The translations under genes and the position numbers were made by a program. Below are positions 1-64,000 of a DNA stretch of 64,000 bases, piece after piece. Positions within the stretch are counted from its first letter, which is position 1; each line of letters opens with the position of its first letter. A model generated the notes under the pieces. That model made no database searches. It saw only the letters and a list, made by a program, of their open reading frames with translations, and was not told where the DNA came from. The DNA is from Deltaproteobacteria bacterium GWC2_55_46. GTDB taxonomy: Bacteria > Desulfobacterota > GWC2-55-46. The DNA is taken from the NCBI GenBank assembly GCA_001595385.3, contig LVEI03000001.1, forward strand, positions 620,001-684,000. Reading direction: 5' to 3'.

Positions 1-134
1 TCCATCTGCCTGATCTTGTTTACAGACCCGCTTAAACCCGCTGAAACAGGGTCTTTGTCGATCTCAAATAAAGAGTCGCCCTCGATAACGCCAAACCCGA
101 TCCTTTCAGATGCCTGGAACCTGCAAAGCTTCAA
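1..134 (-). CDS. Fumarylacetoacetate hydrolase-family protein, N-terminal fragment
   Basis: The first 44 codons of a gene that runs off the left edge. Reading the minus strand from a TTG at 134 gives [20 protein letters not shown] and continues open to base 1. The pattern of a short strand, a Gly-Val-x-Glu-Gly-Asp turn and then an acidic strand resembles the N-terminal lid of FAH-family hydrolases or isomerases. The start overlaps the argG stop (shared TTGA), and GGAG lies 7 bases upstream, so translation is probably coupled to argG. The catalytic metal-binding domain is outside the window, so the family call is tentative and the substrate cannot be stated. Confidence 0.55.
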
Positions 135-1435
135 CGCCTCGCTCCTTTGGAGGATATTGCCGCGGCCTTGGCTACACGGGCCGCCTTAACCGTTTTTTTG
201 GCCTTTTTCGCCTGTTTAGGGCTTACAGCGGCCCTGTCGACCATCGACTTTATCTTGAGCCTCAAGGCGTTTATCTTGATGAACCCTTCGGCGTCCTTCT
301 GGTTATAGACGGTGTCCTCCTCGAAGGTAGCGAAGTCGGGGTGATAGAGCGACCTCTCCGCCTTCCTGCCGACCACTATGGCATTACCCTTGTACAGCTT
401 CATCCTCGCTACCCCTGTAACCCCTGAAGTCGCTTCATCTATAAGAGACTGCAGGGCCTTCCTCTCCGGCGAGAACCAATAGCCGTTATAGACCAAAGAG
501 GCGTACTTCTGCGAAAGGCTGTCGCGAAGGTGCAGCAGTTCCCTGTCCATGGCGACAGATTCTACCGCTCTTCTCGCGCCGTGGAGTATCGTGCCGCCGG
601 GGGTCTCGTAGACGCCCCTGGACTTCATGCCCACGTAGCGGTTCTCGACCATGTCCATCCTGCCGACGCCATTCGCCCCGCCCATCTCGTTTAAAAGCGC
701 AAGGAGGCGCGCTGGCGAGAGCTTTTTGGCGTTGACGGATACAGGGTTGCCGTTCTGGAAGCCTATCTCGACGTAGGTAGCCCTGCCGGGCGCCTTCTCA
801 GGCGAAACGCTTAAAGTATACATGTTCTCCGGAGGCTCTGCCCATGGGTCTTCGAGTATGCCGCCCTCAAAGCTTATATGGAAGAGGTTCCTGTCAGAGC
901 TGTACGGCTTCTTCTTGGTGACAGGGACAGGGATGCCGTGCTTCCTGGCGTAGGCGATGAGGTCGGCCCTGCCCTTCATATCCCACTCCCTCCACGGGGC
1001 GACGACCTTGATATGAGGGTTCATCGAATAATAAGTCAGCTCGAACCTGACCTGGTCGTTGCCCTTGCCGGTAGCGCCGTGTGAGACCGCGTCGGCCTTC
1101 TCCTTTGCCGCTATCTCCATCTGCACCTTGGCTATAAGGGGCCTCGCTATAGATGTGCCGAGCAAGTAGGTCCCCTCATAGACAGATGATGCCCTGAGCA
1201 TCGGGAATACGAAGTCGGATACGAACTCCTCGCGGAGGTCTTTTATATGGACCTTCTTCGCTCCAGTGGCAAAGGCCTTTTTCCTTATGCCGTCTATCTC
1301 GACCTCTCCCTGTCCGATATCGGCGGAGAAGGCGATGACCTCGCACCCATAGGTTTCGATGAGCCATTTCATTATGACCGAGGTATCAAGCCCCCCGGAA
1401 TAGGCGAGAACTACCCTTTTTACACCTTTTGCCAT
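131..1435 (-). CDS. argG: Argininosuccinate synthase
   Basis: Joins citrulline and aspartate using ATP to make argininosuccinate, the penultimate step of arginine synthesis, in the cytosol. The N-terminus has the PP-loop (AYSGGLDTS), followed by the family block [10 protein letters not shown] and a full synthetase domain. I chose the ATG at 1435 (434 residues) because AAGGAG sits 6-7 bases upstream; an in-frame GTG at 1453 would add six residues. The last ~35 residues are an Ala/Lys-rich tail beyond the usual ~400-residue length. The gene follows argF at once and overlaps the next gene's start. No argH is visible in the window. Confidence 0.95.
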
Positions 1436-1453
1436 CTTCTTCTCCTTATTCAC

Positions 1454-2368
<915 letters not shown>

Positions 2369-2384
2369 TCTAATTCCTTTTCGT

Positions 2385-2771
2385 TTATTTCTCCCCTCCC
2401 TTGACGGGAGGGGACTGAGGGGAGGGTGACCTGGATATTTCCTCCCAGATAGATCTCAAAACATTCTCGGTATCTTTAAGGACCTCGTTATTCCAGAAAC
2501 GGATAACCTTGAAGCCTCTGCTTGCAAGCCAGCGTTCTCTTTCCTTATCTTTTGAATTCGAGGCGTGCTGCCCGCCGTCTATTTCAATGACAAGCTTTCT
2601 CTCGAAACAGACAAGATCAACGATATAACTTCCAATCCGCGCCTGTCTTCTGAATTTCAGTCCATTAATCTGCTTAGACCTTAGATGCCTCCATAACATG
2701 GTTTCAGCATCTGTCGCTTTTTTTCTCAGATTCCTGGCGAGTGCGGTTAAAATTCCCTCTTTCACCCTCAC
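2385..2771 (-). CDS. DUF559 endonuclease-like protein (PD-(D/E)XK fold)
   Basis: A 128-residue protein of the DUF559 group, related to very-short-patch-repair-type nucleases. The early block TDAETMLWRHLRSKQINGLKFRRQ and the core GSYIVDLVCFERKLVIEIDGGQH show the Asp...Glu-x-Asp/Gly-Gly-Gln-His pattern of the restriction-like fold, followed by RGFKVIRFWNNEVL. The biological role of the family is unclear. Its start and its last ~12 residues (PSPQSPPVKGG) are encoded by copies of a short genomic repeat, and a third copy lies just upstream. The gene splits argD from argF and looks like a later insertion that does not break the operon orientation. Confidence 0.8.
   Translation of the reverse strand: MRVKEGILTALARNLRKKATDAETMLWRHLRSKQINGLKFRRQARIGSYIVDLVCFERKLVIEIDGGQHASNSKDKERERWLASRGFKVIRFWNNEVLKDTENVLRSIWEEISRSPSPQSPPVKGGEK
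2391..2428. repeat. Short palindromic repeat, copy 1
   Basis: A C-rich then G-rich unit, CTCCCCTCCCTTGACGGGAG followed by GGGACTGAGGGGAGGGTG. It overlaps the 3' end of the DUF559 gene and encodes its proline-rich tail. The copy at 2852-2889 matches it at all but one position. Confidence 0.85.
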
Positions 2772-2801
2772 CCCTGCCCTCTCCCGTCAAGGGAGAGGGT
2801 G
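2763..2801. repeat. Short palindromic repeat, variant copy 2
   Basis: A diverged relative reading CACCCTCACCCCTGCCCTCT then CCCGTCAAGGGAGAGGGTG. It can fold on itself and overlaps the start of the DUF559 gene, so that gene is bracketed by repeat units. Confidence 0.7.
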
Positions 2802-2851
2802 TTTAGAACCCATTCCCAAGCTACAAAGCTTATTTCTCGCCCCTGCTTTTC

Positions 2852-2889
2852 CTCCCCTCCCTTGATGGGAGGGGACTGAGGGGAGGGTG
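2852..2889. repeat. Short palindromic repeat, copy 3
   Basis: Matches copy 1 with one change (GATGGG for GACGGG) and lies between argD and the DUF559 gene, in the same orientation as copy 1. Confidence 0.85.
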
Positions 2890-2898
2890 GAATCTCCC

Positions 2899-4110
2899 TT
2901 AAACCTTTGCCTGCCCTCCAGCCTGAGCGAGCAACGGCTCCAGTATTCCGAGCATCTCGTCGACTTCCTTCTCGGTCACGATGAGGGCCGGGATGAAGCG
3001 GAGCACTTTATCGCCCACGCAGTTTATGAGAAGGCCCTTGGCAAGGCATTCCTTCACTATATCGCCGCCCTTTATGCCCTCGGCCAGTTCCATGCCTATT
3101 ATGAGCCCCTTGCCCCTGACCTCTTTTATGAAGCCGTACTTGTCCTTGAGGCCATTTAACTTGCCGGTCAGATACGCACCCACCCTTTTGCAGTTATCGA
3201 GGACGCCATCGTTGATGGTAGTCCTTAAGGCCGCGATCCCAGCCGCCGTCGCCAGCGGGTTTCCTCCGAAGGTCGAGGCGTGGGTGCCTGGGACGAACGC
3301 AGACATGACATCATCTATAGCGAGCATCGCGCCTATGGCTACTCCGCCCGCAAGCCCCTTGGCAAGAGTCATGATATCGGGGGAGGCCCCATAGTTCTCA
3401 TAGGCAAATAACGTCCCTGTGCGGCCAACGCCCACCTGCACCTCGTCGAATATGAGGAGCGCCCCAGCCCTTTTGCAGAGCTCTTTCAATTCCCTGAAGT
3501 AATTATCAGAGGGCACGTTCACCCCGCCCTCGCCCTGTATCGGCTCGACCATAATAGCGGCGGTCGTGTCATTTATGGCCCTCTTCGCGGCCTCTATGTC
3601 GTTAAATGGCACGTAAATGAACCTCTCAAGGAGGGGCTCGAAGCCTGCCTGATACTTCTTCTGCCCGGTCGCCGCGAGCGCCGCGAAGGTGCGGCCGTGG
3701 AAGGACTGCTCCATGGTGAGTATCTGGTGCCTCCTCTGCCCCTTGTCGCTAAAGTACTTTCTCGCGAGCTTCAGGGCCGCCTCGTTGGCCTCTGCCCCCG
3801 AGTTGCAGAAAAAGACCCTGTCAGCGAACGAATTCTCCGTGAGTATCTTCGCAAGCTCTGACTGTGTCTCTATGTGATAGAGGTTTGATACGTGTATGAG
3901 CTTCTCGGCCTGCGCCTTTATGGCCGCGACGACGTTCGGATGGCAATGGCCGAGGTTACAGACGGCGAGGCCTGATACGAAGTCGAGGTACTCTTTCCCG
4001 TCAGCGTCCCAGACCCTGGTGCCCTTGCCCCTGACGATTGATATCGGAAATCTGCCATAGGTATTGGCGACGTGCTTTGCGGTAAGGCCGATTATTTGAG
4101 CGTTCGACAA
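2899..4110 (-). CDS. argD: Acetylornithine aminotransferase
   Basis: PLP-dependent class III aminotransferase that converts N-acetylglutamate semialdehyde to N-acetylornithine using glutamate. The 403 residues show the expected blocks: CNSGAEANEAALKLAR near 105, FHGRTFAALAATGQ near 140, FDEVQVGVGRTGTLFA near 222, and MTLAKGLAGGVAIGAM with the Schiff-base lysine near 250. Translation starts at TTG (4110) with GAGAGG 6 bases upstream. It follows argB by 16 bases. Some ArgD enzymes also act on succinyl-diaminopimelate; the arg context favours the arginine role. Confidence 0.94.
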   Translation of the reverse strand: MSNAQIIGLTAKHVANTYGRFPISIVRGKGTRVWDADGKEYLDFVSGLAVCNLGHCHPNVVAAIKAQAEKLIHVSNLYHIETQSELAKILTENSFADRVFFCNSGAEANEAALKLARKYFSDKGQRRHQILTMEQSFHGRTFAALAATGQKKYQAGFEPLLERFIYVPFNDIEAAKRAINDTTAAIMVEPIQGEGGVNVPSDNYFRELKELCKRAGALLIFDEVQVGVGRTGTLFAYENYGASPDIMTLAKGLAGGVAIGAMLAIDDVMSAFVPGTHASTFGGNPLATAAGIAALRTTINDGVLDNCKRVGAYLTGKLNGLKDKYGFIKEVRGKGLIIGMELAEGIKGGDIVKECLAKGLLINCVGDKVLRFIPALIVTEKEVDEMLGILEPLLAQAGGQAKV

Positions 4111-4126
4111 CTTAGACCTCTCTTTT

Positions 4127-4984
4127 CTATTTCTTAAGCCCTATTGCAGTTCCGACACCAGCGTCGGTAAAGACCTCAAGAAGGACCGCGTGCTCGACCC
4201 TGCCATCGATTATATGGGCCCTCCCGACGCCGGAGGCGACAGCGTCCATGCAACACCGGAGCTTGGGTATCATGCCTCCTACCGCGACCTTCTTCGTGAT
4301 TAGCGAACGGGCCTCTGAGAGCGTTAGCGCCGAGATGAGCTTCTTCTCCTTATCGAGTACACCCGCGACGTCTGTGAGGAGTATGAGCTTTTCGGCCTTA
4401 AGAGCGGCTGCGATCTTCCCTGCTACCGTGTCGGCGTTTATATTGAAGCTCTCGCCCTCCTCGTCACCGCCGACAGGGGCGATGACGGGGATAAAATCGC
4501 TCTCCTCGAGGACGCTTATGACGCTTGCATCTATCGACTCCACGTCACCCACAAAGCCCATCTCCTCGCCCTTTATCTTGAGCCTCTTGGCCTTGATCAA
4601 CCCGCCGTCCTTGCCGCCGAGGCCCACGGCCTTTCCGCCGAAGTGGTTTATGAGGCCGACTATCTCTTTATTAATCTTGCCCATGAGGACCATCTCTACC
4701 ACGTCCATGGTCTCGTCGTCGGTTACACGTATGCCCTTTACGAACCTCGATTCCTTGCCGAGCCTGGTGAGAAGTCCGCCTATCTGCGGCCCCCCGCCGT
4801 GGACTATAACGGGGTTTATCCCGACATACTTCATGAGGACGACGTCCCTGGCGAAACTCTTCTTGAGCCCCTCGTCGACCATCGCGTGGCCGCCGTACTT
4901 TATGACGATCGTCTTGTCGAAGAACTTCCGGATGTACGGGAGAGATTCGAATAGCGTCCTTATCTTCTCAATATTCTTCTGCAC
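4127..4984 (-). CDS. argB: Acetylglutamate kinase
   Basis: Phosphorylates N-acetylglutamate with ATP, the second and often feedback-regulated step of arginine synthesis. The 285 residues include IKYGGHAM near 30, [12 protein letters not shown] near 62, [15 protein letters not shown] near 180 and [12 protein letters not shown] near 200, all typical of the amino-acid kinase fold. The start is GTG at 4984 with GGAG 7 bases upstream. A terminator-like hairpin with an 8-base T run ends only 13 bases before the start, leaving no room for a promoter downstream of it. The N-terminal helix [17 protein letters not shown] is the type linked to arginine-sensitive hexameric enzymes. Confidence 0.94.
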
Positions 4985-4997
4985 CGGCGCGCTCCAT

Positions 4998-5055
4998 AAA
5001 AAAAATAACCGTGATGCCGGGGCAGAAACGTCCCGCCGTACCCCGCTATCACGGT
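4998..5055 (-). terminator. Terminator-like hairpin before argB (possible attenuator)
   Basis: On the minus strand ACCGTGAT and ATCACGGT form an 8-bp outer stem around a G-rich/C-rich inner arm (GCGGGG with CCCCGGC), followed by TTATTTTTTTT. It lies in the 79-base gap between hslU and argB and ends just before the argB ribosome-binding site. It could end hslU transcripts, or control read-through into arg genes. Confidence 0.6.
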
Positions 5056-5063
5056 CTAAAGTA

Positions 5064-6425
5064 CTAAAGGATATACCTTGAAAGATCCTCGTCTTTTACT
5101 ATGTCCGCAAGCCTCTTCCGGACGTACTCCATGTCGATCGTGACCTGCTTGTCCGCCATGTCCGGCGCGTCGAAGGATATCTCGTCGAAGACCCTCTCCA
5201 TTACCGTATGGAGCCTGCGGGCGCCGATATTCTCCATCCTCTCGTTCACGATGGTGGCAATGGAAGCGATCTCGCGCACGCCGTCGTCCGTGTAAGTAAC
5301 CTCCATGCCCTCGGTGGCAAGGAGGGCCTTATACTGCTTCAGGAGGGCGTTCTCAGGCTCGGTAAGTATCCTTATGAAGTCATCTTCTCCCAGCGGGCCC
5401 AGCTCGACCCTTATCGGGAACCTGCCCTGGAACTCCGGTATCAGATCAGACGGCTTCGCCACATGAAAAGCGCCTGAGGCTATGAAGAGTATATGGTCGG
5501 TCTTTACCATGCCGTACTTCGTGCTGACGGTAGAGCCCTCGACTATCGGCAGGAGGTCCCTCTGTACGCCTTCCCTGGATACGTCCGGGGTCTGTGCGGT
5601 CTGGCGTCCCGCGATCTTGTCTATCTCGTCTATGAAGACTATGCCCGACTGCTCTACTCTTTCGACCGCCTCTTTCTGCACCTTTTCCATGTCTATGAGG
5701 CGCTGGCTCTCTTCCAGTATAAGGAGGCTGTAAGCCTCCGGGACCTTGACCTTCCGACGCCTGGTCTTTTTGGGGAAGAGGTTCGAGAACATGTCCTTGA
5801 AGTTCATGTCCATCTCCTCCATGCCGCCGGAGGAGGTGAGTATCTCGATAGAAGGCATCTTCTGCTGCTCGCTCGTCTCTACCTCTATCTCCTTGTCGTC
5901 GAGCTTGCCTTCCCTGAAAAGGGCCCTGAGCTTATCACGGGTCGACTTCTGAAGCTCCCGTTCCTTGGCGATCCTCTCCTGGTCAGCCGCCTGATAGGGC
6001 GCGGATGTGACAGGCGGGAGAAGGAGATCGAGTACACGCTCTTCAGCGAGGTCCTTTGCTCTTACCCTGACCTTTACCCGCTCCTCGTCCTTTACCATCT
6101 TGACCGATAGCTCCGTAAGGTCGCGGATAATGCTCTCGACGTCGCGGCCCACGTAGCCGACTTCAGTGAATTTGCTGGCCTCCACCTTGATGAACGGCGC
6201 CTGCGCGAGCTTCGCGAGCCTCCTCGATATCTCGGTCTTGCCGACCCCCGTCGGCCCTATCATGATTATGTTCTTCGGGTATATCTCCTCGCGAAGCTCC
6301 GCCTCCACCTGCTGGCGCCTCCATCTGTTGCGAAGAGCTATGGCCACGGCCCTCTTGGCCTGCTTCTGTCCGATGATATACTTATCCAGCTCGGATACTA
6401 TTTCCCTTGGCGTAAAGCTTTTCAT
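5064..6425 (-). CDS. hslU: ATP-dependent protease ATPase subunit HslU
   Basis: AAA+ unfoldase that feeds proteins into the HslV peptidase. The 453 residues begin with the conserved [17 protein letters not shown]. Walker A is [11 protein letters not shown] near residue 57, followed by the pore motif GYVGRDVES, a charged I-domain (~110-235), Walker B FIDEIDKI near 263 and the sensor-2 region [10 protein letters not shown]. The C-terminus DLSRYIL is the tail that docks into HslV. Its ATG overlaps the hslV stop (ATGA), so the subunits are translationally coupled. Confidence 0.97.
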
Positions 6426-6967
6426 AATGAAAGCTCTTCCACTGTTATATTGTTATTGGTGTATATGCATATCTCTGCGGCGGCCTTCAAGGCCTCTTCC
6501 GCTATGGTCCTGGCGTCTAAAGAGGTGTGCCTCACCAGCATCTTCGCCGCCGCCAGCGCGTACGCTCCGCCGGAGCCTATGGCAGCTATGCCCTCCTCCG
6601 GCTCTATGACGTCACCTGTCCCGGAGATGATAAAGGTATGCTCCCTGTCGGCCACGATAAGGAGCGCCTCCAGTTTACGGAGTATCCTGTCTGTGCGCCA
6701 GTCCTTGGCAAGCTCTATGACCGCCTTGGTGATATTGCCCCTGGTGCTTTCGAGCTTGCTCTCGAACTTGTCAAAGAGCGTCATGGCGTCGGCGGTAGAC
6801 CCGGCGAACCCGGCTATCACCTTGCCTTCGAGCATGCGCCTCACCTTGACGGCCCCTTTTTTCATGACCGTGCTCCCGAGCGTGACCTGGCCGTCGCCGG
6901 CTATTGCCACCTTGCCGTTCTGCCTTATCGCTATTATCGTAGTGCCGTGAAAAGTCGTGCCTGACAA
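6422..6967 (-). CDS. hslV: ATP-dependent protease peptidase subunit HslV
   Basis: Threonine peptidase forming the double-hexamer core of HslUV. The TTG start at 6967 has AGGAGG 5 bases upstream and gives an 8-residue leader, MSGTTFHG, before [20 protein letters not shown]. The catalytic residue should be Thr9, exposed after leader removal at Gly8-Thr9; E. coli HslV needs only Met removal. The lysine of NGKVAIAG and the Gly/Asp block [12 protein letters not shown] are present. It lies 9 bases after xerC and overlaps hslU, the classic xerC-hslV-hslU unit. Confidence 0.97.
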
Positions 6968-6976
6968 CCGAGCCTC

Positions 6977-7900
6977 CTAACCTGTCTTTCTGGCCCTCGG
7001 GTGGGCCTTGTCATAGGCCTCCATGAGGGTAGACATACCGACCTTCGTATACCTCTGGGTGGTCGATAGTTTCGCATGCCCCAGCATCTCCTGGATCGCC
7101 CTCAAGTCGACCCCCGCGTCAAGGAGATGGGTGGCGAAAGAATGCCTCAGCGCGTGCGGGGTCGGGTCTTTTGAGATGCCGCTTTCAAGGACGTACCTTT
7201 TAACAAGCCTCTGGACCGTCCTCGGGGTGAGCCTCGCGCCGCCCTTTCCGGTGAAAAGCGCTCCTGCGGACGCCCCACTTACCAACAAGTATGCCTCAAT
7301 AGAGGCCTTTGCGCTCGACCCGATATAGGCTATGCGCTCCTTGGAGCCTTTGCCAAGGACCCTTACAGTCCCTGATGAGAGGTCTACGTCCTTAAGATCA
7401 AGGCCCGTAAGCTCGCTTACCCTTATGCCGGACGAATAAAGGACCTCCAGTATGGCAAGGTCCCTTAACGCGGTCTTATTATCCTTTGAATTTGCCGGGG
7501 CCTCTACAAGGCAACTGGCCTCTTCGACCGTGAGAACTGCCGGGAGATACTTCTCTATCTTCGGGGTAGGCACGTTCTCAGCCGGGTTAGCCGCCGCCAG
7601 CCCCTTCCTTATCAGGAATCTGAAAAAAGACCTTATTGAAGACAGCTTCCTGGCAACAGTTACCTTCCTGCACCCCCGGTGGAGGCTGTAGACGTAAGAG
7701 GTCACCGCCCTCTCGTCGATACCGGAAACTTGAGGCTCCAGCCCGCCCTCCCCTGCAAGAAAGCGGTGAAACTGCGTTAAGTCCCTCAGATACCCCAGTC
7801 GGGTATGAGGGGATGAGTTCCTCTCAACGGCCAGATAGCTTACGAATTCGTCGATAAGCCGCCGTAGGCCCTGCGGTCCAGTCTCTGTATTCCCGGGCAT
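6977..7900 (-). CDS. xerC: Tyrosine recombinase XerC
   Basis: Site-specific recombinase that resolves chromosome dimers at dif with a XerD-type partner. The N-terminal SAM-like core-binding domain (~10-100) has LAVERNSSPHTRLGYLRDL, and the catalytic domain has Arg in SSGIRVSEL, Lys in VLGKGSKER, HALRHSFATHLLDAG, and LGHAKLSTTQRYTKV with the nucleophilic Tyr. The 307 residues match Xer proteins and not larger phage integrases. No dif site was recognised in the window. It is the first gene of xerC-hslV-hslU. Confidence 0.94.
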   Translation of the reverse strand: MPGNTETGPQGLRRLIDEFVSYLAVERNSSPHTRLGYLRDLTQFHRFLAGEGGLEPQVSGIDERAVTSYVYSLHRGCRKVTVARKLSSIRSFFRFLIRKGLAAANPAENVPTPKIEKYLPAVLTVEEASCLVEAPANSKDNKTALRDLAILEVLYSSGIRVSELTGLDLKDVDLSSGTVRVLGKGSKERIAYIGSSAKASIEAYLLVSGASAGALFTGKGGARLTPRTVQRLVKRYVLESGISKDPTPHALRHSFATHLLDAGVDLRAIQEMLGHAKLSTTQRYTKVGMSTLMEAYDKAHPRARKTG

Positions 7901-8056
7901 CTCTTGTCCTGTCCGAGCCGCTTGAAAGTCTCAAGCGCCTCAGGGATGATCACGGCAGAAAGCCGTAAAACCAGACCGGGTTATCAAAAAATGCTTATAG
8001 CACCAAAACCTGAAAGCTGCAATCATTTTTGAAGCGTTACCGCGGAAGCCTCGCGG

Positions 8057-8755
8057 TTATTTTATTATATCCCCGATCCTCCCAAAGCGCACCCAACGGC
8101 TGTCCCTGTCCCAGGACCAGTATATGATGAGCGCCTTGCCCTTGATGTCCTCTATGGGCACCGGCCCCCAGTACCTCGAATCATAGCTCCTGTCCCGGTT
8201 GTCTCCCATGGCAAAGACCGCCCCATCCGGCACGGTGTACGGCCCGAACGAGACGCTTTTTTCAGCCTCCTCGCCGTATGCCCCGCCCTTGTTGACCCCG
8301 AAGCGCTCATCCCACCTCTCGCCGTTTATGTATATCTTCCTGTCGCGGAGCTCTACCCTGTCGCCCGGCAGGCCGACTACCCTCTTTATATAGTCCTTTG
8401 ACCTGTCGCCGGGGAAACGGAAGACCACCACGTCTCCCCTTTCAACCCCGCCCCATGTCCGCGAGAGCCTGGTCTCGAAAAACGGCACAGTAGTGCCGAG
8501 TATCTTGATCATCGCGGGCTTTGGCACCTGCAGCCCGTAGGAGAGCTTGCTCACTATTATATGGTCGCCGACAAGGAGGGTATCCTCCATCGACCCGGAT
8601 GGTATCTTGAAGGCCTGTATGAGAAAGGTCCTTATGATGAGCGCCAGTATAAGGGCTATTACTACGGCCTCGGCTATCTCCCTTGCATGCCCCTTTTTGC
8701 GCTTCTCCGCGGTCCCGGTCCGCTCTTTTTCCTTTTCAGCCATCTCTACTCCCAT
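8057..8755 (-). CDS. lepB: Signal peptidase I
   Basis: Membrane serine protease that removes signal peptides from Sec and Tat substrates. One transmembrane helix (AVVIALILALIIRTFLIQAF) follows a Lys-rich cytosolic N-terminus. Box B PSGSMEDTLLVGD holds the nucleophilic Ser, box D YIKRVVGLPGD the general-base Lys, and box E MGDNRDRSYDSRYWG closes the fold. I chose the ATG at 8755, whose A overlaps the lepA TGA stop (TGATG); an ATG at 8743 with GGGAG upstream is equally plausible. The longer open frame to 8887 only reads through lepA. A small CCGCG/CGCGG hairpin follows the stop. Confidence 0.93.
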   Translation of the reverse strand: MGVEMAEKEKERTGTAEKRKKGHAREIAEAVVIALILALIIRTFLIQAFKIPSGSMEDTLLVGDHIIVSKLSYGLQVPKPAMIKILGTTVPFFETRLSRTWGGVERGDVVVFRFPGDRSKDYIKRVVGLPGDRVELRDRKIYINGERWDERFGVNKGGAYGEEAEKSVSFGPYTVPDGAVFAMGDNRDRSYDSRYWGPVPIEDIKGKALIIYWSWDRDSRWVRFGRIGDIIK

Positions 8756-10554
8756 CAGCTCACCTTGAGAACGGCGAGGAAGGCCTCCTGCGGCAGTTCC
8801 ACGCGGCCCACCTGCTTCATCCTCTTCTTTCCTTCCTTCTGCTTCTCGAGGAGCTTCCTTTTTCTTGATATGTCTCCGCCGTAGCACTTGGCGGTTACGT
8901 TCTTCCTCATGGCCTTGACCGTCTCTCTCGCTATCACCTTGTTCCCGATAGATGCCTGTATGGCTATCTCGAACATCTGCCTGGGGATGAGCTCCCTCAT
9001 CTTCTCCGTCAGTTCCTTGCCCCTCTGATAAGACCTTTCTCTCGGCACGATAAGAGAAAGCGCGTCCACCGGCTCGCCATTTATGAGTATGTCGAGCTTC
9101 ACGAGGTCGGATCTCCTGAAATCGAGGTACTCGTAGTCCATCGACGCGTAGCCCTTGGTAAGGGTCTTGAGCTTGTCGTAGAAATCGAGGACTATCTCGT
9201 TAAGGGGTATCTCGTATACGACGACCACCCTGGAGGTGCTTAAATACCTTATCTCCTTCTGCATCCCCCTTTTAGCCTCGCAAAGGCCCAGTATGGCGCC
9301 GAGGAACTCTGAAGGCAGGTGGATGGTAGCGAGTATATAGGGCTCCTCTATCATCTCGATGTGCTGCGGCTGGGGCAGGTTCGATGGGTTTTCCACCATC
9401 ATCACGCTCCCGTCGGTCTTGGTGACCCTGTAGACGACCGTCGGAGCGGTTGTTATGAGCTCAAGGCCGTACTCCCTTTCAAGCCTCTCCTGTATTATTT
9501 CCATATGAAAGAGGCCCAGGAACCCGCACCTGAAGCCGAAGCCAAGGGCAAGGGAGGTCTCAGGCTCGAATGTAAAGGACGAGTCGTTGAGCCGGAGCTT
9601 CATGACCGCTTCCTTAAGCTCCTCGTACTGTACTGAATCTACCGGGTAGAGGCCGCTGAAGACCATGGACTTGGCGGGCTTGTACCCGGCGAGAGCCTCT
9701 GGCGTAGGGTTGGCGGCATCGGTGATGGTGTCGCCGACGCTGGTGTCCCTCACCTCTTTTATGCCTGCTATCACAAAGCCGACCTCTCCGGGGCCGAGCT
9801 CGCCAATCTCTTTCGGGGTGGGCGAGAATACACCGACCTTGTCGACATCGAACTCCTTGCCGTTGGCCATGAAGCGGATCCTGGTGCCCCTCTTTACGGT
9901 CCCCTCAAATACCCTGACCTGTACTACGACCCCCTGGTAGATATCGTACCAGCTGTCAAAGACAAGGGCCTTTAGCGGCTTAGCCGCGTCCCCGCCAGGG
10001 GGCGGTATCCGCTTTACGATGGCCTCAAGGACGTCCTTTATGCCGACTCCCTCCTTGGCGCTCGTGAGGACCGCTTCAGAGGCGTCGATGCCGCATACCT
10101 CTTCTATCTCAGCCTTGATCCTCTCGGGCTCGGCGGAGGGGAGGTCAATCTTGTTCAATACCGGGAATATCTCAAGGCCGACGTCGACGGCGGTGTAGAG
10201 GTGGGCGACGGTCTGAGCCTCAACCCCCTGAGAGGCGTCAACGATGAGTATCGCGCCCTCGCAGGCCGATAGCGACCTCGATACCTCGTAGCTGAAGTCC
10301 ACGTGCCCAGGCGTGTCAATGAGGTTAAGTATGTAAGTCTGCCCGTCATCGGCCTTGTAGGAAAGCCTCGCGGTCTGGGCCTTTATGGTGATGCCACGCT
10401 CGCGCTCAAGTTCCATCTTGTCGAGGAACTGGTCGACCATCTCCCTCTTCGTTATGGTCCCGGTATACTCCAGGAGCCTGTCCGAGAGGGTCGACTTGCC
10501 ATGGTCTATATGCGCGATTATGGAGAAGTTGCGTATGGTTGCGATATTAGTCAA
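8755..10554 (-). CDS. lepA: Elongation factor 4 (LepA GTPase)
   Basis: Ribosomal GTPase thought to aid translation or ribosome assembly under stress. At 599 residues it is full length. G1 is [11 protein letters not shown]3 DTPGHVDF, G4 NKIDLPSA and G5 TSAKEGVG. The EF-4-specific C-terminus has [21 protein letters not shown]. Translation starts at TTG (10554) with AAGGG 7 bases upstream. A strong promoter lies 45-73 bases upstream of the start. It overlaps lepB, so the two form one operon. Confidence 0.97.
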
Positions 10555-10598
10555 ATCGACACCCTTGTCCTTTTTATAAAGAAGCGCGGTAACATAAT

Positions 10599-10627
10599 AT
10601 TGTAAATAATAGCGGCTTCTTTGTCAA
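10599..10627 (-). promoter_or_regulatory. Sigma-70-type promoter for lepA-lepB
   Basis: On the minus strand TTGACA (10627-10622), a 17-base spacer, and TACAAT (10604-10599). The -35 is a consensus match and the -10 differs at one position. It sits just upstream of lepA and just past the cutA terminator. Confidence 0.75.
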
Positions 10628-10630
10628 AAG

Positions 10631-10656
10631 AAAACCCCCGGCGCGTTTTCCGGGGG
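10631..10656 (-). terminator. Intrinsic terminator after cutA
   Basis: CCCCCGG and CCGGGGG form a 7-bp GC stem around AAAACGCG, followed on the minus strand by TTTTCTTTT. It ends the cutA transcript just before the lepA promoter. Confidence 0.7.
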
Positions 10657-10710
10657 CCCTGTCAGCCGTTGAAAAAATCAAGATCACGCTCAGGCTGCCA
10701 AAAATCTCTT

Positions 10711-11031
10711 TCAGCGTCCCGTGACCTGGTCTATCCACTTGAGATAATCGCCGTGGCCGGCCTTTATGTCGACAGCTATTATTTCCGGCACCTCGTAGCT
10801 GTGCATCTCAAGTATGCGTTTTTTAAGCCCCTCAAAAAGCTCTGCCCTGGTCTTGATGATACAGAGCACCTCATGCTCATCGTACATCTCGCCTTTCCAC
10901 ATGTAGATAGACCGGAGCCCGGGGAGTATGCTGCAGCAGGCAGCAAGCTCTTCACCTACTATAGCGTCAGCTATCTGTACGGCGGCGTCAGGGTTGGGGG
11001 CTGTCATGAAAACGACTATATACCCGTCCAC
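10711..11031 (-). CDS. cutA: CutA-family divalent cation tolerance protein
   Basis: A 106-residue PII-like trimeric protein. The molecular role is unsettled; E. coli mutants show altered copper tolerance. The family signature is clear: FMTAPNPDAAVQIADAIVGEELAACCSILPGLRSIYMWKG at the N-terminus, then KTRAELFEGLKKRI and HSYEVPEIIAVDI. The paired Cys in AACCSI are where the conserved CutA Cys lies. GTG start at 11031 with GGAG 7 bases upstream. It appears to be transcribed alone. Confidence 0.93.
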   Translation of the reverse strand: MDGYIVVFMTAPNPDAAVQIADAIVGEELAACCSILPGLRSIYMWKGEMYDEHEVLCIIKTRAELFEGLKKRILEMHSYEVPEIIAVDIKAGHGDYLKWIDQVTGR

Positions 11032-11123
11032 GGAAGGTCTCCTTTAAAGCCCAAAAGGTAAGAAGAAACTAACATCTTTGGTAGGATAAATCAATGCGCG
11101 AAAATGATTAGCGCTTACATTCT

Positions 11124-11594
11124 TTATTCAAGGAACTTCCTCAAATCCTCTAACATTCTCTCCCTGTGGGTTGCCCCCCAGTAAGTCCTCTGGCAGACAG
11201 GGCATACGGAGAACTCTGCCTGGGTCTGGAATACGTAGGGCGGGACCTTGGCTTTAACCGACTCCTTCGGGACATCTTTCAACAGGGCGTTGCAGCGGAG
11301 GCACCTTGTAAGGAGGAGGCTGTCGTCTGGGGGAAACTCTCCTGCGACCTGCCTGAGCTGCTCCCCGACAAGATCGCTTTTTATAAAAAAAACCCTTTTG
11401 CGCGCGCCTCTCCTCTCGATGAGCCGCGTGTCCCTCGTAAGTATGAGCCTCTGTTCTGCCGTAGCCCTCTTTATAAGCTCGGTGTCCTCTATATGCGTGT
11501 CGTACTCCACATCATAGCCGAGCGTCCTCATCCACCTGGCAAGCTTGCCAAGCATGGCGTCGGCGAAGAATTTCGTTACGCTCCCCTCCATCAT
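11124..11594 (-). CDS. Mut7-C RNase-domain protein with zinc ribbon
   Basis: A 156-residue protein of the Mut7-C (DUF82) family, a PIN-like predicted RNase fold found alone in many bacteria and archaea. The N-terminal half has KFFADAMLGKLARWMRTLGYD and LILTRDTRL, giving acidic residues typical of PIN active sites. The C-terminal half carries two Cys pairs, CLRC near residue 115 and CPVC near 146, forming a probable zinc ribbon. No activity is established for this subgroup. It follows the pfkA terminator and repeat A, and is the first gene of its own unit. Confidence 0.85.
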   Translation of the reverse strand: MMEGSVTKFFADAMLGKLARWMRTLGYDVEYDTHIEDTELIKRATAEQRLILTRDTRLIERRGARKRVFFIKSDLVGEQLRQVAGEFPPDDSLLLTRCLRCNALLKDVPKESVKAKVPPYVFQTQAEFSVCPVCQRTYWGATHRERMLEDLRKFLE

Positions 11595-11604
11595 ATCTGG
11601 CCAT

Positions 11605-11629
11605 AAAAAAGGCCGTCATTACGACGGCC
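11605..11629 (-). terminator. Intrinsic terminator downstream of the phosphofructokinase gene
   Basis: GGCCGTC and GACGGCC form a perfect 7-bp stem with a 5-base loop, followed by six T on the minus strand. An A-rich stretch on the other side gives T-rich sequence only for the minus direction. Confidence 0.75.
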
Positions 11630-11640
11630 TTAAAAAAAAT

Positions 11641-11725
11641 GTCATTGCGAGCGGAGCGAAGCAATCTCAGTCATTTTAGCGCAATAATGAGATTGCTTCG
11701 TCGCCTTCGGCTCCTCGCAATGACG
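11641..11725. repeat. Repeat family A: paired GTCATTGCGAG elements
   Basis: Two inverted arms, GTCATTGCGAGCGGAGCGAA...GCAATCTCA and TGAGATTGCTTCG...CTCGCAATGAC, separated by ~17 bases. The same arms recur at 63742-63825 and 63909-63990, and in degraded form at 25012-25091. It behaves like an intergenic REP-type palindrome. Confidence 0.85.
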
Positions 11726-11726
11726 G

Positions 11727-12755
11727 CTAACCAAAAAAAATCTGCGCCGTCCTCAGCATCTCAGGGTCTACCGTCTTGAGCTTTTCCGTCGCCTCCTGAA
11801 GGGATACGTCCACTATGTTGTTACCCTTGAGCGCCACCATCCTGCCGTACTTGCCCTCGTTCAGCATTTCAATTGCCTTTACGCCGAAACGGGTAGCGAG
11901 CACCCTGTCATAGGCAGTAGGCGTGCCGCCCCTTTGAAGATGGCCCAGCACGACAAACCTGGACTCAACTCCAAGCCTCTTTTCGATTTCGGTGGCGAGG
12001 AACTCGCCTACCCCCCCAAGCTTCACGTGGCCGAACGAGTCAAGGGTCTTGTCCTTCGTTATCATGCCGCCGGCTTCCTTTGGATAGGCCCCCTCTGCGG
12101 TGACGACGAGGCTGAAGTACTTGCCTGCCTCCCTGCGCTTCTTTATGAGGTCGCATACCTTTTCGACGTCAAAAGGCTCTTCGGGGATGAGTATTACGTC
12201 CGCCCCTCCGGCAAGCCCGCCGTAGACGGCTATCCAGCCGGCGTGCCTGCCCATGACCTCGACCACCATGACCCTCTGGTGCGCCTCCGTAGTCGAATGG
12301 AGCCTGTCAAGGGCCCAGGTGACTATGCTCACGGCCGTGTCGAAACCGAAGGTGAAGTCGGTTCCGGAGAGGTCGTTATCTATCGTCTTCGGAACGCCAA
12401 CGGTCTTTATGCCCTTTTCGTGGAGCTTTGCCGCAACACTCAAGGTATCGTCCCCGCCTATGCATACGAGGGCGTCTATCTTGAGCTCGTTGAGGTTCCT
12501 GAAAAGCTTCTCGGCGTCCTCGGGCTTCTTAAGCGGGTTGGTGCGCGAGGTGCCGAGGACCGTGCCTCCGAGAGGCAGCAGCCCTGAGACCGACTGCCTT
12601 GTGAGCTTGACGGTCTTTGCCTCGACGAGCCCCCGCCAGCCCTCCCGTATGCCGGTGAACTCGTGGCCGAGCTGAAGCCCTCTTTTCACTACCGCCCTTA
12701 TTACCGCGTTGAGCCCCGGGCAGTCTCCGCCGCCGGTCAATATCCCGATATTCAT
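11727..12755 (-). CDS. pfkA: 6-phosphofructokinase, probably pyrophosphate-dependent
   Basis: Phosphorylates fructose 6-phosphate at C1 in glycolysis. The 342 residues open with GILTGGGDCPGLNAVIR, and the F6P site MVVEVMGRHAGWIA is present. At the phosphoryl-donor site the protein has GGDDT (Asp103) and PKTIDND (Lys123), where ATP enzymes such as E. coli PfkA have Gly at both positions. In the family this Asp/Lys pair marks PPi-dependent or mixed-donor enzymes, so a reversible PPi reaction is inferred. SD GGGGGAG precedes the ATG. It is monocistronic or follows the histidine kinase by 45 bases. Confidence 0.9.
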   Translation of the reverse strand: MNIGILTGGGDCPGLNAVIRAVVKRGLQLGHEFTGIREGWRGLVEAKTVKLTRQSVSGLLPLGGTVLGTSRTNPLKKPEDAEKLFRNLNELKIDALVCIGGDDTLSVAAKLHEKGIKTVGVPKTIDNDLSGTDFTFGFDTAVSIVTWALDRLHSTTEAHQRVMVVEVMGRHAGWIAVYGGLAGGADVILIPEEPFDVEKVCDLIKKRREAGKYFSLVVTAEGAYPKEAGGMITKDKTLDSFGHVKLGGVGEFLATEIEKRLGVESRFVVLGHLQRGGTPTAYDRVLATRFGVKAIEMLNEGKYGRMVALKGNNIVDVSLQEATEKLKTVDPEMLRTAQIFFG

Positions 12756-12800
12756 CTACTCCCCCCTCTTGTCAGGATATGGAAAATATCACAATGACAT

Positions 12801-14249
12801 CTACTGGACTGTAGCCTTTCCCGCCGGCGCGCTCAAGTGCGCGGCGGCCATGGGCAGGCGTACCGTAAAGACAGAACCCTTGCCAAGGACGCTTTCAACA
12901 TTTATCGTGCCCCCATGGGCCTGGGCTATCTCCTTGCAGATAGATAGCCCCAGCCCAGCCCCGCCGACCGTGCTTGTGCGGGCCTTGTCCACCCTGTAGA
13001 ACCTGTCGAATATATATGGAAGGTCCTCAGCCGATATGCCAGCCCCGGTGTCGCGGACGCTCAGGACCGCCTTTCCCGCCTCTTCACCCAGACGAAGCTC
13101 CACCCGCCCGCCACTGGGCGTGTATTTAATGGCGTTATCGATGAGGTTAAAGACGAGCTGTCCTATCCTCACAAGGTCCCCGTTCACGACGGCGGGCTTA
13201 TTCTCAAGGATATCCAACTGAACAGCGCTGTCAAGGGCCCGCCTCCTGAGCTGATCGATCCTCTCCTGCACCACCCTGTCGAGGTCGACCCGCTCCCGGG
13301 CAGTGGCCCCCTTTTCAACGTCCATCTTCGCGAGGTCGAGGAGGTTCCTTACTATGTAGCTCATCCTGTCTATCTCTTCGAGCCCTGATGAGAGGACCTC
13401 TTTCATGTACTCAGGGTCGCTCTTGGACCTGAGGGCTATCTCCATCTCGCCTTTCAATATCGTAAGCGGGGTCTTAAGCTCATGGGAGGCGTCGGCCGTG
13501 AACTGGCTTATCTGTTTGAAAGACTTCTCGAGCCTTTCTATCATCTCATTTATAGTGGATGCGAGCCTGCCGATCTCGTCCTGCGGCCCTGTTATCTGTA
13601 TGCGCTCGTTGAGGTTTTCGGCCTCTATCCTCCTGGCGGCCTCGGTTATGTCGGCAACCGGCTTCAACGCCTTTTTGGCCAGGAACCACCCGAGAGCGCC
13701 AGCCACGAAGACAGAGGCGAGTATGGCCGAGACGAGTATATACGCGAGAGAATGCAATATCTCGTCCATGCCCTCGAGAGACGAGCCGACCTGGACGATC
13801 GCGACCAACCCCTTGTCCTTGAAGGCTATGGGCTTTGTCACGACCCGCACGGGATACCTGCCCATGTTCTTTACTATCTCGAAGGTGGTAGCCCCGCCGA
13901 TTGCCGCGTGATATGTCCCCTTGGTGAGAGACATCCCGAAGCCCTGGAGGTTGGACGACCTTGCGACTATCTGCCCGTGCGCGTCAAGGACCTGTATGTA
14001 ATTGCCGGCTGTCCTGATCCCAAAAAACCGCTCAAGTATTATGTCAAAGTTCCTGGGCAGGAAGAGCTCTCCCGAAGGCCTTATGATGGTATGGACCATC
14101 ATGTTGGCGACCGAGCTTATCTGGTTGTCCGTCCGGTAGATGATTATCTTGGAAAGCGAATAAGAAAAGGCGGCTCCGAAGGCGATGAGGCTTACGAAGA
14201 GAAGGGAGGTGTACCAGAAGGTAAGCCTTGTGCGTATTGAAAAGTTCAT
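12801..14249 (-). CDS. Membrane sensor histidine kinase
   Basis: A 482-residue two-component sensor of the CusS/heavy-metal type layout. TM1 is at ~13-35, a periplasmic region spans ~36-165, TM2 is at ~168-190, then HAMP, the H-box FTADASHELKTPLTILKGEM with the phospho-accepting His, N-box NLIDNAIKYTP, G1 VRDTGAGIS, F-box YIFDRFYRVD and G2 GGAGLGLSIC. No response regulator gene adjoins it, which is unusual for this class. It follows the Crp/Fnr gene by 66 bases in the same direction. The signal sensed is unknown. Confidence 0.9.
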   Translation of the reverse strand: MNFSIRTRLTFWYTSLLFVSLIAFGAAFSYSLSKIIIYRTDNQISSVANMMVHTIIRPSGELFLPRNFDIILERFFGIRTAGNYIQVLDAHGQIVARSSNLQGFGMSLTKGTYHAAIGGATTFEIVKNMGRYPVRVVTKPIAFKDKGLVAIVQVGSSLEGMDEILHSLAYILVSAILASVFVAGALGWFLAKKALKPVADITEAARRIEAENLNERIQITGPQDEIGRLASTINEMIERLEKSFKQISQFTADASHELKTPLTILKGEMEIALRSKSDPEYMKEVLSSGLEEIDRMSYIVRNLLDLAKMDVEKGATARERVDLDRVVQERIDQLRRRALDSAVQLDILENKPAVVNGDLVRIGQLVFNLIDNAIKYTPSGGRVELRLGEEAGKAVLSVRDTGAGISAEDLPYIFDRFYRVDKARTSTVGGAGLGLSICKEIAQAHGGTINVESVLGKGSVFTVRLPMAAAHLSAPAGKATVQ

Positions 14250-14316
14250 GAGGGTCTTCCCATCCGTCCCGGTTCAAGGGAGGGGTCCGTTTTTAAGCTC
14301 ATGGGGGGCCGCGCAG

Positions 14317-15030
14317 TTACTGGCTTATCTCCTTGAGCTTCGAAAGGGACTTTATGATGATCTCCTTCCTCTTTATATCAAGGATCCCGTCTTCCTTGAA
14401 GCTCTTAAGGAGCCTTATGGAAGTCTCCTGGGTTATCCCAAGGAGCTCCGCTATCTCAAGCCTGGAGAGGGTAAGGTTGAGCTTTACCGCGCCGTCGGAC
14501 TTGACGCCGTACTCCCCGGCGAGCGTGTAAAGGAGATGGGCGAGCTTCTCCCTGGCGTTAAGGAGCCCAAGGTGGCCTATCCTCTCGTAGGCGGCATTCA
14601 GCTCCTTGCCCATCGAGATGATGAGCTTCTTGGCGATAGACGGCTCCTCCTCGAGTATCTTGAAGAAAGCGTGCCTGTCTATGTAGCAGAGGTCGCACTC
14701 ATCCATGGCCACGGCGGTATTCTTGTAGGTGCGCGCGTTATAGAAGACCTCGAAGCCCAGGAGGTCCCCTGGGTCCAGTATGCTTATTATCTGCTCCTTA
14801 CCGGTCGAGGAAGACCTCACCACCTTGATCCTTCCGGCCCTGACTATATAGATGCCGTTGCAGTCGTCCCCTTCCATGAAGACCACCTCGCGCTTCTTGT
14901 AGCGGTTTATTATCACCGCCTCCTTGAAAGCCTCGAGCTGCGCGATATTCAGTCCGGTAAAAAGGGCATTCTCCTTTATGTGGCACCTGCAAAGCGAACA
15001 GACCGACTCTTTGTCTACTTCTGTCGTCAT
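14317..15030 (-). CDS. Crp/Fnr-family transcription regulator with an N-terminal Cys cluster
   Basis: A 237-residue regulator: an N-terminal extension, a cyclic-nucleotide-type beta-barrel (~24-130), a dimer helix, and a C-terminal winged helix with LSRLEIAELLGITQETSIRLL as the HTH. The N-terminus has Cys11, Cys14 and Cys16 (VCSLCRCHIKENALF), and the barrel has Cys112 and Cys115 (DECDLCYID). FNR uses three N-terminal Cys plus one barrel Cys for an O2-labile [4Fe-4S] cluster, so oxygen or NO sensing is plausible, though Cys spacing differs. It overlaps the upstream hydrolase gene by ATGA. It could act at the FNR-like box near 63475. Confidence 0.85.
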   Translation of the reverse strand: MTTEVDKESVCSLCRCHIKENALFTGLNIAQLEAFKEAVIINRYKKREVVFMEGDDCNGIYIVRAGRIKVVRSSSTGKEQIISILDPGDLLGFEVFYNARTYKNTAVAMDECDLCYIDRHAFFKILEEEPSIAKKLIISMGKELNAAYERIGHLGLLNAREKLAHLLYTLAGEYGVKSDGAVKLNLTLSRLEIAELLGITQETSIRLLKSFKEDGILDIKRKEIIIKSLSKLKEISQ

Positions 15031-16556
15031 CTCATCCCCTCTATGCTCGCGAGCCCTCCGCCCGAAAGCTCGCCGAACGGAAAGCCGCCCCTGTACGGCA
15101 CGACGGCGAGGCTTACGCCGCGCGCGCCCTTTATCTCCCTTATAAGATCGACTACCTCCTGGTCCGCAAGCGGCTTCCCTGTCCTCCAGTCAACGGTCTG
15201 GACCTTTATTAGGACCCTCGCCGGGTCTCCTACGGCCCTCGACGCGTCCCCGACCATCTTAACTATCATGTCCCTGATCTCCGGGGCGCTCTTCTCAAGC
15301 TCCTCCCCCATCTGCCTGTGGTAGGCCATGATGGAAAAATAGTCGAAGTCCGACATAAGGGCTTCGTTCAGGTCCTGTGAAAGCCAGGCAAGGGCGTATG
15401 GAGGGTTTACTATGCTCTCGTACATGAGGTTGATCGCGAACATGGCCTGTGGGCGCTTGTACTTTACAACGGCCTTGAGCCTGTCGGCCACCCGCACCAG
15501 GTGCCTGTTCTTCCAGGAGGCCCACCTCCAGAAAAGCCCGGTATAATGCACCGGGCCGCCTTCCGGCTCCCGTATGTAAAGCGCCTCTGGGTCAAGCCCT
15601 GTCCCGGTCTCTTTCTCAAAAAGGGCGGCAGCCGCCTCGCCAAACCCCTCGTTGTGCCTCATCACAAGGTCGTCCTGAAAAAGGACGCCGTCTATTTCGT
15701 GGGAAGCGAGATCCGAGTATATGCCCTCAAGCCTCTGGACCGCCCTTTCATTGAAGAGGTCGAGCCCCTTGCACCTGCCGTAACCCATCTTCTGAATATC
15801 ATAAGATACGCAGGCAAGCCCTTCGTCGTCCTCTGCCCCATAATCGGCGTACCGGGTGGTCATCCACGCGAAGACCTTAAGCCCTTTTGAATGGGCCATC
15901 TCTATGACCCTGGGGAGAAAGTCGTCTACGACAGGGGCGTATGACGTTTTGAAGTAGACCCCGCGCTTATTTGAGGGCTTTGCCGCCGGATAGAACCTAT
16001 CGCCCTGGTTGTGGAAGGCCCTGACTATTATGGTATCGACACCGGCGCCGGCAAGGCTTTCAAGTTCGCTTTCGACCTCGGCATAGGTCCTGCCCTCAAA
16101 GAGCATCACCTGCACCGCCCTTAGATACGGCCGCTTCTCCCTGTATATTTCAGGCAGCGGCTGAGGGGCGGCCTTCTTAAGCTTGTCCCTGGCCTCCTGC
16201 ATCTTTATCTCGGCCACTATGGCGAAGGGGCTGTCGACGAAGTTTGATATGAAAAGGCGGAACTGCCCCTCTGCCTCGCTGTACCTGCCAGAGTACAGAT
16301 AGGCCTCGGCCATCCTGAACTGGGCTTCAGAGATGAGCGGGCTTCCGGGAAAGCAATCGATGAACCTGCCGAACTCACGCGCGGCGGTCTGATAGTCCCC
16401 CTCGTCCATCAGGAACCTGGCGTAATTGAACTGGCCGAGGTCCGTGAAATACGGGGCCCTTGTTGCGGCGCCAGCCACCCTCGTCCATGCAAGGAGCAAA
16501 AGGATCAGCAAGGCAACTGCTGCCGGCCTTATCTGAGCGCGTTTGATATCTTTCAA
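15027..16556 (-). CDS. TPR protein fused to a PgaB-like glycoside hydrolase domain
   Basis: A 509-residue exported protein. A signal peptide (~1-30, hydrophobic core AVALLILLLLAWT) is followed by two or three TPR-like repeats (~38-120; FARFLMDEGDYQTAAREF type), then a TIM-barrel-like domain from ~145. The block GVLFQDDLVMRHNEG matches the acidic active-site strand of the C-terminal hydrolase domain of PgaB, which cuts poly-N-acetylglucosamine, and YFSIMAYHRQM and VKVQTVDW-type strands follow. The deacetylase domain of PgaB is absent. No pga synthase lies nearby, so the substrate is unknown. TTG start with AGGAG upstream; ATGA overlap with the Crp/Fnr gene. Confidence 0.8.
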   Translation of the reverse strand: MKDIKRAQIRPAAVALLILLLLAWTRVAGAATRAPYFTDLGQFNYARFLMDEGDYQTAAREFGRFIDCFPGSPLISEAQFRMAEAYLYSGRYSEAEGQFRLFISNFVDSPFAIVAEIKMQEARDKLKKAAPQPLPEIYREKRPYLRAVQVMLFEGRTYAEVESELESLAGAGVDTIIVRAFHNQGDRFYPAAKPSNKRGVYFKTSYAPVVDDFLPRVIEMAHSKGLKVFAWMTTRYADYGAEDDEGLACVSYDIQKMGYGRCKGLDLFNERAVQRLEGIYSDLASHEIDGVLFQDDLVMRHNEGFGEAAAALFEKETGTGLDPEALYIREPEGGPVHYTGLFWRWASWKNRHLVRVADRLKAVVKYKRPQAMFAINLMYESIVNPPYALAWLSQDLNEALMSDFDYFSIMAYHRQMGEELEKSAPEIRDMIVKMVGDASRAVGDPARVLIKVQTVDWRTGKPLADQEVVDLIREIKGARGVSLAVVPYRGGFPFGELSGGGLASIEGMR

Positions 16557-16618
16557 GAAAAAGCTCCTAAGATAGAAAACTATTATATCAAAACGGCTTA
16601 AACCGGGCTACAGCTAAC

Positions 16619-17977
16619 TCAGAAGAACTTCTCTATCGCCTCTTTGACGGTAGAGATACCGACGGTAGAGATGCCGCCAGCCCCCTTCAGCCCTTTAAGA
16701 TTGTCCTTTGGCATTATGCACCTTTTGAAGCCAAGCTTCGCCGCCTCCCTTATCCTTGGCTCGACCTGGCTTATCGCCCTCACCTCACCGGCAAGGCCTA
16801 CCTCGCCGAATATCACCGTGCTTGGCTCTATGGGCCTGTCAAGATAGTTCGATGTTATCGCCGCCAGCACACCAAGGTCCACCGCTGGCTCTTCGAGCTT
16901 TAGCCCACCGGCGACCTTTATAAAGATATCGTGGTTCGCGAGCTGCATCCCGGCCTTTTTCTCGAGTACGGCGGCAAGGAGCATTACCTTGTTGTAGTCT
17001 ACCCCTACGACAGTCCTCCTCGGCACGCCGAAAAGGGTCGGGCATACGAGCGATTGCACTTCTACCAGTATCGTCCTTGTGCCCTCGAGACTTGAGACCA
17101 CCGCCGACCCTGAGGCCCCCTCCGGTCTTTCGGCGAGGAATACCTCAGAGGGGTTTGCTACTTCGCGGAGCCCACCCTCCTGCATCTCGAATACCCCTAT
17201 CTCCATGATAGAGCCGAACCTGTTCTTGACTGCCCGGAGTATCCTGAAGGCATGGGAGCGCTCGCCCTCGAAATAAAGGACGGTATCCACCATGTGCTCC
17301 AGTACCTTTGGCCCTGCTATCGCCCCTTCCTTTGTAACGTGCCCCACAAGGAAGACCGGGACCTCCATCGACTTCGCAAGGCCCGTGAGCCGGGAGGCGG
17401 TCTCCCTTACCTGGCTTACGCTCCCGGGAGAGGACTCAAGCGCCTCCGAGAAGATCGTCTGCACGGAGTCTATTACTATGATGCCGGGCTTCAATTCCTT
17501 TACAGACTGGAGGATGCTTTCAAGGGAGGTCTCCGGATAGACCAGCAGGTTTTCGCTTACCGCGCCGAGTCGCTCGCCACGGAGCCTTATCTGCCTTGAG
17601 GACTCTTCGCCTGTAACATAGAGGACCTTGTGCCCAACGGAGGCAAGGGCGCCCATCGCCTGCAGAAGGAGGGTCGATTTTCCTATGCCGGGATCGCCGC
17701 CTATGAGTATCGCCGAGCCCGGCACGATGCCTCCGCCAAGGACCCTGTCAAACTCGGTTATGCCGGTCCTTGTCCTGTCCTCTTCGGTTATGACGAGGGA
17801 GGTTATAGGCTGGGGCGTCCCGGAGAAGTCTGAGCGGTGAGAAAGAGCCTTTTTTTCCGGCGCTGCCTTCTCTTCGAGGAATGTGTTCCATCCGCCGCAG
17901 TCAGGGCATTTGCCGAGCCACTTGTAAGAGCTATTGCCGCACCCCTGGCAGGAATATATCGTCTTTGTCTTGGCCAT
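16619..17977 (-). CDS. radA: DNA repair protein RadA (Sms)
   Basis: RecA-like helicase that extends branch migration during recombination. The 452 residues have an N-terminal C4 zinc finger (CQGC...CPDC, residues ~10-27), Walker A GGDPGIGKSTLL near 95, the RadA-specific KNRFGS motif (VKNRFGSIMEIGVFEM), and a C-terminal Lon-protease-like domain (VDLGVLAAITSNYLDRP, VFGEVGLAGEVR). The start is an ATG. It is divergent from the HEAT/HD-GYP pair, with ~110 bases between the starts. Confidence 0.96.
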   Translation of the reverse strand: MAKTKTIYSCQGCGNSSYKWLGKCPDCGGWNTFLEEKAAPEKKALSHRSDFSGTPQPITSLVITEEDRTRTGITEFDRVLGGGIVPGSAILIGGDPGIGKSTLLLQAMGALASVGHKVLYVTGEESSRQIRLRGERLGAVSENLLVYPETSLESILQSVKELKPGIIVIDSVQTIFSEALESSPGSVSQVRETASRLTGLAKSMEVPVFLVGHVTKEGAIAGPKVLEHMVDTVLYFEGERSHAFRILRAVKNRFGSIMEIGVFEMQEGGLREVANPSEVFLAERPEGASGSAVVSSLEGTRTILVEVQSLVCPTLFGVPRRTVVGVDYNKVMLLAAVLEKKAGMQLANHDIFIKVAGGLKLEEPAVDLGVLAAITSNYLDRPIEPSTVIFGEVGLAGEVRAISQVEPRIREAAKLGFKRCIMPKDNLKGLKGAGGISTVGISTVKEAIEKFF

Positions 17978-18033
17978 GTTTTCTTCTCAACCGCGGAGCA
18001 TGAAATCCGATAAAACTACAAGAGGCTTACTGA

Positions 18034-18061
18034 TTGACAAAGATGGCAGTTTTGTTATCAT
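18034..18061 (+). promoter_or_regulatory. Promoter for the HEAT/HD-GYP operon
   Basis: TTGACA (18034-18039), a 16-base spacer, TATCAT (18056-18061). It falls inside the longest open frame of the downstream gene, which argues that translation begins later, at 18091. Confidence 0.65.
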
Positions 18062-18090
18062 ATTTCCAATTAAACACGGAAACCAAGGAA

Positions 18091-19662
18091 ATGTCTGTAG
18101 AAATTTCAAATTACGCCACCATACTAATTGAACTCGTTAAGGCTGTCAAGATGCACAATTTCTACCCGCAGGGGCATCCGCAGCTCGAGTCCATCATCGA
18201 AAAATCTTATCTCGCCCTCAAAAAAAGCATCGACACAGCCGGGGAGTTCAAGTGGCGCATAGACCAGCGCGGCTTCTACTTCGAGAAGTTGCCGCTTGCG
18301 CCGGGGAACGCCGAGATAGCCGGGCTTGCCAAAAAACTCTTCTTCAGGCGCATAAAAGAGATCACCTTCCTTGCTCAACTGGACATGAACGACATAAAGG
18401 TATTCCTATCGGCGGTAAACGCCGAGCCCGAGGAGATACAGGCTAAAGGCGGCGTAGAGGCGTTCTTCGCCTCTCTTGACATAAACGGCATCCTCCTGAA
18501 CGAGCAGCGCTACGAGGACATAAAGAAGCTCAAAAACGAGCTCGAGGCAAAAAAAGAAGCGGAGAAGGCAGCCGCTGAAGAAAAACAGGAGCAGCCAGCC
18601 GGAGAGTCTGAAAAGGCCCAGGAGGAGCAGGAAGAAAAGCCGAAAGAAGAGGTAAAACAAGACTCTCTTGAGACGCTTATAAGCAAGATACGCGGAGAAA
18701 AAGACGACTTGAGGTACAAAGACCTCTCCGCCAGGATAACAGAGCTGCTTACCCAGGGGAAGGCGGAAAGCGTCTATCCATGTCTCATCGTCTTCTACGA
18801 GCATACACTCCCGGCCTCCGGGCGGAGCGACTTCATAAAGAAGACCGCCCTTGAAGGTATTAAAGGCCTGCTTACGAGGGAGATGCTTAAATTCCTCGCG
18901 TCAAGAATAGGCGCTAAACAGGAGCACAACCGCGCCGCGGCGCAGAACATCCTCGTATACGCCGGAGACGAAGGGGCGCAGGCGCTCCTCGACGCCATCA
19001 TCGAAGCTCAGGATGCCATGGCGCGCAGATACATCTTTAACGCCCTTGTCATCTTTGGCGGTCGTATCAGGCCGCTTATCGAGGCACGGCTCGATCATCC
19101 TGAATGGTACGTGGTCCGTCAGATGGCCGCCCTTTTGGGGGCCATAGGCGGCCCGGAGGCCATGGACGCCCTTGAGACCGCTTATAAAAACCCGGAGCTG
19201 AGGGTCAAAAAAGAGGTACTGAAGAGCATGGTAAAGATACGCACCCCGAGGGTGACCGAGTTCCTTCTGAAAGCGCTTGGTGAGGAAAACCAGTCGCTCG
19301 TTGCGCAGGCCATAATATCGCTTGGCATAATCAAAGACCCGTCGGCGGTCGAACCGCTCGCCGAGCTTGCCTTCAAAAGAGAGGCCTTCTCAGATGCCTC
19401 CGAGACCAGCAAGGAAGCTGTAAAGGCCCTCGGCATAATAGGCGACACAAGGGCCGTCCCGCATCTTGAGAAGATACTTTTCAGGACGGTCTGGTTCGGG
19501 AAGAAGGCCAACGATGAAGTAAGGTCGCTCGCGGCATATTCCCTTGGGTTGATCGGCACCACTGAGGCCCTGGACGCGGTAGACGCCGTTTACGCGGAAT
19601 CGACCGGCGAGCTGCACATGGCCTGCAAGAGGGTGCTCGACGGGAGAGAAAGGACCTCATGA
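18091..19662 (+). CDS. HEAT-repeat protein with a YPxGHP N-terminal domain
   Basis: A 523-residue cytosolic protein of unknown function. Residues ~1-130 form a domain containing HNFYPQGHPQLES; ~140-200 is a charged Glu/Lys/Gln linker; ~205-520 is built of HEAT-type helical repeats (for example ARRYIFNALVIFGG, DHPEWYVVRQMAALLGAIGG, ALGEENQSLVAQAIISLGII, SLAAYSLGLIG). HEAT arrays usually scaffold protein contacts. I start at the ATG 18091 because the upstream TTG (18034) is part of a promoter. The N-terminal domain resembles that of the HD-GYP protein encoded next, with which it overlaps by ATGA. Confidence 0.8.
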   Translation: MSVEISNYATILIELVKAVKMHNFYPQGHPQLESIIEKSYLALKKSIDTAGEFKWRIDQRGFYFEKLPLAPGNAEIAGLAKKLFFRRIKEITFLAQLDMNDIKVFLSAVNAEPEEIQAKGGVEAFFASLDINGILLNEQRYEDIKKLKNELEAKKEAEKAAAEEKQEQPAGESEKAQEEQEEKPKEEVKQDSLETLISKIRGEKDDLRYKDLSARITELLTQGKAESVYPCLIVFYEHTLPASGRSDFIKKTALEGIKGLLTREMLKFLASRIGAKQEHNRAAAQNILVYAGDEGAQALLDAIIEAQDAMARRYIFNALVIFGGRIRPLIEARLDHPEWYVVRQMAALLGAIGGPEAMDALETAYKNPELRVKKEVLKSMVKIRTPRVTEFLLKALGEENQSLVAQAIISLGIIKDPSAVEPLAELAFKREAFSDASETSKEAVKALGIIGDTRAVPHLEKILFRTVWFGKKANDEVRSLAAYSLGLIGTTEALDAVDAVYAESTGELHMACKRVLDGRERTS

Positions 19663-20990
19663 ACGGAGATAACAGGGACGGCATACTCAAGAACATAAAC
19701 GCCGGGCTCAAGAGCAAGAAGCTCTACCCGCCGGGCCACCCGTCCATAGCGGCCCCGGTGAACAAGGTCTACGCGCTTCTCATGGACGAGCTCAAGATGA
19801 ACAACAACATAGCCGTGGCCATCGTGAACGATGCGCTCATCTACGAGGACGACCTCGTGCCTGACGCCGAGAAGCTCTACGCCGACATCATCCAGAACAT
19901 GGGCGCGAGGAATGTGGACGCCATCATCTTCGAGAAGGGCCTCTCGCAAAAGGAGATATCATCTCTTTTCGACGTGCTCTCCGGTTCCAGCCTCCAGGGG
20001 CAGCAATTGCAAAAGGAGATGCACTCGAAGGGCATAACCCACATCACCCTCAAGTCCGTGCCCATGGGCAGGAAGAACATCCTTGAGGTATACAATGGCG
20101 CGGTAGAGGTCGTAAAGAACGTAATGGGCGAGATAAGGATGGGGAAGATACCCGAATCCGAGCCCATCGACAACATCGTAAACGAGATGGCGGAGACGGT
20201 CTTCTCCGACCCGAACGCCATCATAGGCCTCACGATGATAAAGAACTACGACAACTACCTCTACAACCATTCGGTGAACGTCTCGATACTTTCGCTTTCG
20301 CTTGCCAAGTCCATGGGCCTTTCCGACGAAGAAATACACGACGTGGGCGTCGGCGCGCTCCTCCACGACATAGGCAAGACCGGGGTATCCGAGCAGATAA
20401 TAAGGAAGCCGGGGGGATTAAGCTCCGAGGAGTGGGAGAAGATAAAGGAGCACCCTCTTCTTGGGTCGAATATAATAAAGAGGATGGACGGGATGAGCGA
20501 CGCGGTCGGCAGGGTCATCTTCGAGCACCATATAAAGTACGACCACACCGGCTACCCGCAGACGACGTCAAAACTCCATCCCTTGAGCCAGATAGTCACG
20601 GTCAGCGACGCCTATGACGCGCTCACTACTTTAAGGGTATACCAGAAGCCACACGACCCTGTCGACGCGGTCAAGGTATTGAACAGCTTCTCTGGCAGGC
20701 ACTTCAGCCCCGATATCCTCAAGGCCTTCACGAACATGATGGGCATGTACCCGGTGGGCACGATGGTCAGGCTTTCGACTAACGAGGTCGGGGTGGTCAC
20801 GAAGCTCAATAGCGAAATACCCGCGAGGCCCGTGGTGAAGGTTATTTACGGCGCTGACGGGATAGAGCTGGATACCTTTTTAGAGGTCGACCTTTCAAAC
20901 GACGCGACAAGGGAGATCGTCACGAACGTAAACCCGGCCACGACCTCTACAGACCTGGCCGCGTTCTTCGAAAAAGAGGCGGCTGAGTAA
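19659..20990 (+). CDS. HD-GYP domain protein (probable cyclic di-GMP phosphodiesterase)
   Basis: A 443-residue protein likely to hydrolyse c-di-GMP. The N-terminal ~140 residues hold KKLYPPGHPSIAAPVNKVYALL, like the upstream HEAT protein. The HD-GYP domain (~170-370) has YNHSVNVSILSLSLA, the HD metal motif GALLHDIGKTGV, HPLLGSNII, FEHHIKYDHTGYP and SDAYDALTTLR. The signature tripeptide is TGYP, not the common GxGYP. A short C-terminal beta domain (VGTMVRLSTNEVGVV) follows. No transmembrane segment is seen. It ends just before a strong terminator. Confidence 0.88.
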   Translation: MNGDNRDGILKNINAGLKSKKLYPPGHPSIAAPVNKVYALLMDELKMNNNIAVAIVNDALIYEDDLVPDAEKLYADIIQNMGARNVDAIIFEKGLSQKEISSLFDVLSGSSLQGQQLQKEMHSKGITHITLKSVPMGRKNILEVYNGAVEVVKNVMGEIRMGKIPESEPIDNIVNEMAETVFSDPNAIIGLTMIKNYDNYLYNHSVNVSILSLSLAKSMGLSDEEIHDVGVGALLHDIGKTGVSEQIIRKPGGLSSEEWEKIKEHPLLGSNIIKRMDGMSDAVGRVIFEHHIKYDHTGYPQTTSKLHPLSQIVTVSDAYDALTTLRVYQKPHDPVDAVKVLNSFSGRHFSPDILKAFTNMMGMYPVGTMVRLSTNEVGVVTKLNSEIPARPVVKVIYGADGIELDTFLEVDLSNDATREIVTNVNPATTSTDLAAFFEKEAAE

Positions 20991-21010
20991 AAAGAGTTTA
21001 TCAATAGCAA

Positions 21011-21041
21011 AAAGGCAGGCCGATTGGCCTGCCTTTTTTTT
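21011..21041 (+). terminator. Bidirectional intrinsic terminator
   Basis: AAAGGCAGGCC and GGCCTGCCTTT form an 11-bp stem with loop GATT, then TTTTTTTT on the plus strand. The minus strand also continues with five T, so it can serve the tiny minus-strand frame at 21051-21092 too. Confidence 0.85.
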
Positions 21042-21050
21042 ACTTCCTTT

Positions 21051-21092
21051 CTACTTTTTTCCCTTCGTTATCTTCCTTACCCTCGCGGGCAT
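21051..21092 (-). CDS. Possible 13-residue peptide with strong SD
   Basis: Reads MPARVRKITKGKK and stop. AGGAGGTGA, nearly a full anti-SD match, lies 8 bases (GGAGG to ATG) upstream, and a terminator follows immediately downstream. The peptide is very basic, and I recognise no family. It may be a remnant of a longer gene or simply chance. The strong ribosome-binding site is the only reason to list it. Confidence 0.25.
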   Translation of the reverse strand: MPARVRKITKGKK

Positions 21093-21111
21093 GACTTTCA
21101 CCTCCTGACTG

Positions 21112-21164
21112 AACCTGTTGTGGCTAAAACTGAACCACTACCGCCTGGAAGGCGGCAGGTTCAA
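21112..21164. repeat. Imperfect palindrome in the 21.1-21.4 kb gap
   Basis: TGAACCTG and CAGGTTCA bracket a hairpin CCGCCTGGAAGGCGG. The inner motif GCCTGGAAGGC recurs at ~21261. The rest of the 21093-21419 gap holds repeat families B and C and no supported gene. Confidence 0.5.
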
Positions 21165-21182
21165 AAAACAGTCGGCTGAAAT

Positions 21183-21243
21183 CTCCCCCTTTTCCAAAGG
21201 GGGAGAGAGGGGGATTATTTTTGGTGCGCACGGCGCACCCTAC
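21183..21243. repeat. Composite repeat B+C, copy 1
   Basis: CTCCCCCTTTTCCAAAGGGG-GAG, then GAGGGGGATTATTT, then GGTGCGCACGGCGCACCCTAC. The same two units occur in the same order at 63834-63896. A simpler B unit lies at 60741-60774. Confidence 0.85.
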
Positions 21244-21419
21244 AGGACTGGAAGTCTTCGCCTGGAAGGCGAGGGATTTCAGGTCCCATTGTGAGACATT
21301 AATTTTATACCAGGATTTCAGGTATGAAGGACGGAGGGATGTCAGAAAGATCCGAAGAGACTATTCAAGGCGTGCAGAGCGCACCTTGAATGACGATAAA
21401 GCTTCGCGTACACCTCTTG

Positions 21420-21932
21420 TCAGCCGCTCGCCTTGAAGCCTTCGTGGAAGGTGACGGTACCCTGCGGAGCCTGTCCAGCAAAAGACAGAGCGAGGAAGAA
21501 TTCCTGAGGCACTCCATCATGCACAAGTCCCGGCATGTTCTTGAACCCGAACTTTCTGTAATAATCCGGATACCCCACGAGGCAGCAACCTTGCGCATCA
21601 AGATCTTTCAGTCGTGACAATCCTTCCCGTATCAGGGCTTTGCCGATGCCATGCCGCTGGTACGCCGGCAAAACCGAAACAGGCCCAAGGCCGTACCAGT
21701 TCCGGGTGCCGTCGGAGATGCTGACGGGAGAGAAGGCAATATGCCCTATCACCCGGCCATCCACTTCCGCGACGAGCGATACCGTGAGGGCTTTGGCTGC
21801 GCGCAGCGCCGTAATGATAAACTGTTCCGTATGATTGCTGATCTCCATGGTCTCGAATGCGGCAACTGTCACATCGGTTATGGCGCCGATGTCGGCGTTT
21901 GTCTCGCTCCTGATAACGACATCATGTTTCAT
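21420..21932 (-). CDS. GNAT-family N-acetyltransferase (YhbS-like)
   Basis: A 170-residue acetyl-CoA-dependent acetyltransferase, substrate unknown. The acetyl-CoA loop is VLPAYQRHGIGKALIREGL (~85-103), preceded by the strand IGHIAFSPVSI, and followed by VGYPDYYRKFGFKNMPGL, the YhbS-type pattern. I use the ATG at 21932; a TTG frame extends ten codons further. It stands alone between repeats and a terminator. A GC palindrome lies upstream (21982-22000). Confidence 0.87.
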   Translation of the reverse strand: MKHDVVIRSETNADIGAITDVTVAAFETMEISNHTEQFIITALRAAKALTVSLVAEVDGRVIGHIAFSPVSISDGTRNWYGLGPVSVLPAYQRHGIGKALIREGLSRLKDLDAQGCCLVGYPDYYRKFGFKNMPGLVHDGVPQEFFLALSFAGQAPQGTVTFHEGFKASG

Positions 21933-22042
21933 GCGTCTGTATTCCTCTTCTTTAGTGGCCAAACAATTATTAGCCAGGATGCCGGGTGCGCTGCGCGCCC
22001 ATTCTCACTCTACCTTATTCTGTCCAATTGCTCCCTGAATTG

Positions 22043-22070
22043 AAAAAGGCAAGCCATCCGGCTTGCCTTT
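22043..22070 (-). terminator. Intrinsic terminator after the trmFO-HEAT unit
   Basis: AAAGGCAAGCC and GGCTTGCCTTT form an 11-bp stem with a 4-base loop, followed by five T on the minus strand. Confidence 0.8.
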
Positions 22071-22113
22071 CGATTTTTATCCCATCCCCTCAACACATCC
22101 ACCCATCTTCTCC

Positions 22114-22677
22114 TCAGCGGTCCATCACTCCAAGGCCCCTCAAGGCTAAGCTCCTCATCCTGGGGTTGCCCTTTGTGGCGAAATAGAGCAAGGCCTCTTC
22201 CGCCCGCTTGTCACCTATCTTTGAAACCGCCTCAAGGGCGCGCTCGACCACGCCGCTGTCCTGGTGCTTCATCGCCTGCACCAGCGGTCCCAGAAGCCTC
22301 GAGTCCTTGAATAATGTCATGGATTCTACCACCGCCCTCACCACTATCGGGCTCTGGTCTTTCAACGCCTCGACAAGGGCGGGTAAGGTCGACGGGTCGC
22401 CGAGGGCGCCAAGCGCCCTCGCGGCGGCGGCCCTCACGTCTTCGGCCTGGTCATTTAGCGCAGCCGACAAGAGCTCGGCTATCTTCGCCCCCTTAAGCTC
22501 GGAGAGCGCGTAGATGACCCGCACCTTCTCGAGCATCTCGCCGGACCCTACCTTCCTGGAGAGCATCTCAAGCCTGTCGCGCGCCTCAAGCTTTTCAAGG
22601 GCTTCGGCTGCCGCCTTCCTGACATCTTCGTCCGCGTCCTTCAACGCCGCGAGCAGTGCTTCTTTCCTCTTGTCCAT
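22114..22677 (-). CDS. Small HEAT-repeat protein
   Basis: 187 residues made almost entirely of about five HEAT or Armadillo-like helical repeats, for example DADEDVRKAAAEALEKL, DQAEDVRAAAARALGALGD, DQSPIVVRAVVESMTLF and HQDSGVVERALEAVSKIGD. No enzyme motif or signal peptide. I chose the ATG at 22677, after the trmFO stop; an open frame continues to 22719 over the trmFO end but would start at TTG. It is probably co-transcribed with trmFO. The repeat length and Asp-Val-Arg pattern resemble phycobilin-lyase-type HEAT proteins, but no function is implied. Confidence 0.8.
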   Translation of the reverse strand: MDKRKEALLAALKDADEDVRKAAAEALEKLEARDRLEMLSRKVGSGEMLEKVRVIYALSELKGAKIAELLSAALNDQAEDVRAAAARALGALGDPSTLPALVEALKDQSPIVVRAVVESMTLFKDSRLLGPLVQAMKHQDSGVVERALEAVSKIGDKRAEEALLYFATKGNPRMRSLALRGLGVMDR

Positions 22678-22702
22678 GCGATAATCTATATCAGAAGAGG
22701 GC

Positions 22703-23998
22703 TCAAGTTGCAAGGGCAACGTCCCTCCATTTCGCGAACTCGTCTATCGCCCTTCTCGCCTGCTTCTCGCGCCTGTCCTTTCCGGTAAGCGGAGGCAGAA
22801 GGCCCATGTTCGCGTTCATCGGTGAGAACTCTCCATCCTTGCCAGAAATGTACCTCATCAAAGCCCCGGATATCGTAGTCTCAGGCGGGCAGACGGCTTC
22901 AAGCCCCAATGCGGCCCTTAACGCGTTTATCCCGGCGAGCGCCCCTGACATGGCAGATTCGCAGTAGCCCTCGACCCCGGTTATCTGCCCGGCAAAGAAT
23001 ATGCCAGGAGAGGACTTAAGCTCCTGCGCCTCGGTGAGAAGGCGGGGAGAGTTGATGTAGCTGTTCCTGTGGAGCTTTCCAAGTCTGGCGAACTCGGCAT
23101 TCGCCAACGCCGGGATCATCCTGAAAATCCTTTTCTGCTCAGGGAACTTGAGCCTCGTCTGAAATCCTACGAGGTTATATAAAGTCCCTTCCAGATTTTC
23201 TCTTCTCAACTGTACAACGGCAAAGGGGCGCTTGCCTGTGGCGGGGTCGGTAAGGCCGACAGGGCGCATGGGGCCGAAGAGCAGGGTCTGTGCGCCGCGC
23301 TGGGCCATTACCTCTATCGGCATGCAGCCCTCGAAGCTCGCCATATCCTCGAACTCGTGCTTCCGGGCGGTGTCGGCTTTTATAAGCTCGGCGTAGAAGG
23401 CATCGTACTCGTCTTTCGAGAGCGGGCAGTTTATGTAATCATCCCCGCCCTTCCCGTAGCGGGAGGCGCTGAAGGCGCTTCGCATGTCGATAGATTCGGC
23501 ATAGACGATAGGCGCTACAGCGTCATAGAAATTCAGATTCTTCCCGACAAGCCCTTCTATCGCATTGGCAAGACCGTCAGAGGTCAAAGGCCCTGTGGCG
23601 ACAATAACAGGGCGCTCAGCAGGCAACGCCTGCACCTCTCCCCTTCTTATCTCGACACCCGCGCGCTCAAGCTCCCCTGTCACAAAGGCGGAAAACGCGC
23701 TCCTGTCCACAGCGAGCGTCTTCCCGGCAGGCACCCTGGTCTGGTCCGCGGCCTTTATGATTATAGAATCAAGGAGGCGCATCTCTTCCTTTAATATGCC
23801 GGAGGCGTTCTCGATGCTTTCGGACTTAAGAGAGTTGCTGCAGACAAGCTCCGCAAGGGTAGCGAGACTGTGCGCCGGAGAGTAGCTCTCCGGCTTCATC
23901 TCGAATACTACCGCCCTGCCGCCGCGCCTTACTGCCTGCCAGGCCGCTTCAGCCCCGGCAAGCCCGCCGCCCACTATGATTATCTTCTTTTCGCTCAT
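22703..23998 (-). CDS. trmFO: Methylenetetrahydrofolate-tRNA-(uracil-54) methyltransferase TrmFO
   Basis: Flavoprotein that makes ribothymidine at tRNA position 54 using methylene-THF and FADH2. The 431 residues begin with the FAD-binding [20 protein letters not shown], then [37 protein letters not shown], and [23 protein letters not shown] near the C-terminus. Start ATG 23998 with GGAGAAG upstream; the longer frame would begin at TTG 24010. In many Firmicutes and Deltaproteobacteria trmFO sits beside xerC; here it is 15 kb away. Confidence 0.96.
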
Positions 23999-24116
23999 GC
24001 TCTTCTCCAACGGACATTTTAAACTCAGGGGCCCCGCGCTTCAAGCATAAAGCTTCAACCATAAATGCGCCCGCCCTCTCCTTGCGCCACAGCCCTTTTT
24101 ATGATAGGTTTTGAGA

Positions 24117-24413
24117 ATGGATGGGCCAGTGCGCGCGCACCTTATAATCGAAGGTCTTGTGCAGGGTGTCTCCTACCGCGCTGCGACGGTAGAGACGGCG
24201 AGGCAGCACGGTGTTTCGGGATGGGTAAAGAACAACCCGGACGGCAACGTCGAGGCGATTATAGAGGGGGACAAGGCCATGGTCGAGAAGCTCATAGACT
24301 GGTGCAGAAAAGGGCCGCCGCTCGCGCGTGTCGAAAGGGTGAACGTCAGCTGGGAGCCCTTCAAGAACGAATTTGACGACTTTACCGCCCTCACGCGGTA
24401 CAGCATATATTGA
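24117..24413 (+). CDS. acyP: Acylphosphatase
   Basis: Small cytosolic enzyme (98 residues) that hydrolyses acyl phosphates. The family signature GLVQGVSYRAATVETAR supplies the phosphate-binding loop and catalytic Arg, and GWVKNNPDGNVEA the catalytic Asn. Start is the ATG at 24117; an in-frame TTG lies two codons upstream. It is divergent from trmFO, and its stop is five bases before the next gene's start. Confidence 0.93.
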   Translation: MDGPVRAHLIIEGLVQGVSYRAATVETARQHGVSGWVKNNPDGNVEAIIEGDKAMVEKLIDWCRKGPPLARVERVNVSWEPFKNEFDDFTALTRYSIY

Positions 24414-24418
24414 GGCTT

Positions 24419-24982
24419 ATGAGACTGAGATTTTTAATCATGCTCCTTGCCGTCATTATGGCAGCTGGTTGCCAGCCAAAACCCAGGGTAGGCTACCTTG
24501 CGCCTGAGGCCATCGGGCCGAAGGGCTATCAGGTCGACGCGGGATCCGGCGTTATAGACACGAGCTTCATAAGGATGTCAGCGCGGCAGGTGAAAAAAGG
24601 GGAAGAGACCTCGAAGCTCCTCTCTGCGCTCGTTGAGAAGGGCTACATACTCATAGCCCTCTCGATAGAGAACACTTCCGGCAAGACGGTAATATACAAG
24701 CCGAACCTGACGGTACTCACCAATGACGCCTTTGATTTCCTGAGGCCTCTCGACTATACCGACCTGTACTCACTCGATGACATGGAAGGGCTGGAAGAGA
24801 TAAAGGGCAGGTTCTACGACCTTGATGTGACGCTCAGGCCCGGCCAGCGGACAGCGAAGCTGCTTATATTCAGGGCCCTTTCAAAGAACGTTAAGAAGAT
24901 CAATCTGCAGATAGACGACCTCTATGTCGGCACAGAGCCGATAAGGCTTACATTCCCGTTCTACTTCAAGCCTGAGGCCTGA
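24419..24982 (+). CDS. Lipoprotein of unknown function
   Basis: A 187-residue protein with a type II signal peptide: hydrophobic MRLRFLIMLLAVIM followed by lipobox AAGC. The mature part is mostly beta, with ISARQ/IENTSGKTVIYKPNLTVL and FYDLDVTLRPGQRTAKLLIFRAL, resembling an immunoglobulin-like fold that stabilises strands around residues 80-180. I do not recognise the family. It is translated right after acyP (AGG in the intervening bases), so they share a transcript. Confidence 0.75.
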   Translation: MRLRFLIMLLAVIMAAGCQPKPRVGYLAPEAIGPKGYQVDAGSGVIDTSFIRMSARQVKKGEETSKLLSALVEKGYILIALSIENTSGKTVIYKPNLTVLTNDAFDFLRPLDYTDLYSLDDMEGLEEIKGRFYDLDVTLRPGQRTAKLLIFRALSKNVKKINLQIDDLYVGTEPIRLTFPFYFKPEA

Positions 24983-25011
24983 CAGGCTGCCGCAAAAAGT
25001 CCGTGACTGTC

Positions 25012-25091
25012 ATAGCGATGAGCATTTTTTGCGAAGCAATCACTAAGCCATTACAGAGACAAGATCGCTTCGCTTTGCTCGCAATGACCGC
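25012..25091. repeat. Degenerate repeat family A element
   Basis: Arms related to GTCATTGCGAGG...GAAGCAATC and GATCGCTTCGCTTTGCTCGCAATGAC are recognisable but eroded. The gap 24983-25111 holds nothing else. Confidence 0.7.
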
Positions 25092-25111
25092 AAAATATTT
25101 TTTCACTGATG

Positions 25112-25429
25112 CTAATCCTTTTCCGCTTCCCTCTGCTTTTCATCCGTATTCTCGTTCGCGCCTGCCACCGCCTTTTTGGCCTTGTTTATGGCGGCGCCGA
25201 TAGACTCCTTGGCGTCTCCGGCCTTTTCCTTCACAGTCTCGGCTGTATCGCCAACGACCTCTTTGGCCTCTTTAGCGGTGCTCTTTATCTCTTTCTCGTA
25301 CTTCTCAAGTTTCGTACCGGCCTGCTCGGTCTTGCTGCCGAAGGCCTTAAGATACTCTGGGCCGCCGAAGTAGAGGAAGGCCGCGAGCGCCAGCACCCCG
25401 ATTATCAAACCAAACAGGAATCTCATCAT
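25112..25429 (-). CDS. Small membrane-anchored helical protein
   Basis: 105 residues: an N-terminal hydrophobic helix (FLFGLIIGVLALAAFLYF) followed by a long amphipathic Lys/Glu/Ala helix with EKYEKEIKSTAKEAKEVVGDTAETVKEKAGDAKES, similar to LEA or apolipoprotein-like repeats. It is likely anchored in the inner membrane with a periplasmic or cytosolic coiled tail. No function is known. It begins five bases after the rsmI stop and is the last gene of the ABC-rsmI unit. Confidence 0.7.
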   Translation of the reverse strand: MMRFLFGLIIGVLALAAFLYFGGPEYLKAFGSKTEQAGTKLEKYEKEIKSTAKEAKEVVGDTAETVKEKAGDAKESIGAAINKAKKAVAGANENTDEKQREAEKD

Positions 25430-25433
25430 CGCC

Positions 25434-26267
25434 TTATCCTTTTCTTGTCTTCTCCCTGATTGATAGAGCCTCTTTATAGACCTCTGCCCTTGGAGCGCTG
25501 AAGTCCTTTGCTATCGCCTTTACCGCGTCGTTCAATTTTGCTCCCGTCGCGAGAAGCGATTCAAGCGCGGGCCTGAAGTCCCCCTTTGCCGCATCCTCCG
25601 TACGGACGGCGAGCGTTATCTCTCCCCTTACCTCTTTATCTCCAAGCTCTGCCAGTATCTCGCTTATCCTCCCCCTCAGCACCTCTTCGTGCACCTTCGT
25701 AAGCTCCCGCCCAACGGCCGCCTGGATATCTCCCAGTATTGCCAGCATGGCCTCAAGAGTTGCCTTGAGCCTCCTTGGGGATTCATAAAAGACAAATGTG
25801 CGGGCCCGTCCGGAAATGCCGGACAGATACTCCTTTAGCGCGGCTTCCTTCTCCGGGAGGAAGCCGGCGAAGGTGAACTCGTCCGTCGGGAGGCCAGCCA
25901 CACTCACAAGCGAGATGATAGCCGAAGGGCCGGGTATGGCTACTACATCTACCGAGCTTTCGGCAGCCGACTTAATAAGCCTGTAGCCAGGGTCTGATAT
26001 CCCCGGCGTGCCCGCGTCCGAAACAAGCGCTATATCCGTGCCCTCCATGAGCTTCCCGACAAGATAACCGGATTTTTCCCTCTCGTTGTGCTCATGGTAG
26101 CTCGTAAGAGGGGTATCTATCCCGTAATGGTCCAGGAGCCGCCTGGTGTGCCTTGTGTCCTCAGCCGCTATGAGCCCCGCCTCTTTCAGGACCCTCAGGG
26201 CGCGCAGTGTAACGTCCTCAAGGTTCCCGATGGGAGTAGCGACAACGAAAAGCTTTCCTTTGCTCAT
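25434..26267 (-). CDS. rsmI: 16S rRNA (cytidine-1402-2'-O)-methyltransferase
   Basis: SAM-dependent methyltransferase that modifies C1402 of 16S rRNA in the P site. The 277 residues open with KLFVVATPIGNLEDVTLRALR, followed by AEDTRHTRRLLDHYGI, SYHEHNE, VSDAGTPGISDPGYRL, IPGPSAI and FYESPRRL, all family landmarks of the tetrapyrrole methylase-like fold. Its ATG overlaps the stop of the ABC permease gene. Confidence 0.95.
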   Translation of the reverse strand: MSKGKLFVVATPIGNLEDVTLRALRVLKEAGLIAAEDTRHTRRLLDHYGIDTPLTSYHEHNEREKSGYLVGKLMEGTDIALVSDAGTPGISDPGYRLIKSAAESSVDVVAIPGPSAIISLVSVAGLPTDEFTFAGFLPEKEAALKEYLSGISGRARTFVFYESPRRLKATLEAMLAILGDIQAAVGRELTKVHEEVLRGRISEILAELGDKEVRGEITLAVRTEDAAKGDFRPALESLLATGAKLNDAVKAIAKDFSAPRAEVYKEALSIREKTRKG

Positions 26268-27034
26268 TTCCTCCTCTCGAACATGAAAGCCGAGGCAAAG
26301 GTAAAGATAAGAGCGAAGACCGCCACGAAGGCTATGTCGATGGCTATGGGGAACTCTGCCATAAGCCTCCCCTGCCCAGGCAGGAGTATGTGCTTGAAGG
26401 AATCGACCCCATAGCAGAGCGGGTTTATGAAGGCGAATACCTTTATATACTCCGGCAGCGACCCGACCGGGTAAAGGGCGCCGCTCAAGAAGAACATCGG
26501 AAGCACTATGAAGTTCATTATCACGTTGAAGCCCTCGAGGGAAGCGAGGAAAGAGGCAATGAACAAGCCGAAGGCCGTTATGGCGAAAGCGACCAGCGAC
26601 ATAAGGAGCAGCATCAGGATGAAATCAAGGGCGCCGACGTCCAGGCTCAGAAACGGCGCCACGATGAGGAGGACCGCCCCCTGGAATACCGAAAGCGCGG
26701 TGCCTGAGAGGAGCTTGCCGAATACTATCGTGACCCTTGATACCGGGGCGACGAGCATCTCGCGCAGAAATCCGAACTCGCGGTCCCAGACGACAGAGAT
26801 GGTCGAAAAGATGGAGCTGAAGAGTATGGTCATCCCCACGATGCCGGGGAGTATGAACTGGATATACTGGACCCCGTCGGTCGTATCTATCAATCTGGTA
26901 AAGCCGGAACCAACGATAAAGAGCCAGATAAGGGGGCGCGCGGCAGTGACGACGAGCCTTCCCTTCTGCCTGAAAAACCTCTTAAACTCCCTTAAGGTTA
27001 TTACGTAAATAGCTTTATATGATAGTATTTTCAT
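26264..27034 (-). CDS. ABC-2-type transport permease
   Basis: 256-residue membrane component of an exporter. About six transmembrane helices are visible, including PLIWLFIVGSGF, FILPGIVGMTILFSSIF, VLLIVAPFLSL, ILMLLLMSLVAFAI and NPLCYGVDSFKH, with the ABC-2 signature region FFLSGALYPVGSLPEYIKVFAFINPLCYGVD. It pairs with the ATPase encoded 55 bases upstream. Drug, lipid or polysaccharide export are possible; the sequence does not decide. Confidence 0.88.
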   Translation of the reverse strand: MKILSYKAIYVITLREFKRFFRQKGRLVVTAARPLIWLFIVGSGFTRLIDTTDGVQYIQFILPGIVGMTILFSSIFSTISVVWDREFGFLREMLVAPVSRVTIVFGKLLSGTALSVFQGAVLLIVAPFLSLDVGALDFILMLLLMSLVAFAITAFGLFIASFLASLEGFNVIMNFIVLPMFFLSGALYPVGSLPEYIKVFAFINPLCYGVDSFKHILLPGQGRLMAEFPIAIDIAFVAVFALIFTFASAFMFERRK

Positions 27035-27089
27035 TCCGCTTGCATAGTCCTTAAAAATTTCAACCTTGTCTTCTCTATCGCCCTAAGCC

Positions 27090-28034
27090 CTAGCCCCTGA
27101 ACCTCTGCTGGGGGGCATACTCCCTGATCTCCCTGCCCGTAAGGTTGATGAAGACGTCCTCGAGGCTGGGGCGTTTGAGGTTCACGGAGATTATCCCCAC
27201 CTCGAGCCTCTCGAAGAGCCTGGGGATGAACTTTTCTCCGGCCTCTACCATTAAGGCGAGCCCCCCCTCTATCCTCTTGGGCTTTAAACCGAGCTTAACC
27301 TCTATCTCTGATGCCGCCCGGTCGTTATCGATGGTCTTAAGGTAGATGGTATCGCCCCGCAGGGCGCTTTTAAGACCGTCCGGGCTGTCGCAGGCGATTA
27401 TCTGCCCCCTGTCTATGATGGCTATCCTGTCGCAGACGTCTGCCTCGTCCATGTAATGGGTCGTCATGAAGACGGTATTGCCCTCGGCCTTCTTAAGGCT
27501 CCTTATGAACTCCCATACGTTTACCCTTGTCTGGGGGTCGAGGCCGAGGGTCGGCTCGTCCAGAAATAAAACCCTGGGCCTGTGGAGAAGCCCCCTTGCT
27601 ATCTCAAGGCGCCTTTTCATGCCGCCCGAGAACTTCTTCACCAGGTCGTCGCGCCTGTCGGCGAGGCCAACGACCTCAAGTATCTCGCCTATCCTCTCCT
27701 CGGTGAGCCTCGTCTCCATGTTGTACATGTAGCAGTGGAACTTGAGGTTCTCGTAGGCCGTAAGCTCGTTGTCGAGGGTTACCTCCTGAAAGACCAGCCC
27801 GATCGATGAGCGCACCTGATGGGCCTGCCGCCTGCAGTCGTAGCCGTTTACGATGGCCGACCCTGAATCGAAGCCAAGGAGGGTGCAGAGGATATTGATG
27901 GTCGTGGTCTTCCCGGCGCCGTTGGGCCCCAGAAAGCCGAAGGTCTCCCCCTCCTTCACATTGAAGGAAACACCCTTGACCGCTTCGGTGCCGTTATATC
28001 TCTTGACGAGGTCTTCTACTTGTATTATCGCCAT
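27090..28034 (-). CDS. ABC transporter ATP-binding protein (DrrA-like)
   Basis: 314-residue ATPase. Walker A GPNGAGKTTT near residue 37, Q-loop VFQEVTLDNELTAYENLKF, signature FSGGMKRRLEIARGLLH near 138, Walker B VLFLDEPTLGLDPQTR, and H-loop MTTHYMDEAD. The C-terminal ~80 residues match the extra domain of DrrA/NodI-type exporter ATPases (ISVNLKRPSLEDVFINLTGREI). Operon: ATPase, permease, rsmI, helical protein. Confidence 0.93.
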   Translation of the reverse strand: MAIIQVEDLVKRYNGTEAVKGVSFNVKEGETFGFLGPNGAGKTTTINILCTLLGFDSGSAIVNGYDCRRQAHQVRSSIGLVFQEVTLDNELTAYENLKFHCYMYNMETRLTEERIGEILEVVGLADRRDDLVKKFSGGMKRRLEIARGLLHRPRVLFLDEPTLGLDPQTRVNVWEFIRSLKKAEGNTVFMTTHYMDEADVCDRIAIIDRGQIIACDSPDGLKSALRGDTIYLKTIDNDRAASEIEVKLGLKPKRIEGGLALMVEAGEKFIPRLFERLEVGIISVNLKRPSLEDVFINLTGREIREYAPQQRFRG

Positions 28035-28047
28035 AGTCTAACAGGAT

Positions 28048-28198
28048 GTTGAAAAAGTCCATCCAGGACTTTTTCAACTACGATTTGGCCTGAGTGAATC
28101 AGTCCAAATCTTACAAATTGCCCGGCTTTTCAAGTCTCGCAATTTGGCAATCCATCCATGGATTGCTTTATCAGGCTGTTTTTCAACAGCCTGATAAA
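28048..28198. repeat. Three hairpins in the ABC/phoR gap
   Basis: GTTGAAAAAGTCC/GGACTTTTTCAAC (28048-28078, 13 bp), GCAATCCATCCATGGATTGC (28148-28167) and TTTATCAGGCTGTT/AACAGCCTGATAAA (28167-28198, 14 bp). The first and last share the GTTGAAAAA-type core. They lie downstream of phoR and upstream of the ABC operon and may serve as terminators or be mobile repeats; no gene is present in 28035-28278. Confidence 0.7.
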
Positions 28199-28278
28199 GA
28201 AAAAGGTAACCGGCGGATTATAACATAATTCAAGGAAAAGGGTATATTCCGGATAATTAGCAGGTTGCTGAAAGTGGC

Positions 28279-29304
28279 TTACTTGCAGGCCTTGATGGAG
28301 AAGCTGAAGGTGGAACCCTTGCCTGGCCTGCTCTCGACATGGAGCTTGCCGTTATGCCCCTGTATGATGTGCTTTACGATGGCAAGACCGAGGCCGGTGC
28401 CGCCAAGCTCCCTGCTCCGGGCCTTGTCCACCCTGTAAAAACGCTCGAATATCCGCGGGATATCCGCCGCAGGGATGCCTATGCCGGTATCCTTGACTTC
28501 GATCCTGACACTGCCGTTGTCGCTCTCGGCGGAAACGCTTACTGCTCCGCCCGAATGTGTGTACTTTATCGCGTTATCAAGGAGGTTCACGAGCACCTGC
28601 TCGATCCTGTCGTGGTCGCCGAGGGCCTTGGGGAGCTTTTCAGGGATGGCCGAAGAGATCGCAATGCCCTTGTCCCTGGCCTGCTTCTCAAAACCGGGTA
28701 TTATGGTATGCACAAGCTCCTTCATGTCGACAGGGGCGGAGACTATGGTCATCTGATGGGATTCGAGCCTGGAGAGCGTCAGCAGGTCGTCTATGAGCCT
28801 CGACATCCTCGTTGCGTGCCTGTCTATTATGCGGAGGAACTCGCGGAGCGTCTCCCTGTCGTCCATGCCACCGTCAAGGAGGGTCTCGGAATAGCCCTTG
28901 ATAGAGGCCAACGGGGTGCGGAGCTCATGCGAGACGTTCGCGACGAAGTCCTTTTTTATCGTCTCTACCCTTTTTTCTTCGGTTATATCCTGGAGGAAGA
29001 TGAGCAGGCTGAACGCGGCCCTCTCCTTCAAGGGGACAAGACGGACGCTGAAGAACCTCTGCCCTTCGGTTATCTCGATATTCTCGGTGCTTCCGCGGCG
29101 CCTCTCAAGAAAGCCGCCTATCGCCTTGAGGAGCGGCTCGTTCCTGATGATCTCCGCAACAGCTCTGCCTTCTACGCCGCCCTCTACGGGAAAGAACTTG
29201 GTAAAAGACGGGTTCGCGTAAAGCGCGGCGCCTTTTTTGCCAAGGACGATGATGCCTGTGCGCATCTCACGGGCTATGGTCTCGAGTATCAGGGTCTTTG
29301 CCAT
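28279..29304 (-). CDS. phoR: PhoR-like sensor histidine kinase without membrane segments
   Basis: 341 residues: a PAS domain (~5-100; ANPSFTKFFPVEGG, FFSVRLVPL), then HisKA with FVANVSHELRTPLASIKGYSETLLDGG, N-box NLLDNAIKYTHSGG, G1 VKDTGIGIP, F-box IFERFYRVDKAR and G2 GGTGLGLAIVKH. No hydrophobic N-terminal segment is visible, unlike most PhoR proteins, so it may be cytosolic. Start ATG 29304 with GGAGAG upstream; the longer frame to 29448 only overlaps phoB. Partner is the adjacent PhoB. No pst or phoU genes are in the window. Confidence 0.88.
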   Translation of the reverse strand: MAKTLILETIAREMRTGIIVLGKKGAALYANPSFTKFFPVEGGVEGRAVAEIIRNEPLLKAIGGFLERRRGSTENIEITEGQRFFSVRLVPLKERAAFSLLIFLQDITEEKRVETIKKDFVANVSHELRTPLASIKGYSETLLDGGMDDRETLREFLRIIDRHATRMSRLIDDLLTLSRLESHQMTIVSAPVDMKELVHTIIPGFEKQARDKGIAISSAIPEKLPKALGDHDRIEQVLVNLLDNAIKYTHSGGAVSVSAESDNGSVRIEVKDTGIGIPAADIPRIFERFYRVDKARSRELGGTGLGLAIVKHIIQGHNGKLHVESRPGKGSTFSFSIKACK

Positions 29305-29315
29305 ATACCGCTCTC

Positions 29316-30020
29316 CTATTCCTCCCTGAACCTGTAGCCCACGCCCCTTACGGTCTCGATATAATCTCCGGCCTTGCCGAGCTTCGAGCGTAGCCTTCTT
29401 ACATGCGTGTCGACCGTCCTGGGTATCACGTAGCAGTCCTGCCCCCATGCCCTGTCCAGGATGGCGTCCCTGCTCAAGACCCTGCCCCTGGCCTGCATAA
29501 GCTCTCTCAATAGATTGAACTCTGTAGAGGATAGCTCTATCAACTTGCCTCCCGAGTGCACCTTGTGCCTTGAGAGGTCAATGGAAATGTCCTTGAATGA
29601 TATGAGACGATTTCCTTCTTCGTCCTGAGGTCTTTCAGATGTGCGCTTCAAGACCGCCTTGACCCTCAGGATAAGCTCCCTGGGGCTGAAGGGCTTTGTG
29701 ATATAGTCCTCAGCTCCGAGCTCGAATCCGATTATCTTGTCGATCTCCTCGCCCTTGGCTGTGAGCATTATTACGGGGATGGAACGGGTGGTATCGTTGG
29801 ACTTGAGCCTTTTGAGGACCTCGGTCCCCTCCATGTCAGGGAGCATTATGTCGAGGAGCACAAGCTCCGGCATGTTGGCCCTGGCCGACTCTATCGCCTC
29901 CGGGCCGTCCCTGGCCAGGAGGACCTGAAACCCTGCCTTCTTCAGGTTGTACTCAAGAAGGTTCAGAATGTCGTGCTCGTCGTCAACGACGAGGATCCTG
30001 GACTGGTTCGCCTTCTGCAA
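29316..30020 (-). CDS. phoB: PhoB-family response regulator
   Basis: 234 residues. Receiver domain with ILVVDDEHD, the phospho-accepting Asp in LVLLDIMLPD, the conserved Thr in IMLTAKG and Lys in YITKPFSPREL; C-terminal OmpR/PhoB winged helix ending VDTHVRRLRSKLGKAGDYIETVRGVGYRF. Starts at TTG (30020) with GGGAG 7 bases upstream, inside the 3' end of arsC (38-base overlap), then phoR 11 bases later. The phosphate role is inferred by similarity. Confidence 0.9.
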   Translation of the reverse strand: MQKANQSRILVVDDEHDILNLLEYNLKKAGFQVLLARDGPEAIESARANMPELVLLDIMLPDMEGTEVLKRLKSNDTTRSIPVIMLTAKGEEIDKIIGFELGAEDYITKPFSPRELILRVKAVLKRTSERPQDEEGNRLISFKDISIDLSRHKVHSGGKLIELSSTEFNLLRELMQARGRVLSRDAILDRAWGQDCYVIPRTVDTHVRRLRSKLGKAGDYIETVRGVGYRFREE

Positions 30021-30408
30021 GTATAAGCTCCCTGACCTTCTTTTCTATTTCATCCCTTACTCGCCGCATCACTTCCCATGGCCTGCCGAGCGGGTCCTCT
30101 ATCTTCCAGTCGTACTTCTTTGCGCTGCAGCCCTTGGGGCACAACTCCGCTGCCGGACAGCAGCCCATCGTTACTACCACGTCAGCCCACTCGATAAGCT
30201 CGTCCGTGACCTGGGTCGAGGCCTGCCCGGAGATGTCTATGCCCACCTCGTTCATCGCCTCGATGGTGCTCCTGTTCACGTACCCCGCCGCGGATGTGCC
30301 TGCGCTACGCACCTCGACACTGCCCTGGCCGTAGCGCCTGGCGAAGCCTTCGGCCATCTGGCTCCTGCACGTATTCCCGACGCAGACAAAAAGTATCTTC
30401 GTTGCCAT
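29983..30408 (-). CDS. arsC: Arsenate reductase, thioredoxin-coupled type (LMW-PTP fold)
   Basis: 141 residues of the low-molecular-weight phosphatase fold. The P-loop VCVGNTCRSQMAEGFAR carries the catalytic Cys and Arg. MGCCPAAELCPKGCSAKKYDW contains the extra Cys pair used by thioredoxin-linked ArsC enzymes for disulfide relay, and IEDPLGRP holds the conserved Asp-Pro. ATG at 30408 with AAGGA upstream (a GTG is one codon earlier). No arsR or arsenite pump adjoins it; the overlap with phoB ties it to phosphate-type regulation, sensible because arsenate mimics phosphate. Confidence 0.88.
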   Translation of the reverse strand: MATKILFVCVGNTCRSQMAEGFARRYGQGSVEVRSAGTSAAGYVNRSTIEAMNEVGIDISGQASTQVTDELIEWADVVVTMGCCPAAELCPKGCSAKKYDWKIEDPLGRPWEVMRRVRDEIEKKVRELILAEGEPVQDPRR

Positions 30409-30539
30409 CACACGTCCTTGATCTGTATATCAGTCATTCTTAACACATGAAAGATTGCAGAGGCAATAACAATCAGGGAGGCATACCGTAAGGCAAGGGG
30501 GAAGGCGTTCTTGCCGCTCCTCCATAAGACACATCACTG

Positions 30540-31964
30540 TTACCAGACGCCTGTCGTAAGGTACTCGTCTATGGAGTTTGCCGCCCTCCTGGCGTCCCCC
30601 ATGGCGAGGATGACTGTGGCGCCTCCCCTTACGATGTCTCCGCCGGAGAAAACGCCCTTCTTGCTCGTCCTTCCGGTATCAGCGTCAGCCGAAATATTGC
30701 CCCACCTGTTCACCTTTATATCGGGCGTAGTCTGGGGTATAAGCGGGTTCGCGCCGTTGCCGATCGATATTATCGCTACATCGGCCTCTATTGTGAACTC
30801 TGAGCCAGGGACCTCGACAGGGCGCCTCCTGCCCGATTCGTCCGGAGGGCCAAGCTCCATCCTCACGCACTCTATTGCCTTGAGCCTGCCGTCGTCGTCG
30901 CCTATGAACCTCCTGGGATGGGTAAGGAGCTTCAATTCAAGCCCTTCCTCCTCGCCGTGGTGTATCTCCTCGATCCTGGCCGGCATCTCCTCCCTCGAAC
31001 GCCTGTAGACGATAGATACCTCATCCGGACGGAGCCTCAGGGCTGTCCTCGCCGCGTCCATAGCGGTATTGCCCGCGCCTATGACGACCACCCTCTTTCC
31101 GCGGATGATCGGCGTGTCATATTCGGGGAACAGGTACGCCTTCATGAGGTTCACCCTTGTAAGGAATTCGTTCGCGGAATATACCCCTATGAGGTTCTCT
31201 CCGGGGATGTTCATGAAGTTTGGTAGTCCCGCGCCGGAGCCGATGAATACGGCGTCATATCCCGAGGAAAATAGCTCGTCCACGGTATCGAGCTTTCCAA
31301 CTACGGCATTGAGGACGATCTCAACGCCCATGCGCTTCAGGTACTCTACCTCTGACTGGACTATCTTCTTGGGGAGCCTGAACTCGGGTATGCCATACAT
31401 GAGCACCCCGCCGGCGATATGCAACGCCTCGAAGATAGTGACCTTGTGCCCCTTCTTTACGAGGTCGCCTGCGACAGTCAACCCGGCGGGGCCTGCGCCG
31501 ACAACAGCCACCTTCTTGCCGGTCCACCTTGGGATCTCAGGAATCGAGACTTCACTATGCTCCCTTTCATAGTCCGCCACAAACCTCTCAAGCCTGCCTA
31601 TTGAAACCGGGTCGTTCTTCTTGCCGATGACGCAGACCTTCTCGCACTGGTCCTCCTGCGGACAGACCCTGCCGCAGACCGCCGGCAACCCGTTAGTCTC
31701 CTTTATCTTCCTCGCCGCCTCCAGGAACTTGCCCTCGGCGATGAGCCTTAAGAACCACGGTATGTCTATATTCACCGGACAGCCGCCGACGCAAAGAGGC
31801 TTCTTGCACTGGATGCACCTCCTGGCCTCTTCCATCGCCTGCTCAGGGGTGTAGCCGAACGGCACCTCATGGAAATTGGTCACCCTCACGGCCGGGTCCT
31901 GCTCAGCCATGGGCTGCCTTGGGATCTTCATCCGTTCTTTGATCTCTTTCGGGTCCATATCCAT
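30540..31964 (-). CDS. nfnB: NfnB/SudA-type FAD-NADPH oxidoreductase (GltA family)
   Basis: 474-residue flavoprotein of the glutamate-synthase small-subunit family. An N-terminal Fe-S domain has CIQCKKPLCVGGCPVNIDIPWF and CGRVCPQEDQCEKVC (two clusters), followed by FAD-binding VAVVGAGPAGLTVAGDL and NAD(P)H-binding VVVIGAGNTAMDAARTALRL. Start ATG 31964 with AAGGTGAG upstream. Directly downstream of the NfnA-like gene, so the pair is read as an NADH-dependent ferredoxin:NADP oxidoreductase (or sulfide dehydrogenase), not glutamate synthase; no gltB is present. Confidence 0.88.
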   Translation of the reverse strand: MDMDPKEIKERMKIPRQPMAEQDPAVRVTNFHEVPFGYTPEQAMEEARRCIQCKKPLCVGGCPVNIDIPWFLRLIAEGKFLEAARKIKETNGLPAVCGRVCPQEDQCEKVCVIGKKNDPVSIGRLERFVADYEREHSEVSIPEIPRWTGKKVAVVGAGPAGLTVAGDLVKKGHKVTIFEALHIAGGVLMYGIPEFRLPKKIVQSEVEYLKRMGVEIVLNAVVGKLDTVDELFSSGYDAVFIGSGAGLPNFMNIPGENLIGVYSANEFLTRVNLMKAYLFPEYDTPIIRGKRVVVIGAGNTAMDAARTALRLRPDEVSIVYRRSREEMPARIEEIHHGEEEGLELKLLTHPRRFIGDDDGRLKAIECVRMELGPPDESGRRRPVEVPGSEFTIEADVAIISIGNGANPLIPQTTPDIKVNRWGNISADADTGRTSKKGVFSGGDIVRGGATVILAMGDARRAANSIDEYLTTGVW

Positions 31965-32049
31965 CTGAAACTCACCTTTTATCATCGTAGAAGAAGCATA
32001 CTGAAAGGGTTACAAGAGGTTTTCCCCAGACCCCCGCAATGCTCCCAGC

Positions 32050-32901
32050 CTACTTCCTATCGTAACACTTTACGCCTTCGTGGCAGGTCAATTCTTCCAT
32101 AGCGAGCTTTTCCTCTTTAAGATAGCTCCTGTTACGAAGGATAAGCTCGGCGTAATCGACCTGGTGGCCATCGAACTCCGGGCCGTCGACGCAGACGAAC
32201 TGTGTCTTGCCGCCGACGGTCACCCTGCAGGAGCCGCACATGCCGGTGCCGTCGACCATTATGGGATTGAGGCTCACGACCGTCGGTATATTGTACGGCC
32301 TGGTAACGTTGCTAACGGCCCTCATCATGGGCACCGGGCCTATGCCAACTACGCAGCCCATCTTCATGCCGCCGTCTATGAGGTTCTGTAGCACCTGGGT
32401 GACAAAGCCATGGTGGCCGTAGCTGCCGTCGTCTGTGGCGACATGAAGCTCGTCGCTCACCTCCCTCATCTCCTTTTCGAGTATGAGTAGCGATTTATTC
32501 CTCGCGCCGATGATCGAGACCACCCTGTTCCCGGCCTCTCTCATGGCCTTCGCTATCGGGTAGACCGGGGCGGTCCCTATGCCTCCGCCAACGCAGACCG
32601 CTATACCGAAGTTCTCTATGCGGGTTGGCTTGCCGAGCGGGCCGACCACGTCAAGGATGGAATCGCCCACGCCCATGTTGCCGAGCATGGCTGAAGACTT
32701 GCCGACCTCCTGGATTATGATGTCGATGGTGCCGCTATTAGTGTCGGAATCGAGTATGGTAAGAGGGAACCTCTCGCCAGTCTCATTGAGCCTCAAGATG
32801 ACGAACTGCCCGGCCTTCCTTTTTCTGGCTATGGAAGGGGCCTTTATCTTGAACTGGTAGACCGTGTGCGCCAGCTCTTTCTTTTCCATTATAACGAACA
32901 T
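32050..32901 (-). CDS. nfnA: NfnA/SudB-type ferredoxin-NADP reductase subunit
   Basis: 283 residues. FAD-binding AGQFVILRLNETGERFPLTI, NAD-binding CVGGGIGTAPVYPIAKAM, and a C-terminal [2Fe-2S] site (MCGSCRVTV...FVCVDGPEFDGHQVD) typical of the small subunit of NfnAB and SudAB. In the known complex flavin-based electron bifurcation couples NADH, ferredoxin and NADP; whether this pair bifurcates cannot be told from sequence alone. 85 bases upstream of nfnB in the same direction. Confidence 0.88.
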   Translation of the reverse strand: MFVIMEKKELAHTVYQFKIKAPSIARKRKAGQFVILRLNETGERFPLTILDSDTNSGTIDIIIQEVGKSSAMLGNMGVGDSILDVVGPLGKPTRIENFGIAVCVGGGIGTAPVYPIAKAMREAGNRVVSIIGARNKSLLILEKEMREVSDELHVATDDGSYGHHGFVTQVLQNLIDGGMKMGCVVGIGPVPMMRAVSNVTRPYNIPTVVSLNPIMVDGTGMCGSCRVTVGGKTQFVCVDGPEFDGHQVDYAELILRNRSYLKEEKLAMEELTCHEGVKCYDRK

Positions 32902-32978
32902 GATTTGACTCCTTGGAGTTTCAGGGGTTCTCAGGTTTGAGCAGGAGGATGATACCAGAGGAGTGTCTTGCGATAATT

Positions 32979-33740
32979 TCAGTCGGTCGAGGTCTCAAGC
33001 CTTATCCAGAACTCCTTGTTGCCCTTTGTGCCTGAGATGGGCGAATCCCCTATTTCGACAACCTTGAAACCAAGGTCCTCCGAGAACCTCGCTATCTTTT
33101 CAATCACCTCGGCGTGCTTTGCCGTGTCCCTCACTATCCCACCCTTGCCGACCTGCCCTTTGCCGACCTCGAACTGAGGCTTGATGAGGGCGAGCACAGT
33201 AGCTTTTTCCTTCAGGAATTCAATAGTCTTGGGCAATATCTTTTCAAGGGATATGAACGAGACGTCTATTACAGCCAGGTCAACCGGTTCGCCGACCTCG
33301 GAGGGATCGAGATATCTGAAGTTCTTCTCCTCAAGGACCGTGACCCTTGGGTCTGCCCTGAGCCTGGAGTCTATGAGGCCCTTCCCAACATCTATCGCGT
33401 AGACCTTTTTGGCCCCTCGCTTAAGGAGGCAGTCGGTGAAGCCGCCGGTCGAGGCCCCGACATCGATTGCGACCAGGCCAGTGACATCAATGCCTGTGCT
33501 CTTCAAAAAGCCTTCGAGTTTTACCCCGCCTCTCCCTACGAACGGAAGGTCCTCTTTCAATGACAATAGAGCTTCCGGGTCGACCTCCTTGCCCGGTTTA
33601 TCGACAATCAGACCGGCTACAAGGACCTTGCCGGCCATTATGAGTGCCTGCGCCCTCTCGCGGCTTGAGACCAGCCCCTTTTCAACAAGCAGGCTGTCTA
33701 TCCTGAGCTTTTTATTTTTTTTCCCTGTCTTTATCTCCAC
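32979..33740 (-). CDS. tlyA: TlyA-family rRNA 2'-O-methyltransferase
   Basis: 253 residues: S4 RNA-binding domain (LRIDSLLVEKGLVSSRERAQALIMAGKVLV, ~11-40) then an FtsJ-like Rossmann domain with AIDVGASTGGFTDCLLKRGAKKVYAID, VDLAVIDVSFISL and ALIKPQFEVGKG. Homologues methylate C1409 of 16S and C1920 of 23S rRNA; some are called haemolysins by history only. GTG start two bases after the dxs stop, giving the common ispA-dxs-tlyA order. Confidence 0.92.
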   Translation of the reverse strand: MEIKTGKKNKKLRIDSLLVEKGLVSSRERAQALIMAGKVLVAGLIVDKPGKEVDPEALLSLKEDLPFVGRGGVKLEGFLKSTGIDVTGLVAIDVGASTGGFTDCLLKRGAKKVYAIDVGKGLIDSRLRADPRVTVLEEKNFRYLDPSEVGEPVDLAVIDVSFISLEKILPKTIEFLKEKATVLALIKPQFEVGKGQVGKGGIVRDTAKHAEVIEKIARFSEDLGFKVVEIGDSPISGTKGNKEFWIRLETSTD

Positions 33741-33741
33741 C

Positions 33742-35634
33742 TCAAAAAGCCATCTTTACGCTCTTTTTACCTGCGGCAAAGATACGTACCGCGGCCTCGA
33801 TGCCCCCGGCGGTAAGCCCCAGCCTTTCCCGGAGCTCTTCCTGAGTGCCGTGCTCTATGAACTCATCCGGCACGCCCAGCCTCTTGACCGGTATGGTGAC
33901 CATGCGCTCTTCAAGCAGTTCAAGCACCGCGGCCCCGAAGCCGCCCTGGAGCGCGCCTTCTTCGACCGTTACGAGGCAGCCTGTAGAAGCGGCCGCCTTC
34001 AATATGCAACCCGCGTCAAGCGGCTTCACGAAGCGCGCGTTTATTACGCCTGCATGAATCCCTGCCTTCTCAAGGCTGAGCGCTGCCTCCATGGCGGGCC
34101 CGACCATCGTGCCAAGCGCGATGATGGTGGCGTCCTTGCCCGTCCTTAATACCTCGGCCTCTCCGGCAGGTATCAGCCTCATGGGGCCGGAGGTATCGAC
34201 CCCCAGGCACGCGCCCCTCGGGTATCTTATCGACGCCGGAGTGCCGTACTGGACCGAAGAATAAAGAAGGTGCCTGAGTTCGTCCTCGTCCTTTGGGGCC
34301 GATACTGTCATATTCGGGATGTGCCTCAGGTACGAGATATCGAAGATGCCGTGGTGCGTCGGCCCGTCCTGCCCTACTATACCGGCCCTGTCAATGGCTA
34401 TCACCACCGGCAACTTCTGAATGCAGACGTCATGGACGACCTCGTCATAGGCCCTCTGCAGGAAGGTGGAGTATATGGCCGTCACAGGTACAAACCCTTC
34501 CTTGGCAAGACCCCCCGCGAAGGTGAGCGCGTGCTGCTCGGCGATCCCTACGTCGAAGAACCTCTCAGGGTGCCTCTCTGCAAAGGTCGAAAGGCCCGTG
34601 CCCTCAGGCATCGCCGCGGTTATCGCAACAACGCGCCTGTCCTTTTCGGCGATCTCAAGCAATGCGGAGCTGAAGACATTGGTATAGGAAGGCTTCGAGG
34701 CCTTCTTCGACTTTCCGGTCTCCCTTACAAACGGCCCGACGCCGTGGAAGGCGGCCGGGTCGGCCTCAGCCGGGAGATAGCCCTTTCCCTTCCGTGTAAG
34801 CACATGCAGGAGCACCGGTCCCTGGATAGTCGATACGTCGTTCAGCGAGGCGACGAGGGCGTTTATATCATGTCCGTCGATGGGGCCTATGTAATGGAAG
34901 CCGAGCCCCTCGAAGAGCATGCCAGGGGTAAGGAGCGTTATGATCGAGTCATCCGCTCTCCTTGCTATCTCAAAGAGCCTGCCGCCTATCCGGGGGATCG
35001 ACTTTATGAACCTCTCCACGTCTTTCTTGAGGTTTGTGGCGAACCTGCCCGTGAGCTTGCGGCTCAGGAACTGGGAGAGGGCGCCGACGTTCTTGGATAT
35101 CGACATCTCGTTGTCGTTCAAGATGACGATGAGGTTCTTCTTGAGATGTCCGGCCTGGTTGAGCCCCTCGAAGGCGAGCCCGGCCGTAAGAGAGCCGTCG
35201 CCTATTACGGCGACTACCTTATAGTCCGCGCCGCCGAGGTCGCGGGCCGAGGCAATGCCGAGAGCGGCGGAAATGGATGTAGAGGAATGTCCGGCTATAA
35301 AGGCGTCGAAGGGGCTTTCAGATGGCTTGGGGAAGCCGCTTATGCCTCCGTACTGCCTGAGTGTAGTGAACTCGCGCTTCCTGCCTGTCAATATCTTATG
35401 GGCATATGCCTGGTGGCCTACGTCCCATATTATCTTGTCCTCAGGCGTATCGAGGGCGTAATGAAGGGCGATTGCTATCTCCACGGCCCCCAGGCTTGAA
35501 GCCAGATGGCCGCCCTTGTCCGATACGGTCTCTATTATAAGCTCTCTAAGTTCCGCGGCGAGCTCTACGAGCTCCTCGGGGGCCAGGGCCTTCATGTCCT
35601 TGGGCGCCTCTATCCTGTCCAGGAGTTTTTTCAC
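33742..35634 (-). CDS. dxs: 1-deoxy-D-xylulose-5-phosphate synthase
   Basis: Thiamine-diphosphate enzyme joining pyruvate and glyceraldehyde 3-phosphate, the first step of the MEP isoprenoid pathway. 630 residues. [13 protein letters not shown] near 75, TPP motif [38 protein letters not shown] near 145-180, IGPIDGHD near 250, [18 protein letters not shown] near 365 and the transketolase C domain [16 protein letters not shown] start at 35634, nine bases after ispA. Confidence 0.97.
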
Positions 35635-35643
35635 CCTGTCTAC

Positions 35644-36525
35644 CTACTTTCTTCTCGCTATGATGTAGCGTGCTATGGCCCTTAGAGGGTCGGCCTTCCC
35701 GTCGAAATCGGCAAGCGAACCAAGGGCCATCTCGACCAGCTCAGAGGCCCTTTTCCTGGACTCGTCAAGCCCTATGAGGGAGGGGTAAGTGGCCTTGCCC
35801 TTTTTCTCGTCCCCGCCGGTATTTTTGCCCATCTCATCTGACGACCCCTCGACATCGAGGATGTCGTCGGCTATCTGAAAGGCAAGGCCTATGGATTTCC
35901 CGAACCTGGAGAGCGCGCCAAGTTCTTTTTTGGACGCGCCTCCGAGTATCGCCCCGCACCTTATGGCCGCGAGTATGAGCTCCCCTGTCTTATGTATATG
36001 TATGTACTCGAGGACAGGGAAAGGTATATCACTGTCCTCTGACTCGATGTCTACCATCTGCCCGCCTATCATGCCGGTCGACCCCGCGGCCTTGGCGAGC
36101 TCCTGGATGACCTTTACGATAGCGCCCCTATTCCTGGTCTCGGTCCTCGCGATCATATCGAAGGCCACCGTAAGGAGGGCATCTCCGGCAAGGATCGCAG
36201 CCGCCTCGCCGAAGGCGCGATGGCAGGTGGGCCTGCCCCTTCGGAGGTCGTCATTGTCTATGGCTGGCAGGTCGTCATGAATAAGCGAATAGGTGTGTAT
36301 GCACTCGAAGGCGCAGGCGCAATTAAGCGCGGCAGCCGGGTCGGCGCCAACAGCCTCAGAGGCGGCGAGCACCAGGACCGGCCTTATCCTTTTGCCTCCG
36401 GCGAAGAGGCTGTAGTGCATGGCCCTGTGGAGCGTCTGAGGGTAGTCATCCTCCCTCGGCAAAAGCTCCTTGAGACCTCTGTTTATGACCTCTACCTTCT
36501 CTGAAAGATACCTGTTTAGGTTCAA
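35644..36525 (-). CDS. ispA: Polyprenyl diphosphate synthase (farnesyl/geranylgeranyl)
   Basis: 293-residue trans-prenyltransferase condensing IPP with allylic diphosphates. First Asp-rich motif LIHDDLPAIDNDDLRRG near 85-100 and second FQIADDILDVEG near 210, GGKRIRP substrate block near 45. The residues before the first motif are consistent with a C15 product but do not prove it. TTG start with GAGG five bases upstream. It is the first gene of ispA-dxs-tlyA; an upstream xseB, common in this order elsewhere, is missing. Confidence 0.93.
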   Translation of the reverse strand: MNLNRYLSEKVEVINRGLKELLPREDDYPQTLHRAMHYSLFAGGKRIRPVLVLAASEAVGADPAAALNCACAFECIHTYSLIHDDLPAIDNDDLRRGRPTCHRAFGEAAAILAGDALLTVAFDMIARTETRNRGAIVKVIQELAKAAGSTGMIGGQMVDIESEDSDIPFPVLEYIHIHKTGELILAAIRCGAILGGASKKELGALSRFGKSIGLAFQIADDILDVEGSSDEMGKNTGGDEKKGKATYPSLIGLDESRKRASELVEMALGSLADFDGKADPLRAIARYIIARRK

Positions 36526-36601
36526 ATAGGCCTCGCTACCGGCTCCCGGGCCGGTATTTAAGCCCTGAGACAGCCGATCAAGAATACAAAGCTAATATAA
36601 T

Positions 36602-36630
36602 ATATTATCAGAACAAAATTTTAAATACAA
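36602..36630 (-). promoter_or_regulatory. Possible promoter for ispA-dxs-tlyA
   Basis: TTGTAT (36630-36625), 17-base spacer, TAATAT (36607-36602), in an AT-rich stretch 77 bases upstream of ispA. A small CCGGC hairpin lies between it and the gene. Confidence 0.4.
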
Positions 36631-36657
36631 GGATGCCATAGGGTATTCCGGGCGTTT

Positions 36658-36690
36658 AAAAACCCCCTCCTGCACATGGCAGGAGGGGGT
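36658..36690 (-). terminator. Intrinsic terminator of the cold-shock gene
   Basis: ACCCCCTCCTGC and GCAGGAGGGGGT form a 12-bp stem, followed by TTTTTAAA on the minus strand, ~50 bases after the csp stop. Confidence 0.85.
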
Positions 36691-36738
36691 ATTCAGGAAC
36701 AAAGCCCTGGATTTCTCCAGGCCTCTGGGAAAGGTGGC

Positions 36739-36942
36739 TTAGGCCACCTTCACCACGTTTGAGGCCTGAGGCCCCTTGGGGCCCTGGGTTATCTCGAACT
36801 CGACTTCCTCGCCTTCCTTGAGGGTCTTGAAACCCTCTCCGCCGATGGCCGTGTAATGGACGAATACGTCCTCACCCGACTCCTGCTGGATGAACCCGAA
36901 ACCCTTGGTGTCATTGAACCACTTCACTCTGCCTCTTGCCAT
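36739..36942 (-). CDS. cspA: Cold-shock protein (CspA family)
   Basis: 67-residue OB-fold RNA chaperone. RNP1 is KGFGFI and RNP2 VFVHYTAI, with [20 protein letters not shown] at the N-terminus and [16 protein letters not shown] at the end. It sits at the end of a ~140-base untranslated leader with a strong promoter and a terminator-like hairpin, a layout compatible with temperature-dependent control. Confidence 0.96.
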
Positions 36943-36987
36943 TTTTTACCGTGCCTCCTTGTTTTCTGGTACTCTCTTGCAGCATAT

Positions 36988-37025
36988 AAAAAGCCGTGGC
37001 GAGTTACTGCGTCACTCTCCACGGC
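36988..37025 (-). promoter_or_regulatory. Terminator-like hairpin in the csp leader
   Basis: GCCGTGG and CCACGGC form a 7-bp stem extended by GAGT/ACTC pairs around GACGCAGTA, and TTTTT follows on the minus strand. It lies between the csp promoter and the csp start, so full transcripts must read through it. It could be an attenuator or the 3' end of a short leader RNA. Confidence 0.6.
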
Positions 37026-37088
37026 CCTGACTGACAATAACACAGCCCACATACTGCAAATAAGAATCCCTTTGTAGAATTTGCCGCC

Positions 37089-37117
37089 ATACTACCAGCT
37101 TAAATAATACGTGTCAA
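37089..37117 (-). promoter_or_regulatory. Promoter of the cold-shock gene
   Basis: TTGACA (37117-37112), 17-base spacer, TAGTAT (37094-37089) on the minus strand. A start near 37082 gives a leader of ~140 bases before the csp ATG at 36942. Confidence 0.75.
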
Positions 37118-37207
37118 GCTTTTTTATAAGAAACAATTCTTTTAATTTCCAGGGCCGTTTTCCGCTATTTCGCCAGGAAAATACTATCCATGGCTTGTAA
37201 GTAGCTC

Positions 37208-38098
37208 CTACTCGGCCACCTCTGATACCCTCACTATCTCGACCCCTTGAAGCCCAGGGAGAGCCTCCTTCAGCGCCTCGATGGTCTCCGGGTAAGGGTG
37301 GCCTATCGCCACTGCCTTTCCGCGCTTCCTGGCTATCCGGGCCGCTTTCATGAGCTGCCCCTTGATATAGGCCACCTCCCTTTTATTATCAAGGAATATG
37401 TTCCTCTCGGCGCTTTTTACCTTAAGCTCCCTCGCAAGCCTGCCGCCGACGGTAGCGGAGGTGGTGCGGCTGTCGAGGAATATGAGCCCCTTCTGCTTCA
37501 TCAGTTTGAGGACAGCCCTCATCTTCACTTCGTCCTCGGTGAACCTGGAGCCCATGTGGTTATTGAGGCCTATGGCTCCAGGCACGGCCTTAAGGCCGGC
37601 CTCAACCCTTATGGCTATCTCCTCGGGGGTCATCTCGACAAGAAGCGCGGCTACCCCAGGGTCGTGGCCTGCCGGGTCCTTTGGCTCCATTGGCATATGG
37701 ACAAGGACGTCGAGGCCTTTTGAACCGGCCTCGTTCGAGACCTCCTTCGAGAACCTGGTATCCGGCATAACGGCTATGGAGATCGGTTCTCCGACAGCGA
37801 TAATATCCCTGAGCTTCTTCATATCAGGCCCCATGTCGTCTATGACGATGGCAAGCTTTGGCTTTGGCGCGACTATGGACGGGACAGGCATCTCAGGAGG
37901 CGCCTCGGCCGGAGGCACGGTTACTATCTCTGGAGGGGCAACCTCAACCGGCTTGGGAAGGCTTACCCTGGGAGCCTCAGGCTCCGGGCTTTCAAGGCCG
38001 CCCATGAACTTGAGCGCGACAAGAACGAGGGCCGCTCCTGCCACAAAGCCCGCTGCGAGCATCCACCAGCCTTTTACCTTCTTCCTCTTCTTTCCCAT
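37208..38098 (-). CDS. Divergent polysaccharide deacetylase family protein (YibQ-like)
   Basis: 296-residue envelope protein: an N-terminal membrane anchor (WWMLAAGFVAGAALVLVALKFM), a Pro-rich linker (~33-78), then the domain KLAIVIDDMGPDMKKLRDII, LVHMPMEPKD, GLNNHMGSRFTED, FLDSRTT and AIGHPYPETIEAL. These match the DUF610 branch of the NodB fold. The role is unproven. It follows ctpA, as in many genomes where the order is envC-ctpA-yibQ. A small GC hairpin lies 27 bases upstream. Confidence 0.88.
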   Translation of the reverse strand: MGKKRKKVKGWWMLAAGFVAGAALVLVALKFMGGLESPEPEAPRVSLPKPVEVAPPEIVTVPPAEAPPEMPVPSIVAPKPKLAIVIDDMGPDMKKLRDIIAVGEPISIAVMPDTRFSKEVSNEAGSKGLDVLVHMPMEPKDPAGHDPGVAALLVEMTPEEIAIRVEAGLKAVPGAIGLNNHMGSRFTEDEVKMRAVLKLMKQKGLIFLDSRTTSATVGGRLARELKVKSAERNIFLDNKREVAYIKGQLMKAARIARKRGKAVAIGHPYPETIEALKEALPGLQGVEIVRVSEVAE

Positions 38099-38124
38099 AA
38101 AGATATTCTATCCCTCATAAGCAA

Positions 38125-38142
38125 AGGCCCCTTCCGGGGCCT
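38125..38142 (-). terminator. Weak hairpin between ctpA and the yibQ-like gene
   Basis: AGGCCCC and GGGGCCT pair around a 4-base loop with only three T after on the minus strand. It probably allows read-through into the next gene. Confidence 0.35.
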
Positions 38143-38169
38143 CGCTCTTGTTTATTTTTTTACGTTTCC

Positions 38170-39504
38170 TCAGCTTACCTTCTGCATGGTGCCCCTGAAT
38201 ATGTACCAGCTCTTGAGGTACTCTACGGCCCTGTTAAGCTGGATGTCTTCAACTGCGCCGGACTTGGGGGTATCCGTGGGTGCCGCGTTTATCTTTTCCA
38301 CTTCCTTCTTCTCGTCCTTCTTTACCTCTGTCTTTACCTCAGGCCCCTCTGCGGCCAGGTGGCCTTCAAGGTCCGCCTCCTTGAGGTGTCCCTTTGGCGC
38401 CTGCCCGACCACTATGTCCGGCTCTATGCCCTTCGCCTGGATGGACCTGCCGGAAGGGGTGTAGTACTTGGAGGTGGTCAGGCGCACCGCCGAGCCGTCG
38501 GCAAGCGGTATTATGGTCTGGACAGAGCCCTTGCCGAAGGTCGTAACGCCGAGTATCATCGCCCTCTTCTGGTCCTGGAGGGCGCCCGCGACTATCTCAG
38601 AGGCTGAAGCGCTTCCGTTGTTCACGAGCACTATCATCGGGTAATCTGGCTGCGTCTTCGATGTGTCGGCGCTAAAGGTCATGTTCTGCCCCGCCACCCT
38701 GCCCTTCGTATAGACGATGAGCCCGGAGTCGAGGAACTCGTTCGACACCGATACCGCCTCCTGCAGGAGTCCGCCAGGGTTGTTCCGCAGGTCGAGTATC
38801 AATCCCTTGAGCCTTCCGCCGTCGGTCTTGGAAGCGAGCTCCCTTAATGCCTTGTCGAGCTCCTCGGTGGTGCGCTCCTGGAACTGGGTTATCTTCACAT
38901 ACCCGAATCCTTCGTCGAGCATCTTGGACTTGATGCTCTTGACCTTGATTATCGCCCTCGTCAGGGTGAAGGGCCTTGGGGAATCGAAATCTTCCCTCAT
39001 GATAGATATGGTAATGGGGGTGTCCTTTGGCCCCCTCATGAGGTTCACGGCCTCGGAAAGGGGCATGTCCCTGGTGCTCTTGTCCCCTATCTTAACTATC
39101 CTGTCCCCGGCGAGCAGGCCCGCCTTGTGGGCAGGGGTATCCTCGATGGGGGCGACGACCGTAAGGACGTTCTCCTTCAACCCCAGCTCTATGCCGATCC
39201 CTCCGAAGACGCCCTTTGTGTCTACCTGCATCTCCTTGTACTCATCGGGGGTAAGGAAGCTTGAATGCGGGTCGAGGCTCTTGACCATGCCCTTGAGAGA
39301 ATTGTAGATGACCTCCTTGGAGTCTACCTCCTCGGTATAGTTATCCTGCACTATCCCCAGCACGTCGGTATAAATCTTCAAGCTTTCGTAGGTGTTGCCA
39401 GGGACCGGGACAGCCTTTTGGGATATGCCCCATGAAGAGAACGAAAGGACTGCTATTATGGCTAAAGCCCCTCCAAGGAGCTTGGGGTTGAAGATCTTCG
39501 TCAT
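38170..39504 (-). CDS. ctpA: C-terminal processing peptidase (S41 family)
   Basis: 444-residue periplasmic serine protease. Signal peptide or anchor (LLGGALAIIAVLSFSSW), N-terminal helices DNYTEEVDSKEVIYNSLKGMVKSLDPHSSFLTPDEYKEM, PDZ domain (~100-180; GLLAGDRIVKIGDKST), catalytic Ser in NNGSASASEIVAGAL and Lys in TTFGKGSVQTI. The C-terminal ~90 residues include a Lys/Glu-rich segment. It likely trims or degrades envelope proteins; in related operons it follows envC. Confidence 0.93.
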   Translation of the reverse strand: MTKIFNPKLLGGALAIIAVLSFSSWGISQKAVPVPGNTYESLKIYTDVLGIVQDNYTEEVDSKEVIYNSLKGMVKSLDPHSSFLTPDEYKEMQVDTKGVFGGIGIELGLKENVLTVVAPIEDTPAHKAGLLAGDRIVKIGDKSTRDMPLSEAVNLMRGPKDTPITISIMREDFDSPRPFTLTRAIIKVKSIKSKMLDEGFGYVKITQFQERTTEELDKALRELASKTDGGRLKGLILDLRNNPGGLLQEAVSVSNEFLDSGLIVYTKGRVAGQNMTFSADTSKTQPDYPMIVLVNNGSASASEIVAGALQDQKRAMILGVTTFGKGSVQTIIPLADGSAVRLTTSKYYTPSGRSIQAKGIEPDIVVGQAPKGHLKEADLEGHLAAEGPEVKTEVKKDEKKEVEKINAAPTDTPKSGAVEDIQLNRAVEYLKSWYIFRGTMQKVS

Positions 39505-39601
39505 TAAAGCCCTCCTTTTTTTTGCCGCAGATAAAAAAAGACGTTCTGAGACGCAGCTTTTTAATTATATCAAATTAATCGGGTCTTAAAACAAAAAATA
39601 A

Positions 39602-40759
39602 TCATCTTGCGGAAAGCCAGCCCATAGGGTCCCTGGGGACCCCCTTCTGGCGTATCTCGAAGTAAAGCCCGGCCTTGCCCTCCGGGCCAGAGTCCCCGAC
39701 GAGGCCGACATCCGCCCCCTTTGCCGCCTCCTGGCCGGTTTCCATGAGCGCCCTTCCGAGGTGGGCGAAAAGGGTATAATAGCCGCCCTTGTGGTCTATT
39801 ATCATCACCTGGCCGTACCCCTTGAGCCACCCGACATAGATGACCTTGCCGTCGTAGACGCTCTTTATCGTCTCTCCCAGCGGCGCCTCTATGGTTATTC
39901 CGTTATTGAAGGTCACTGTCTGGAACTTGGGGTGTCTTACCTTTCCGTAGAAAGAGACGACCTTGCCTGCGACCGGCATGGGGAGCCTGCCTTTCATCGA
40001 GGCGAAGCCGGTCCCTGCGGGAGGCGGGGCCTCTTCCCCGGCGGACCGGAGCTTGTCGACCAGCCTGGAAAGGTCGGCAGCGGCCTGCTCAAGCTCTTTT
40101 ACTACCCGCTCCCTCCTGCTCTTCTCCTGCTTTACATCGTTGAGGATGGCGAGTTTTTTCTTTTGAACAGCCTCCGTCTCCTTCTCCCTGGAGGCGGCCT
40201 CGGCCCTGGCTGACTCAAGCCCCGCTACAAGCGACGTCTTCTTCTCTTTCTCACCAGCGAGGCTCGTGATGGTATTCGAATACCCCTCTATAAGTTCTGC
40301 GTCCATGTCCATTAACATGGTCAGGTACTTATGCCTCCTGCCGAGATTCGACGCGTCAGAGGAGAAGAGCACTTCCATCGCCTCGCCCCTGTTGACCTTG
40401 TACATGGCCCTTAAGCGCGCGGAAAGCCTCTCGGCGAGCTTTTTTTTCCTCGCCTCGAGCCTTGATATCTCGACGCTCACCCGGTCGAATTCCTTTTTTA
40501 TCCCGCTGAGGGTCTCCTTCACGCCCTTGAGCTCTTCCCGTTTTATCGTCAGTTCCCGGTTGAGCCCCTCAAGGTCGTCGAGGATGCCTGTCTCCCTGGC
40601 AGCTATCTCCTTTATGCTCTTTTTTTCTTCCCGTATCTGGCGTTTTACGTCCTCGAGGCTCTTCTCTTTCTTTAAAAGCTCCTGTCTCGGGCTCTTTTCG
40701 GCGAAGGCCGGGGTGAGAAGAAATAAGAACGCGAGGCAGGAGGCGACGAGCAGCTTCAT
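39602..40759 (-). CDS. envC: EnvC-like murein hydrolase activator, degenerate LytM domain
   Basis: 385 residues: signal peptide (LLVASCLAFLFLLTPAFA), long coiled coil (~25-250) and a C-terminal LytM/M23 domain (~275-385). The zinc ligands are incomplete: the expected first His region reads NNGITIEAP, and the last HxH is replaced by LYFEIRQKG. In E. coli EnvC the same losses mark a non-catalytic activator of amidases, so that role is inferred here. Start ATG 40759 overlaps the ftsX stop (ATGA); the open frame upstream to 41167 belongs to ftsX. Confidence 0.9.
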   Translation of the reverse strand: MKLLVASCLAFLFLLTPAFAEKSPRQELLKKEKSLEDVKRQIREEKKSIKEIAARETGILDDLEGLNRELTIKREELKGVKETLSGIKKEFDRVSVEISRLEARKKKLAERLSARLRAMYKVNRGEAMEVLFSSDASNLGRRHKYLTMLMDMDAELIEGYSNTITSLAGEKEKKTSLVAGLESARAEAASREKETEAVQKKKLAILNDVKQEKSRRERVVKELEQAAADLSRLVDKLRSAGEEAPPPAGTGFASMKGRLPMPVAGKVVSFYGKVRHPKFQTVTFNNGITIEAPLGETIKSVYDGKVIYVGWLKGYGQVMIIDHKGGYYTLFAHLGRALMETGQEAAKGADVGLVGDSGPEGKAGLYFEIRQKGVPRDPMGWLSAR

Positions 40760-41652
40760 ACCTTGAGGAACCTGTTCATGGAGACGAGGCTTCCAGCCAC
40801 CCCCATGGCCATGCCCGAGAGGACGAGGGCAAGGAGAAAAAGAGGGGCCGGGAATGGCATCTCGAGAGCGAACCTCAGGTAGGCAGGGACGTGGCCTATA
40901 AGCACCGCCCTGCCGGCCGCGAGCGCGCCCATGGCCAGCAGACCCCCCAAAAGGCCCTGCAGCATGCCTTCTATGACAAAAGGCGCCTTCACATACATAT
41001 CGGACGCGCCAACGAGTTTCATTATCTCTATTTCGGCGCTCCGCGCGTATACGGCAAGCCTTATCGTATTGGAGATGATAAAGAGGGTAGCCAGGGCTAT
41101 GAAGGCCCCGATTATGACCGCCGCCATCTTTACAAACCTGACCAGCGACGCGAGCTTCTCGACCCATTCACTGCTGTACTGGACCTCGTCTACCCATTCC
41201 TGGGCCTTCAAAACGCCTACCACCGAGGCGAGCCTGGCGGGGTCGTTGAACTCGTCCTTTACTTTTATTTCGAAAGAAGCGGGCAGCGGATTGGAGTCAA
41301 CGCCTTCAAGGATACCCTCATATCCTTTTAGCTCCGCCCTTATCTCGTCGAGCGCCTTTTCCTTCGATACGAACTCGACCACGCTTACGCCGGGTATCTC
41401 GAGTATCCTGTTCCGAAGGACATCGGGAGCAACGGTCCCGGCGTCCTTTACATAGGCGATGACCTGGGTCTTCTCTCCCCAGCCCTCTATGACGCCGTTC
41501 AGGTTAGTGATGATGAAGACGAAGAGCGAGAATATGGCGAGAGAAAAAGCAAGGGTCAGAGATGTAAGGGCTGTCGTGACCTTGTTCTCTTTCAAGGAGC
41601 CTATGGCGTCGGTCACGATATAGAGGATATCCGCGGAGCCTGCCTTGGACAT
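40756..41652 (-). CDS. ftsX: Cell-division protein FtsX
   Basis: 298-residue permease-like protein with four membrane helices: near 32-52 (TLAFSLAIFSLFVFIIT), 175-200 (AAVIIGAFIALATLFII), 225-250 (GLLGGLLAMGALAAG) and 268-290. An extracytoplasmic domain (~55-170) should contact EnvC. FtsEX transmits ATP hydrolysis to peptidoglycan amidase activation at the septum. Start overlaps the ftsE stop (TAATG); stop overlaps envC. Confidence 0.94.
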   Translation of the reverse strand: MSKAGSADILYIVTDAIGSLKENKVTTALTSLTLAFSLAIFSLFVFIITNLNGVIEGWGEKTQVIAYVKDAGTVAPDVLRNRILEIPGVSVVEFVSKEKALDEIRAELKGYEGILEGVDSNPLPASFEIKVKDEFNDPARLASVVGVLKAQEWVDEVQYSSEWVEKLASLVRFVKMAAVIIGAFIALATLFIISNTIRLAVYARSAEIEIMKLVGASDMYVKAPFVIEGMLQGLLGGLLAMGALAAGRAVLIGHVPAYLRFALEMPFPAPLFLLALVLSGMAMGVAGSLVSMNRFLKV

Positions 41653-42302
41653 TATACCAGCCTCCCGGATTCAAGGGCGACGGTGCGCCTCGCGTACCTC
41701 TCGATGAGCCCCTTGTCATGAGTAGCCACGACAACCGTAGTGCCGCGGCTGTTGACTTCCTTGAAGAGCTCTATTATCTGTACCGATAGCTCAGGGTCAA
41801 GGTTTCCAGTGGGCTCGTCAGCGAGTATTATGGCCGGGTCCTTTACCAACGCCCTCGCGATGGCGACCCTCTGCTGTTCCCCGCCGGAGAGCTGCAGGGG
41901 CTTGAAGTTCGCCCTGTGCTGGAGCTTCACATAGGTAAGCATCCTCGCCACCCGCCTCCTTACATCCGCTGGGGCCACACCCATGACCTTCAACGCCAGC
42001 GCTACGTTATCAAATACGGTCTTGTTTGGGAGGAGCTTGAAGTCCTGGAATACGAAACCGATCCTCCTCCTTAAAGAAGGGAGCTCGGCCTGAGGTATTC
42101 TAACGTAGTTCCTGCCGTCCAGGATTATCTGCCCCTGGGTGGGCGCCTCCGAGCCGCACATCAACTTAAGCAGTGTTGATTTGCCGGCGCCGCTCGGCCC
42201 GGTTATAAAGAGGAACTCGCCTTTGCCTATCTTAAGGGTAACATCGGAGAGCGCTGGGGTAGAGCCTTCATAACTCTTCGACACATGGAACATCTGTATC
42301 AT
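41652..42302 (-). CDS. ftsE: Cell-division ATP-binding protein FtsE
   Basis: 216-residue ABC ATPase: Walker [16 protein letters not shown]-loop [22 protein letters not shown], signature [15 protein letters not shown], Walker [16 protein letters not shown]-loop VVATHDKGL. It is the first gene of ftsE-ftsX-envC-ctpA-yibQ. Confidence 0.96.
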
Positions 42303-42561
42303 AATAAAGACCCTCTGAGGGCTGGAATCCCTGAAAAAGCTTGATTTATAAAGTATTTAGTAGAAAAAGCCCTGGATATTATCCCAATTCGGCCTCGCTC
42401 CTGTCAAGGGTTTTGGCCTGGCAGCGGGAAAAAAGGTTCTTATCTTGTACGTTACTACGCGACACAACACACCCTTGCTCCCCCAATATGCCGGAATGGA
42501 TTAAAACCCGTCTTTTTAAATTTCAATTCTGGCCGTCCCGCTTTTGTGATAAAAATTTCAT

Positions 42562-45102
42562 ATGAACGGACTGAAATCGATCCTTGATAGCATCGACCTC
42601 CCGATAAAAGGGTCGATAGCTGATATACGCATGGCGCTCTGTAAAGGGAGGAACGCGGTAGTAGAGGCCGCGCCTGGCGCCGGCAAGACAACGCTAATCC
42701 CCCTGACGCTCCTTGATGAGCCGTGGCTCGACGGCAGGCGCATCATCATGCTTGAGCCGAGGAGGCTGGCGGCAAGGGCGGCGGCAATAAGGATGGCAGA
42801 GCTCATCGGAGAAGATGTCGGCGCGACCATCGGATACCGCACAAGGCTCGATAGCTCTATCGGGCCATCGACAAGGATAGAGGTCGTCACCGAAGGCATA
42901 CTCACGAGGTTTTTGCAGAGCGACCAGGCCCTTGAAGGCATAGGGCTCCTGATATTCGACGAGTTTCATGAAAGGAGCATCAACGCCGATCTTGGCCTGG
43001 CCCTCTCCCTTGAGTCGCAGTCGCTCCTGAGGGATGACATTCGCATCCTCATCATGTCCGCCACACTCGACGGGGAAGAGGTCTCGGCTCTGCTCGGCGG
43101 CGCGCCTGTGGTAAAGAGCATGGGCAAGGCATACCCGGTCGAGGTGCGTTACATGTCTAAAACTGTGGGGAGCGGACGAGCGTACACATCGACAGGCCCG
43201 GATTTCATATCAAGGGTGGCTGGGGCCGTATGGAAGGCCTTGATGGAAGGAACGGGAAGCATCCTCGTCTTCCTTCCCGGAAGCGGCGAGATAAAACGCG
43301 TAGCCGCGGCCTTGATGGAAAGAGAGATCCCCGCCGATACCGTTATAATCCCGCTTTACGGCGAGCTGTCAAAGGAGGCGCAGGACCAGGCCATAAGGCC
43401 CTCGCCCGAAGGTAAAAGGAAGGTGGTCCTTGCTACATCGATAGCCGAGACGAGCATAACCATTGACGGCGTAAGGGTTGTAATAGACGGCGGATTAAAG
43501 CGCGTGCCCCGCTTCTCCCCCTCTATCGGGATGAGCAGCCTTGAGACGGTGCGCGTAACTAAAGACTCGGCTGAACAGCGGTGCGGCAGGGCCGGAAGGC
43601 TTGGGCCCGGCCTATGCGTACGCCTCTGGCAGGAGACTGAAAACTCCGGCCTCAAGGACAAGAGCACGCCGGAGATAATGGAGGCCGACCTTGCCCCACT
43701 CGCCCTTGAGCTCTCTGTCTGGGGGGCGGCCCCTGAAAAACTAAATTGGCTTGACCCTCCCCCGGCGGGGGCCATGTCGCAGGCTAAAGAACTTCTCTAT
43801 CATCTTGGCGCTATCGATAAGACAGGCGCTGCCACAGCGCACGGAAGGGAGCTTGCGCGCCTTGCGCTCCATCCCCGGCTGGCCCACATGGTCATAAAGG
43901 GGCGCGAGCTTGGCCTTGGAAGCATCGCCTCTTCCATCGCCGCCTTCCTGACCGAGCGTGACTTCGTAAAGACAGGGTTAGCTGACCGTAACCAGGATAT
44001 ACGGCACCGGCTGGAAGTGCTGTCTGGCGATGACAGTCAAGGTAGAGTCGACATAGACAGGTCAGCGTTAAAAAGGGTGCGGGCAGCGGCAGCTCAGATA
44101 AGAAGACAGCTTGGCATCAGAGAAAAAGATGAGGACTCCGACAAGGCGGGGCTTCTCCTCGCATTCGCCTATCCGGACAGGATAGCCAAAAGACGAGGAG
44201 AGACTGAGGGTCGCTATCTGCTTGCCAACGGCAGGGGCGCGCTGCTTCCTGCCTCCGCACTCCGTCAAGAGTACATAGTTGCCGCGAGCCTTGACGGAGG
44301 TGAAAGGGAATCCCGCGTCTACCTTGCCGCGCCTCTGTCATTGTCAGACCTCGAAGAATACTTCAAAGAAGATATCGAGGAGCGGGATATCGTCGAATGG
44401 GACCAGGCCCAGAGGTGCGTTAGCGCGCGAAGGCAGAAACACTTCTGGGAGCTTCTGTTATCAGACAGTCAACTTCAAGCCCCTGACACGGGAAAGGTGC
44501 TCGACGCCTTTATCAACGGGGTCAAGCTTAATGGACTTAACGCGCTCCCGTGGGAGAGGGCTTCACAGGCGCTCCGGGAAAGGGTTGGTTTCTTAAACCG
44601 GATAAGCGGTGAAACGGGCAAAAAATTCCCGGACCTCTCGGAGGGGCGTCTTTTAGCCGATATAAAAGAATGGCTTGGGCCCTGGATAGACGGGATGACG
44701 CGCCTTGAGCACCTTAAAAAACTCGACATGAAGGCGATTATCCTGAGCATCCTCACATGGGAAGAGCGCGAAACGATTGAGAGGCTTGCACCTATGCATA
44801 TCATCGTCCCGAGCGGGTCGCGGATCGCGATAGACTATTCAGGCGAGCGCCCCGTGCTGAAGGTCAAGCTGCAGGAGCTATTCGGGCTGGACAGGACCCC
44901 GGCTGTTGCCGGGCATCCGGTTCTCCTGCACCTCCTGTCGCCAGCCGGGAGGCCTGTGCAGGTAACGAACGACCTCGCCGGCTTCTGGGCCAGGAGCTAC
45001 CAAATGGTAAAAAAAGAGCTTAAGGGGCGATACCCCAAACACTACTGGCCTGACGACCCCACTCAGGCCGAGGCGACCAAAGGGGTCAGGAGAAAGAAGT
45101 GA
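42562..45102 (+). CDS. hrpB: ATP-dependent helicase HrpB
   Basis: 846-residue DExH helicase of the HrpA/B group; its cell role is poorly known. Motif I PGAGKTTLIP, Ia LEPRRLAARAAA, II FDEFHERS, III MSATLDGEEV, IV VFLPGSGEI, V ATSIAETSITIDGV and VI AEQRCGRAGRLGPG are all in order, followed by the HA2 domain and the HrpB C-terminal domain (HLLSPAGRPVQVTNDLAGFW). No clear SD precedes the ATG; the 259-base gap to ftsE (42303-42561) holds no gene I can support. Its stop overlaps the next gene's GTG. Confidence 0.95.
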   Translation: MNGLKSILDSIDLPIKGSIADIRMALCKGRNAVVEAAPGAGKTTLIPLTLLDEPWLDGRRIIMLEPRRLAARAAAIRMAELIGEDVGATIGYRTRLDSSIGPSTRIEVVTEGILTRFLQSDQALEGIGLLIFDEFHERSINADLGLALSLESQSLLRDDIRILIMSATLDGEEVSALLGGAPVVKSMGKAYPVEVRYMSKTVGSGRAYTSTGPDFISRVAGAVWKALMEGTGSILVFLPGSGEIKRVAAALMEREIPADTVIIPLYGELSKEAQDQAIRPSPEGKRKVVLATSIAETSITIDGVRVVIDGGLKRVPRFSPSIGMSSLETVRVTKDSAEQRCGRAGRLGPGLCVRLWQETENSGLKDKSTPEIMEADLAPLALELSVWGAAPEKLNWLDPPPAGAMSQAKELLYHLGAIDKTGAATAHGRELARLALHPRLAHMVIKGRELGLGSIASSIAAFLTERDFVKTGLADRNQDIRHRLEVLSGDDSQGRVDIDRSALKRVRAAAAQIRRQLGIREKDEDSDKAGLLLAFAYPDRIAKRRGETEGRYLLANGRGALLPASALRQEYIVAASLDGGERESRVYLAAPLSLSDLEEYFKEDIEERDIVEWDQAQRCVSARRQKHFWELLLSDSQLQAPDTGKVLDAFINGVKLNGLNALPWERASQALRERVGFLNRISGETGKKFPDLSEGRLLADIKEWLGPWIDGMTRLEHLKKLDMKAIILSILTWEERETIERLAPMHIIVPSGSRIAIDYSGERPVLKVKLQELFGLDRTPAVAGHPVLLHLLSPAGRPVQVTNDLAGFWARSYQMVKKELKGRYPKHYWPDDPTQAEATKGVRRKK

Positions 45103-46268
45103 GATACGATTTCGACAAATTGATAGTCCGTACAGGCACCGACTGCGTCAAGTGGGACCACTATGACATGAAGGATGAAGTCAGGGCCATGAAGTCCATG
45201 TCGATAGCCGACATGGACTTCATGGCCCCGGGGTTCATAACGGATGCCATAATCAAAAGGGCAGGACACGGCATCTTCGGCTATACTGTCGTGCCTGAAA
45301 GCTATTACGCTTGCCTTGCCGGATGGCTCGGCAGGAGGTTCGGCTGGCAGGTCAAAAGGGAGTGGATGAGGTTTTCCCCCGGCGTCATACCTGCCCTTAA
45401 CTTCGCGGTCCAGGCCTTCACCGAGCCGGGGGATAAGGTCGTCATACAGCCCCCCGTCTATCACCCTTTCAGGGCTGTCGTGGCCAACAACGCTCGAGTG
45501 GTCGCGAACAACCTCTTGAAATGCGTTGACGGCCAATACGCCATGGACCTTGAAGGGCTCAAAAAACTCATAGACAGGCAGACAAGGATGCTGATACTTT
45601 CCAGCCCGCATAACCCTGTTGGCAGGGTCTGGAGAAAAGAAGAGCTTGAGGCCCTTGGCAATATCTGCCTTGAAAACGATATCCTCATCGTATCAGATGA
45701 GATCCATTCGGACCTCATCATGCCCGGCTTCACACACACGCCTACCGCGAGCATCTCGGATGAGCTTGCGAAGATAACTATAACATGCACCTCCCCGAGC
45801 AAGACCTTCAACATCGCGGAGCTTCATGTGGCGAACGTGATAATCCAGAACGAGGAGCTCTATTCAAGATTTGACCTTGCCCTTACGAAGGCGGGAATAA
45901 ACAAGCCCAATATCCTGGGCATGGTAGCCGCGGAGGCCGCATACACAAATGGCGACGAATGGGTCGAGGAGCTTATCCCGTACCTGCACGGCAACTATCT
46001 ATTGATGCGGGAACTCGTTACTGAGAAGCTCCCAGCGGTGAAGGCAGCTGATATGGAGGGCACCTATCTCGGCTGGCTCGACTTCAACGGATTAGAACTT
46101 ACAGACGCCATGCTCGAAGATACGCTTCTTGCAAAGGCCAGGGTCGCCATGACCCCTGGCCGCATATTCGGCCCTGGCGGAGAGGGCTTCTACAGGATGA
46201 ACCTCGCATGCCCGAGGAAGGTCCTCGAAGAGGCGCTACTAAGGGTAATATCGGCTTTTAAAAAATAG
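45099..46268 (+). CDS. PatB/MalY-type cystathionine beta-lyase or aminotransferase
   Basis: 389-residue PLP enzyme of aminotransferase fold I. N-terminal SIADMDFMAP and GIFGYTVVPESYY, then PPVYHPFRAVV, LSSPHNPVGRVW, VSDEIHSDLI, Schiff-base Lys in TSPSKTFNIAELHVAN, and YLGWLDF. PatB proteins cleave C-S bonds in cystathionine or cysteine conjugates. GTG start, overlapping hrpB by GTGA; nothing in hrpB explains the pairing. Confidence 0.88.
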   Translation: MRYDFDKLIVRTGTDCVKWDHYDMKDEVRAMKSMSIADMDFMAPGFITDAIIKRAGHGIFGYTVVPESYYACLAGWLGRRFGWQVKREWMRFSPGVIPALNFAVQAFTEPGDKVVIQPPVYHPFRAVVANNARVVANNLLKCVDGQYAMDLEGLKKLIDRQTRMLILSSPHNPVGRVWRKEELEALGNICLENDILIVSDEIHSDLIMPGFTHTPTASISDELAKITITCTSPSKTFNIAELHVANVIIQNEELYSRFDLALTKAGINKPNILGMVAAEAAYTNGDEWVEELIPYLHGNYLLMRELVTEKLPAVKAADMEGTYLGWLDFNGLELTDAMLEDTLLAKARVAMTPGRIFGPGGEGFYRMNLACPRKVLEEALLRVISAFKK

Positions 46269-46324
46269 CCTCCGCTCCCTTCTGCTATACTTGGAATAAT
46301 GTCTAAGTACAGGGGGAGGGACCC

Positions 46325-46729
46325 ATGCGGCGCGCGCTTCCTTTCTTGCTGCTCTTCATAGGCCTGCCGGCCCTGCTCCTCTCAAAGGAGGTCGAGACAT
46401 ACATCTCCAGGATTGGGGCTACCGGCGTACAACGGGTGGAGATAACCGGCGGAAGCTATTTTTTCAGGCCCGGCCGCATAGTAGTGAAAGCAGGCGTGCC
46501 TGTTGAGCTTGTCTTAAAGAGCGAATCGGCCATCATACCGCACAACTTCGTCTTAAAGTCGCCTGAAGCTGGAATAGATATATCGGTGAGGCTTGAAAGG
46601 GAGCCCACGACTTTGCGCTTCACCCCCGCCAAAAGCGGACAGCTCACCTTCTACTGCGACAAGAAATTCTTCTTGCTTAAAAGCCACAGGGAACACGGAA
46701 TGGAAGGCACTATCGAGGTAGTGCCATAG
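46325..46729 (+). CDS. Exported cupredoxin-domain protein
   Basis: 134 residues: signal peptide (LPFLLLFIGLPALLL) and a single beta-sandwich. Candidate copper ligands are His73 (IPHNFVL), Cys111 (FYCDK), His121 or His124 and Met126 (SHREHGMEG), the type-1 copper pattern. A TATACT box and GGGGGAGG precede the ATG. It may carry electrons or bind copper in the periplasm; a link to the copper oxidase cluster at 57-63 kb is possible but not shown. Confidence 0.82.
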   Translation: MRRALPFLLLFIGLPALLLSKEVETYISRIGATGVQRVEITGGSYFFRPGRIVVKAGVPVELVLKSESAIIPHNFVLKSPEAGIDISVRLEREPTTLRFTPAKSGQLTFYCDKKFFLLKSHREHGMEGTIEVVP

Positions 46730-46799
46730 TCAATGGAGGGTCTACAAAGCAGGCAGGGTTTGGGGCTTTCATTTTATCGCCGCCGGATGCCATACCCCT

Positions 46800-48536
46800 T
46801 TAACGCCATCTCTTTTGTGTATGTCGCTTATCGTTCCGTTTCATTATATCCGGGCCTGTAAGTATCGACTTCTGCCTCTCCCTGCCCTTGTCGCTCTTTT
46901 CCACAAAACAGGTATCGCCTGTAGACGGGTCGCGCCCTGTCCAGTACATAAGGGTCGAATAGGTCGACGGTGTGGGCGTAAACACCTGTACCTGCTCAGG
47001 GACCGTACCAAGCTCTTTCAACGCGAACTCCCTCAATTTTTTCATATCGCCGTCGGTGCAGCCTGGGTGGGCTGCCATAAGGTAGTATGAAAGGAACTGC
47101 TTCATCCCGGCCTCTTTCGTAAACCTGTAAAAAAGCTCCTTGAACTTTATAAGGGCGGCGCTATTAGAGCCCTGCTTCCCCATCTTTTGAAGTACTCCCG
47201 CCTCCGAATGCTCCGGAGCTATCTTCATCTGCCCGGAGACGTGGTTGCATACAAGCTCCTTCAAATATCTCTCGCCGTCTTTTTTATCAGCGAGCACCAT
47301 ATCGTGCCTGATGCCAGATGCCACGACCACCTTCTTGACACCGTCGATCGAGCGAAGCTCCCTCAAAAGCGACACCTGCTCCGCGTGGCCGGGATGAAGG
47401 AGCGGGCAGACCTTTGGCGAGATACAGCTCTTCTTCGGGCAGCAGCCCTGTTTTTCCATCCTCTCGCAGCCGGAGGCGTACATATTCGCAGACGGCCCGC
47501 CCACGTCATGTATCCTGCCCTTGAACAACGGGTGCCTGACGATCTCCTTCGCCTCGGCGATGACAGATGCCCTGCTCCTGCTCCTCACCCTTCTCCCTTC
47601 ATGCACGGCGATGGCGCAAAAGGAGCATTCGCCGTAGCATCCCCGGTGAGTGGAAATGGAGAAACGGATAGTCTCCAGGGCCTTTACCTCGCCGTCTTTG
47701 CGGTGGTACGGGTGGAGGTCGCGCTCGTACCTGAGGCCGTATACCCGGTCAAGCTCTTCCCGGGACAGGTACAGGGCCGGGGGGTTCTGGACGAGATAGC
47801 GGACGTCGTGCCTCTGTGAGAGCCTCCTGGCTGTGGCGGGATCGTTGTTGTTGTAGAATATCTGGAACGCCCTCGTAAAAGCATCCTTGTCTTTAGCCGA
47901 GTCCTCATAAGACGGAAGCTCGATACAATCATCTGGAAGCTCTTTTGATATGTAGCAGAGTCCGCGGATGCCCCGTGGGTCGCCTCCATCCTTAAGGCAT
48001 CCGGCAAGCTCGACTATTGAACGCTCAGCCATGCCGTAAAGGAGGTAGTCGGCCTTGGCGTCAAAGAGGATAGACCTTCTAACGCTATTGGTCCAGAAAT
48101 CGTAATGGGCGACACGGCGGAGGCTCGCTTCTACGCCACCGAGTACTATCGGGCGGGTATTCTTGAAAAAACGTCTAATGAGGTTGGCGTACGCGAGAGA
48201 GGCCCGGTCGGGGCGCCGGTTATTTACACCGCCGGGGGTATAGTCGTCGCTCTTACGCGGGCGGCCCGTTGCGGTCCGGTTGGCCACCATCGAGTCGATA
48301 CAGCCGCCGGAGACGCCCCAGAAGAGCCTTGGCTCGCCGAGGCGGGTTATATCAGCGCCTGAGATATCAGGCTGGCCTATGACGCCGACCCTAAAACCTT
48401 CCGCAAGAAGAAGCTTGCCGACAATGGCTACTCCGACAAAGGGAGAGTCTATATAGCTATCGCCTGTTACGAGGATAACGTCAAGACGGTCCCAGCCAAG
48501 GGAGTCCATCTCTTTTTTTGTAGTCGGCAGGAACAT
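46800..48536 (-). CDS. YgiQ-family radical SAM protein
   Basis: 578 residues, function unknown. N-terminal B12-binding-like region (LVTGDSYIDSPFVGVAIVGKLL, VIGQPDI), YLLYGMAERSIVEL, then the radical SAM cluster motif HRGCYGECSFCAIAVHEGR, MYASGCERMEKQGCCPKKSCISPKVCPLLHPGH with extra Cys, and APEHSEAGVLQKM. These are the landmarks of UPF0313 (YgiQ). ATG start. It precedes the tRNA terminator in the same direction. Confidence 0.93.
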   Translation of the reverse strand: MFLPTTKKEMDSLGWDRLDVILVTGDSYIDSPFVGVAIVGKLLLAEGFRVGVIGQPDISGADITRLGEPRLFWGVSGGCIDSMVANRTATGRPRKSDDYTPGGVNNRRPDRASLAYANLIRRFFKNTRPIVLGGVEASLRRVAHYDFWTNSVRRSILFDAKADYLLYGMAERSIVELAGCLKDGGDPRGIRGLCYISKELPDDCIELPSYEDSAKDKDAFTRAFQIFYNNNDPATARRLSQRHDVRYLVQNPPALYLSREELDRVYGLRYERDLHPYHRKDGEVKALETIRFSISTHRGCYGECSFCAIAVHEGRRVRSRSRASVIAEAKEIVRHPLFKGRIHDVGGPSANMYASGCERMEKQGCCPKKSCISPKVCPLLHPGHAEQVSLLRELRSIDGVKKVVVASGIRHDMVLADKKDGERYLKELVCNHVSGQMKIAPEHSEAGVLQKMGKQGSNSAALIKFKELFYRFTKEAGMKQFLSYYLMAAHPGCTDGDMKKLREFALKELGTVPEQVQVFTPTPSTYSTLMYWTGRDPSTGDTCFVEKSDKGRERQKSILTGPDIMKRNDKRHTQKRWR

Positions 48537-48552
48537 CTGAATATCATAAAAT

Positions 48553-48586
48553 AAAAAGGGCTGATTTCATAATGAAATCAGCCCTT
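48553..48586 (-). terminator. Terminator of the tRNA-Val/tRNA-Asp unit
   Basis: AAGGGCTGATTTCAT and ATGAAATCAGCCCTT form a long stem, with TTTTTATTTT following on the minus strand, just after tRNA-Asp. Confidence 0.85.
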
Positions 48587-48592
48587 CGTGTC

Positions 48593-48669
48593 TGGCGGGG
48601 CCGACGGGACTCGAACCCGCGCCCTCTGGCTTGACAGGCCAGCGTTATAACCGACTTAACTACGGCCCC
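48593..48669 (-). tRNA. tRNA-Asp (anticodon GTC)
   Basis: 77-base cloverleaf on the minus strand: acceptor GGGGCCG/CGGCCCC, anticodon arm CTGGC-CTGTCAA-GCCAG with GTC, T-arm GGTTCGAGTCC, and CCA encoded at the 3' end. Confidence 0.96.
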
Positions 48670-48676
48670 GTTTTGT

Positions 48677-48712
48677 GGCGGTCTCTAAAAATTGTTATTT
48701 TTAGAGACCGCC
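48677..48712. repeat. Perfect 16-bp inverted repeat between two tRNA genes
   Basis: GGCGGTCTCTAAAAAT, loop TGTT, ATTTTTAGAGACCGCC. No T run follows on the minus strand, so it is not a plain terminator for tRNA-Val; a processing or mobile-palindrome role is possible. Confidence 0.75.
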
Positions 48713-48728
48713 TTACATTTTTGAATAA

Positions 48729-48804
48729 TGGTAGGCGGAACAGGGATCGAACCTGTGACCCCAGCCTTGTAAGGGCTGTGCTCTACCAACTGAGCTATCC
48801 GCCC
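48729..48804 (-). tRNA. tRNA-Val (anticodon TAC)
   Basis: 76-base cloverleaf: acceptor GGGCGGA/TCCGCCT, D-arm GCTCAGTTGGTAGAGC, anticodon arm CAGCC-CTTACAA-GGCTG with TAC, T-arm GGTTCGATCCC, encoded CCA. Confidence 0.96.
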
Positions 48805-48896
48805 GCTTGAAGATGAATCCCCCGCCGAGTACGACGGGGGATTTAATTATGTACCAGTTTTACTTTCCGGTGTCAAGCGAAGTTTGAAGACCAGGC

Positions 48897-51317
48897 TCAG
48901 TGCCTGATGAGATCTCCAGGCACCGCCTGCGGCGCGGGGCTTGCAGGCACCGGCCCAAGCTCTTTTTCTTCAGCCTTGGCCTTGAATATCTCTTCCCTCG
49001 TCTTCGCGTCAAGTGCCTGGGTGAGGACATCGTCCATATGCTCCACGAGCACGGTCTTCACCTTCTTCGTTATCTGCTGAGGTATCTCCTTCAGGTCCTT
49101 CTCGTTCTCTTTCGGGACGAGCACCTTGGGGATGCCGGCCCTGTGCGCCGCGAGGAGCTTTTCCTTCAAGCCCCCAATGGGCAGGACCTTGCCACGTAGC
49201 GTAATCTCGCCTGTCATGGCGACATCTTTTCGCACCGGGATCCTGGAGAGGGCCGAGGCGATAGCGGTCGCTATGGTGATGCCTGCCGAAGGGCCGTCCT
49301 TTGGTATGGCCCCCTCGGGGACGTGAATATGTATGTCGAGCTTCTGATAGAAGTCTTTCTCAAGACCGAGCTCGGTAGCGCGGCTCCTGATGTAGGTCAT
49401 TGCCGCCTGCGCCGACTCCTGCATCACCTCGCCGAGCTTTCCGGTTATGATGAGCTTGCCCTTGCCGGGGACGAGGGCCACCTCTATCTCGAGGAGCTCT
49501 CCTCCCACCTCTGTCCAGGCAAGTCCGGTTGCGACCCCGATCTCATTGGTCTTGTCTACAGTGCCGTAGCGATAAGGCGGCACGCCAAGGTACTTGGAGA
49601 GCGACCTGGCGGTTACGGCCACCTTTGTCTCGATACCCTTCTTGAGTATCTCCTTTGCGGTCTTCCTGCAGATGGCGGCCAACTGGCGCTCAAGGTTCCT
49701 TACGCCGGCCTCTTTGGTATACTTCCTGATGAGCATAAGGATCGTCGACTTGCCCATATCGAGGTTCGCTTCGGTCAGGCCGTGCATCTTGAGCTGCTTG
49801 GGCAGCAGGAACCTCTCCGCTATATGCAGCTTTTCGAGCTCTGTATAGCCGGGTATCCTTATAAGCTCCATCCTGTCCAGCAGCGGATAAGGTATGCCCT
49901 GCAGCGAGTTGGCGGTTGTCAGGAACATTATCTTCGAGAGATCGTAGTCGCAGTCGAGATAATGGTCGTTGAAGGTATGGTTCTGCTCAGGGTCCAGGAC
50001 CTCGAGGAGGGCTGAAGCCGGGTCGCCTCTGAAGTCGTGGCTCATCTTGTCTACCTCGTCGAGGAGGAAGACAGGGTTATTGGAGCCGGCCTTCTTTAGC
50101 GACTGTATAATCTTGCCCGGCATGGAGCCTATATAGGTCCTCCTGTGCCCCCTTATCTCGGCCTCGTCCTTTACGCCGCCGAGCGAAAGCCTTACGAAGT
50201 TCCTTCCCGTAGACCTGGCGATCGATTTCGCAAGCGAGGTCTTACCTACGCCCGGAGGGCCGACCAGGCAGAGGATGGGCCCCTTCATCTCTTCAACGAG
50301 CCCCCTTACCGCGAGGTACTCTATTATCCTCTCTTTAACGGCCTTGAGCCCGTAGTGGTCCTCGTCCAGGACCTTCTCGGCCTCCGTTATGTCCTTCTTC
50401 TCGTCGGTTAACTGGTCCCATGGCAGGTTCACGAGCCAATCGATATAGTTCCTCGATACGGTCGCCTCTGCGGACATGGGCGACATGAGGCGGAGCTTTT
50501 TTATCTCCTGCTTGGCCTTCTTTGTCGCCTCCTTGGAGAGCTTCCTGGTCTTGAGCTTTTCCTCGAACTCCTGTATCTCGTTCTTGAAGTCGTCCTTCTC
50601 GCCAAGCTCCTTCTGGATGGCCTTCATCTGCTCGGAGAGATAGTACTCCTTCTGGGTCTTCTCCATCTGGCGCTTGACCCTCTGGCGTATCTTCTGCTCT
50701 ACCTCGAGTATCTCTATCTCGCTCTCCATTATGGAGTAGAGCCTCTCGAGCCTCTTGGTGGGGCTCGCTATCGCCAGGAGCGCCTGCTTGTCCTCGATCT
50801 TGATGGTCAGGTGCGAGCAGATGGTGTCGGCAAGCCTGCCCGGATCCTCTATTGAGGAAACGCTCATTATCATCTCGGGCGGGACGCGCTTGTTGAACTT
50901 GACGTATGTCTCGAACGACTTGACAGCCGACCTGGTGAGGGCCTCTGTCTCCACCGTCTCGTCTATGGCCTCCTCGACCTCCTCGACCGCGACCATGAAG
51001 CAATCGGCCTCTGAGACGTACTCCTTTATCTTCGCCCTCTTCTTGCCCTCGACAAGCACCTTTACGGTACCGTCCGGAAGCCTCAGGAGCTGGAGTATGG
51101 TGCCGAGCGTGCCTATCTCATAAATATCGTCCTGGTCAGGCTCCTCTGTCTTCGCCTTTTTCTGGGCGGCAAGCAGTATTGACTTGTCCGAGCCCATCGC
51201 GAGCTCAAGGGCCTTGATGGACTTCTCCCTTCCCACAAAAAGGGGCACGACCATGTATGGAAATATGATTATGTCTCTTAACGGAATTAACGGGACTACC
51301 ATTCTGTCTCTCTTCAA
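48897..51317 (-). CDS. lon: ATP-dependent protease Lon
   Basis: Soluble AAA+ Ser-Lys protease that degrades misfolded and regulatory proteins. ~806 residues: N-terminal substrate domain ([27 protein letters not shown]), coiled coil, Walker [14 protein letters not shown], Walker [10 protein letters not shown], and protease motif [14 protein letters not shown] with Ser plus the downstream catalytic Lys ([14 protein letters not shown]). I prefer the TTG at 51317 because GGGAGG lies ahead; ATG at 51347 or 51302 are alternatives. Last gene of tig-clpP-clpX-lon. Confidence 0.96.
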
Positions 51318-51420
51318 ATCCCTTCCTCCCTTTAAAAAGGACAGCATCTCCTCACCCGCTGAAGACCCCGCTTTAAAAGCGGGGAATATTAGGCAACTAT
51401 TATCTGTCCGCTTGAGCGGA

Positions 51421-52677
51421 TCAGGCTGTCTCTGCCCTGTTACCGTACACGATAATGGGCTTTGCGTTCTCGAGGATGACGTCCTCGTTGATTATGCACT
51501 CTTTTATGTTCGTCTGAGAAGGCAGCTCGTACATGGTGTCGAGCATCACGTTCTCGAGGATCGCGCGAAGTCCCCTTGCCCCGGCCTTCCTCCTCATCGA
51601 CTCCTTCGCCACAGCCGCGAGCGCCCCGTCCGTGAACTTGAGCTTCACGCTCTCGAACTCGAAGAGCTTCTGGTACTGCTTTATTATGGCGTTCTTTGGC
51701 TCCATGAGTATCCTGACAAGGTCATGCTCGTTTAGCTCGTCCAGGACCGCCGTCACGGGGAGCCTTCCCATGAACTCAGGTATGAGCCCGTACCTCAGGA
51801 AGTCCCCGGGCTCCACCTGGTGCATGAGCTTGGTGTAGCTCGTGTCTATATCCTTTACCTTGCTGTCCTCGGTGCTGAAGCCGACAGACCTTTTTCCGAC
51901 CCTCTGGGCCACGATCGACTCAAGACCGGAGAAGGCCCCGCCGCAGACAAAGAGTATGTTGGTGGTGTCCACCTGCAAAAACTCCTGCTGGGGGTGCTTC
52001 CTGCCGCCCTTTGGGGGGACGTTCGCGACGGTCCCTTCGATTATCTTCAAAAGGGCCTGCTGCACGCCTTCGCCGGATACGTCCCTTGTGATGGACGGGC
52101 TGTCGCTCTTCCTTGATATCTTGTCGATCTCGTCGATATAGACGATGCCCTTCTGGCACCTCTCTATGTCGTACTCGGCGTTCTGAAGCAAGCTCAGGAT
52201 GATGTTCTCGACGTCCTCTCCGACGTAGCCGGCCTCCGTAAGCGTGGTGGCGTCGGCGATGGTGAATGGCACGTTAAGTATCCTGGCCAGCGTCTGGGCA
52301 AGGAGCGTCTTGCCGGAGCCGGTCGGTCCCACGAGGAGGATATTGGATTTTTGCAGCTCGACGTTCCCGAGGGCGATCTTCGACTCTATCCTCTTGTAGT
52401 GGTTGTGGACCGCCACCGAGAGGACCTTCTTGGCGTGCTCCTGCCCGATGACATACTCATCGAGTGTCTTCTTTATCTCGGAGGGCTTGGGGATGGCGTG
52501 CTCCCGCTTCTTGAACTCCTCCTTTTCGTACTCATCGGCGATGATATCGTTGCAGAGCTCAATGCACTCGTCGCAGATATAGACCATCGGCCCGGCGACG
52601 AGCTTTTTGACCTCGTCTTGCCCCTTGCTGCAAAACGAGCACGTAAGGTAGCTACCACCCTTTTTATTAATCGACAT
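51421..52677 (-). CDS. clpX: ATP-dependent protease ATPase subunit ClpX
   Basis: 418-residue unfoldase partner of ClpP. N-terminal C4 zinc-binding domain (CSFC...CDECIELC), Walker [13 protein letters not shown] near 118, pore loop GYVGEDVE, Walker [10 protein letters not shown], ClpP-binding IGF-type loop (here VGFSTE region near 267), sensor 2 [13 protein letters not shown] with CGGAGG upstream, 45 bases after clpP. The gap to lon holds a CCCCGCTTTTAAAGCGGGG hairpin. Confidence 0.97.
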
Positions 52678-52722
52678 CTTGTCCTCCGACCGTTACTTCA
52701 GCCGAACCATGCGTTTGGATTA

Positions 52723-53328
52723 CTATTTCGGCTTCGCCTCGATGACCATTCTTTTCTCAATAACCTTGTCAATTATACCATACTCGGCTGCCTGCTGCCC
52801 AGTCATAAAAAAGTCCCGCTCCGTGTCCTTGTGGATCTTCTCGAGCGTCTGGCCGGAATGCCTGGACATGATGGCGGTTAGCTCCTCGCGCACCCTCAAG
52901 ATCTCCTTTGCCTGGATATCTATGTCGGTTGCCTGCCCCTGTGCGCCGCCGAGCGGCTGATGTATCAGTACCCTTGAATGCGGAAGAGCGTATCTTTTGC
53001 CAGGCGACCCGCCGCAAAGAAGGAGCGCGCCCATGGAGGCGGCCTGGCCGATGCAGATGGTGGAGACGTCAGGCTTCACGTACTGCATGGTGTCGTAGAT
53101 GGCAAGCCCGGCGGTGACAAGGCCTCCCGGCGAGTTGATGTAAAGGTAGATATCCTTGTCATGGTCCTCTGATTCAAGGAACAGAAGCTGAGCTACTATG
53201 AGGTTGGCGACAACATCGTCGACACCGCTGCCAAGGAATATGATCCTGTCCTTCAGAAGCCTCGAGAAGATGTCGTAGGCCCTTTCTCCCCTGCCTGACT
53301 GCTCAACTACCATAGGGACCAGATTCAT
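52723..53328 (-). CDS. clpP: ATP-dependent Clp protease proteolytic subunit
   Basis: 201-residue serine peptidase forming the 14-mer barrel. Catalytic Ser in [11 protein letters not shown], His in [13 protein letters not shown], Asp in [10 protein letters not shown]-terminus [32 protein letters not shown] is the usual processed leader. SD AGGGGAGGGG before ATG. 28 bases after tig. Confidence 0.97.
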
Positions 53329-53356
53329 ATCCCCTCCCCTGTTTTTATTTGGGCCA

Positions 53357-54640
53357 TCAGGCCGCTGTCTTGCTTGAACCTATAATGATATCAAATACTT
53401 TCTCGTGCTTAAGTCCGTCCTTGATGACCTCAAGGGCGCCTTCCTTCTCTATCCTGGCCATGAGGGACTCATATGATACCTGCCTCTGGGCCGCTATGTT
53501 CCTTACGGCGCTCTCAACGTCCTGCTCGCTCGCGTCGACCTTTTCTTTGGCGGCGATATAGTCGAGCACTATATCCTCCTTCACCGACCTCACGGCGGCA
53601 GGCGTATACTTCTCCTTGAGCTGGTCCACGTTGAGCCCCTTGTCCTCGGGAGCGAAGCTACCCATCCTCATATTGTCGATTATCCTGTTGAGGATTATGC
53701 CCATGTACCTGTTTACCAGGGCCTGCGGCACCTCAAACTGGTGCTTGTCGATGAGCATTGTGAGGATATCGTTCTTAAGACGCTCCTTCGCCTCGTTGCT
53801 CTTGTGCCTCTCTATCTCTTCCTTTACCTTTGCCCGGAGGGCATCAAGGTTTTCGCAACCTACGTCCTTCGCGAAATCTTCAGTGAGATCAGGGACCGAC
53901 TTTTCCTTTACGGCCTTGACAGTCAGCTTGAAATGGCCTGTCTTGCCGGCGATAGTGGCTTCGCTGTAGTTCTCAGGGAAGTTGAGGTCGATCTCCTTGG
54001 GGCCCTTTGTGGCTCCCTTCAACGCCTCGTCAAACCCGGGCAGCATAGTCCTCTCGCCTATTATACATGGATAATCGGCGCCCTTGCCGTTCTTTATGGG
54101 CTCACCGCCAATAAACGCCTCAAAATCGACCACGACCAGGTCGCCTTCCTTTGCCGGCCTTTCAACGTCTTTAAACTGGGCCGAGGCCTGGCGAAGGTTC
54201 TCTATGCCGGTGTCTATGTCCTGGTCTGTTACGGTTACGTCTTCCTTTTTAAGCTCCATCCCCATGTAGCCGTCGATCTCGACCCTGGGCTGGACCTCGA
54301 AAGTGACCGAATAGGAGAAGTCCTGGTCCTCGCGGGCCTTGTCAGCCTTGAGCTCGACCTTGGGGGCCTCTACAGGTATCAGCTTCTTTTCGCCGAGTGC
54401 CTGCGGATAGGTCGATTCTATAAGCCTTTTGGTAACGTCCTCCTGGATATCGCTTCCGAATCTGGCCTTAAGGATATTAAGAGGCGCCGCGCCCTTCCTG
54501 AAGCCGGCAATGGACGCGTTGGACCGGAGCGACTGGTAGGCCGCGCTTATCTCCTTCCTGACCGTCTCGGCAGGGACCGAGATATCCAGCTTTTTCTTTA
54601 CCGCGCTTAGATCTTCAAGTTCGACTCTGATGTTCTGCAT
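53357..54640 (-). CDS. tig: Trigger factor
   Basis: Ribosome-bound chaperone and prolyl isomerase, 427 residues. Ribosome-binding domain with [17 protein letters not shown] (signature GFRxGxxP), PPIase domain (~160-240; [16 protein letters not shown]), and helical C-terminal arms. Start ATG 54640; the open frame continues upstream only because it runs through tRNA-Leu. First protein gene of tig-clpP-clpX-lon. Confidence 0.96.
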
Positions 54641-54697
54641 GCTTTTTTCCCTATTCTTGTATGATATTCTTTGAGACCTGTATTTTGCGGCTTTTAT

Positions 54698-54780
54698 TGG
54701 TGCGAGAGGGGGGAGTTGAACCCCCACGGTTGCCCACCAGATCCTAAGTCTGGCGCGTCTGCCAGTTCCGCCACTCTCGC
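54698..54780 (-). tRNA. tRNA-Leu (anticodon TAG)
   Basis: 83-base class II tRNA: acceptor GCGAGAG/CTCTCGC, anticodon arm CCAGA-CTTAGGA-TCTGG with TAG, a variable arm (GGGCAACC region), T-arm GGTTCAACTCC and encoded CCA. It lies 57 bases ahead of tig and is likely on the same primary transcript. Confidence 0.95.
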
Positions 54781-54867
54781 AAGGGTGTCCTGGCCTTCGA
54801 GCCGCGAACAACTGGACGAACTACCCTGGTTCCAGATTTAAAATCTAATTCCGCCAGTTTTTAAGAG

Positions 54868-54896
54868 CTTCTACTGAGCAAGGCGGGTATTGTCAA
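54868..54896 (-). promoter_or_regulatory. Possible promoter for tRNA-Leu/tig
   Basis: TTGACA (54896-54891), 17-base spacer, TAGAAG (54873-54868). The -35 is a consensus match; the -10 is weak. The remaining 54781-55096 gap holds no gene I can support. Confidence 0.4.
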
Positions 54897-55096
54897 GGCC
54901 GGAGGATCCTCGCCTTAAGAAGGCTTGTCAACGCAAAAGCGGCGTTTTTGCTCAAACGTAGAATATTATATGGTATTAATCCCCCATGCGCAAGATTTTT
55001 AAGGCCGCTTAGCGTCCTTAAGCGAATTTCACAGGTTTTCAGGGGCTTTTTATGCCTTTAAACGTCAAAACCGCGCTTTAATCGTAAAAAACTAGT

Positions 55097-57283
55097 CTAT
55101 TTGAGCTTAAACCTCTTAACGCCCTCGGTCATCTGCCTGTCGAGCCTTGTAAGCTCCTCGACGGCCCTGTCCGTCTCGACCGCCTTTTCGATATTCTCAA
55201 CAGAGACCCTGTTGACCGCTTCGAGGGCCTCCAGGACCTTTGTCGTGTTCTTTATCTGCTCCTTTATCACATCATTTATATAGACCACCATCCTGTTGAC
55301 GTCCTCAATGGTGGATGTTATCTGGCGCGTGGCCTCGGCCTGAGACTTTGTCGTGCCCTTGACCCTGTATGTTATATCGGACATGCGCTCGGTCGCTTTA
55401 TTTATAAGCTCGCTGCCCCTTGTATGCTCCTGGGTCGCGTTCATGATCCTTCTTGTCATCTCGGCGACCTTTTCCGTTGCTTCGGCCACCATCCTGCTCT
55501 CCCTGGCCTGAAGCTCGGAGGCTGCCGCTATCTGCCGGACGCTCGTAGTGGACCTCTGCGCGCTCCCGGTTATCTTTCTCAAGCCCTCGCCGGCCTTCAT
55601 GGAAAGGCGCACCCCTTCCTCGACGCTCAGGTAACCCCTCTCCATCGACTTTACGGCCCTCTCGGACTCTATCTCGACCGAGTCGATTATATCGGAGACC
55701 TCCTTGGCCGAGGTCGAGGTCCTCTCGGCCAGGTCCTTTATCTCGTTTGCCACGACCGAGAAGCTCTTTCCGTGCTCGCCCGTCTGGGCGGCTATTATGG
55801 CCGCGTTCATGGCCAGGAGGTTCGTCTCCTCGGCCACCTCCTGTATCACATCGAGTATTTTGCCGATTTCTTTAATCTTTTCAGAGAGGCTATTTATTAT
55901 CTGCGTGGACTCCCGGGTTATCTCCTTTGTCTTCAATATCCCGTCTATGGTCGAGTCAACGGTGTCGGCCCCCGCCCTGGCGTCTTTTATGACCTCTTCG
56001 GCAAATTTTGACGCCTCCGCCGCGTTGGCCTCGACCTCCTTTATCTTCGCGTTTATATGCATCATCGACGAAGAGACCTGGGTGGCTGCCGAAGAAAGGC
56101 TCTCGATGTTCTCGGATATCTCTTTCATCGAGAAGGACATGTCCCTGGTCGATGTCGACGTCTCATCCACGCTCACCGAAAGGGACTCCATGCTGTCGAC
56201 GACCTCGTTTATGCCAGCCCCCAGCTCAAGAACCGATAACGAGCCCTTCTCCAGGGACTTGGCCAAAAGCTCAGTGTAGTTGGCTATGCCTGAAACCGAT
56301 GCGTTTATGCCCTCCATGCTCGACCCGATGGAGTCCAGGGCAGAGCCCTGGACGTTGGAACCTTCGAGCACGTGAGCGCTCATCTCGCGAACACGATGTG
56401 AGATGCCGGCGGCCTCGTCCGAGGTCCTCCTGATGTCCTCTATCATCCTGTGGAGGTTCTTTACCACATCGTTCATCTGCGCCCCAAGGTCTCCCAATTC
56501 GTCATTCGAGGTCACCTCGGCCTTGCCGGTCAAGTCCCCTGAGGCGAGGTGCCGGGTCGTATCGACCAGGGCCATTATGGGCATTGTGACGACCTTCCTT
56601 ATGAAGGCGAGCCCCGCCAGGCCCATGGCCAGGACCACGGCGAACCCGAAGGCGATAGAGCGCCAGACATCGCCCATGGCCGCGGCCAATTCGCTCTCTA
56701 TTGGTATTATTATCTCAAGCCCTCCGGCTACGTCGCCGATCTTGTAATCCCTCCTCGGGCTTGACGGCTGCGAGTTATGGCAGTCCACACAGGTCTGGGA
56801 CGTAGCCATGTCGGGTATCATGTACCTGACCGATTTCTTGCCCTTGTACTCCTCAAACCTGTAGAACTCGGTATCGGCTCCATTTACAAACTGCTTCAGG
56901 GCCTCTCTCTGGAAATCGTCCTTGGGCAGGTTTGCCGTATTGACCGGGTAAAGGCTCACGAGGTCCATATTTATAGCGCCCTCTACCCCGGTGGTCTGGG
57001 ATGCCTCCTTTATAAAGGTGAAATGGAGCGGTATCGCCCGTTCCTGGTCATGGTAGGTGCTCGATACGGTAAGCCCGGCGTCCAGCGCCCTTTTTACGAC
57101 AGTGGACGTATAATACTGGCGGGTGGCGTTTATCTCCCTGGAGAGAAAGCTCGCCGTCGTAAGCGCCATCCTCCGGGTCTGGGCGATCCTTTCCTTATAG
57201 ATATATACGCTGTATGCGCCGAAGATCATGGCCCAGGCAAGGGCTGCGAAGATGAGGAGCTTGACCCTGATACCGATTCTCAT
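55097..57283 (-). CDS. Methyl-accepting sensor with a periplasmic c-heme (Tll0287/DUF3365-like) domain
   Basis: 728 residues: TM1 (~8-28), periplasmic DUF3365-like domain (~30-200) with one heme-c motif, TCVDCH near 166, TM2 (~210-230), HAMP (~232-285) and a long signalling coiled coil. The tip reads AEETNLLAMNAAIIAAQTGEHGKSFSVV: Tsr trimer-contact positions Glu385 and Arg388 are Ile and Gln here, so a normal chemoreceptor trimer is doubtful. A heme sensor could detect redox state, NO or CO. No che genes are nearby. Confidence 0.88.
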   Translation of the reverse strand: MRIGIRVKLLIFAALAWAMIFGAYSVYIYKERIAQTRRMALTTASFLSREINATRQYYTSTVVKRALDAGLTVSSTYHDQERAIPLHFTFIKEASQTTGVEGAINMDLVSLYPVNTANLPKDDFQREALKQFVNGADTEFYRFEEYKGKKSVRYMIPDMATSQTCVDCHNSQPSSPRRDYKIGDVAGGLEIIIPIESELAAAMGDVWRSIAFGFAVVLAMGLAGLAFIRKVVTMPIMALVDTTRHLASGDLTGKAEVTSNDELGDLGAQMNDVVKNLHRMIEDIRRTSDEAAGISHRVREMSAHVLEGSNVQGSALDSIGSSMEGINASVSGIANYTELLAKSLEKGSLSVLELGAGINEVVDSMESLSVSVDETSTSTRDMSFSMKEISENIESLSSAATQVSSSMMHINAKIKEVEANAAEASKFAEEVIKDARAGADTVDSTIDGILKTKEITRESTQIINSLSEKIKEIGKILDVIQEVAEETNLLAMNAAIIAAQTGEHGKSFSVVANEIKDLAERTSTSAKEVSDIIDSVEIESERAVKSMERGYLSVEEGVRLSMKAGEGLRKITGSAQRSTTSVRQIAAASELQARESRMVAEATEKVAEMTRRIMNATQEHTRGSELINKATERMSDITYRVKGTTKSQAEATRQITSTIEDVNRMVVYINDVIKEQIKNTTKVLEALEAVNRVSVENIEKAVETDRAVEELTRLDRQMTEGVKRFKLK

Positions 57284-57347
57284 TAGTTCCCTTTTAGACA
57301 GGTTTCAGATTATGTTTTAAGCCCCGGACCGCTGCGTAACTACCTGA

Positions 57348-57376
57348 ATATTAAATCTTAAAGTGCCCTTTTACAA
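57348..57376 (-). promoter_or_regulatory. Possible promoter for the heme methyl-accepting gene
   Basis: TTGTAA (57376-57371), 17-base spacer, TAATAT (57353-57348), 65 bases upstream of the start. Confidence 0.45.
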
Positions 57377-57429
57377 GGTTTTTCTCAACATCTACTTATC
57401 GGACAGACACCCGGTTTCCTGAAATAAAT

Positions 57430-57460
57430 CAGGGAGGGGATCGCGTCGATCCCCTCCCTG
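57430..57460 (-). terminator. Intrinsic terminator of the oxidoreductase cluster
   Basis: CAGGGAGGGGATCG and CGATCCCCTCCCTG form a 14-bp stem with a 3-base loop, then ATTTATTTC on the minus strand. It ends the 57.5-60.6 kb unit. Confidence 0.75.
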
Positions 57461-57484
57461 ATAAAACCGGCCTCAAGACTTATT

Positions 57485-58144
57485 TCAGCCCAGCACGAGG
57501 CCACCCGCCTTCTGATCGAACCAGACGGCCTTCACGTCTGCCGGCTTTACGATGAAAGCCGCGTCAAGGACATAAGAGGCCTTCTCCCTGCCCCCGGCGT
57601 CGTACAGAAGGACCCTTACGCGATGAGAGCCGGGCTTGACGAATACCTCGTCGTAGACATACGAAGCCATGTCCTTCTTGATCCCCGTAGGCGCATAGGA
57701 CCTGTCCAATACCTTCTGCCCGTCGATGAATAGCTCAACGTCCACGGGGTGCCTCTCACGGGGGCAGTTCGCGATCCTTTCGATGTTCATCTTGACCTGC
57801 CTGGTTTCCTTCAGCTCCTGCCTGTACCTTTCGCCTTCCTGCCTTACAAGCCCTGCCTCGTCGCAGTCATAGACCTTCGCGCCCGTGTGCTTGAAGGCTA
57901 TCTTTAAAAGAGCGTCATCCGGGGCGAAGAACGAGTAAGGGGCCTCAGAGCCGAGATAGACCGGCACGGCCACTGCAAGGAGGAGCAAAGAGGCCCTTGC
58001 CACCAGCGCCGCGGAGACACTCTCTTTCTTACCAGGAGCCCTGCCTTCCCTCGCTTCACTTTCCCTCTTTTTCTTCCATTCCATCCACAATACTATCGCG
58101 ACAGGTATAAGGAAGGCGAGGAACGTTATCAGTATTATGACCAT
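57485..58144 (-). CDS. Membrane protein of unknown function linked to the cytochrome b fusion
   Basis: 219 residues: TM1 (IILITFLAFLIPVAIVLWM), a charged loop, TM2 (ASLLLLAVAVPVYLG), then an extracytoplasmic ~150-residue domain with VDVELFIDGQKVLDRSY and VKPGSHRVRVLLYDAGG, which looks like an all-beta fold. Two Cys (YDCDE, IANCPRE) could be metal or disulfide sites. I do not recognise the family. It begins three bases after the cytochrome b fusion gene and should act with it. Confidence 0.7.
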   Translation of the reverse strand: MVIILITFLAFLIPVAIVLWMEWKKKRESEAREGRAPGKKESVSAALVARASLLLLAVAVPVYLGSEAPYSFFAPDDALLKIAFKHTGAKVYDCDEAGLVRQEGERYRQELKETRQVKMNIERIANCPRERHPVDVELFIDGQKVLDRSYAPTGIKKDMASYVYDEVFVKPGSHRVRVLLYDAGGREKASYVLDAAFIVKPADVKAVWFDQKAGGLVLG

Positions 58145-58147
58145 ATC

Positions 58148-59728
58148 TTAGCGCCTCCGTTTAAGCGCCTCTGCGAACTCCTCAAGGCCTTTAAAGAACT
58201 CTTTACCCTCGGCGGACGAGAGGTATACGGCCTTGATCCTCGACCTGTCCAGGGACTTTCTCACCAAAGGCGGCCTGTAACCGAGAAGCCTGCCCATGAA
58301 CCACTCATTCCCCTTCCTGTAATGGCAGTCGCCATGGCGGCAGGCCGACACATAGACACCGTCCATTCCAAGAGATTTCTCAAAAGGTATGGAGAGCATC
58401 GAGGGCTGAAGCATACCGATGCAAGGCAGCGTTATGACCCGCGCCCACTCTATGCCCTCTACCACCCCATTCCCGTCTAACACACCGGGAAGGCGCGCCC
58501 CTTTGGCGCAGGCGAAGACGATGACCTTTATAACGCCTCCGGAATCCCTCAAGGCGCTTGCGTGCGAGCGTATCATCCCCTTGACGGCGTCTTCGGTAAT
58601 ATCAGGCAGGTCAAGGGCCTTGTAGTCGCAAGAGCCCATGCATATGCCGCAGCTCGCGCATCTTGCCGGAGATATCACCGCCTCCACCGGGTACGGCAGA
58701 TCATCCGTCCTCTTCCTCATGGATATGGCCTGGTACGGGCAGTCCTCCATACATAGCTCGCAACCGGTGCAGTTCTCGAGGGTAAGGCGTACGTGTGGGT
58801 TCCTCTTCCGCCTCGTAAGCCATGGCGCCGCGGCAACGGCCAGGGTCATGGCAACGATAAAGACCCATAGCTGGTGCGCGCTCATGAACCTCAACAGGGG
58901 GAAGATGAACATGTAGAACCAGTCGAAAGGCACGCTCCCGGCAAGCCTTCCAAGCTCGGCCTGAGGCGCGCTTGTGGCTGGCTTTATGAATGAGAGCGCG
59001 AGGAGAGCGACCATAAGCGCGTATGCAAGCACCCTCGGCGGGTTTATGACGGCCTTCGTCACCCTGACGAGGTGGATGAGTATGAGTAAGAATATAAAGA
59101 ATATGGTGGAGAAATGGATAAAGAGGATGATGTAGAAGAGCTGGTCCGTGAGGTTCTCCACCCTTGCGAAATTGAGGCTCAGCGGGAGGCCGAATATCGG
59201 CAGGTTCTCGAGCATGTGGGCCGAAAGCGTCGCGATGAGCTTGGCCCGCTCATCCCATACCATCCAGTACCCGAAGATGCCTCCGGCCCATATGGCCCAC
59301 GCTATGGCTATCCCGGAGACCCAGGCCAGCCACCTCCAGTGGGTGTGCCGCCCGAGCGCGAAGCAGCGCATCGCATGGAAGAGCATCGTTACGACCAGGC
59401 CGTCAGAGGCGTACCTGTGGAGGCTCCTCATCACCCCGCCGAGATACCACTGGTTCACTGTGAGCTTCTGGACGGAAAAATACGCGCCCTTGGCGCTGAT
59501 GCTGTAGAAGAGGAAGAGATAGATGCCAGAGACCAGGATGACCCAGAGGAGGAATATGCCGATTGCGCCGAGGAAATATAATGGGTTGTACTCTGCGGTG
59601 GTGAGCCTGTTGACCAGGGCCTCCATCTTGAGCCACGAAGCCTCAAGAAGACCGGGCCCGGCAAAACCGCGCGCTGGCCCGGCGCTACGCTCTTTCAAGC
59701 CCCCTTCCACAGGGGAAATACCAGCCAT
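58148..59728 (-). CDS. Cytochrome b / two [4Fe-4S] / MvhD-like fusion protein
   Basis: 526 residues with three parts. Residues ~35-250 form a bc1-type cytochrome b N-terminal half with His104/His118 and His205/His219, each pair 14 apart as for two b hemes. After another membrane segment (~283-300) come two ferredoxin clusters (Cys320/323/326/330 and 357/360/363/367). Residues ~400-526 resemble the MvhD/FlpD subunit with Cys407, 436, 463 and 468 (SACRHGDCHYRKGN). Such a protein could pass electrons between quinones and a cytosolic carrier. Start follows the SCO stop with AAGGAAGG upstream. Confidence 0.85.
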   Translation of the reverse strand: MAGISPVEGGLKERSAGPARGFAGPGLLEASWLKMEALVNRLTTAEYNPLYFLGAIGIFLLWVILVSGIYLFLFYSISAKGAYFSVQKLTVNQWYLGGVMRSLHRYASDGLVVTMLFHAMRCFALGRHTHWRWLAWVSGIAIAWAIWAGGIFGYWMVWDERAKLIATLSAHMLENLPIFGLPLSLNFARVENLTDQLFYIILFIHFSTIFFIFLLILIHLVRVTKAVINPPRVLAYALMVALLALSFIKPATSAPQAELGRLAGSVPFDWFYMFIFPLLRFMSAHQLWVFIVAMTLAVAAAPWLTRRKRNPHVRLTLENCTGCELCMEDCPYQAISMRKRTDDLPYPVEAVISPARCASCGICMGSCDYKALDLPDITEDAVKGMIRSHASALRDSGGVIKVIVFACAKGARLPGVLDGNGVVEGIEWARVITLPCIGMLQPSMLSIPFEKSLGMDGVYVSACRHGDCHYRKGNEWFMGRLLGYRPPLVRKSLDRSRIKAVYLSSAEGKEFFKGLEEFAEALKRRR

Positions 59729-60556
59729 TCACACCTTCCTTTTTTTTGAAAACCGTTTCCCTATCCTCCGGCCCCAGACCGCGTAGACGATTATGCCTAT
59801 GATAAGCGCCTGTATGAAGATGCTTACGAAGACCGGATAATCGAGCACATATTTTCCGGTATATGGGTCGTACCTGTAGCAGAAGAACTTGATCTTATCG
59901 ACCATGGAAAGGGTATTGCCGCCTTCAGCCTTTCCTGTTATAAGCTCATCGAGCCTCAAGCCGAGGTTCTGCGGCTGGGTCCGCAAGCTGTATATCTGCC
60001 TGTATATCGTCCCGTCGGGCCTCACGACGGTCGTCATGTCCATATGGTCGAAGCTCCCGTCATCCTGCTTTACGTGGAAAAAACCCGTGTCGCTCAAGAG
60101 CCTCTCGATAGTCTCCATGTCTCCGGCGGCGAACCTGAATCCCTTGAAGCTCTTCGTGAACCTCAAGCCGTACTCCTTCATCGCCTCAGGCGTGTCGTTT
60201 ACCGGGTCAAAGCCGATGGTCAAGACCTCGAACCTGTCACCGAACTTCGAACGCGCCCCGTCGACCGCCTTTTTAAGCTCCATCGTTATCGTCGGGCAGA
60301 CCTGGGGACAGCTCGTATAGATGTAGCTCAGGACAAGGGGCTTGCCGTCCTTGAAATACTCGCTTAAAGAGAAGCTGACCCCGTCCTGGTCGACGAGCTT
60401 GTAGTCGCCGGGTTTTTTCCCCTCTGCCGCTATCGAATTGTCCACGGCGTTCTTGAGCACCACAGGGTCAAGGCCCTGGGCAGCGCCGGATAGCGGCGCG
60501 TAGCCCAGGATGAAGGAAAAAGAGAGGAGCAACGCTCTAAAGATATTTACAGGCAT
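59729..60556 (-). CDS. SCO1/SenC-family copper chaperone
   Basis: 275 residues, thioredoxin-like. Signal peptide (IFRALLLSFSFILGYAPLSG), copper site YTSCPQVCPTITM (Cys-x3-Cys) and later His in GSFDHMDMTT, plus an unusual C-terminal transmembrane helix (VFVSIFIQALIIGIIVYAVW). SCO proteins load CuA in oxidase subunit II, which is encoded 2 kb away in the same direction. I use ATG 60556 with AGGA upstream; ATG 60571 is possible. Confidence 0.9.
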   Translation of the reverse strand: MPVNIFRALLLSFSFILGYAPLSGAAQGLDPVVLKNAVDNSIAAEGKKPGDYKLVDQDGVSFSLSEYFKDGKPLVLSYIYTSCPQVCPTITMELKKAVDGARSKFGDRFEVLTIGFDPVNDTPEAMKEYGLRFTKSFKGFRFAAGDMETIERLLSDTGFFHVKQDDGSFDHMDMTTVVRPDGTIYRQIYSLRTQPQNLGLRLDELITGKAEGGNTLSMVDKIKFFCYRYDPYTGKYVLDYPVFVSIFIQALIIGIIVYAVWGRRIGKRFSKKRKV

Positions 60557-60740
60557 CTTTTTTATCCTCATTATCAAAATGATATCAACCCGGAAGTGGT
60601 CTCGGTATGATTTTTATCATCAAAGACTACTATAGTTTCGAAATCCTGAATCTATGCCGTCCTAAGAAGGCCCGGCCAGGGCCGGGCTGAGTTTTAATTA
60701 TAACATTTCAGGGATAGGGAATACAAACCGCCATATCTGC

Positions 60741-60774
60741 TTCCCCATTTCATAAAGGGGGACTGAGGTGGATT
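60741..60774. repeat. Repeat family B unit
   Basis: TTCCCCATTTCATAAAGGGG followed by GACTGAGGTGGATT. Related to the B half of the composite repeats. The rest of the 60557-60869 gap holds only a GGCCCGGCCAGGGCCGGGC hairpin near 60670. Confidence 0.7.
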
Positions 60775-60869
60775 AAAATAGAGTTCTCAAGACAAGCTCC
60801 CCTTACCCCTCTTTAAAAAAGATGGGTAACCTCATTCCGGGAGCGTAGCGGGAATATTCGCGCAGGCTG

Positions 60870-60904
60870 AAAAAAAGCCGGGCCGCCTTTTGGCGGCCCG
60901 GCTT
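60870..60904 (-). terminator. Intrinsic terminator after the heme-copper subunit I gene
   Basis: AAGCCGGGCCGCC and GGCGGCCCGGCTT form a 13-bp stem with loop AAAA, then seven T on the minus strand. It separates the oxidase-type operon from the SCO/cytochrome b unit, so the latter needs read-through or its own promoter. Confidence 0.85.
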
Positions 60905-60926
60905 GAGGTGAGGTCCTGAAAAACTT

Positions 60927-62435
60927 TTACTGCTCTATCTTCTTGCCCCAGATTATCGAGCCGAAGGCAAGGCAGATATAGAGGACGCCGCCGGCTACGG
61001 CAAGAAGACCGCCCACGCCCATCATCGACAGGAAGAGGTCGATGGAAGGATCGAAGGTGAAGGAGAACGGCGCCCCTGAGAAGGTTATGTCGTAGTGCCT
61101 CCTTGGCACGCCAAAAGACCCTGCGGACATCATGCCTATCGACAGGAGCGCGACACCAACGCCGTAGATCCATGGCTGGATGGTCGCGAAACCCTTCCAG
61201 ATGATCTCTCTCCTGAAGATAAAAGGTATCAGGAGATAGGTGAAGCCCATGAAGGCGAGTGTCGTACCGGCAACGACGGTAGAGTGGAAATGGCCGGTTA
61301 TGGCAATCGTGTTATGGCGGATGATGTTGAACTGCTCGGTGCCGAATATGACCCCTGTGGTGCCGCCGAGGAAGCCGAAGAGGAGTATCGATATGGCGGT
61401 GCCGGAGAAGGCGGGGTTGCCCCAGGGCGCTTTTTTAAGCCACTCGAAAAGGCCCCTGGTATGCCCCTGCTTCCTCAGGGCGACCTCGATGGAAGCCGGT
61501 ATGGCAAAGGCGTGGATCATGCTGGCCAGCACCGCGAGGTGCATCATGTAGCTGGTGTTCACGATCTTGTGCCAGGTCGAAAGGACCGGGTCGACGAGCA
61601 GATGGTGCTCGGAGGCCACGTTTATGAAGAGGATATAAAGTACGAAGGCCGTCCTCGACAGCTTCTCGTTAACGGGCTTGCCGCCGACCACGAAGGCCGA
61701 GGTCATGTACCACACGGCTACCATCGCCGAGACGTTTATCTGCTGGGACGGATGTCCGAGCCCCCAGAAGACGAGCCTGTAGGCTGCCGGGTCTATGGAG
61801 CCCAGGATGTCCATCGACCAGAGCCAGGTCGGGACCATTATGGCCGCGCCGTGCGCGAGGGTCAATACGGCTATGATGCTCGCGGCCAGCATGCCGAATG
61901 AGCCGAGCGGCAGGGTCCTCTTGAAGCCGCCGTCCCTCTTGGCCATCGCTATGTTTATGAAGAATACGATGAAGCCCAGTAGAGCGCCTACGGCGAAGAG
62001 TATGACGCCGAGGTAATACATCGGGCTTCCCTTCAGGGGCACGTACGAGGTGAACATTATGTCGGCGCCGCCCATGAGGACGATGACGTTTATGACCGCT
62101 CCGCCCGCGAGCATAAGGGCGAAGGCGAGCCACCCGAGCCACGGCGCGTATGAGCGCACGCCGAGGATAGCGGCTGATGTAAAGTGCACCAGCGCTATCT
62201 CGAAAAAGATTATCCAGGCGAGGAGCGCGTCAATGCCGTGGAGCGTAAGGAACCTGTAATAGTAGTCGAGCGGCAGCAGATGCACGCTCGGCCACCTGGT
62301 AAGGACCACCAGAAGGCCCAGCAGTCCGCCGACCGCCAGGGTGGCGAACGCCGCGATAAGGTTCCACCGTACAAGGTTCTCTGTGGACTTCTCTATCTTT
62401 AGACCTGACAAGGGGTCTGTCCTGAAAATAGCCAT
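60927..62435 (-). CDS. Heme-copper oxidase-superfamily subunit I, candidate NO reductase
   Basis: 502 residues with about 12-13 membrane helices. Low-spin heme ligands His66 (TLHGIDAL) and His384, high-spin heme His382 (TGHFH), CuB ligands His228, His277 and His278 (SEHHLL) are all present. The helix-VI motif is HPSQQ, so the cross-linked Tyr (HPxxY, position 232) is Gln. The cbb3-type alternative Tyr, six residues before HH, is Ile271. O2 reductases need this Tyr; several NO reductase families derived from oxidases lack it. Followed by a strong terminator. Confidence 0.9.
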   Translation of the reverse strand: MAIFRTDPLSGLKIEKSTENLVRWNLIAAFATLAVGGLLGLLVVLTRWPSVHLLPLDYYYRFLTLHGIDALLAWIIFFEIALVHFTSAAILGVRSYAPWLGWLAFALMLAGGAVINVIVLMGGADIMFTSYVPLKGSPMYYLGVILFAVGALLGFIVFFINIAMAKRDGGFKRTLPLGSFGMLAASIIAVLTLAHGAAIMVPTWLWSMDILGSIDPAAYRLVFWGLGHPSQQINVSAMVAVWYMTSAFVVGGKPVNEKLSRTAFVLYILFINVASEHHLLVDPVLSTWHKIVNTSYMMHLAVLASMIHAFAIPASIEVALRKQGHTRGLFEWLKKAPWGNPAFSGTAISILLFGFLGGTTGVIFGTEQFNIIRHNTIAITGHFHSTVVAGTTLAFMGFTYLLIPFIFRREIIWKGFATIQPWIYGVGVALLSIGMMSAGSFGVPRRHYDITFSGAPFSFTFDPSIDLFLSMMGVGGLLAVAGGVLYICLAFGSIIWGKKIEQ

Positions 62436-62495
62436 GAATTGTAAACACCTCCCGTTATGAATTCACCAACAGCTTCGAGTCCACCAGCCCGGGGA

Positions 62496-62630
62496 TTACT
62501 TCACTCCCCAGACGTCCATCAGCCACTTGAGGTGCGCGAACCAGATAACAACGAAAACAGCAAGGAAAATAAGGGCGAGCACTAATACGCCCGGCGCTTC
62601 TATAATATCCTTGTGGTCCAGCTTCGGCAT
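62496..62630 (-). CDS. Single-helix mini-protein of the heme-copper operon
   Basis: 44 residues, starting MPKLDHKDIIEAPGVL, with one membrane helix (LVLALIFLAVFVVIWFA) and a short C-terminal HLKWLMDVWGVK. GGAGG lies 8 bases before the ATG. It sits between subunit II and subunit I. Small one-helix subunits are common in oxidase complexes, so it is probably structural. Confidence 0.7.
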   Translation of the reverse strand: MPKLDHKDIIEAPGVLVLALIFLAVFVVIWFAHLKWLMDVWGVK

Positions 62631-62663
62631 TTTTTGACCCTCCTTCCAGGTCCTCTCGCTTCT

Positions 62664-63197
62664 TTAGATGGCTTCCTTGACGTACATCTTGCCGACCATC
62701 ATATGATGTCCTACGCCGCAGAACTCGTTGCAGACGACATGGAACTCGCCGCTGGTCGTCGGCGTGAGCGTAAGCACGTAGTCATAGCCGGGCAGCACCA
62801 TGAAGTTCATGTTTATTGGCAGCACCGAGAAGCCGTGCTGTATATCCATGGACGAGAGGTGCACCTTGTAGGTCTTGCCCTTCTCAAGCTCGACTATCGG
62901 GTACCACTGCCACATGGAAGCCCTGATGTAGACCGGCTCGTCAGGGCTGGGATGGACGACAGGGAAGCCCTGCTCCTCGCCGACCTTGTACTTTGTAACC
63001 ATGCCCTCGACGAGCTTGTCGAAGTCTTCAGCGCTTACCTTATACGTCTCTGACGGCGGGTTCTGAGCGCCGACGAGGTGATAGATCGGCATGAAAAAGA
63101 ACGAGACGAGCATCCAGATAAGGGCGAGCGCCACCCAGATCCTTTCGTCCTTGGATAATGGGTTCCACCAGACTCTTTCGGGTTCGTATATTGCCAT
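62664..63197 (-). CDS. coxB: CuA-containing subunit II
   Basis: 177 residues: one N-terminal membrane helix (IWVALALIWMLVSFFFMPIYH) and a cupredoxin domain with CuA ligands His121 (DIQHGFS), Cys156, Glu158, Cys160, His164 and Met167 (CNEFCGVGHHMM). It takes electrons from a soluble donor and passes them to subunit I. One helix is the B-family (ba3-like) layout. GGAGG precedes the ATG. Confidence 0.93.
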   Translation of the reverse strand: MAIYEPERVWWNPLSKDERIWVALALIWMLVSFFFMPIYHLVGAQNPPSETYKVSAEDFDKLVEGMVTKYKVGEEQGFPVVHPSPDEPVYIRASMWQWYPIVELEKGKTYKVHLSSMDIQHGFSVLPINMNFMVLPGYDYVLTLTPTTSGEFHVVCNEFCGVGHHMMVGKMYVKEAI

Positions 63198-63209
63198 CTC
63201 TATCCCTCC

Positions 63210-63368
63210 TTAAGGGGCCACGGGCAGCTGGGGTACGCTCATGACCTCTATAAGCCCCCAGACCGTGTAGACCAGTGTAGGCACGACAACGCCAAGTATC
63301 AACAGCAACCACATGTTATCGAAAAAAACCTGCCAGGCCGGCAGCGGCCCCTCCGCTCTGTTAGCCAT
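63210..63368 (-). CDS. Single-helix mini-protein, first gene of the heme-copper operon
   Basis: 52 residues, starting MANRAEGPLPAWQVFFDN, with one helix (MWLLLILGVVVPTLVYTVW) and a Pro-rich end. GGAGG lies 7 bases before the ATG. It begins the operon and precedes subunit II by 12 bases. I know no named family, but its place and strong ribosome-binding site support translation. Confidence 0.7.
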   Translation of the reverse strand: MANRAEGPLPAWQVFFDNMWLLLILGVVVPTLVYTVWGLIEVMSVPQLPVAP

Positions 63369-63441
63369 TACTATGCCTCCTTTTATTTGTACGTCTCCCC
63401 TGAAGGTACGTTTGTGCCATTTTGTTGATTTGCAAGGTAAT

Positions 63442-63481
63442 AATATAAACTACTCCGCCAGTGATAAATGACTTTTATCAA
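63442..63481 (-). promoter_or_regulatory. FNR/DNR-type promoter of the heme-copper operon
   Basis: On the minus strand TTGATAAAAGTCAT (63481-63468) matches TTGAT-N4-ATCAA at eight of ten defined positions. TATATT (63447-63442) would place the start near 63434, putting the box centre near -41, the class II activator position. The leader would be ~65 bases. Confidence 0.5.
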
Positions 63482-63741
63482 TATTTTCGGATTCTAATTT
63501 AATTTACTTGCACTGAAAGCGCGAGAGATGCATTTAGATGAGACTAAAAACCCTTGAACAGGGCGAAAAGCTTTTGCTGGATAGTGAAAATCTATACCAA
63601 TTCCGTAGGTTTGTCAATAAAAGTGTGGCTCCTGCCACGGAACGGCAAAAAACCCATAAAAAATCGGGACATGGAAGGGCCTGGTCCATATAAATATGCC
63701 CGGCTTGTTTAAAAATCAAAGCCCCCTTCACCATTTCCTCT

Positions 63742-63825
63742 GGTCATTGCGAGGAGCGTAGCGGCGAAGCAATCTCATCTTATTGACAAAGACCGTAGAT
63801 TGCTACGCTATCGCTCCCAATGACC
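63742..63825. repeat. Repeat family A, copy 2
   Basis: Inverted arms GGTCATTGCGAGGAGCGTAG...GAAGCAATCTCA and TAGATTGCTACGC...CAATGACC. Confidence 0.85.
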
Positions 63826-63833
63826 ATACTTAC

Positions 63834-63896
63834 TTCCCCCTTTTATAAAGGGGGAACGTGGGGGATTATTTTTTTGGTGCGCACGGCGCACCCTAC
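63834..63896. repeat. Composite repeat B+C, copy 2
   Basis: TTCCCCCTTTTATAAAGGGG-GAA, then GTGGGGGATTATT, then GGTGCGCACGGCGCACCCTAC, matching 21183-21243 in order and spacing. Confidence 0.85.
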
Positions 63897-63908
63897 ATCT
63901 CCAATGTC

Positions 63909-63990
63909 GTCATTGCGAGGAGCTTTAGCGGCGAAGCAATCTCATCCTTTTACCAAAGACCTGAGATTGCTTCGCTACGCTCGCAATGAC
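63909..63990. repeat. Repeat family A, copy 3
   Basis: Arms GTCATTGCGAGGAGCTTTAG...GAAGCAATCTCA and TGAGATTGCTTCGCTACGCTCGCAATGAC, 84 bases after copy 2. The stretch 63482-64000 otherwise holds no supported gene. Confidence 0.85.
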
Positions 63991-64000
63991 AATACATGCC

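Follow-up and report, generated by a model that had tools for sequence, protein, structure and literature searches.

A HEAT-repeat gene and an adjacent HD-GYP gene with a common N-terminal domain form a candidate c-di-GMP signalling unit in Desulfobacterota

The window analysed here, a stretch of 64,000 nucleotides from Deltaproteobacteria bacterium GWC2_55_46 (contig LVEI03000001.1, positions 620,001 to 684,000), contains a gene for a HEAT-repeat protein directly followed by a gene for an HD-GYP protein, and the two form an operon-like unit. Both proteins start with the same domain of about 135 residues, and their N-terminal regions are, as judged from sequence profiles, homologous. We favour the explanation that the pair is one c-di-GMP unit whose proteins associate through these shared domains, and hold it with about even confidence. 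HD-GYP enzymes, HEAT-repeat solenoids and N-terminal domains ahead of HD-GYP are known already. The HEAT/HD-GYP module itself is wider than first noted, recurs in the phylum, is tied to c-di-GMP and carries an uncatalogued domain. A sequence-only reading of the window had called the module undescribed, in agreement with the openly available full-text literature, where no such pair was found; most subscription papers fall outside the scope of that literature.

The HEAT protein is encoded at 18091..19662 of the forward strand (ATG at 18091, stop at 19660-19662, 523 aa) and consists of the shared N-terminal domain, an acidic linker and the HEAT repeats. The HD-GYP protein is encoded at 19659..20990 on the same strand (ATG at 19659, stop ending at 20990, 443 aa), and its shared N-terminal domain is followed by a linker helix, the HD-GYP domain and a C-terminal beta segment. 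Stop and start of the two genes overlap by ATGA at 19659..19662 (forward strand), as had been read from the letters. Also on the forward strand, the HEAT copy of the shared 'YPxGHP' domain lies at 18091..18540 (residues 1-150, with FYPQGHP at residues 24-30) and the HD copy at 19659..20093 (residues 1-145, with LYPPGHP at residues 22-28). The HEAT-repeat solenoid, marked by HEAT_2, HEAT_PBS and structure matches, spans 18652..19659 (residues ~188-523), and the HD-GYP catalytic domain 20235..20738 (residues ~193-360).

A sigma-70-like promoter match (TTGACA-16-TATCAT, 18034..18061, forward strand) is located 29 bases upstream of the HEAT start codon. It is a consensus match only, agreeing at 11 of 12 positions with a TG preceding the second hexamer, and chance alone would give 1.8 promoter-like sites in the region, where two were found. 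Located 3' of the HD stop, an intrinsic-terminator-like hairpin (21009..21038, forward strand; 13 pairs, then a T run) is the sole terminator-like pattern on the forward strand of the region; eight such patterns, again consensus matches only, were found on both strands against 4.2 expected. The genes flanking the pair are housekeeping-like (radA and trmFO by eye) and provide no functional link.

A BLASTP comparison of the two N-terminal regions gave 25 identical residues out of 115 (22%), with an E-value of 5e-5 for a single comparison. Comparison of a profile of 43 HEAT N-termini with one of 45 HD N-termini, whose failure had been named beforehand as refuting the shared domain, showed significant similarity (probability 98.8, E-value 7.9e-17, score 100.5, 132 collinear columns), and the best score among 21 scrambled controls, one reversed and 20 column-permuted, was 18.2. 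The proposal that both proteins open with a common YPxGHP domain is thereby confirmed. The similar run of helices and strands that had been suspected in the two domains was also recovered, as the order of elements is the same in two AlphaFold2 models made separately. These full-length models, on which the statements about the fold of the shared domain rest, have a mean pLDDT of 85.9 for the HEAT protein and 87.6 for the HD-GYP protein. In both, residues 1-165 start with helix, helix, two or three strands, helix and strand, and end with two or three helices, a strand and a long helix. The YPxGHP turn sits between the first two helices, and a low-confidence linker covers residues 167-189 of the HEAT protein.

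Among the 26 class copies of a mixed alignment, the motif's Y, P and H never vary, and its G and second P are conserved in at least 90%. With the set widened to 54 copies there are zero invariant columns and only the Y reaches 90%, so the motif fades across a wide set of domain copies. A scan of 54 N-termini against Pfam-A and NCBIfam at E ≤ 0.01 gave no consistent match to the shared domain; the stray matches were to one NCBIfam and two Pfam families, each in a single member. The domain thus appears to be uncatalogued in both collections. A PDB identity was considered for it (profiles A3 and A4) and rejected, as the only matches were short and implausible, to designed proteins and cytochrome fusions. 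A search of a viral structure library gave zero matches at E ≤ 0.001. The genome of the window holds two copies of the domain at E < 1e-46, both belonging to this adjacent pair, and a third match at E 0.296 was taken as noise.

The C-terminal part of the first protein matches HEAT_2 (2.1e-26) and also HEAT_PBS, and residues 184-523 of its model match HEAT/ARM structures with Z 14-20. By family matches and solenoid fold, it is a HEAT-repeat protein. Every one of 35 orthologues from the class matches both families; elsewhere, some first partners have weaker repeats or none that were recognised. Matches to the solenoid took up the VIA and Foldseek lists obtained for the HEAT model.

The C-terminal part of the second protein matches HD_5 (1.9e-20, above cut-off; 37/37 class orthologues) and HD (1.3e-16). 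Its catalytic domain contains H204, H236, D237, H265, H290, H291 and D317, which we take to be metal ligands from solved HD-GYP structures, together with G298-Y299-P300. All seven presumed ligands are kept in 91 of 91 proteins, namely 77 HD proteins of a first set (an alignment of 80 rows from which three non-HD proteins were set aside) and 14 of a second. In the first set the G of GYP is kept in 76 and the Y and P in 77, and GYP is kept in all 14 of the second. R326 and Y328 are likewise kept in 77/77; among the 14, one K replaces R326 and one W replaces Y328. The residue following this R-x-Y is Q in 64/77, whereas 13 of the 14 proteins of the second set have R or K there. Y200, four residues ahead of H204, is kept in 77/77 and 12/14 and occupies the position where PmGH presumably has its third-metal glutamate. 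The DG of HHExxDGxxGYP is unconserved in the first set of 77. Judged by these residues, the protein resembles a binuclear HD-GYP enzyme, of putative activity and substrate. Substrate and rate are uncertain, because the HHE glutamate has become I, L, M or V in 73/77 and 12/14 HD proteins. The genome itself has 12 GGDEF matches and, with the entire HD protein as query, eight matches at E ≤ 1e-10, the protein itself included, and therefore likely contains a c-di-GMP network.

The genome survey that had been suggested, for the pair and for other fusions of the domain, showed that the pair recurs in the phylum. A search of 59 genomes of the class gave 50 that were examined, in 53 locus entries of which three are second entries of a genome; nine further genomes with fragmentary, weak or absent HD matches were left out of the count. 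The HEAT gene precedes the HD gene in 49 of these 50, the single exception being a locus that starts at a contig end (L023). Both genes are on the same strand in all 45 loci measured, and the spacing, for which start codons were picked by script, is a 4-base overlap in 22 of the 45 and between -32 and +12 bases in 41. One class genome rated 100% complete (G048) is without the domain.

Among 297 sampled genomes of the phylum, the domain was found in 117 with a first profile and in 121 with a wider one, 109 of the latter having at least two matches; its range was counted inside this phylum, and no confinement to it is claimed. Outside the class, 70 loci of 61 genomes were read. They were chosen rather than random, comprising 20 paired-looking loci, 40 that were atypical or had other ORF lengths and 10 from single-hit genomes. 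A protein with the domain or with HEAT repeats precedes an HD-GYP protein in 46 of them (42 of the 61 genomes), which is no frequency estimate, the loci being selected, and the reverse order was found in none of the 70. HEAT repeats were recognised in the first protein of 44 of the 46 pairs (40 genomes) but not in that of the two others (L192 and L197). In one locus the first gene is broken up, leaving a 264-aa frame with zero Pfam matches (L143), and in another the first partner is a HEAT protein truncated by the contig end (L191). The first profile failed to pick up the N-terminal domain of the HD partner in L115 and L126, where it was identified by eye; both sequences then went into the wider profile, which makes their later match to it circular. 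No pair was detected in 24 of the 70 loci. Apart from the fusions described below and a lone HD protein from a genome that has pairs elsewhere (L117), these loci show longer domain-HEAT proteins with no HD gene in the part that was read, Pfam-less proteins, fragments and contig ends. A tblastn search of plasmids gave no match, and a contig scan with a single class sequence found five close relatives.

The neighbourhood was compared in 75 pair loci, 44 from the class and 31 from outside, with gene names read from sequence. A radA-like gene lies divergently upstream in 41 loci, of which 3 are outside the class. A gene for a small HEAT-like protein is found convergently downstream in 37, including 11 outside, and 31 loci, each from the class, have a trmFO-like gene downstream.

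The domain was also found in fusions to other outputs. Five loci outside the class encode six proteins of the layout GGDEF-AAA_16-domain(-domain)-HEAT, five of them with two tandem copies of the domain; in the GGDEF protein of L123, AAA_16 is below cut-off. Four proteins have the layout domain-HEAT-cNMP-PilZ, each being the sole domain copy detected in its genome, and in one protein the domain is part of a histidine kinase (PAS-HisKA-HATPase, L127). The domain-HEAT module belongs with c-di-GMP signalling, since it is fused elsewhere to GGDEF-AAA or to cNMP-PilZ, and the pattern can be described as breakdown in trans, synthesis in cis and reading in cis. The range of fused outputs, with histidine kinase, GGDEF-AAA and PilZ, is that of a sensory input domain.

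A tree of 158 domain copies separates HEAT-type from HD-type copies, the best node placing 149 of 152 correctly. The support of this node is 0.19, and another node with support 0.86 places 148 of 152. In one split of this sort, four of the five GGDEF-type copies go with the HD-type copies. An old duplication, both products of which were retained as partners, is the simplest reading. In a mirror-distance test on 36 loci, corrected for RadA, the partial correlation between the two domains was the highest of the four cross-protein pairs (0.459, the others being 0.398, 0.297 and 0.223). The distances of the HEAT region correlate least with those of the HD protein (0.297 and 0.223). Coupling between the domains exceeded that between domain and catalytic region in 234 of 400 bootstraps, by which the two are not separable, and for contact between the domains the test is suggestive only.

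Because the pair recurs, the two proteins probably work together. The two-gene scaffold-enzyme unit proposed in the sequence-only reading is borne out by order, strand and spacing in the class, recurrence in the phylum, the kept HD-GYP residues and the c-di-GMP fusions. Its further proposal, that the partners pair through the shared domain, is our best guess, with the balance about level, and on this point the mirror test leaves domain-domain and domain-catalytic coupling undivided. In favour of such pairing we count the duplicated, paralogous domains, the tandem copies in the cyclase proteins and the top partial distance correlation; the histidine kinase of L127, which fits a ligand sensor, counts against it. 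Against the explanation as a whole stand the 24 unpaired loci, the two pairs without recognised HEAT repeats, the broken first gene of L143, the complete genome without the domain, the fading of the motif in the wider set, the changed HHE glutamate and the weak support of the best tree node.

In the mechanism we propose, the two genes would encode one c-di-GMP signalling unit, both proteins carrying a copy of an old, duplicated domain. Coupled translation would be followed, most likely, by physical association via the shared domains. In the enzyme, helices connect the shared domain to a putative binuclear HD-GYP phosphodiesterase domain. The enzyme would then be switched when the HEAT protein docks, or when the paired N-terminal domains sense a signal, and the HEAT arm would recruit it to a further target that the arm binds.

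It is possible, if on the unlikely side, that the shared domain is instead a ligand-sensing input of the PAS/GAF-like sort; both proteins would then answer the same ligand and need not touch, and the conserved Y-P-x-G-H turn would belong to the binding site. Such a role would suit a domain joined to outputs as unrelated as HD-GYP, HEAT, GGDEF-AAA, PAS-HisKA-HATPase and HEAT-cNMP-PilZ, and a motif with invariant Y, P and H in the 26-row alignment. Furthermore, the linker helix weakly matches the last helix of DUF3391 in two of ten members scanned, and DUF3391 is proposed as a sensor (PMC12943098). The recurrent pairing and order, the two-type split of the tree and the lack of extra copies in the genome itself are better explained by partnership, however, and the 54-row set has no invariant column. 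Sensing and partnership are mutually compatible. A complex formed via other surfaces, with the HEAT solenoid on the HD-GYP domain and the shared domains making homodimers only, seems improbable. In its favour, it is common for HEAT/ARM proteins to bind partners along their solenoid, and the HD-GYP protein PA4781 is reported as dimeric (PMC3774798). The low correlation of HEAT-region with HD-protein distances argues against this arrangement, by a weak test.

We consider it distinctly improbable that the enzyme is no c-di-GMP phosphodiesterase and instead cleaves a different cyclic dinucleotide, 3',3'-cGAMP for example, or binds without hydrolysis. The change of HHE to HH[ILMV] and the Q after R-x-Y would agree with it, and the structural neighbours include the cGAMP enzyme V-cGAP3 and Bd1817, which is reported as inactive (PMC3774798). 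Against it, the seven presumed ligands and the Y-P of GYP are kept throughout both sets, whereas Bd1817 is reported to depart at two canonical ligands (PMC3774798), and the domains present in the fusions, GGDEF and PilZ, are those usual for c-di-GMP. Very improbable, finally, is a mere tandem duplication of an input domain beside two unrelated outputs, kept by chance. The housekeeping-like flanking genes, with no functional link to the pair, speak for it. Chance is made unlikely by the survey outside the class, where 42 of 61 genomes examined have the pair in constant order and the flanking genes differ from those in the class.

Returning to the unit that we favour, a broader reading is offered tentatively, namely that the YPxGHP domain, for dimerisation or as a sensor, and the HEAT arm may form a phylum-wide c-di-GMP hub with alternative wiring. 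The hub would recruit a phosphodiesterase in trans, as the HD-GYP partner with its own domain copy; a diguanylate cyclase in cis, as GGDEF-AAA, mostly with two tandem copies; or a receptor in cis, as cNMP-PilZ, in genomes without another detected copy. If this is true, the same scaffold would link one HEAT-bound target to the messenger's synthesis, breakdown or reading. The pair itself bears on the open question of how HD-GYP enzymes get directed to one pathway among many, as the enzyme here comes with a neighbouring scaffold whose N-terminal domain is paralogous to the input domain of the enzyme. Since such a scaffold recurs in 49/50 class genomes and 40/61 selected genomes outside, partner choice is directly testable with two small proteins, and the GGDEF and PilZ fusions are a built-in prediction of the role of the domain.

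Among known systems, the HD-GYP proteins with DUF3391 (PF11871; Bd1817, 3TM8) likewise have an uncharacterised N-terminal domain ahead of the HD-GYP domain, and DUF3391 is the nearest catalogued input domain. Identity of the shared domain with DUF3391 was rejected, the Pfam matches being below the 27.8-bit cut-off. Full-length HD proteins match it weakly in 6 of 37 (best E 0.0042), the match covers only the linker helix in those two of ten scanned where it was placed (residues 143-168, 13.2 and 13.7 bits), and none of the 54 N-termini matches it at E ≤ 0.01. Bd1817 is the best VIA match of the HD-GYP model (Z 25.7, 219 residues, 2.8 Å, model residues 85-362), another of its entries aligning from residue 55 (Z 22.6, 242 residues, 4.0 Å); by Foldseek E-value PmGH ranks above it. 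The VIA alignments begin at model residue 55-57 or 85, and the first two helices of the shared domain and the YPxGHP turn precede the aligned range. DUF3391 is described as a possible sensor found with other outputs (PMC12943098), and its deletion is reported to leave activity unchanged in some HD-GYP proteins, which would speak against N-terminal control if the two domains are alike. We found no description of a HEAT partner with the same domain for DUF3391 proteins.

The crystallised PmGH (4MCW), PA4781 (4R8Z) and DvhD (9RBZ) have a similar catalytic domain (profile E-values 7.8e-32, 1e-17 and 4.2e-13, respectively) and a different input domain. Further differences are Y200, at the position where PmGH presumably has its third-metal glutamate, and HHE, which is mostly HH[ILMV] here. 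Bacterial HEAT-repeat proteins of the HEAT_2/PBS-lyase type resemble the first protein in their solenoid; ours has the shared N-terminal domain in addition, and an HD-GYP gene recurrently next to it. Also close are c-di-GMP complexes in which PilZ or GGDEF proteins join a phosphodiesterase, RpfG being an example. The pair would likewise be a local complex of a c-di-GMP phosphodiesterase and an adaptor, but with a HEAT protein as the adaptor, one whose N-terminal domain is paralogous to the input domain of the enzyme itself.

The HEAT and HD-GYP genes of the pair are followed by a small gene in convergent orientation (window 22114-22719, reverse strand), whose 201-aa product was named HEAT-like by eye. 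The downstream convergent neighbour belongs to the sequence cluster of this protein in 37 of the 75 pair loci compared, 11 of them outside the class, a cluster into which HEAT repeats can pull unrelated genes. The HD protein itself carries, C-terminal to its HD-GYP domain, a small segment predicted to be mostly beta by the structure model (residues about 367-425; window 20760-20930, forward strand). Six of 37 orthologues of the HD protein, scanned at full length, matched a KOW-type model weakly, a match that may fall in this segment. Elsewhere in the window, three neighbouring genes were named by eye from the ORF list: a putative sensor kinase (12801-14249), a CRP/FNR-like regulator (14317-15030) and, beside these, a 509-aa exported-looking protein with apparent tetratricopeptide repeats followed by a second domain (15027-16556, reverse strand).

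Outside the class, within the same phylum, the shared N-terminal YPxGHP domain occurs in other protein contexts. At locus L122 it is borne by a 752-aa frame (2728-4983, reverse strand) for which no Pfam match was found; the adjoining ORF begins GRGAMGVVYTAYQ, which resembles a Ser/Thr kinase glycine loop. Four loci (L214, L215, L217 and L218), all from a single family of genomes (f27), encode domain-HEAT-cNMP-binding-PilZ proteins in open frames of 953-1690 aa, each uniting two nucleotide-binding domains, and no further copies of the domain were detected in these genomes. Five others (L182, L184, L123, L124 and L125) encode GGDEF-AAA_16-domain-HEAT proteins of 1181-1456 aa, two of them adjoining at L184. 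The placement of an ATPase-like region between the cyclase and the HEAT scaffold looks like an unusual arrangement.

What the first reader, a model, noticed from the sequence alone, without database searches (positions are those of the whole stretch)
58148..59728. Three-part redox fusion: diheme cytochrome b, two [4Fe-4S] clusters, MvhD-like domain
One protein combines bc1-type heme ligands (two His pairs 14 apart), eight ferredoxin Cys and an MvhD/FlpD-like Cys set. MvhD normally links hydrogenase or formate dehydrogenase to heterodisulfide reductase. A fusion to a membrane cytochrome b suggests a direct wire between the quinone pool and a cytosolic disulfide or ferredoxin partner, and it sits next to SCO1 and the putative NOR.
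Basis: partly seen in the sequence, partly recalled or inferred. Interest (0 to 1): 0.65.

Follow-up and report, generated by a model that had tools for sequence, protein, structure and literature searches.

The report
Cytochrome b–ferredoxin–MvhD partner of eNOR
One bacterial membrane protein joins a heme-carrying cytochrome b to iron-sulfur electron relays on the cytoplasmic side, and it occurs almost only in genomes that carry an unusual nitric-oxide reductase, so it probably wires electrons into that enzyme (or into building it) by a route not described in the papers we could search.

Summary
Window 58148-59728 (-) is one intact 526-aa ORF: a bc1-type cytochrome b (His 104/118 and 205/219), two further TM helices with a PEWY-like motif, two [4Fe-4S] motifs and an FlpD/MvhD domain. 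It is not a frame error: the same order is one ORF in dozens of genomes of its class and in a second, Chloroflexi-type phylum. All 4 His and 8 ferredoxin Cys are invariant.

The partner is not Hdr. The gene lies in a conserved operon CuA-COX2, COX1, SCO, this gene, orf219. COX1 has the Gln (HPSQQ) that marks eNOR. Presence tracks eNOR: 29 of 33 carriers in relatives (p 2e-10) and 11 of 11 in the second phylum (p 2e-14). Orf219 (TM plus periplasmic beta-sandwich) is fused to its C-terminus in many relatives. A third clade adds a cytochrome c domain and sits beside a ba3-like O2 reductase. In the eNOR clade of the second phylum the FlpD Cys are lost.

Best reading (0.5): a Rieske-less, bc1-like electron conduit from cytoplasmic Fe-S, and/or quinol, through hemes b to a CuA heme-copper reductase. 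Main rival (0.25): a CcoG-like reductase for copper-site assembly. Electron direction and donor are not shown.

The parts
58148..59728 (-). cytochrome b - 2x[4Fe-4S] - FlpD fusion protein, 526 aa (CYTB)
   Evidence: AF2 mean pLDDT 82.4
59054..59605 (-). bc1-type cytochrome b core, residues 42-225; heme ligands H104/H118 and H205/H219
   Evidence: Pfam PF00033; His invariant; VIA Z 20-24 to bc1 cytochrome b over residues ~33-308
58805..59053 (-). two extra TM helices (residues 232-248, 284-304) with PEWY-like DWFY at 269-272
58604..58792 (-). two [4Fe-4S] ferredoxin motifs, residues 313-375
   Evidence: Pfam Fer4_7; 8 Cys invariant
58160..58525 (-). FlpD/MvhD domain, residues 402-523 (4 of the 5 MvhD Cys)
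   Evidence: Pfam PF02662 E 2e-18; PDB MvhD alignments
57485..58144 (-). orf219: TM helices plus periplasmic beta-sandwich; partner subunit, fused to the CYTB C-terminus in relatives
59729..60577 (-). SCO1/SenC copper chaperone; its stop codon abuts the CYTB start
   Evidence: Pfam PF02630
60927..62435 (-). heme-copper subunit I of eNOR type (HPSQQ: Gln in place of the oxidase Tyr; CuB His-His present)
   Evidence: criterion from PMC8756737
62664..63197 (-). subunit II with CuA site (IQH...CNEFCGVGHHMM)
   Evidence: Pfam COX2; alignment

Best explanation
The protein (with orf219) is a Rieske-less, bc1-like transmembrane electron conduit dedicated to a CuA-type heme-copper reductase: eNOR here, a ba3-like O2 reductase in a sister clade. 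SHOWN by sequence: one chain carries two bis-His heme sites spanning the membrane, two [4Fe-4S] motifs and an FlpD domain predicted on the cytoplasmic side (positive-inside, six TM helices), plus a separate or fused periplasmic-side domain; it tracks eNOR across two phyla. INFERRED: electrons enter at the cytoplasmic ferredoxin/FlpD module (donor unknown) and/or from quinol at a degenerate Qo-like site, pass through the b hemes, and leave on the periplasmic face to CuA. In the ba3-linked clade a fused cytochrome c makes the last hop; in the eNOR clades orf219 would dock the partner.
For: Conserved operon COX2-COX1(eNOR)-SCO-CYTB-orf219 across the family and order. SCO stop abuts the CYTB start and orf219 follows after 3 bp. 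Co-occurrence with eNOR 29/33 in relatives and 11/11 in the second phylum. A different operon in the second phylum (COX2-COX1-DsbD_2-Cu ATPase-CYTB) keeps the pair together. A 4-member clade lies directly after a B-family O2 reductase (HPLVYFW) with CuA and carries a C-terminal cytochrome c, CRICH. Orf219 is fused in many relatives. Hemes and Fe-S motifs are invariant. Three genomes scored 100% complete (G009, G012, G014) have eNOR and CYTB but no detected Rieske protein or bc cytochrome b. bc1 fold Z 20-24. A NirS-type cluster 24-33 kb away could supply NO.
Against: This genome also has a Rieske-cytb-cytc complex, so eNOR could be fed conventionally. No redox centre is recognised in orf219, so the last hop to CuA in the eNOR clades is unspecified. 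Net electron flow from cytoplasm to periplasm would spend membrane potential. Many eNOR loci in the second phylum lack CYTB (14 of 25 genomes). Some carriers lack a detected eNOR (G054, 99% complete; G018; G041; G027). Copper-assembly genes (SCO, Cu ATPase) are the other constant neighbours, as an assembly role would predict.
Confidence: 0.5

Rival explanations
1. It is a CcoG/FixG-like assembly reductase: cytosolic electrons pass through Fe-S and hemes to the periplasmic face to reduce Cu(II), or SCO/CuA thiols, for building the copper sites of eNOR or ba3; it is not a turnover donor.
For: CcoG has membrane helices, two [4Fe-4S] clusters and a C-terminal periplasmic Ig-like domain, sits in an oxidase cluster with a Cu ATPase, and reduces Cu(II) (PMC7558416): the same overall plan as CYTB+orf219. 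CYTB directly abuts SCO here and a Cu-type P1B ATPase in the second phylum. Some eNOR loci without CYTB carry oxidase-assembly factors instead: CtaA/CtaB, CtaG. orf219 has an invariant Cys pair, C94/C127, in the separate-gene form.
Against: CcoG is not a diheme bc1-type cytochrome b and has no MvhD domain (own knowledge). No FixG_C (PF11614) hit for orf219 even at E 10. The fused cytochrome c next to the ba3-type oxidase looks like a turnover donor. The orf219 Cys pair is absent from several fused relatives.
Confidence: 0.25
2. Quinol-driven reduction of a cytosolic low-potential acceptor: quinol is oxidised at the Qo-like site, one electron goes to CuA/eNOR and the other via bL-bH to ferredoxin/FlpD.
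For: bc1 fold including helices E/F and a PEWY-like motif with a nearly invariant Asp. The Fd-FlpD module is homologous to the C-terminal tail of HdrA2 (NCBIfam E 8.6e-31). A soluble HdrCBA-MvhD locus exists in the genome.
Against: No Rieske protein in the operon. The motif is not PEWY (DW in most, DS/DA/DL in the second phylum). The FlpD Cys are lost in one clade. No Hdr gene was identified beside CYTB in any locus examined.
Confidence: 0.15
3. Cytosolic donor:quinone oxidoreductase: FlpD/Fd electrons reduce quinone at the cytoplasmic-side (Qi-like) pocket, and the eNOR linkage is only co-regulation.
For: The Fe-S domains face the heme bH side; a Rieske-less cytochrome b plus ferredoxin is enough for this. 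Some carriers lack eNOR.
Against: It does not explain the fused periplasmic domain, the cytochrome c tail, or 11/11 co-occurrence with eNOR in a second phylum.
Confidence: 0.07
4. Artefact: a frame error or assembly error joining separate genes.
For: None found.
Against: One uninterrupted ORF here and in dozens of genomes of two phyla.
Confidence: 0.01

Closest known systems
Cytochrome b of bc1/b6f complexes (PF00033; Complex III)
   Same: Fold of residues ~33-308 (Z 20-24), four heme-ligand His, bc1-like 14-residue spacing, PEWY-like segment
   Different: No Rieske or cytochrome c1 in the operon; only 6 TM helices, then cytosolic ferredoxin and FlpD; a separate normal bc complex exists in this genome
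HdrA2 / type Ia HdrA C-terminal tail (NF040770; PMC12054007)
   Same: Contiguous ferredoxin-MvhD module, homologous over residues 315-523 (E 8.6e-31)
   Different: No FAD/thioredoxin-reductase core; the module hangs on a membrane cytochrome b; no HdrB/C nearby
MvhD/FlpD/VhuD [2Fe-2S] subunit
   Same: FlpD domain above the Pfam cut-off; 4 conserved Cys
   Different: One of the CxxC Cys missing; all four lost in one clade; no hydrogenase or formate dehydrogenase partner
CcoG/FixG/RdxA cupric reductase of cbb3 assembly
   Same: Membrane helices + 2x[4Fe-4S] + periplasmic Ig-like domain; next to a heme-copper reductase and copper-delivery genes
   Different: Has two b-heme sites and FlpD; no sequence match of orf219 to FixG_C detected
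eNOR (neighbouring COX1/COX2)
   Same: Gln at the active-site Tyr position, CuA subunit II (PMC8756737 criterion)
   Different: Published eNOR neighbourhoods that we could read do not mention this partner protein
ExtP b-type cytochrome (NF040969)
   Same: Best curated cytochrome-b model for residues 47-227 (E 5.5e-24)
   Different: Score 85 versus cut-off 290; the model covers only the cytochrome b core, not the fused Fe-S domains

Membership tests
bc1/b6f complex (quinol:cytochrome c oxidoreductase) | Cytochrome b with four heme-ligand His | tested here: met
   H104/H118/H205/H219 invariant
bc1/b6f complex (quinol:cytochrome c oxidoreductase) | Rieske protein encoded with cytochrome b | tested here: not met
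   None in the operon; the genome's two Rieske hits lie at C1:1.06 and 1.63 Mb, one of them in the separate bc locus
bc1/b6f complex (quinol:cytochrome c oxidoreductase) | PEWY Qo-site motif | tested here: inconclusive
   PEWY-like FDWFY; Asp nearly invariant, Trp not kept in most second-phylum proteins
HdrA2 / type Ia HdrA | C-terminal ferredoxin + MvhD tail | tested here: met
   NF040770 574-769 vs residues 315-523
HdrA2 / type Ia HdrA | FAD/thioredoxin-reductase core; full-model score over cut-off | tested here: not met
   106.8 bits versus cut-off 1100; the rest of the chain is cytochrome b
MvhD/FlpD | FlpD domain | tested here: met
   PF02662 66.9 bits vs cut-off 22.3
MvhD/FlpD | Full MvhD Cys set including CxxC | tested here: not met
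   4 of 5 Cys; none in the CopA-type clade
CcoG/FixG | Two [4Fe-4S] motifs in a membrane protein encoded next to a heme-copper reductase | tested here: met
CcoG/FixG | FixG_C Ig-like periplasmic domain | tested here: inconclusive
   beta-sandwich predicted but no PF11614 hit for 25 orf219 members at E<=10
CcoG/FixG | Cu(II) reductase activity | not testable with these tools
   needs purified protein
eNOR (neighbour COX1/COX2) | Gln at the oxidase Tyr position, CuB His-His, CuA subunit II | tested here: met
   HPSQQ, EHHLLVDP, CNEFCGVGHHMM; criterion from PMC8756737
eNOR (neighbour COX1/COX2) | NO reductase activity | not testable with these tools
   biochemistry needed

The most novel reading that the evidence does not exclude
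A new respiratory complex: a Rieske-less cytochrome bc-type protein that takes electrons from a cytosolic donor through an HdrA2-like ferredoxin/FlpD module and delivers them across the membrane to the CuA site of a nitric-oxide (or oxygen) reductase, or that runs a quinol bifurcation between eNOR and a cytosolic acceptor.
Probability: 0.35. Interest if true: 0.85.

Novelty: new variant of a known kind. Interest (0 to 1): 0.62.

Why it matters
The papers we could read do not settle what feeds eNOR. This gives a genetically linked candidate donor (or assembly reductase) conserved in two phyla of mostly uncultured bacteria. If it is a donor, NO reduction can bypass the bc complex and draw electrons from the cytosol, changing energy budgets for N2O formation. 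It also offers natural experiments: separate, fused, cytochrome c-tailed and FlpD-dead versions of the same machine.

Tried and rejected
Frame error: rejected, one ORF in many genomes. Hdr/disulfide partner: no Hdr, hydrogenase or FDH genes identified in the loci annotated; the genome's HdrCBA-MvhD locus is separate. orf219 as Rieske, cupredoxin or FixG_C: no convincing Pfam match; Foldseek gave nothing at E<=0.001; VIA best Z 8.9 (rmsd 2.8 over 94 residues, chain 8jkv_A; HGSNAT entries tie at 8.1-8.7), a middling score by the tool's own note. CYTB as sole substitute for the bc complex: only partly supported; 15 of 33 carriers have a bc cytochrome b, and three 100%-complete genomes have neither Rieske nor bc b, but alternative complex III was not searched. 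Literature: no paper found describing this fusion; the likely key eNOR paper (PNAS, doi 10.1073/pnas.2316422121, named from memory) is not held, so prior mention there cannot be excluded. CuNIR not found. One search was a mis-specified alignment and carries no information.

Full report
OBSERVATION. The ORF at 58148-59728 (minus strand, 526 aa, ATG start) is intact. Pfam places Cytochrome_B at 42-225, a 4Fe-4S dicluster at 319-371 and FlpD at 402-523, each above its curated cut-off. In 37 aligned homologues the four bis-His ligands (104/118, 205/219; 14-residue spacing), eight ferredoxin Cys and four FlpD Cys are invariant. AlphaFold2 (34 sequences) gives mean pLDDT 82.4: amphipathic helix 27-42, TM A 49-73, B 94-125, C 129-157, D 195-223, E 232-248 and F 284-304, then ferredoxin and FlpD. 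Residues about 33-308 match bc1 cytochrome b at Z 20-24. K+R density is 2.1-3.9 per 10 residues in the predicted cytoplasmic loops BC, DE and after F, against about 0.8 in the periplasmic loops; the N-terminal segment (0.9) is neutral on this point. That places ferredoxin and FlpD in the cytoplasm. Helices E/F flank a FDWFY segment that aligns, with a one-residue shift, near PEWY of the genome's own bc cytochrome b.

NOT AN ARTEFACT, AND NOT LOCAL. The same domain order is one ORF in the same genus, family, order and class, in 11 of 297 sampled genomes of the phylum including the window's own and in 11 of 350 genomes of a Chloroflexi-type phylum (phylum named from the title of L025). The Fd-FlpD part is related to the tail of HdrA2; type Ia HdrA proteins with a fused MvhD are known (PMC12054007). 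So that half of the fusion has precedent. The cytochrome b half does not, as far as the held literature shows.

NEIGHBOURHOOD. In the window the order (minus strand) is COX2, COX1, SCO1, CYTB, orf219. The SCO stop abuts the CYTB start and orf219 follows after 3 bp. COX1 has HPSQQ where O2 reductases have HPxxY; Gln at that position is the published eNOR marker (PMC8756737). COX2 has a CuA site. This gene order recurs in most family- and order-level relatives with long enough contigs. Orf219 has no Pfam hit. It is predicted as TM helices plus a beta-sandwich, and in many relatives it is fused to the CYTB C-terminus, so it is a real subunit and puts a domain on the periplasmic side.

CO-OCCURRENCE. 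In 59 relatives CYTB is in 33 genomes, eNOR in 31 and both in 29 (Fisher p 2e-10); among genomes at least 90% complete the table is 24/3/0/16 (both / CYTB only / eNOR only / neither; p 4e-9). One of the two eNOR-only cases, G006, ends at a contig edge just after SCO. In the second phylum all 11 CYTB genomes carry eNOR, against 25 of 350 overall (p 2e-14). Shared ancestry inflates these p-values, but the two phyla use different operon layouts (SCO here; DsbD_2 and a Cu P1B-ATPase there).

THREE INFORMATIVE VARIANTS. (i) Nine second-phylum proteins, mostly beside eNOR and a Cu ATPase, keep the hemes and ferredoxin but have lost all four FlpD Cys: the FlpD cluster is dispensable. (ii) Four proteins of 778-795 aa sit directly after a B-family O2 reductase (HPLVYFW, Tyr present; CuA subunit and SCO nearby) and carry an extra C-terminal cytochrome c (CRICH; Pfam Cytochrom_C). 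(iii) The Desulfobacterota-type set keeps everything, with orf219 separate or fused. Common to all: heme b ligands, two [4Fe-4S] motifs, in nearly all a periplasmic domain, and usually a CuA heme-copper reductase in the locus or genome.

MECHANISM. I favour an electron conduit to the CuA reductase (0.5). Shown: parts, predicted topology, linkage. Inferred: direction and donor. The cytochrome c tail beside an O2 reductase is the strongest hint that electrons leave on the periplasmic side. Three genomes scored 100% complete (G009, G012, G014) have eNOR and CYTB but no Rieske or bc cytochrome b detected, so eNOR there is probably not fed by that bc complex (alternative complex III not tested; Rieske hits in near relatives sit close to the detection limit). 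Rival: a CcoG-like cupric reductase for assembly (0.25). CcoG has the same plan of membrane helices, two [4Fe-4S] and an Ig-like periplasmic domain (PMC7558416), and copper-delivery genes are constant neighbours. Quinol-to-cytosol wiring or bifurcation stays possible (0.15).

ORGANISM CONTEXT. The closest named relatives are MAGs such as Deltaproteobacteria GWA2_55_10, which from memory fall in GTDB class GWC2-55-46; that class makes ubiquinone by an O2-independent pathway (PMC13386864). The genome has three cytochrome d1-type (NirS-family) hits 24-33 kb from the operon and no detected CuNIR, so NO formation is plausible.

LIMITS. No multimer model, no biochemistry, sampled rather than exhaustive genome searches, and the main eNOR survey paper was not readable.

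Noticed in passing
window 55097-57283 (-): Methyl-accepting chemotaxis protein with a Tll0287-like (heme-type) sensor domain and a CxxCH motif sits next to the operon in most family-level relatives; possible NO/redox taxis receptor.
   Followed up: partly
L021:1529-4320, L024:235-2206, L067:12978-14960: Just upstream of eNOR a second COX2-COX1 pair with HILMN (Asn at the Tyr position, as in sNOR/CuANor), preceded in L021 by a NarI-type nitrate reductase gamma subunit: tandem NORs in a denitrification cluster.
   Followed up: partly
L069:11530-13008, L070:6700-8073, L072:2511-3929, L085:5785-7179: COX1-family paralogue, beside eNOR in three of these loci, that keeps one helix-VI His (GHILQF) but lacks the CuB His-His pair; function unclear.
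   Followed up: no
L109, L113, L117, L121: 778-795 aa CYTB relatives with a fused C-terminal cytochrome c directly after a B-family O2 reductase.
   Followed up: yes
L081 (G000:C1:1991500-2009000): HdrC-HdrB-HdrA-FlpD plus Flox-like and fumarate/succinate TCA genes (read from ORF translations): a separate soluble Hdr system with the only other FlpD in the genome.
   Followed up: partly
G000:C1:706808-715722: Three cytochrome d1 (NirS-family) hits about 24-33 kb from the eNOR operon.
   Followed up: partly
L018 / L061: Tandem duplication of CYTB flanking orf219 in one genome.
   Followed up: no
L023 / L058: In one relative COX1, CYTB and the chemoreceptor are each split into two frames: sequencing indels or a decaying operon copy; another copy of CYTB in the same genome (L003/L028) is intact.
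   Followed up: no
L126-L132, L136: Second-phylum eNOR loci without CYTB; some carry a CtaA-CtaB fusion or CtaG assembly genes, others large unidentified ORFs next to COX1.
   Followed up: partly
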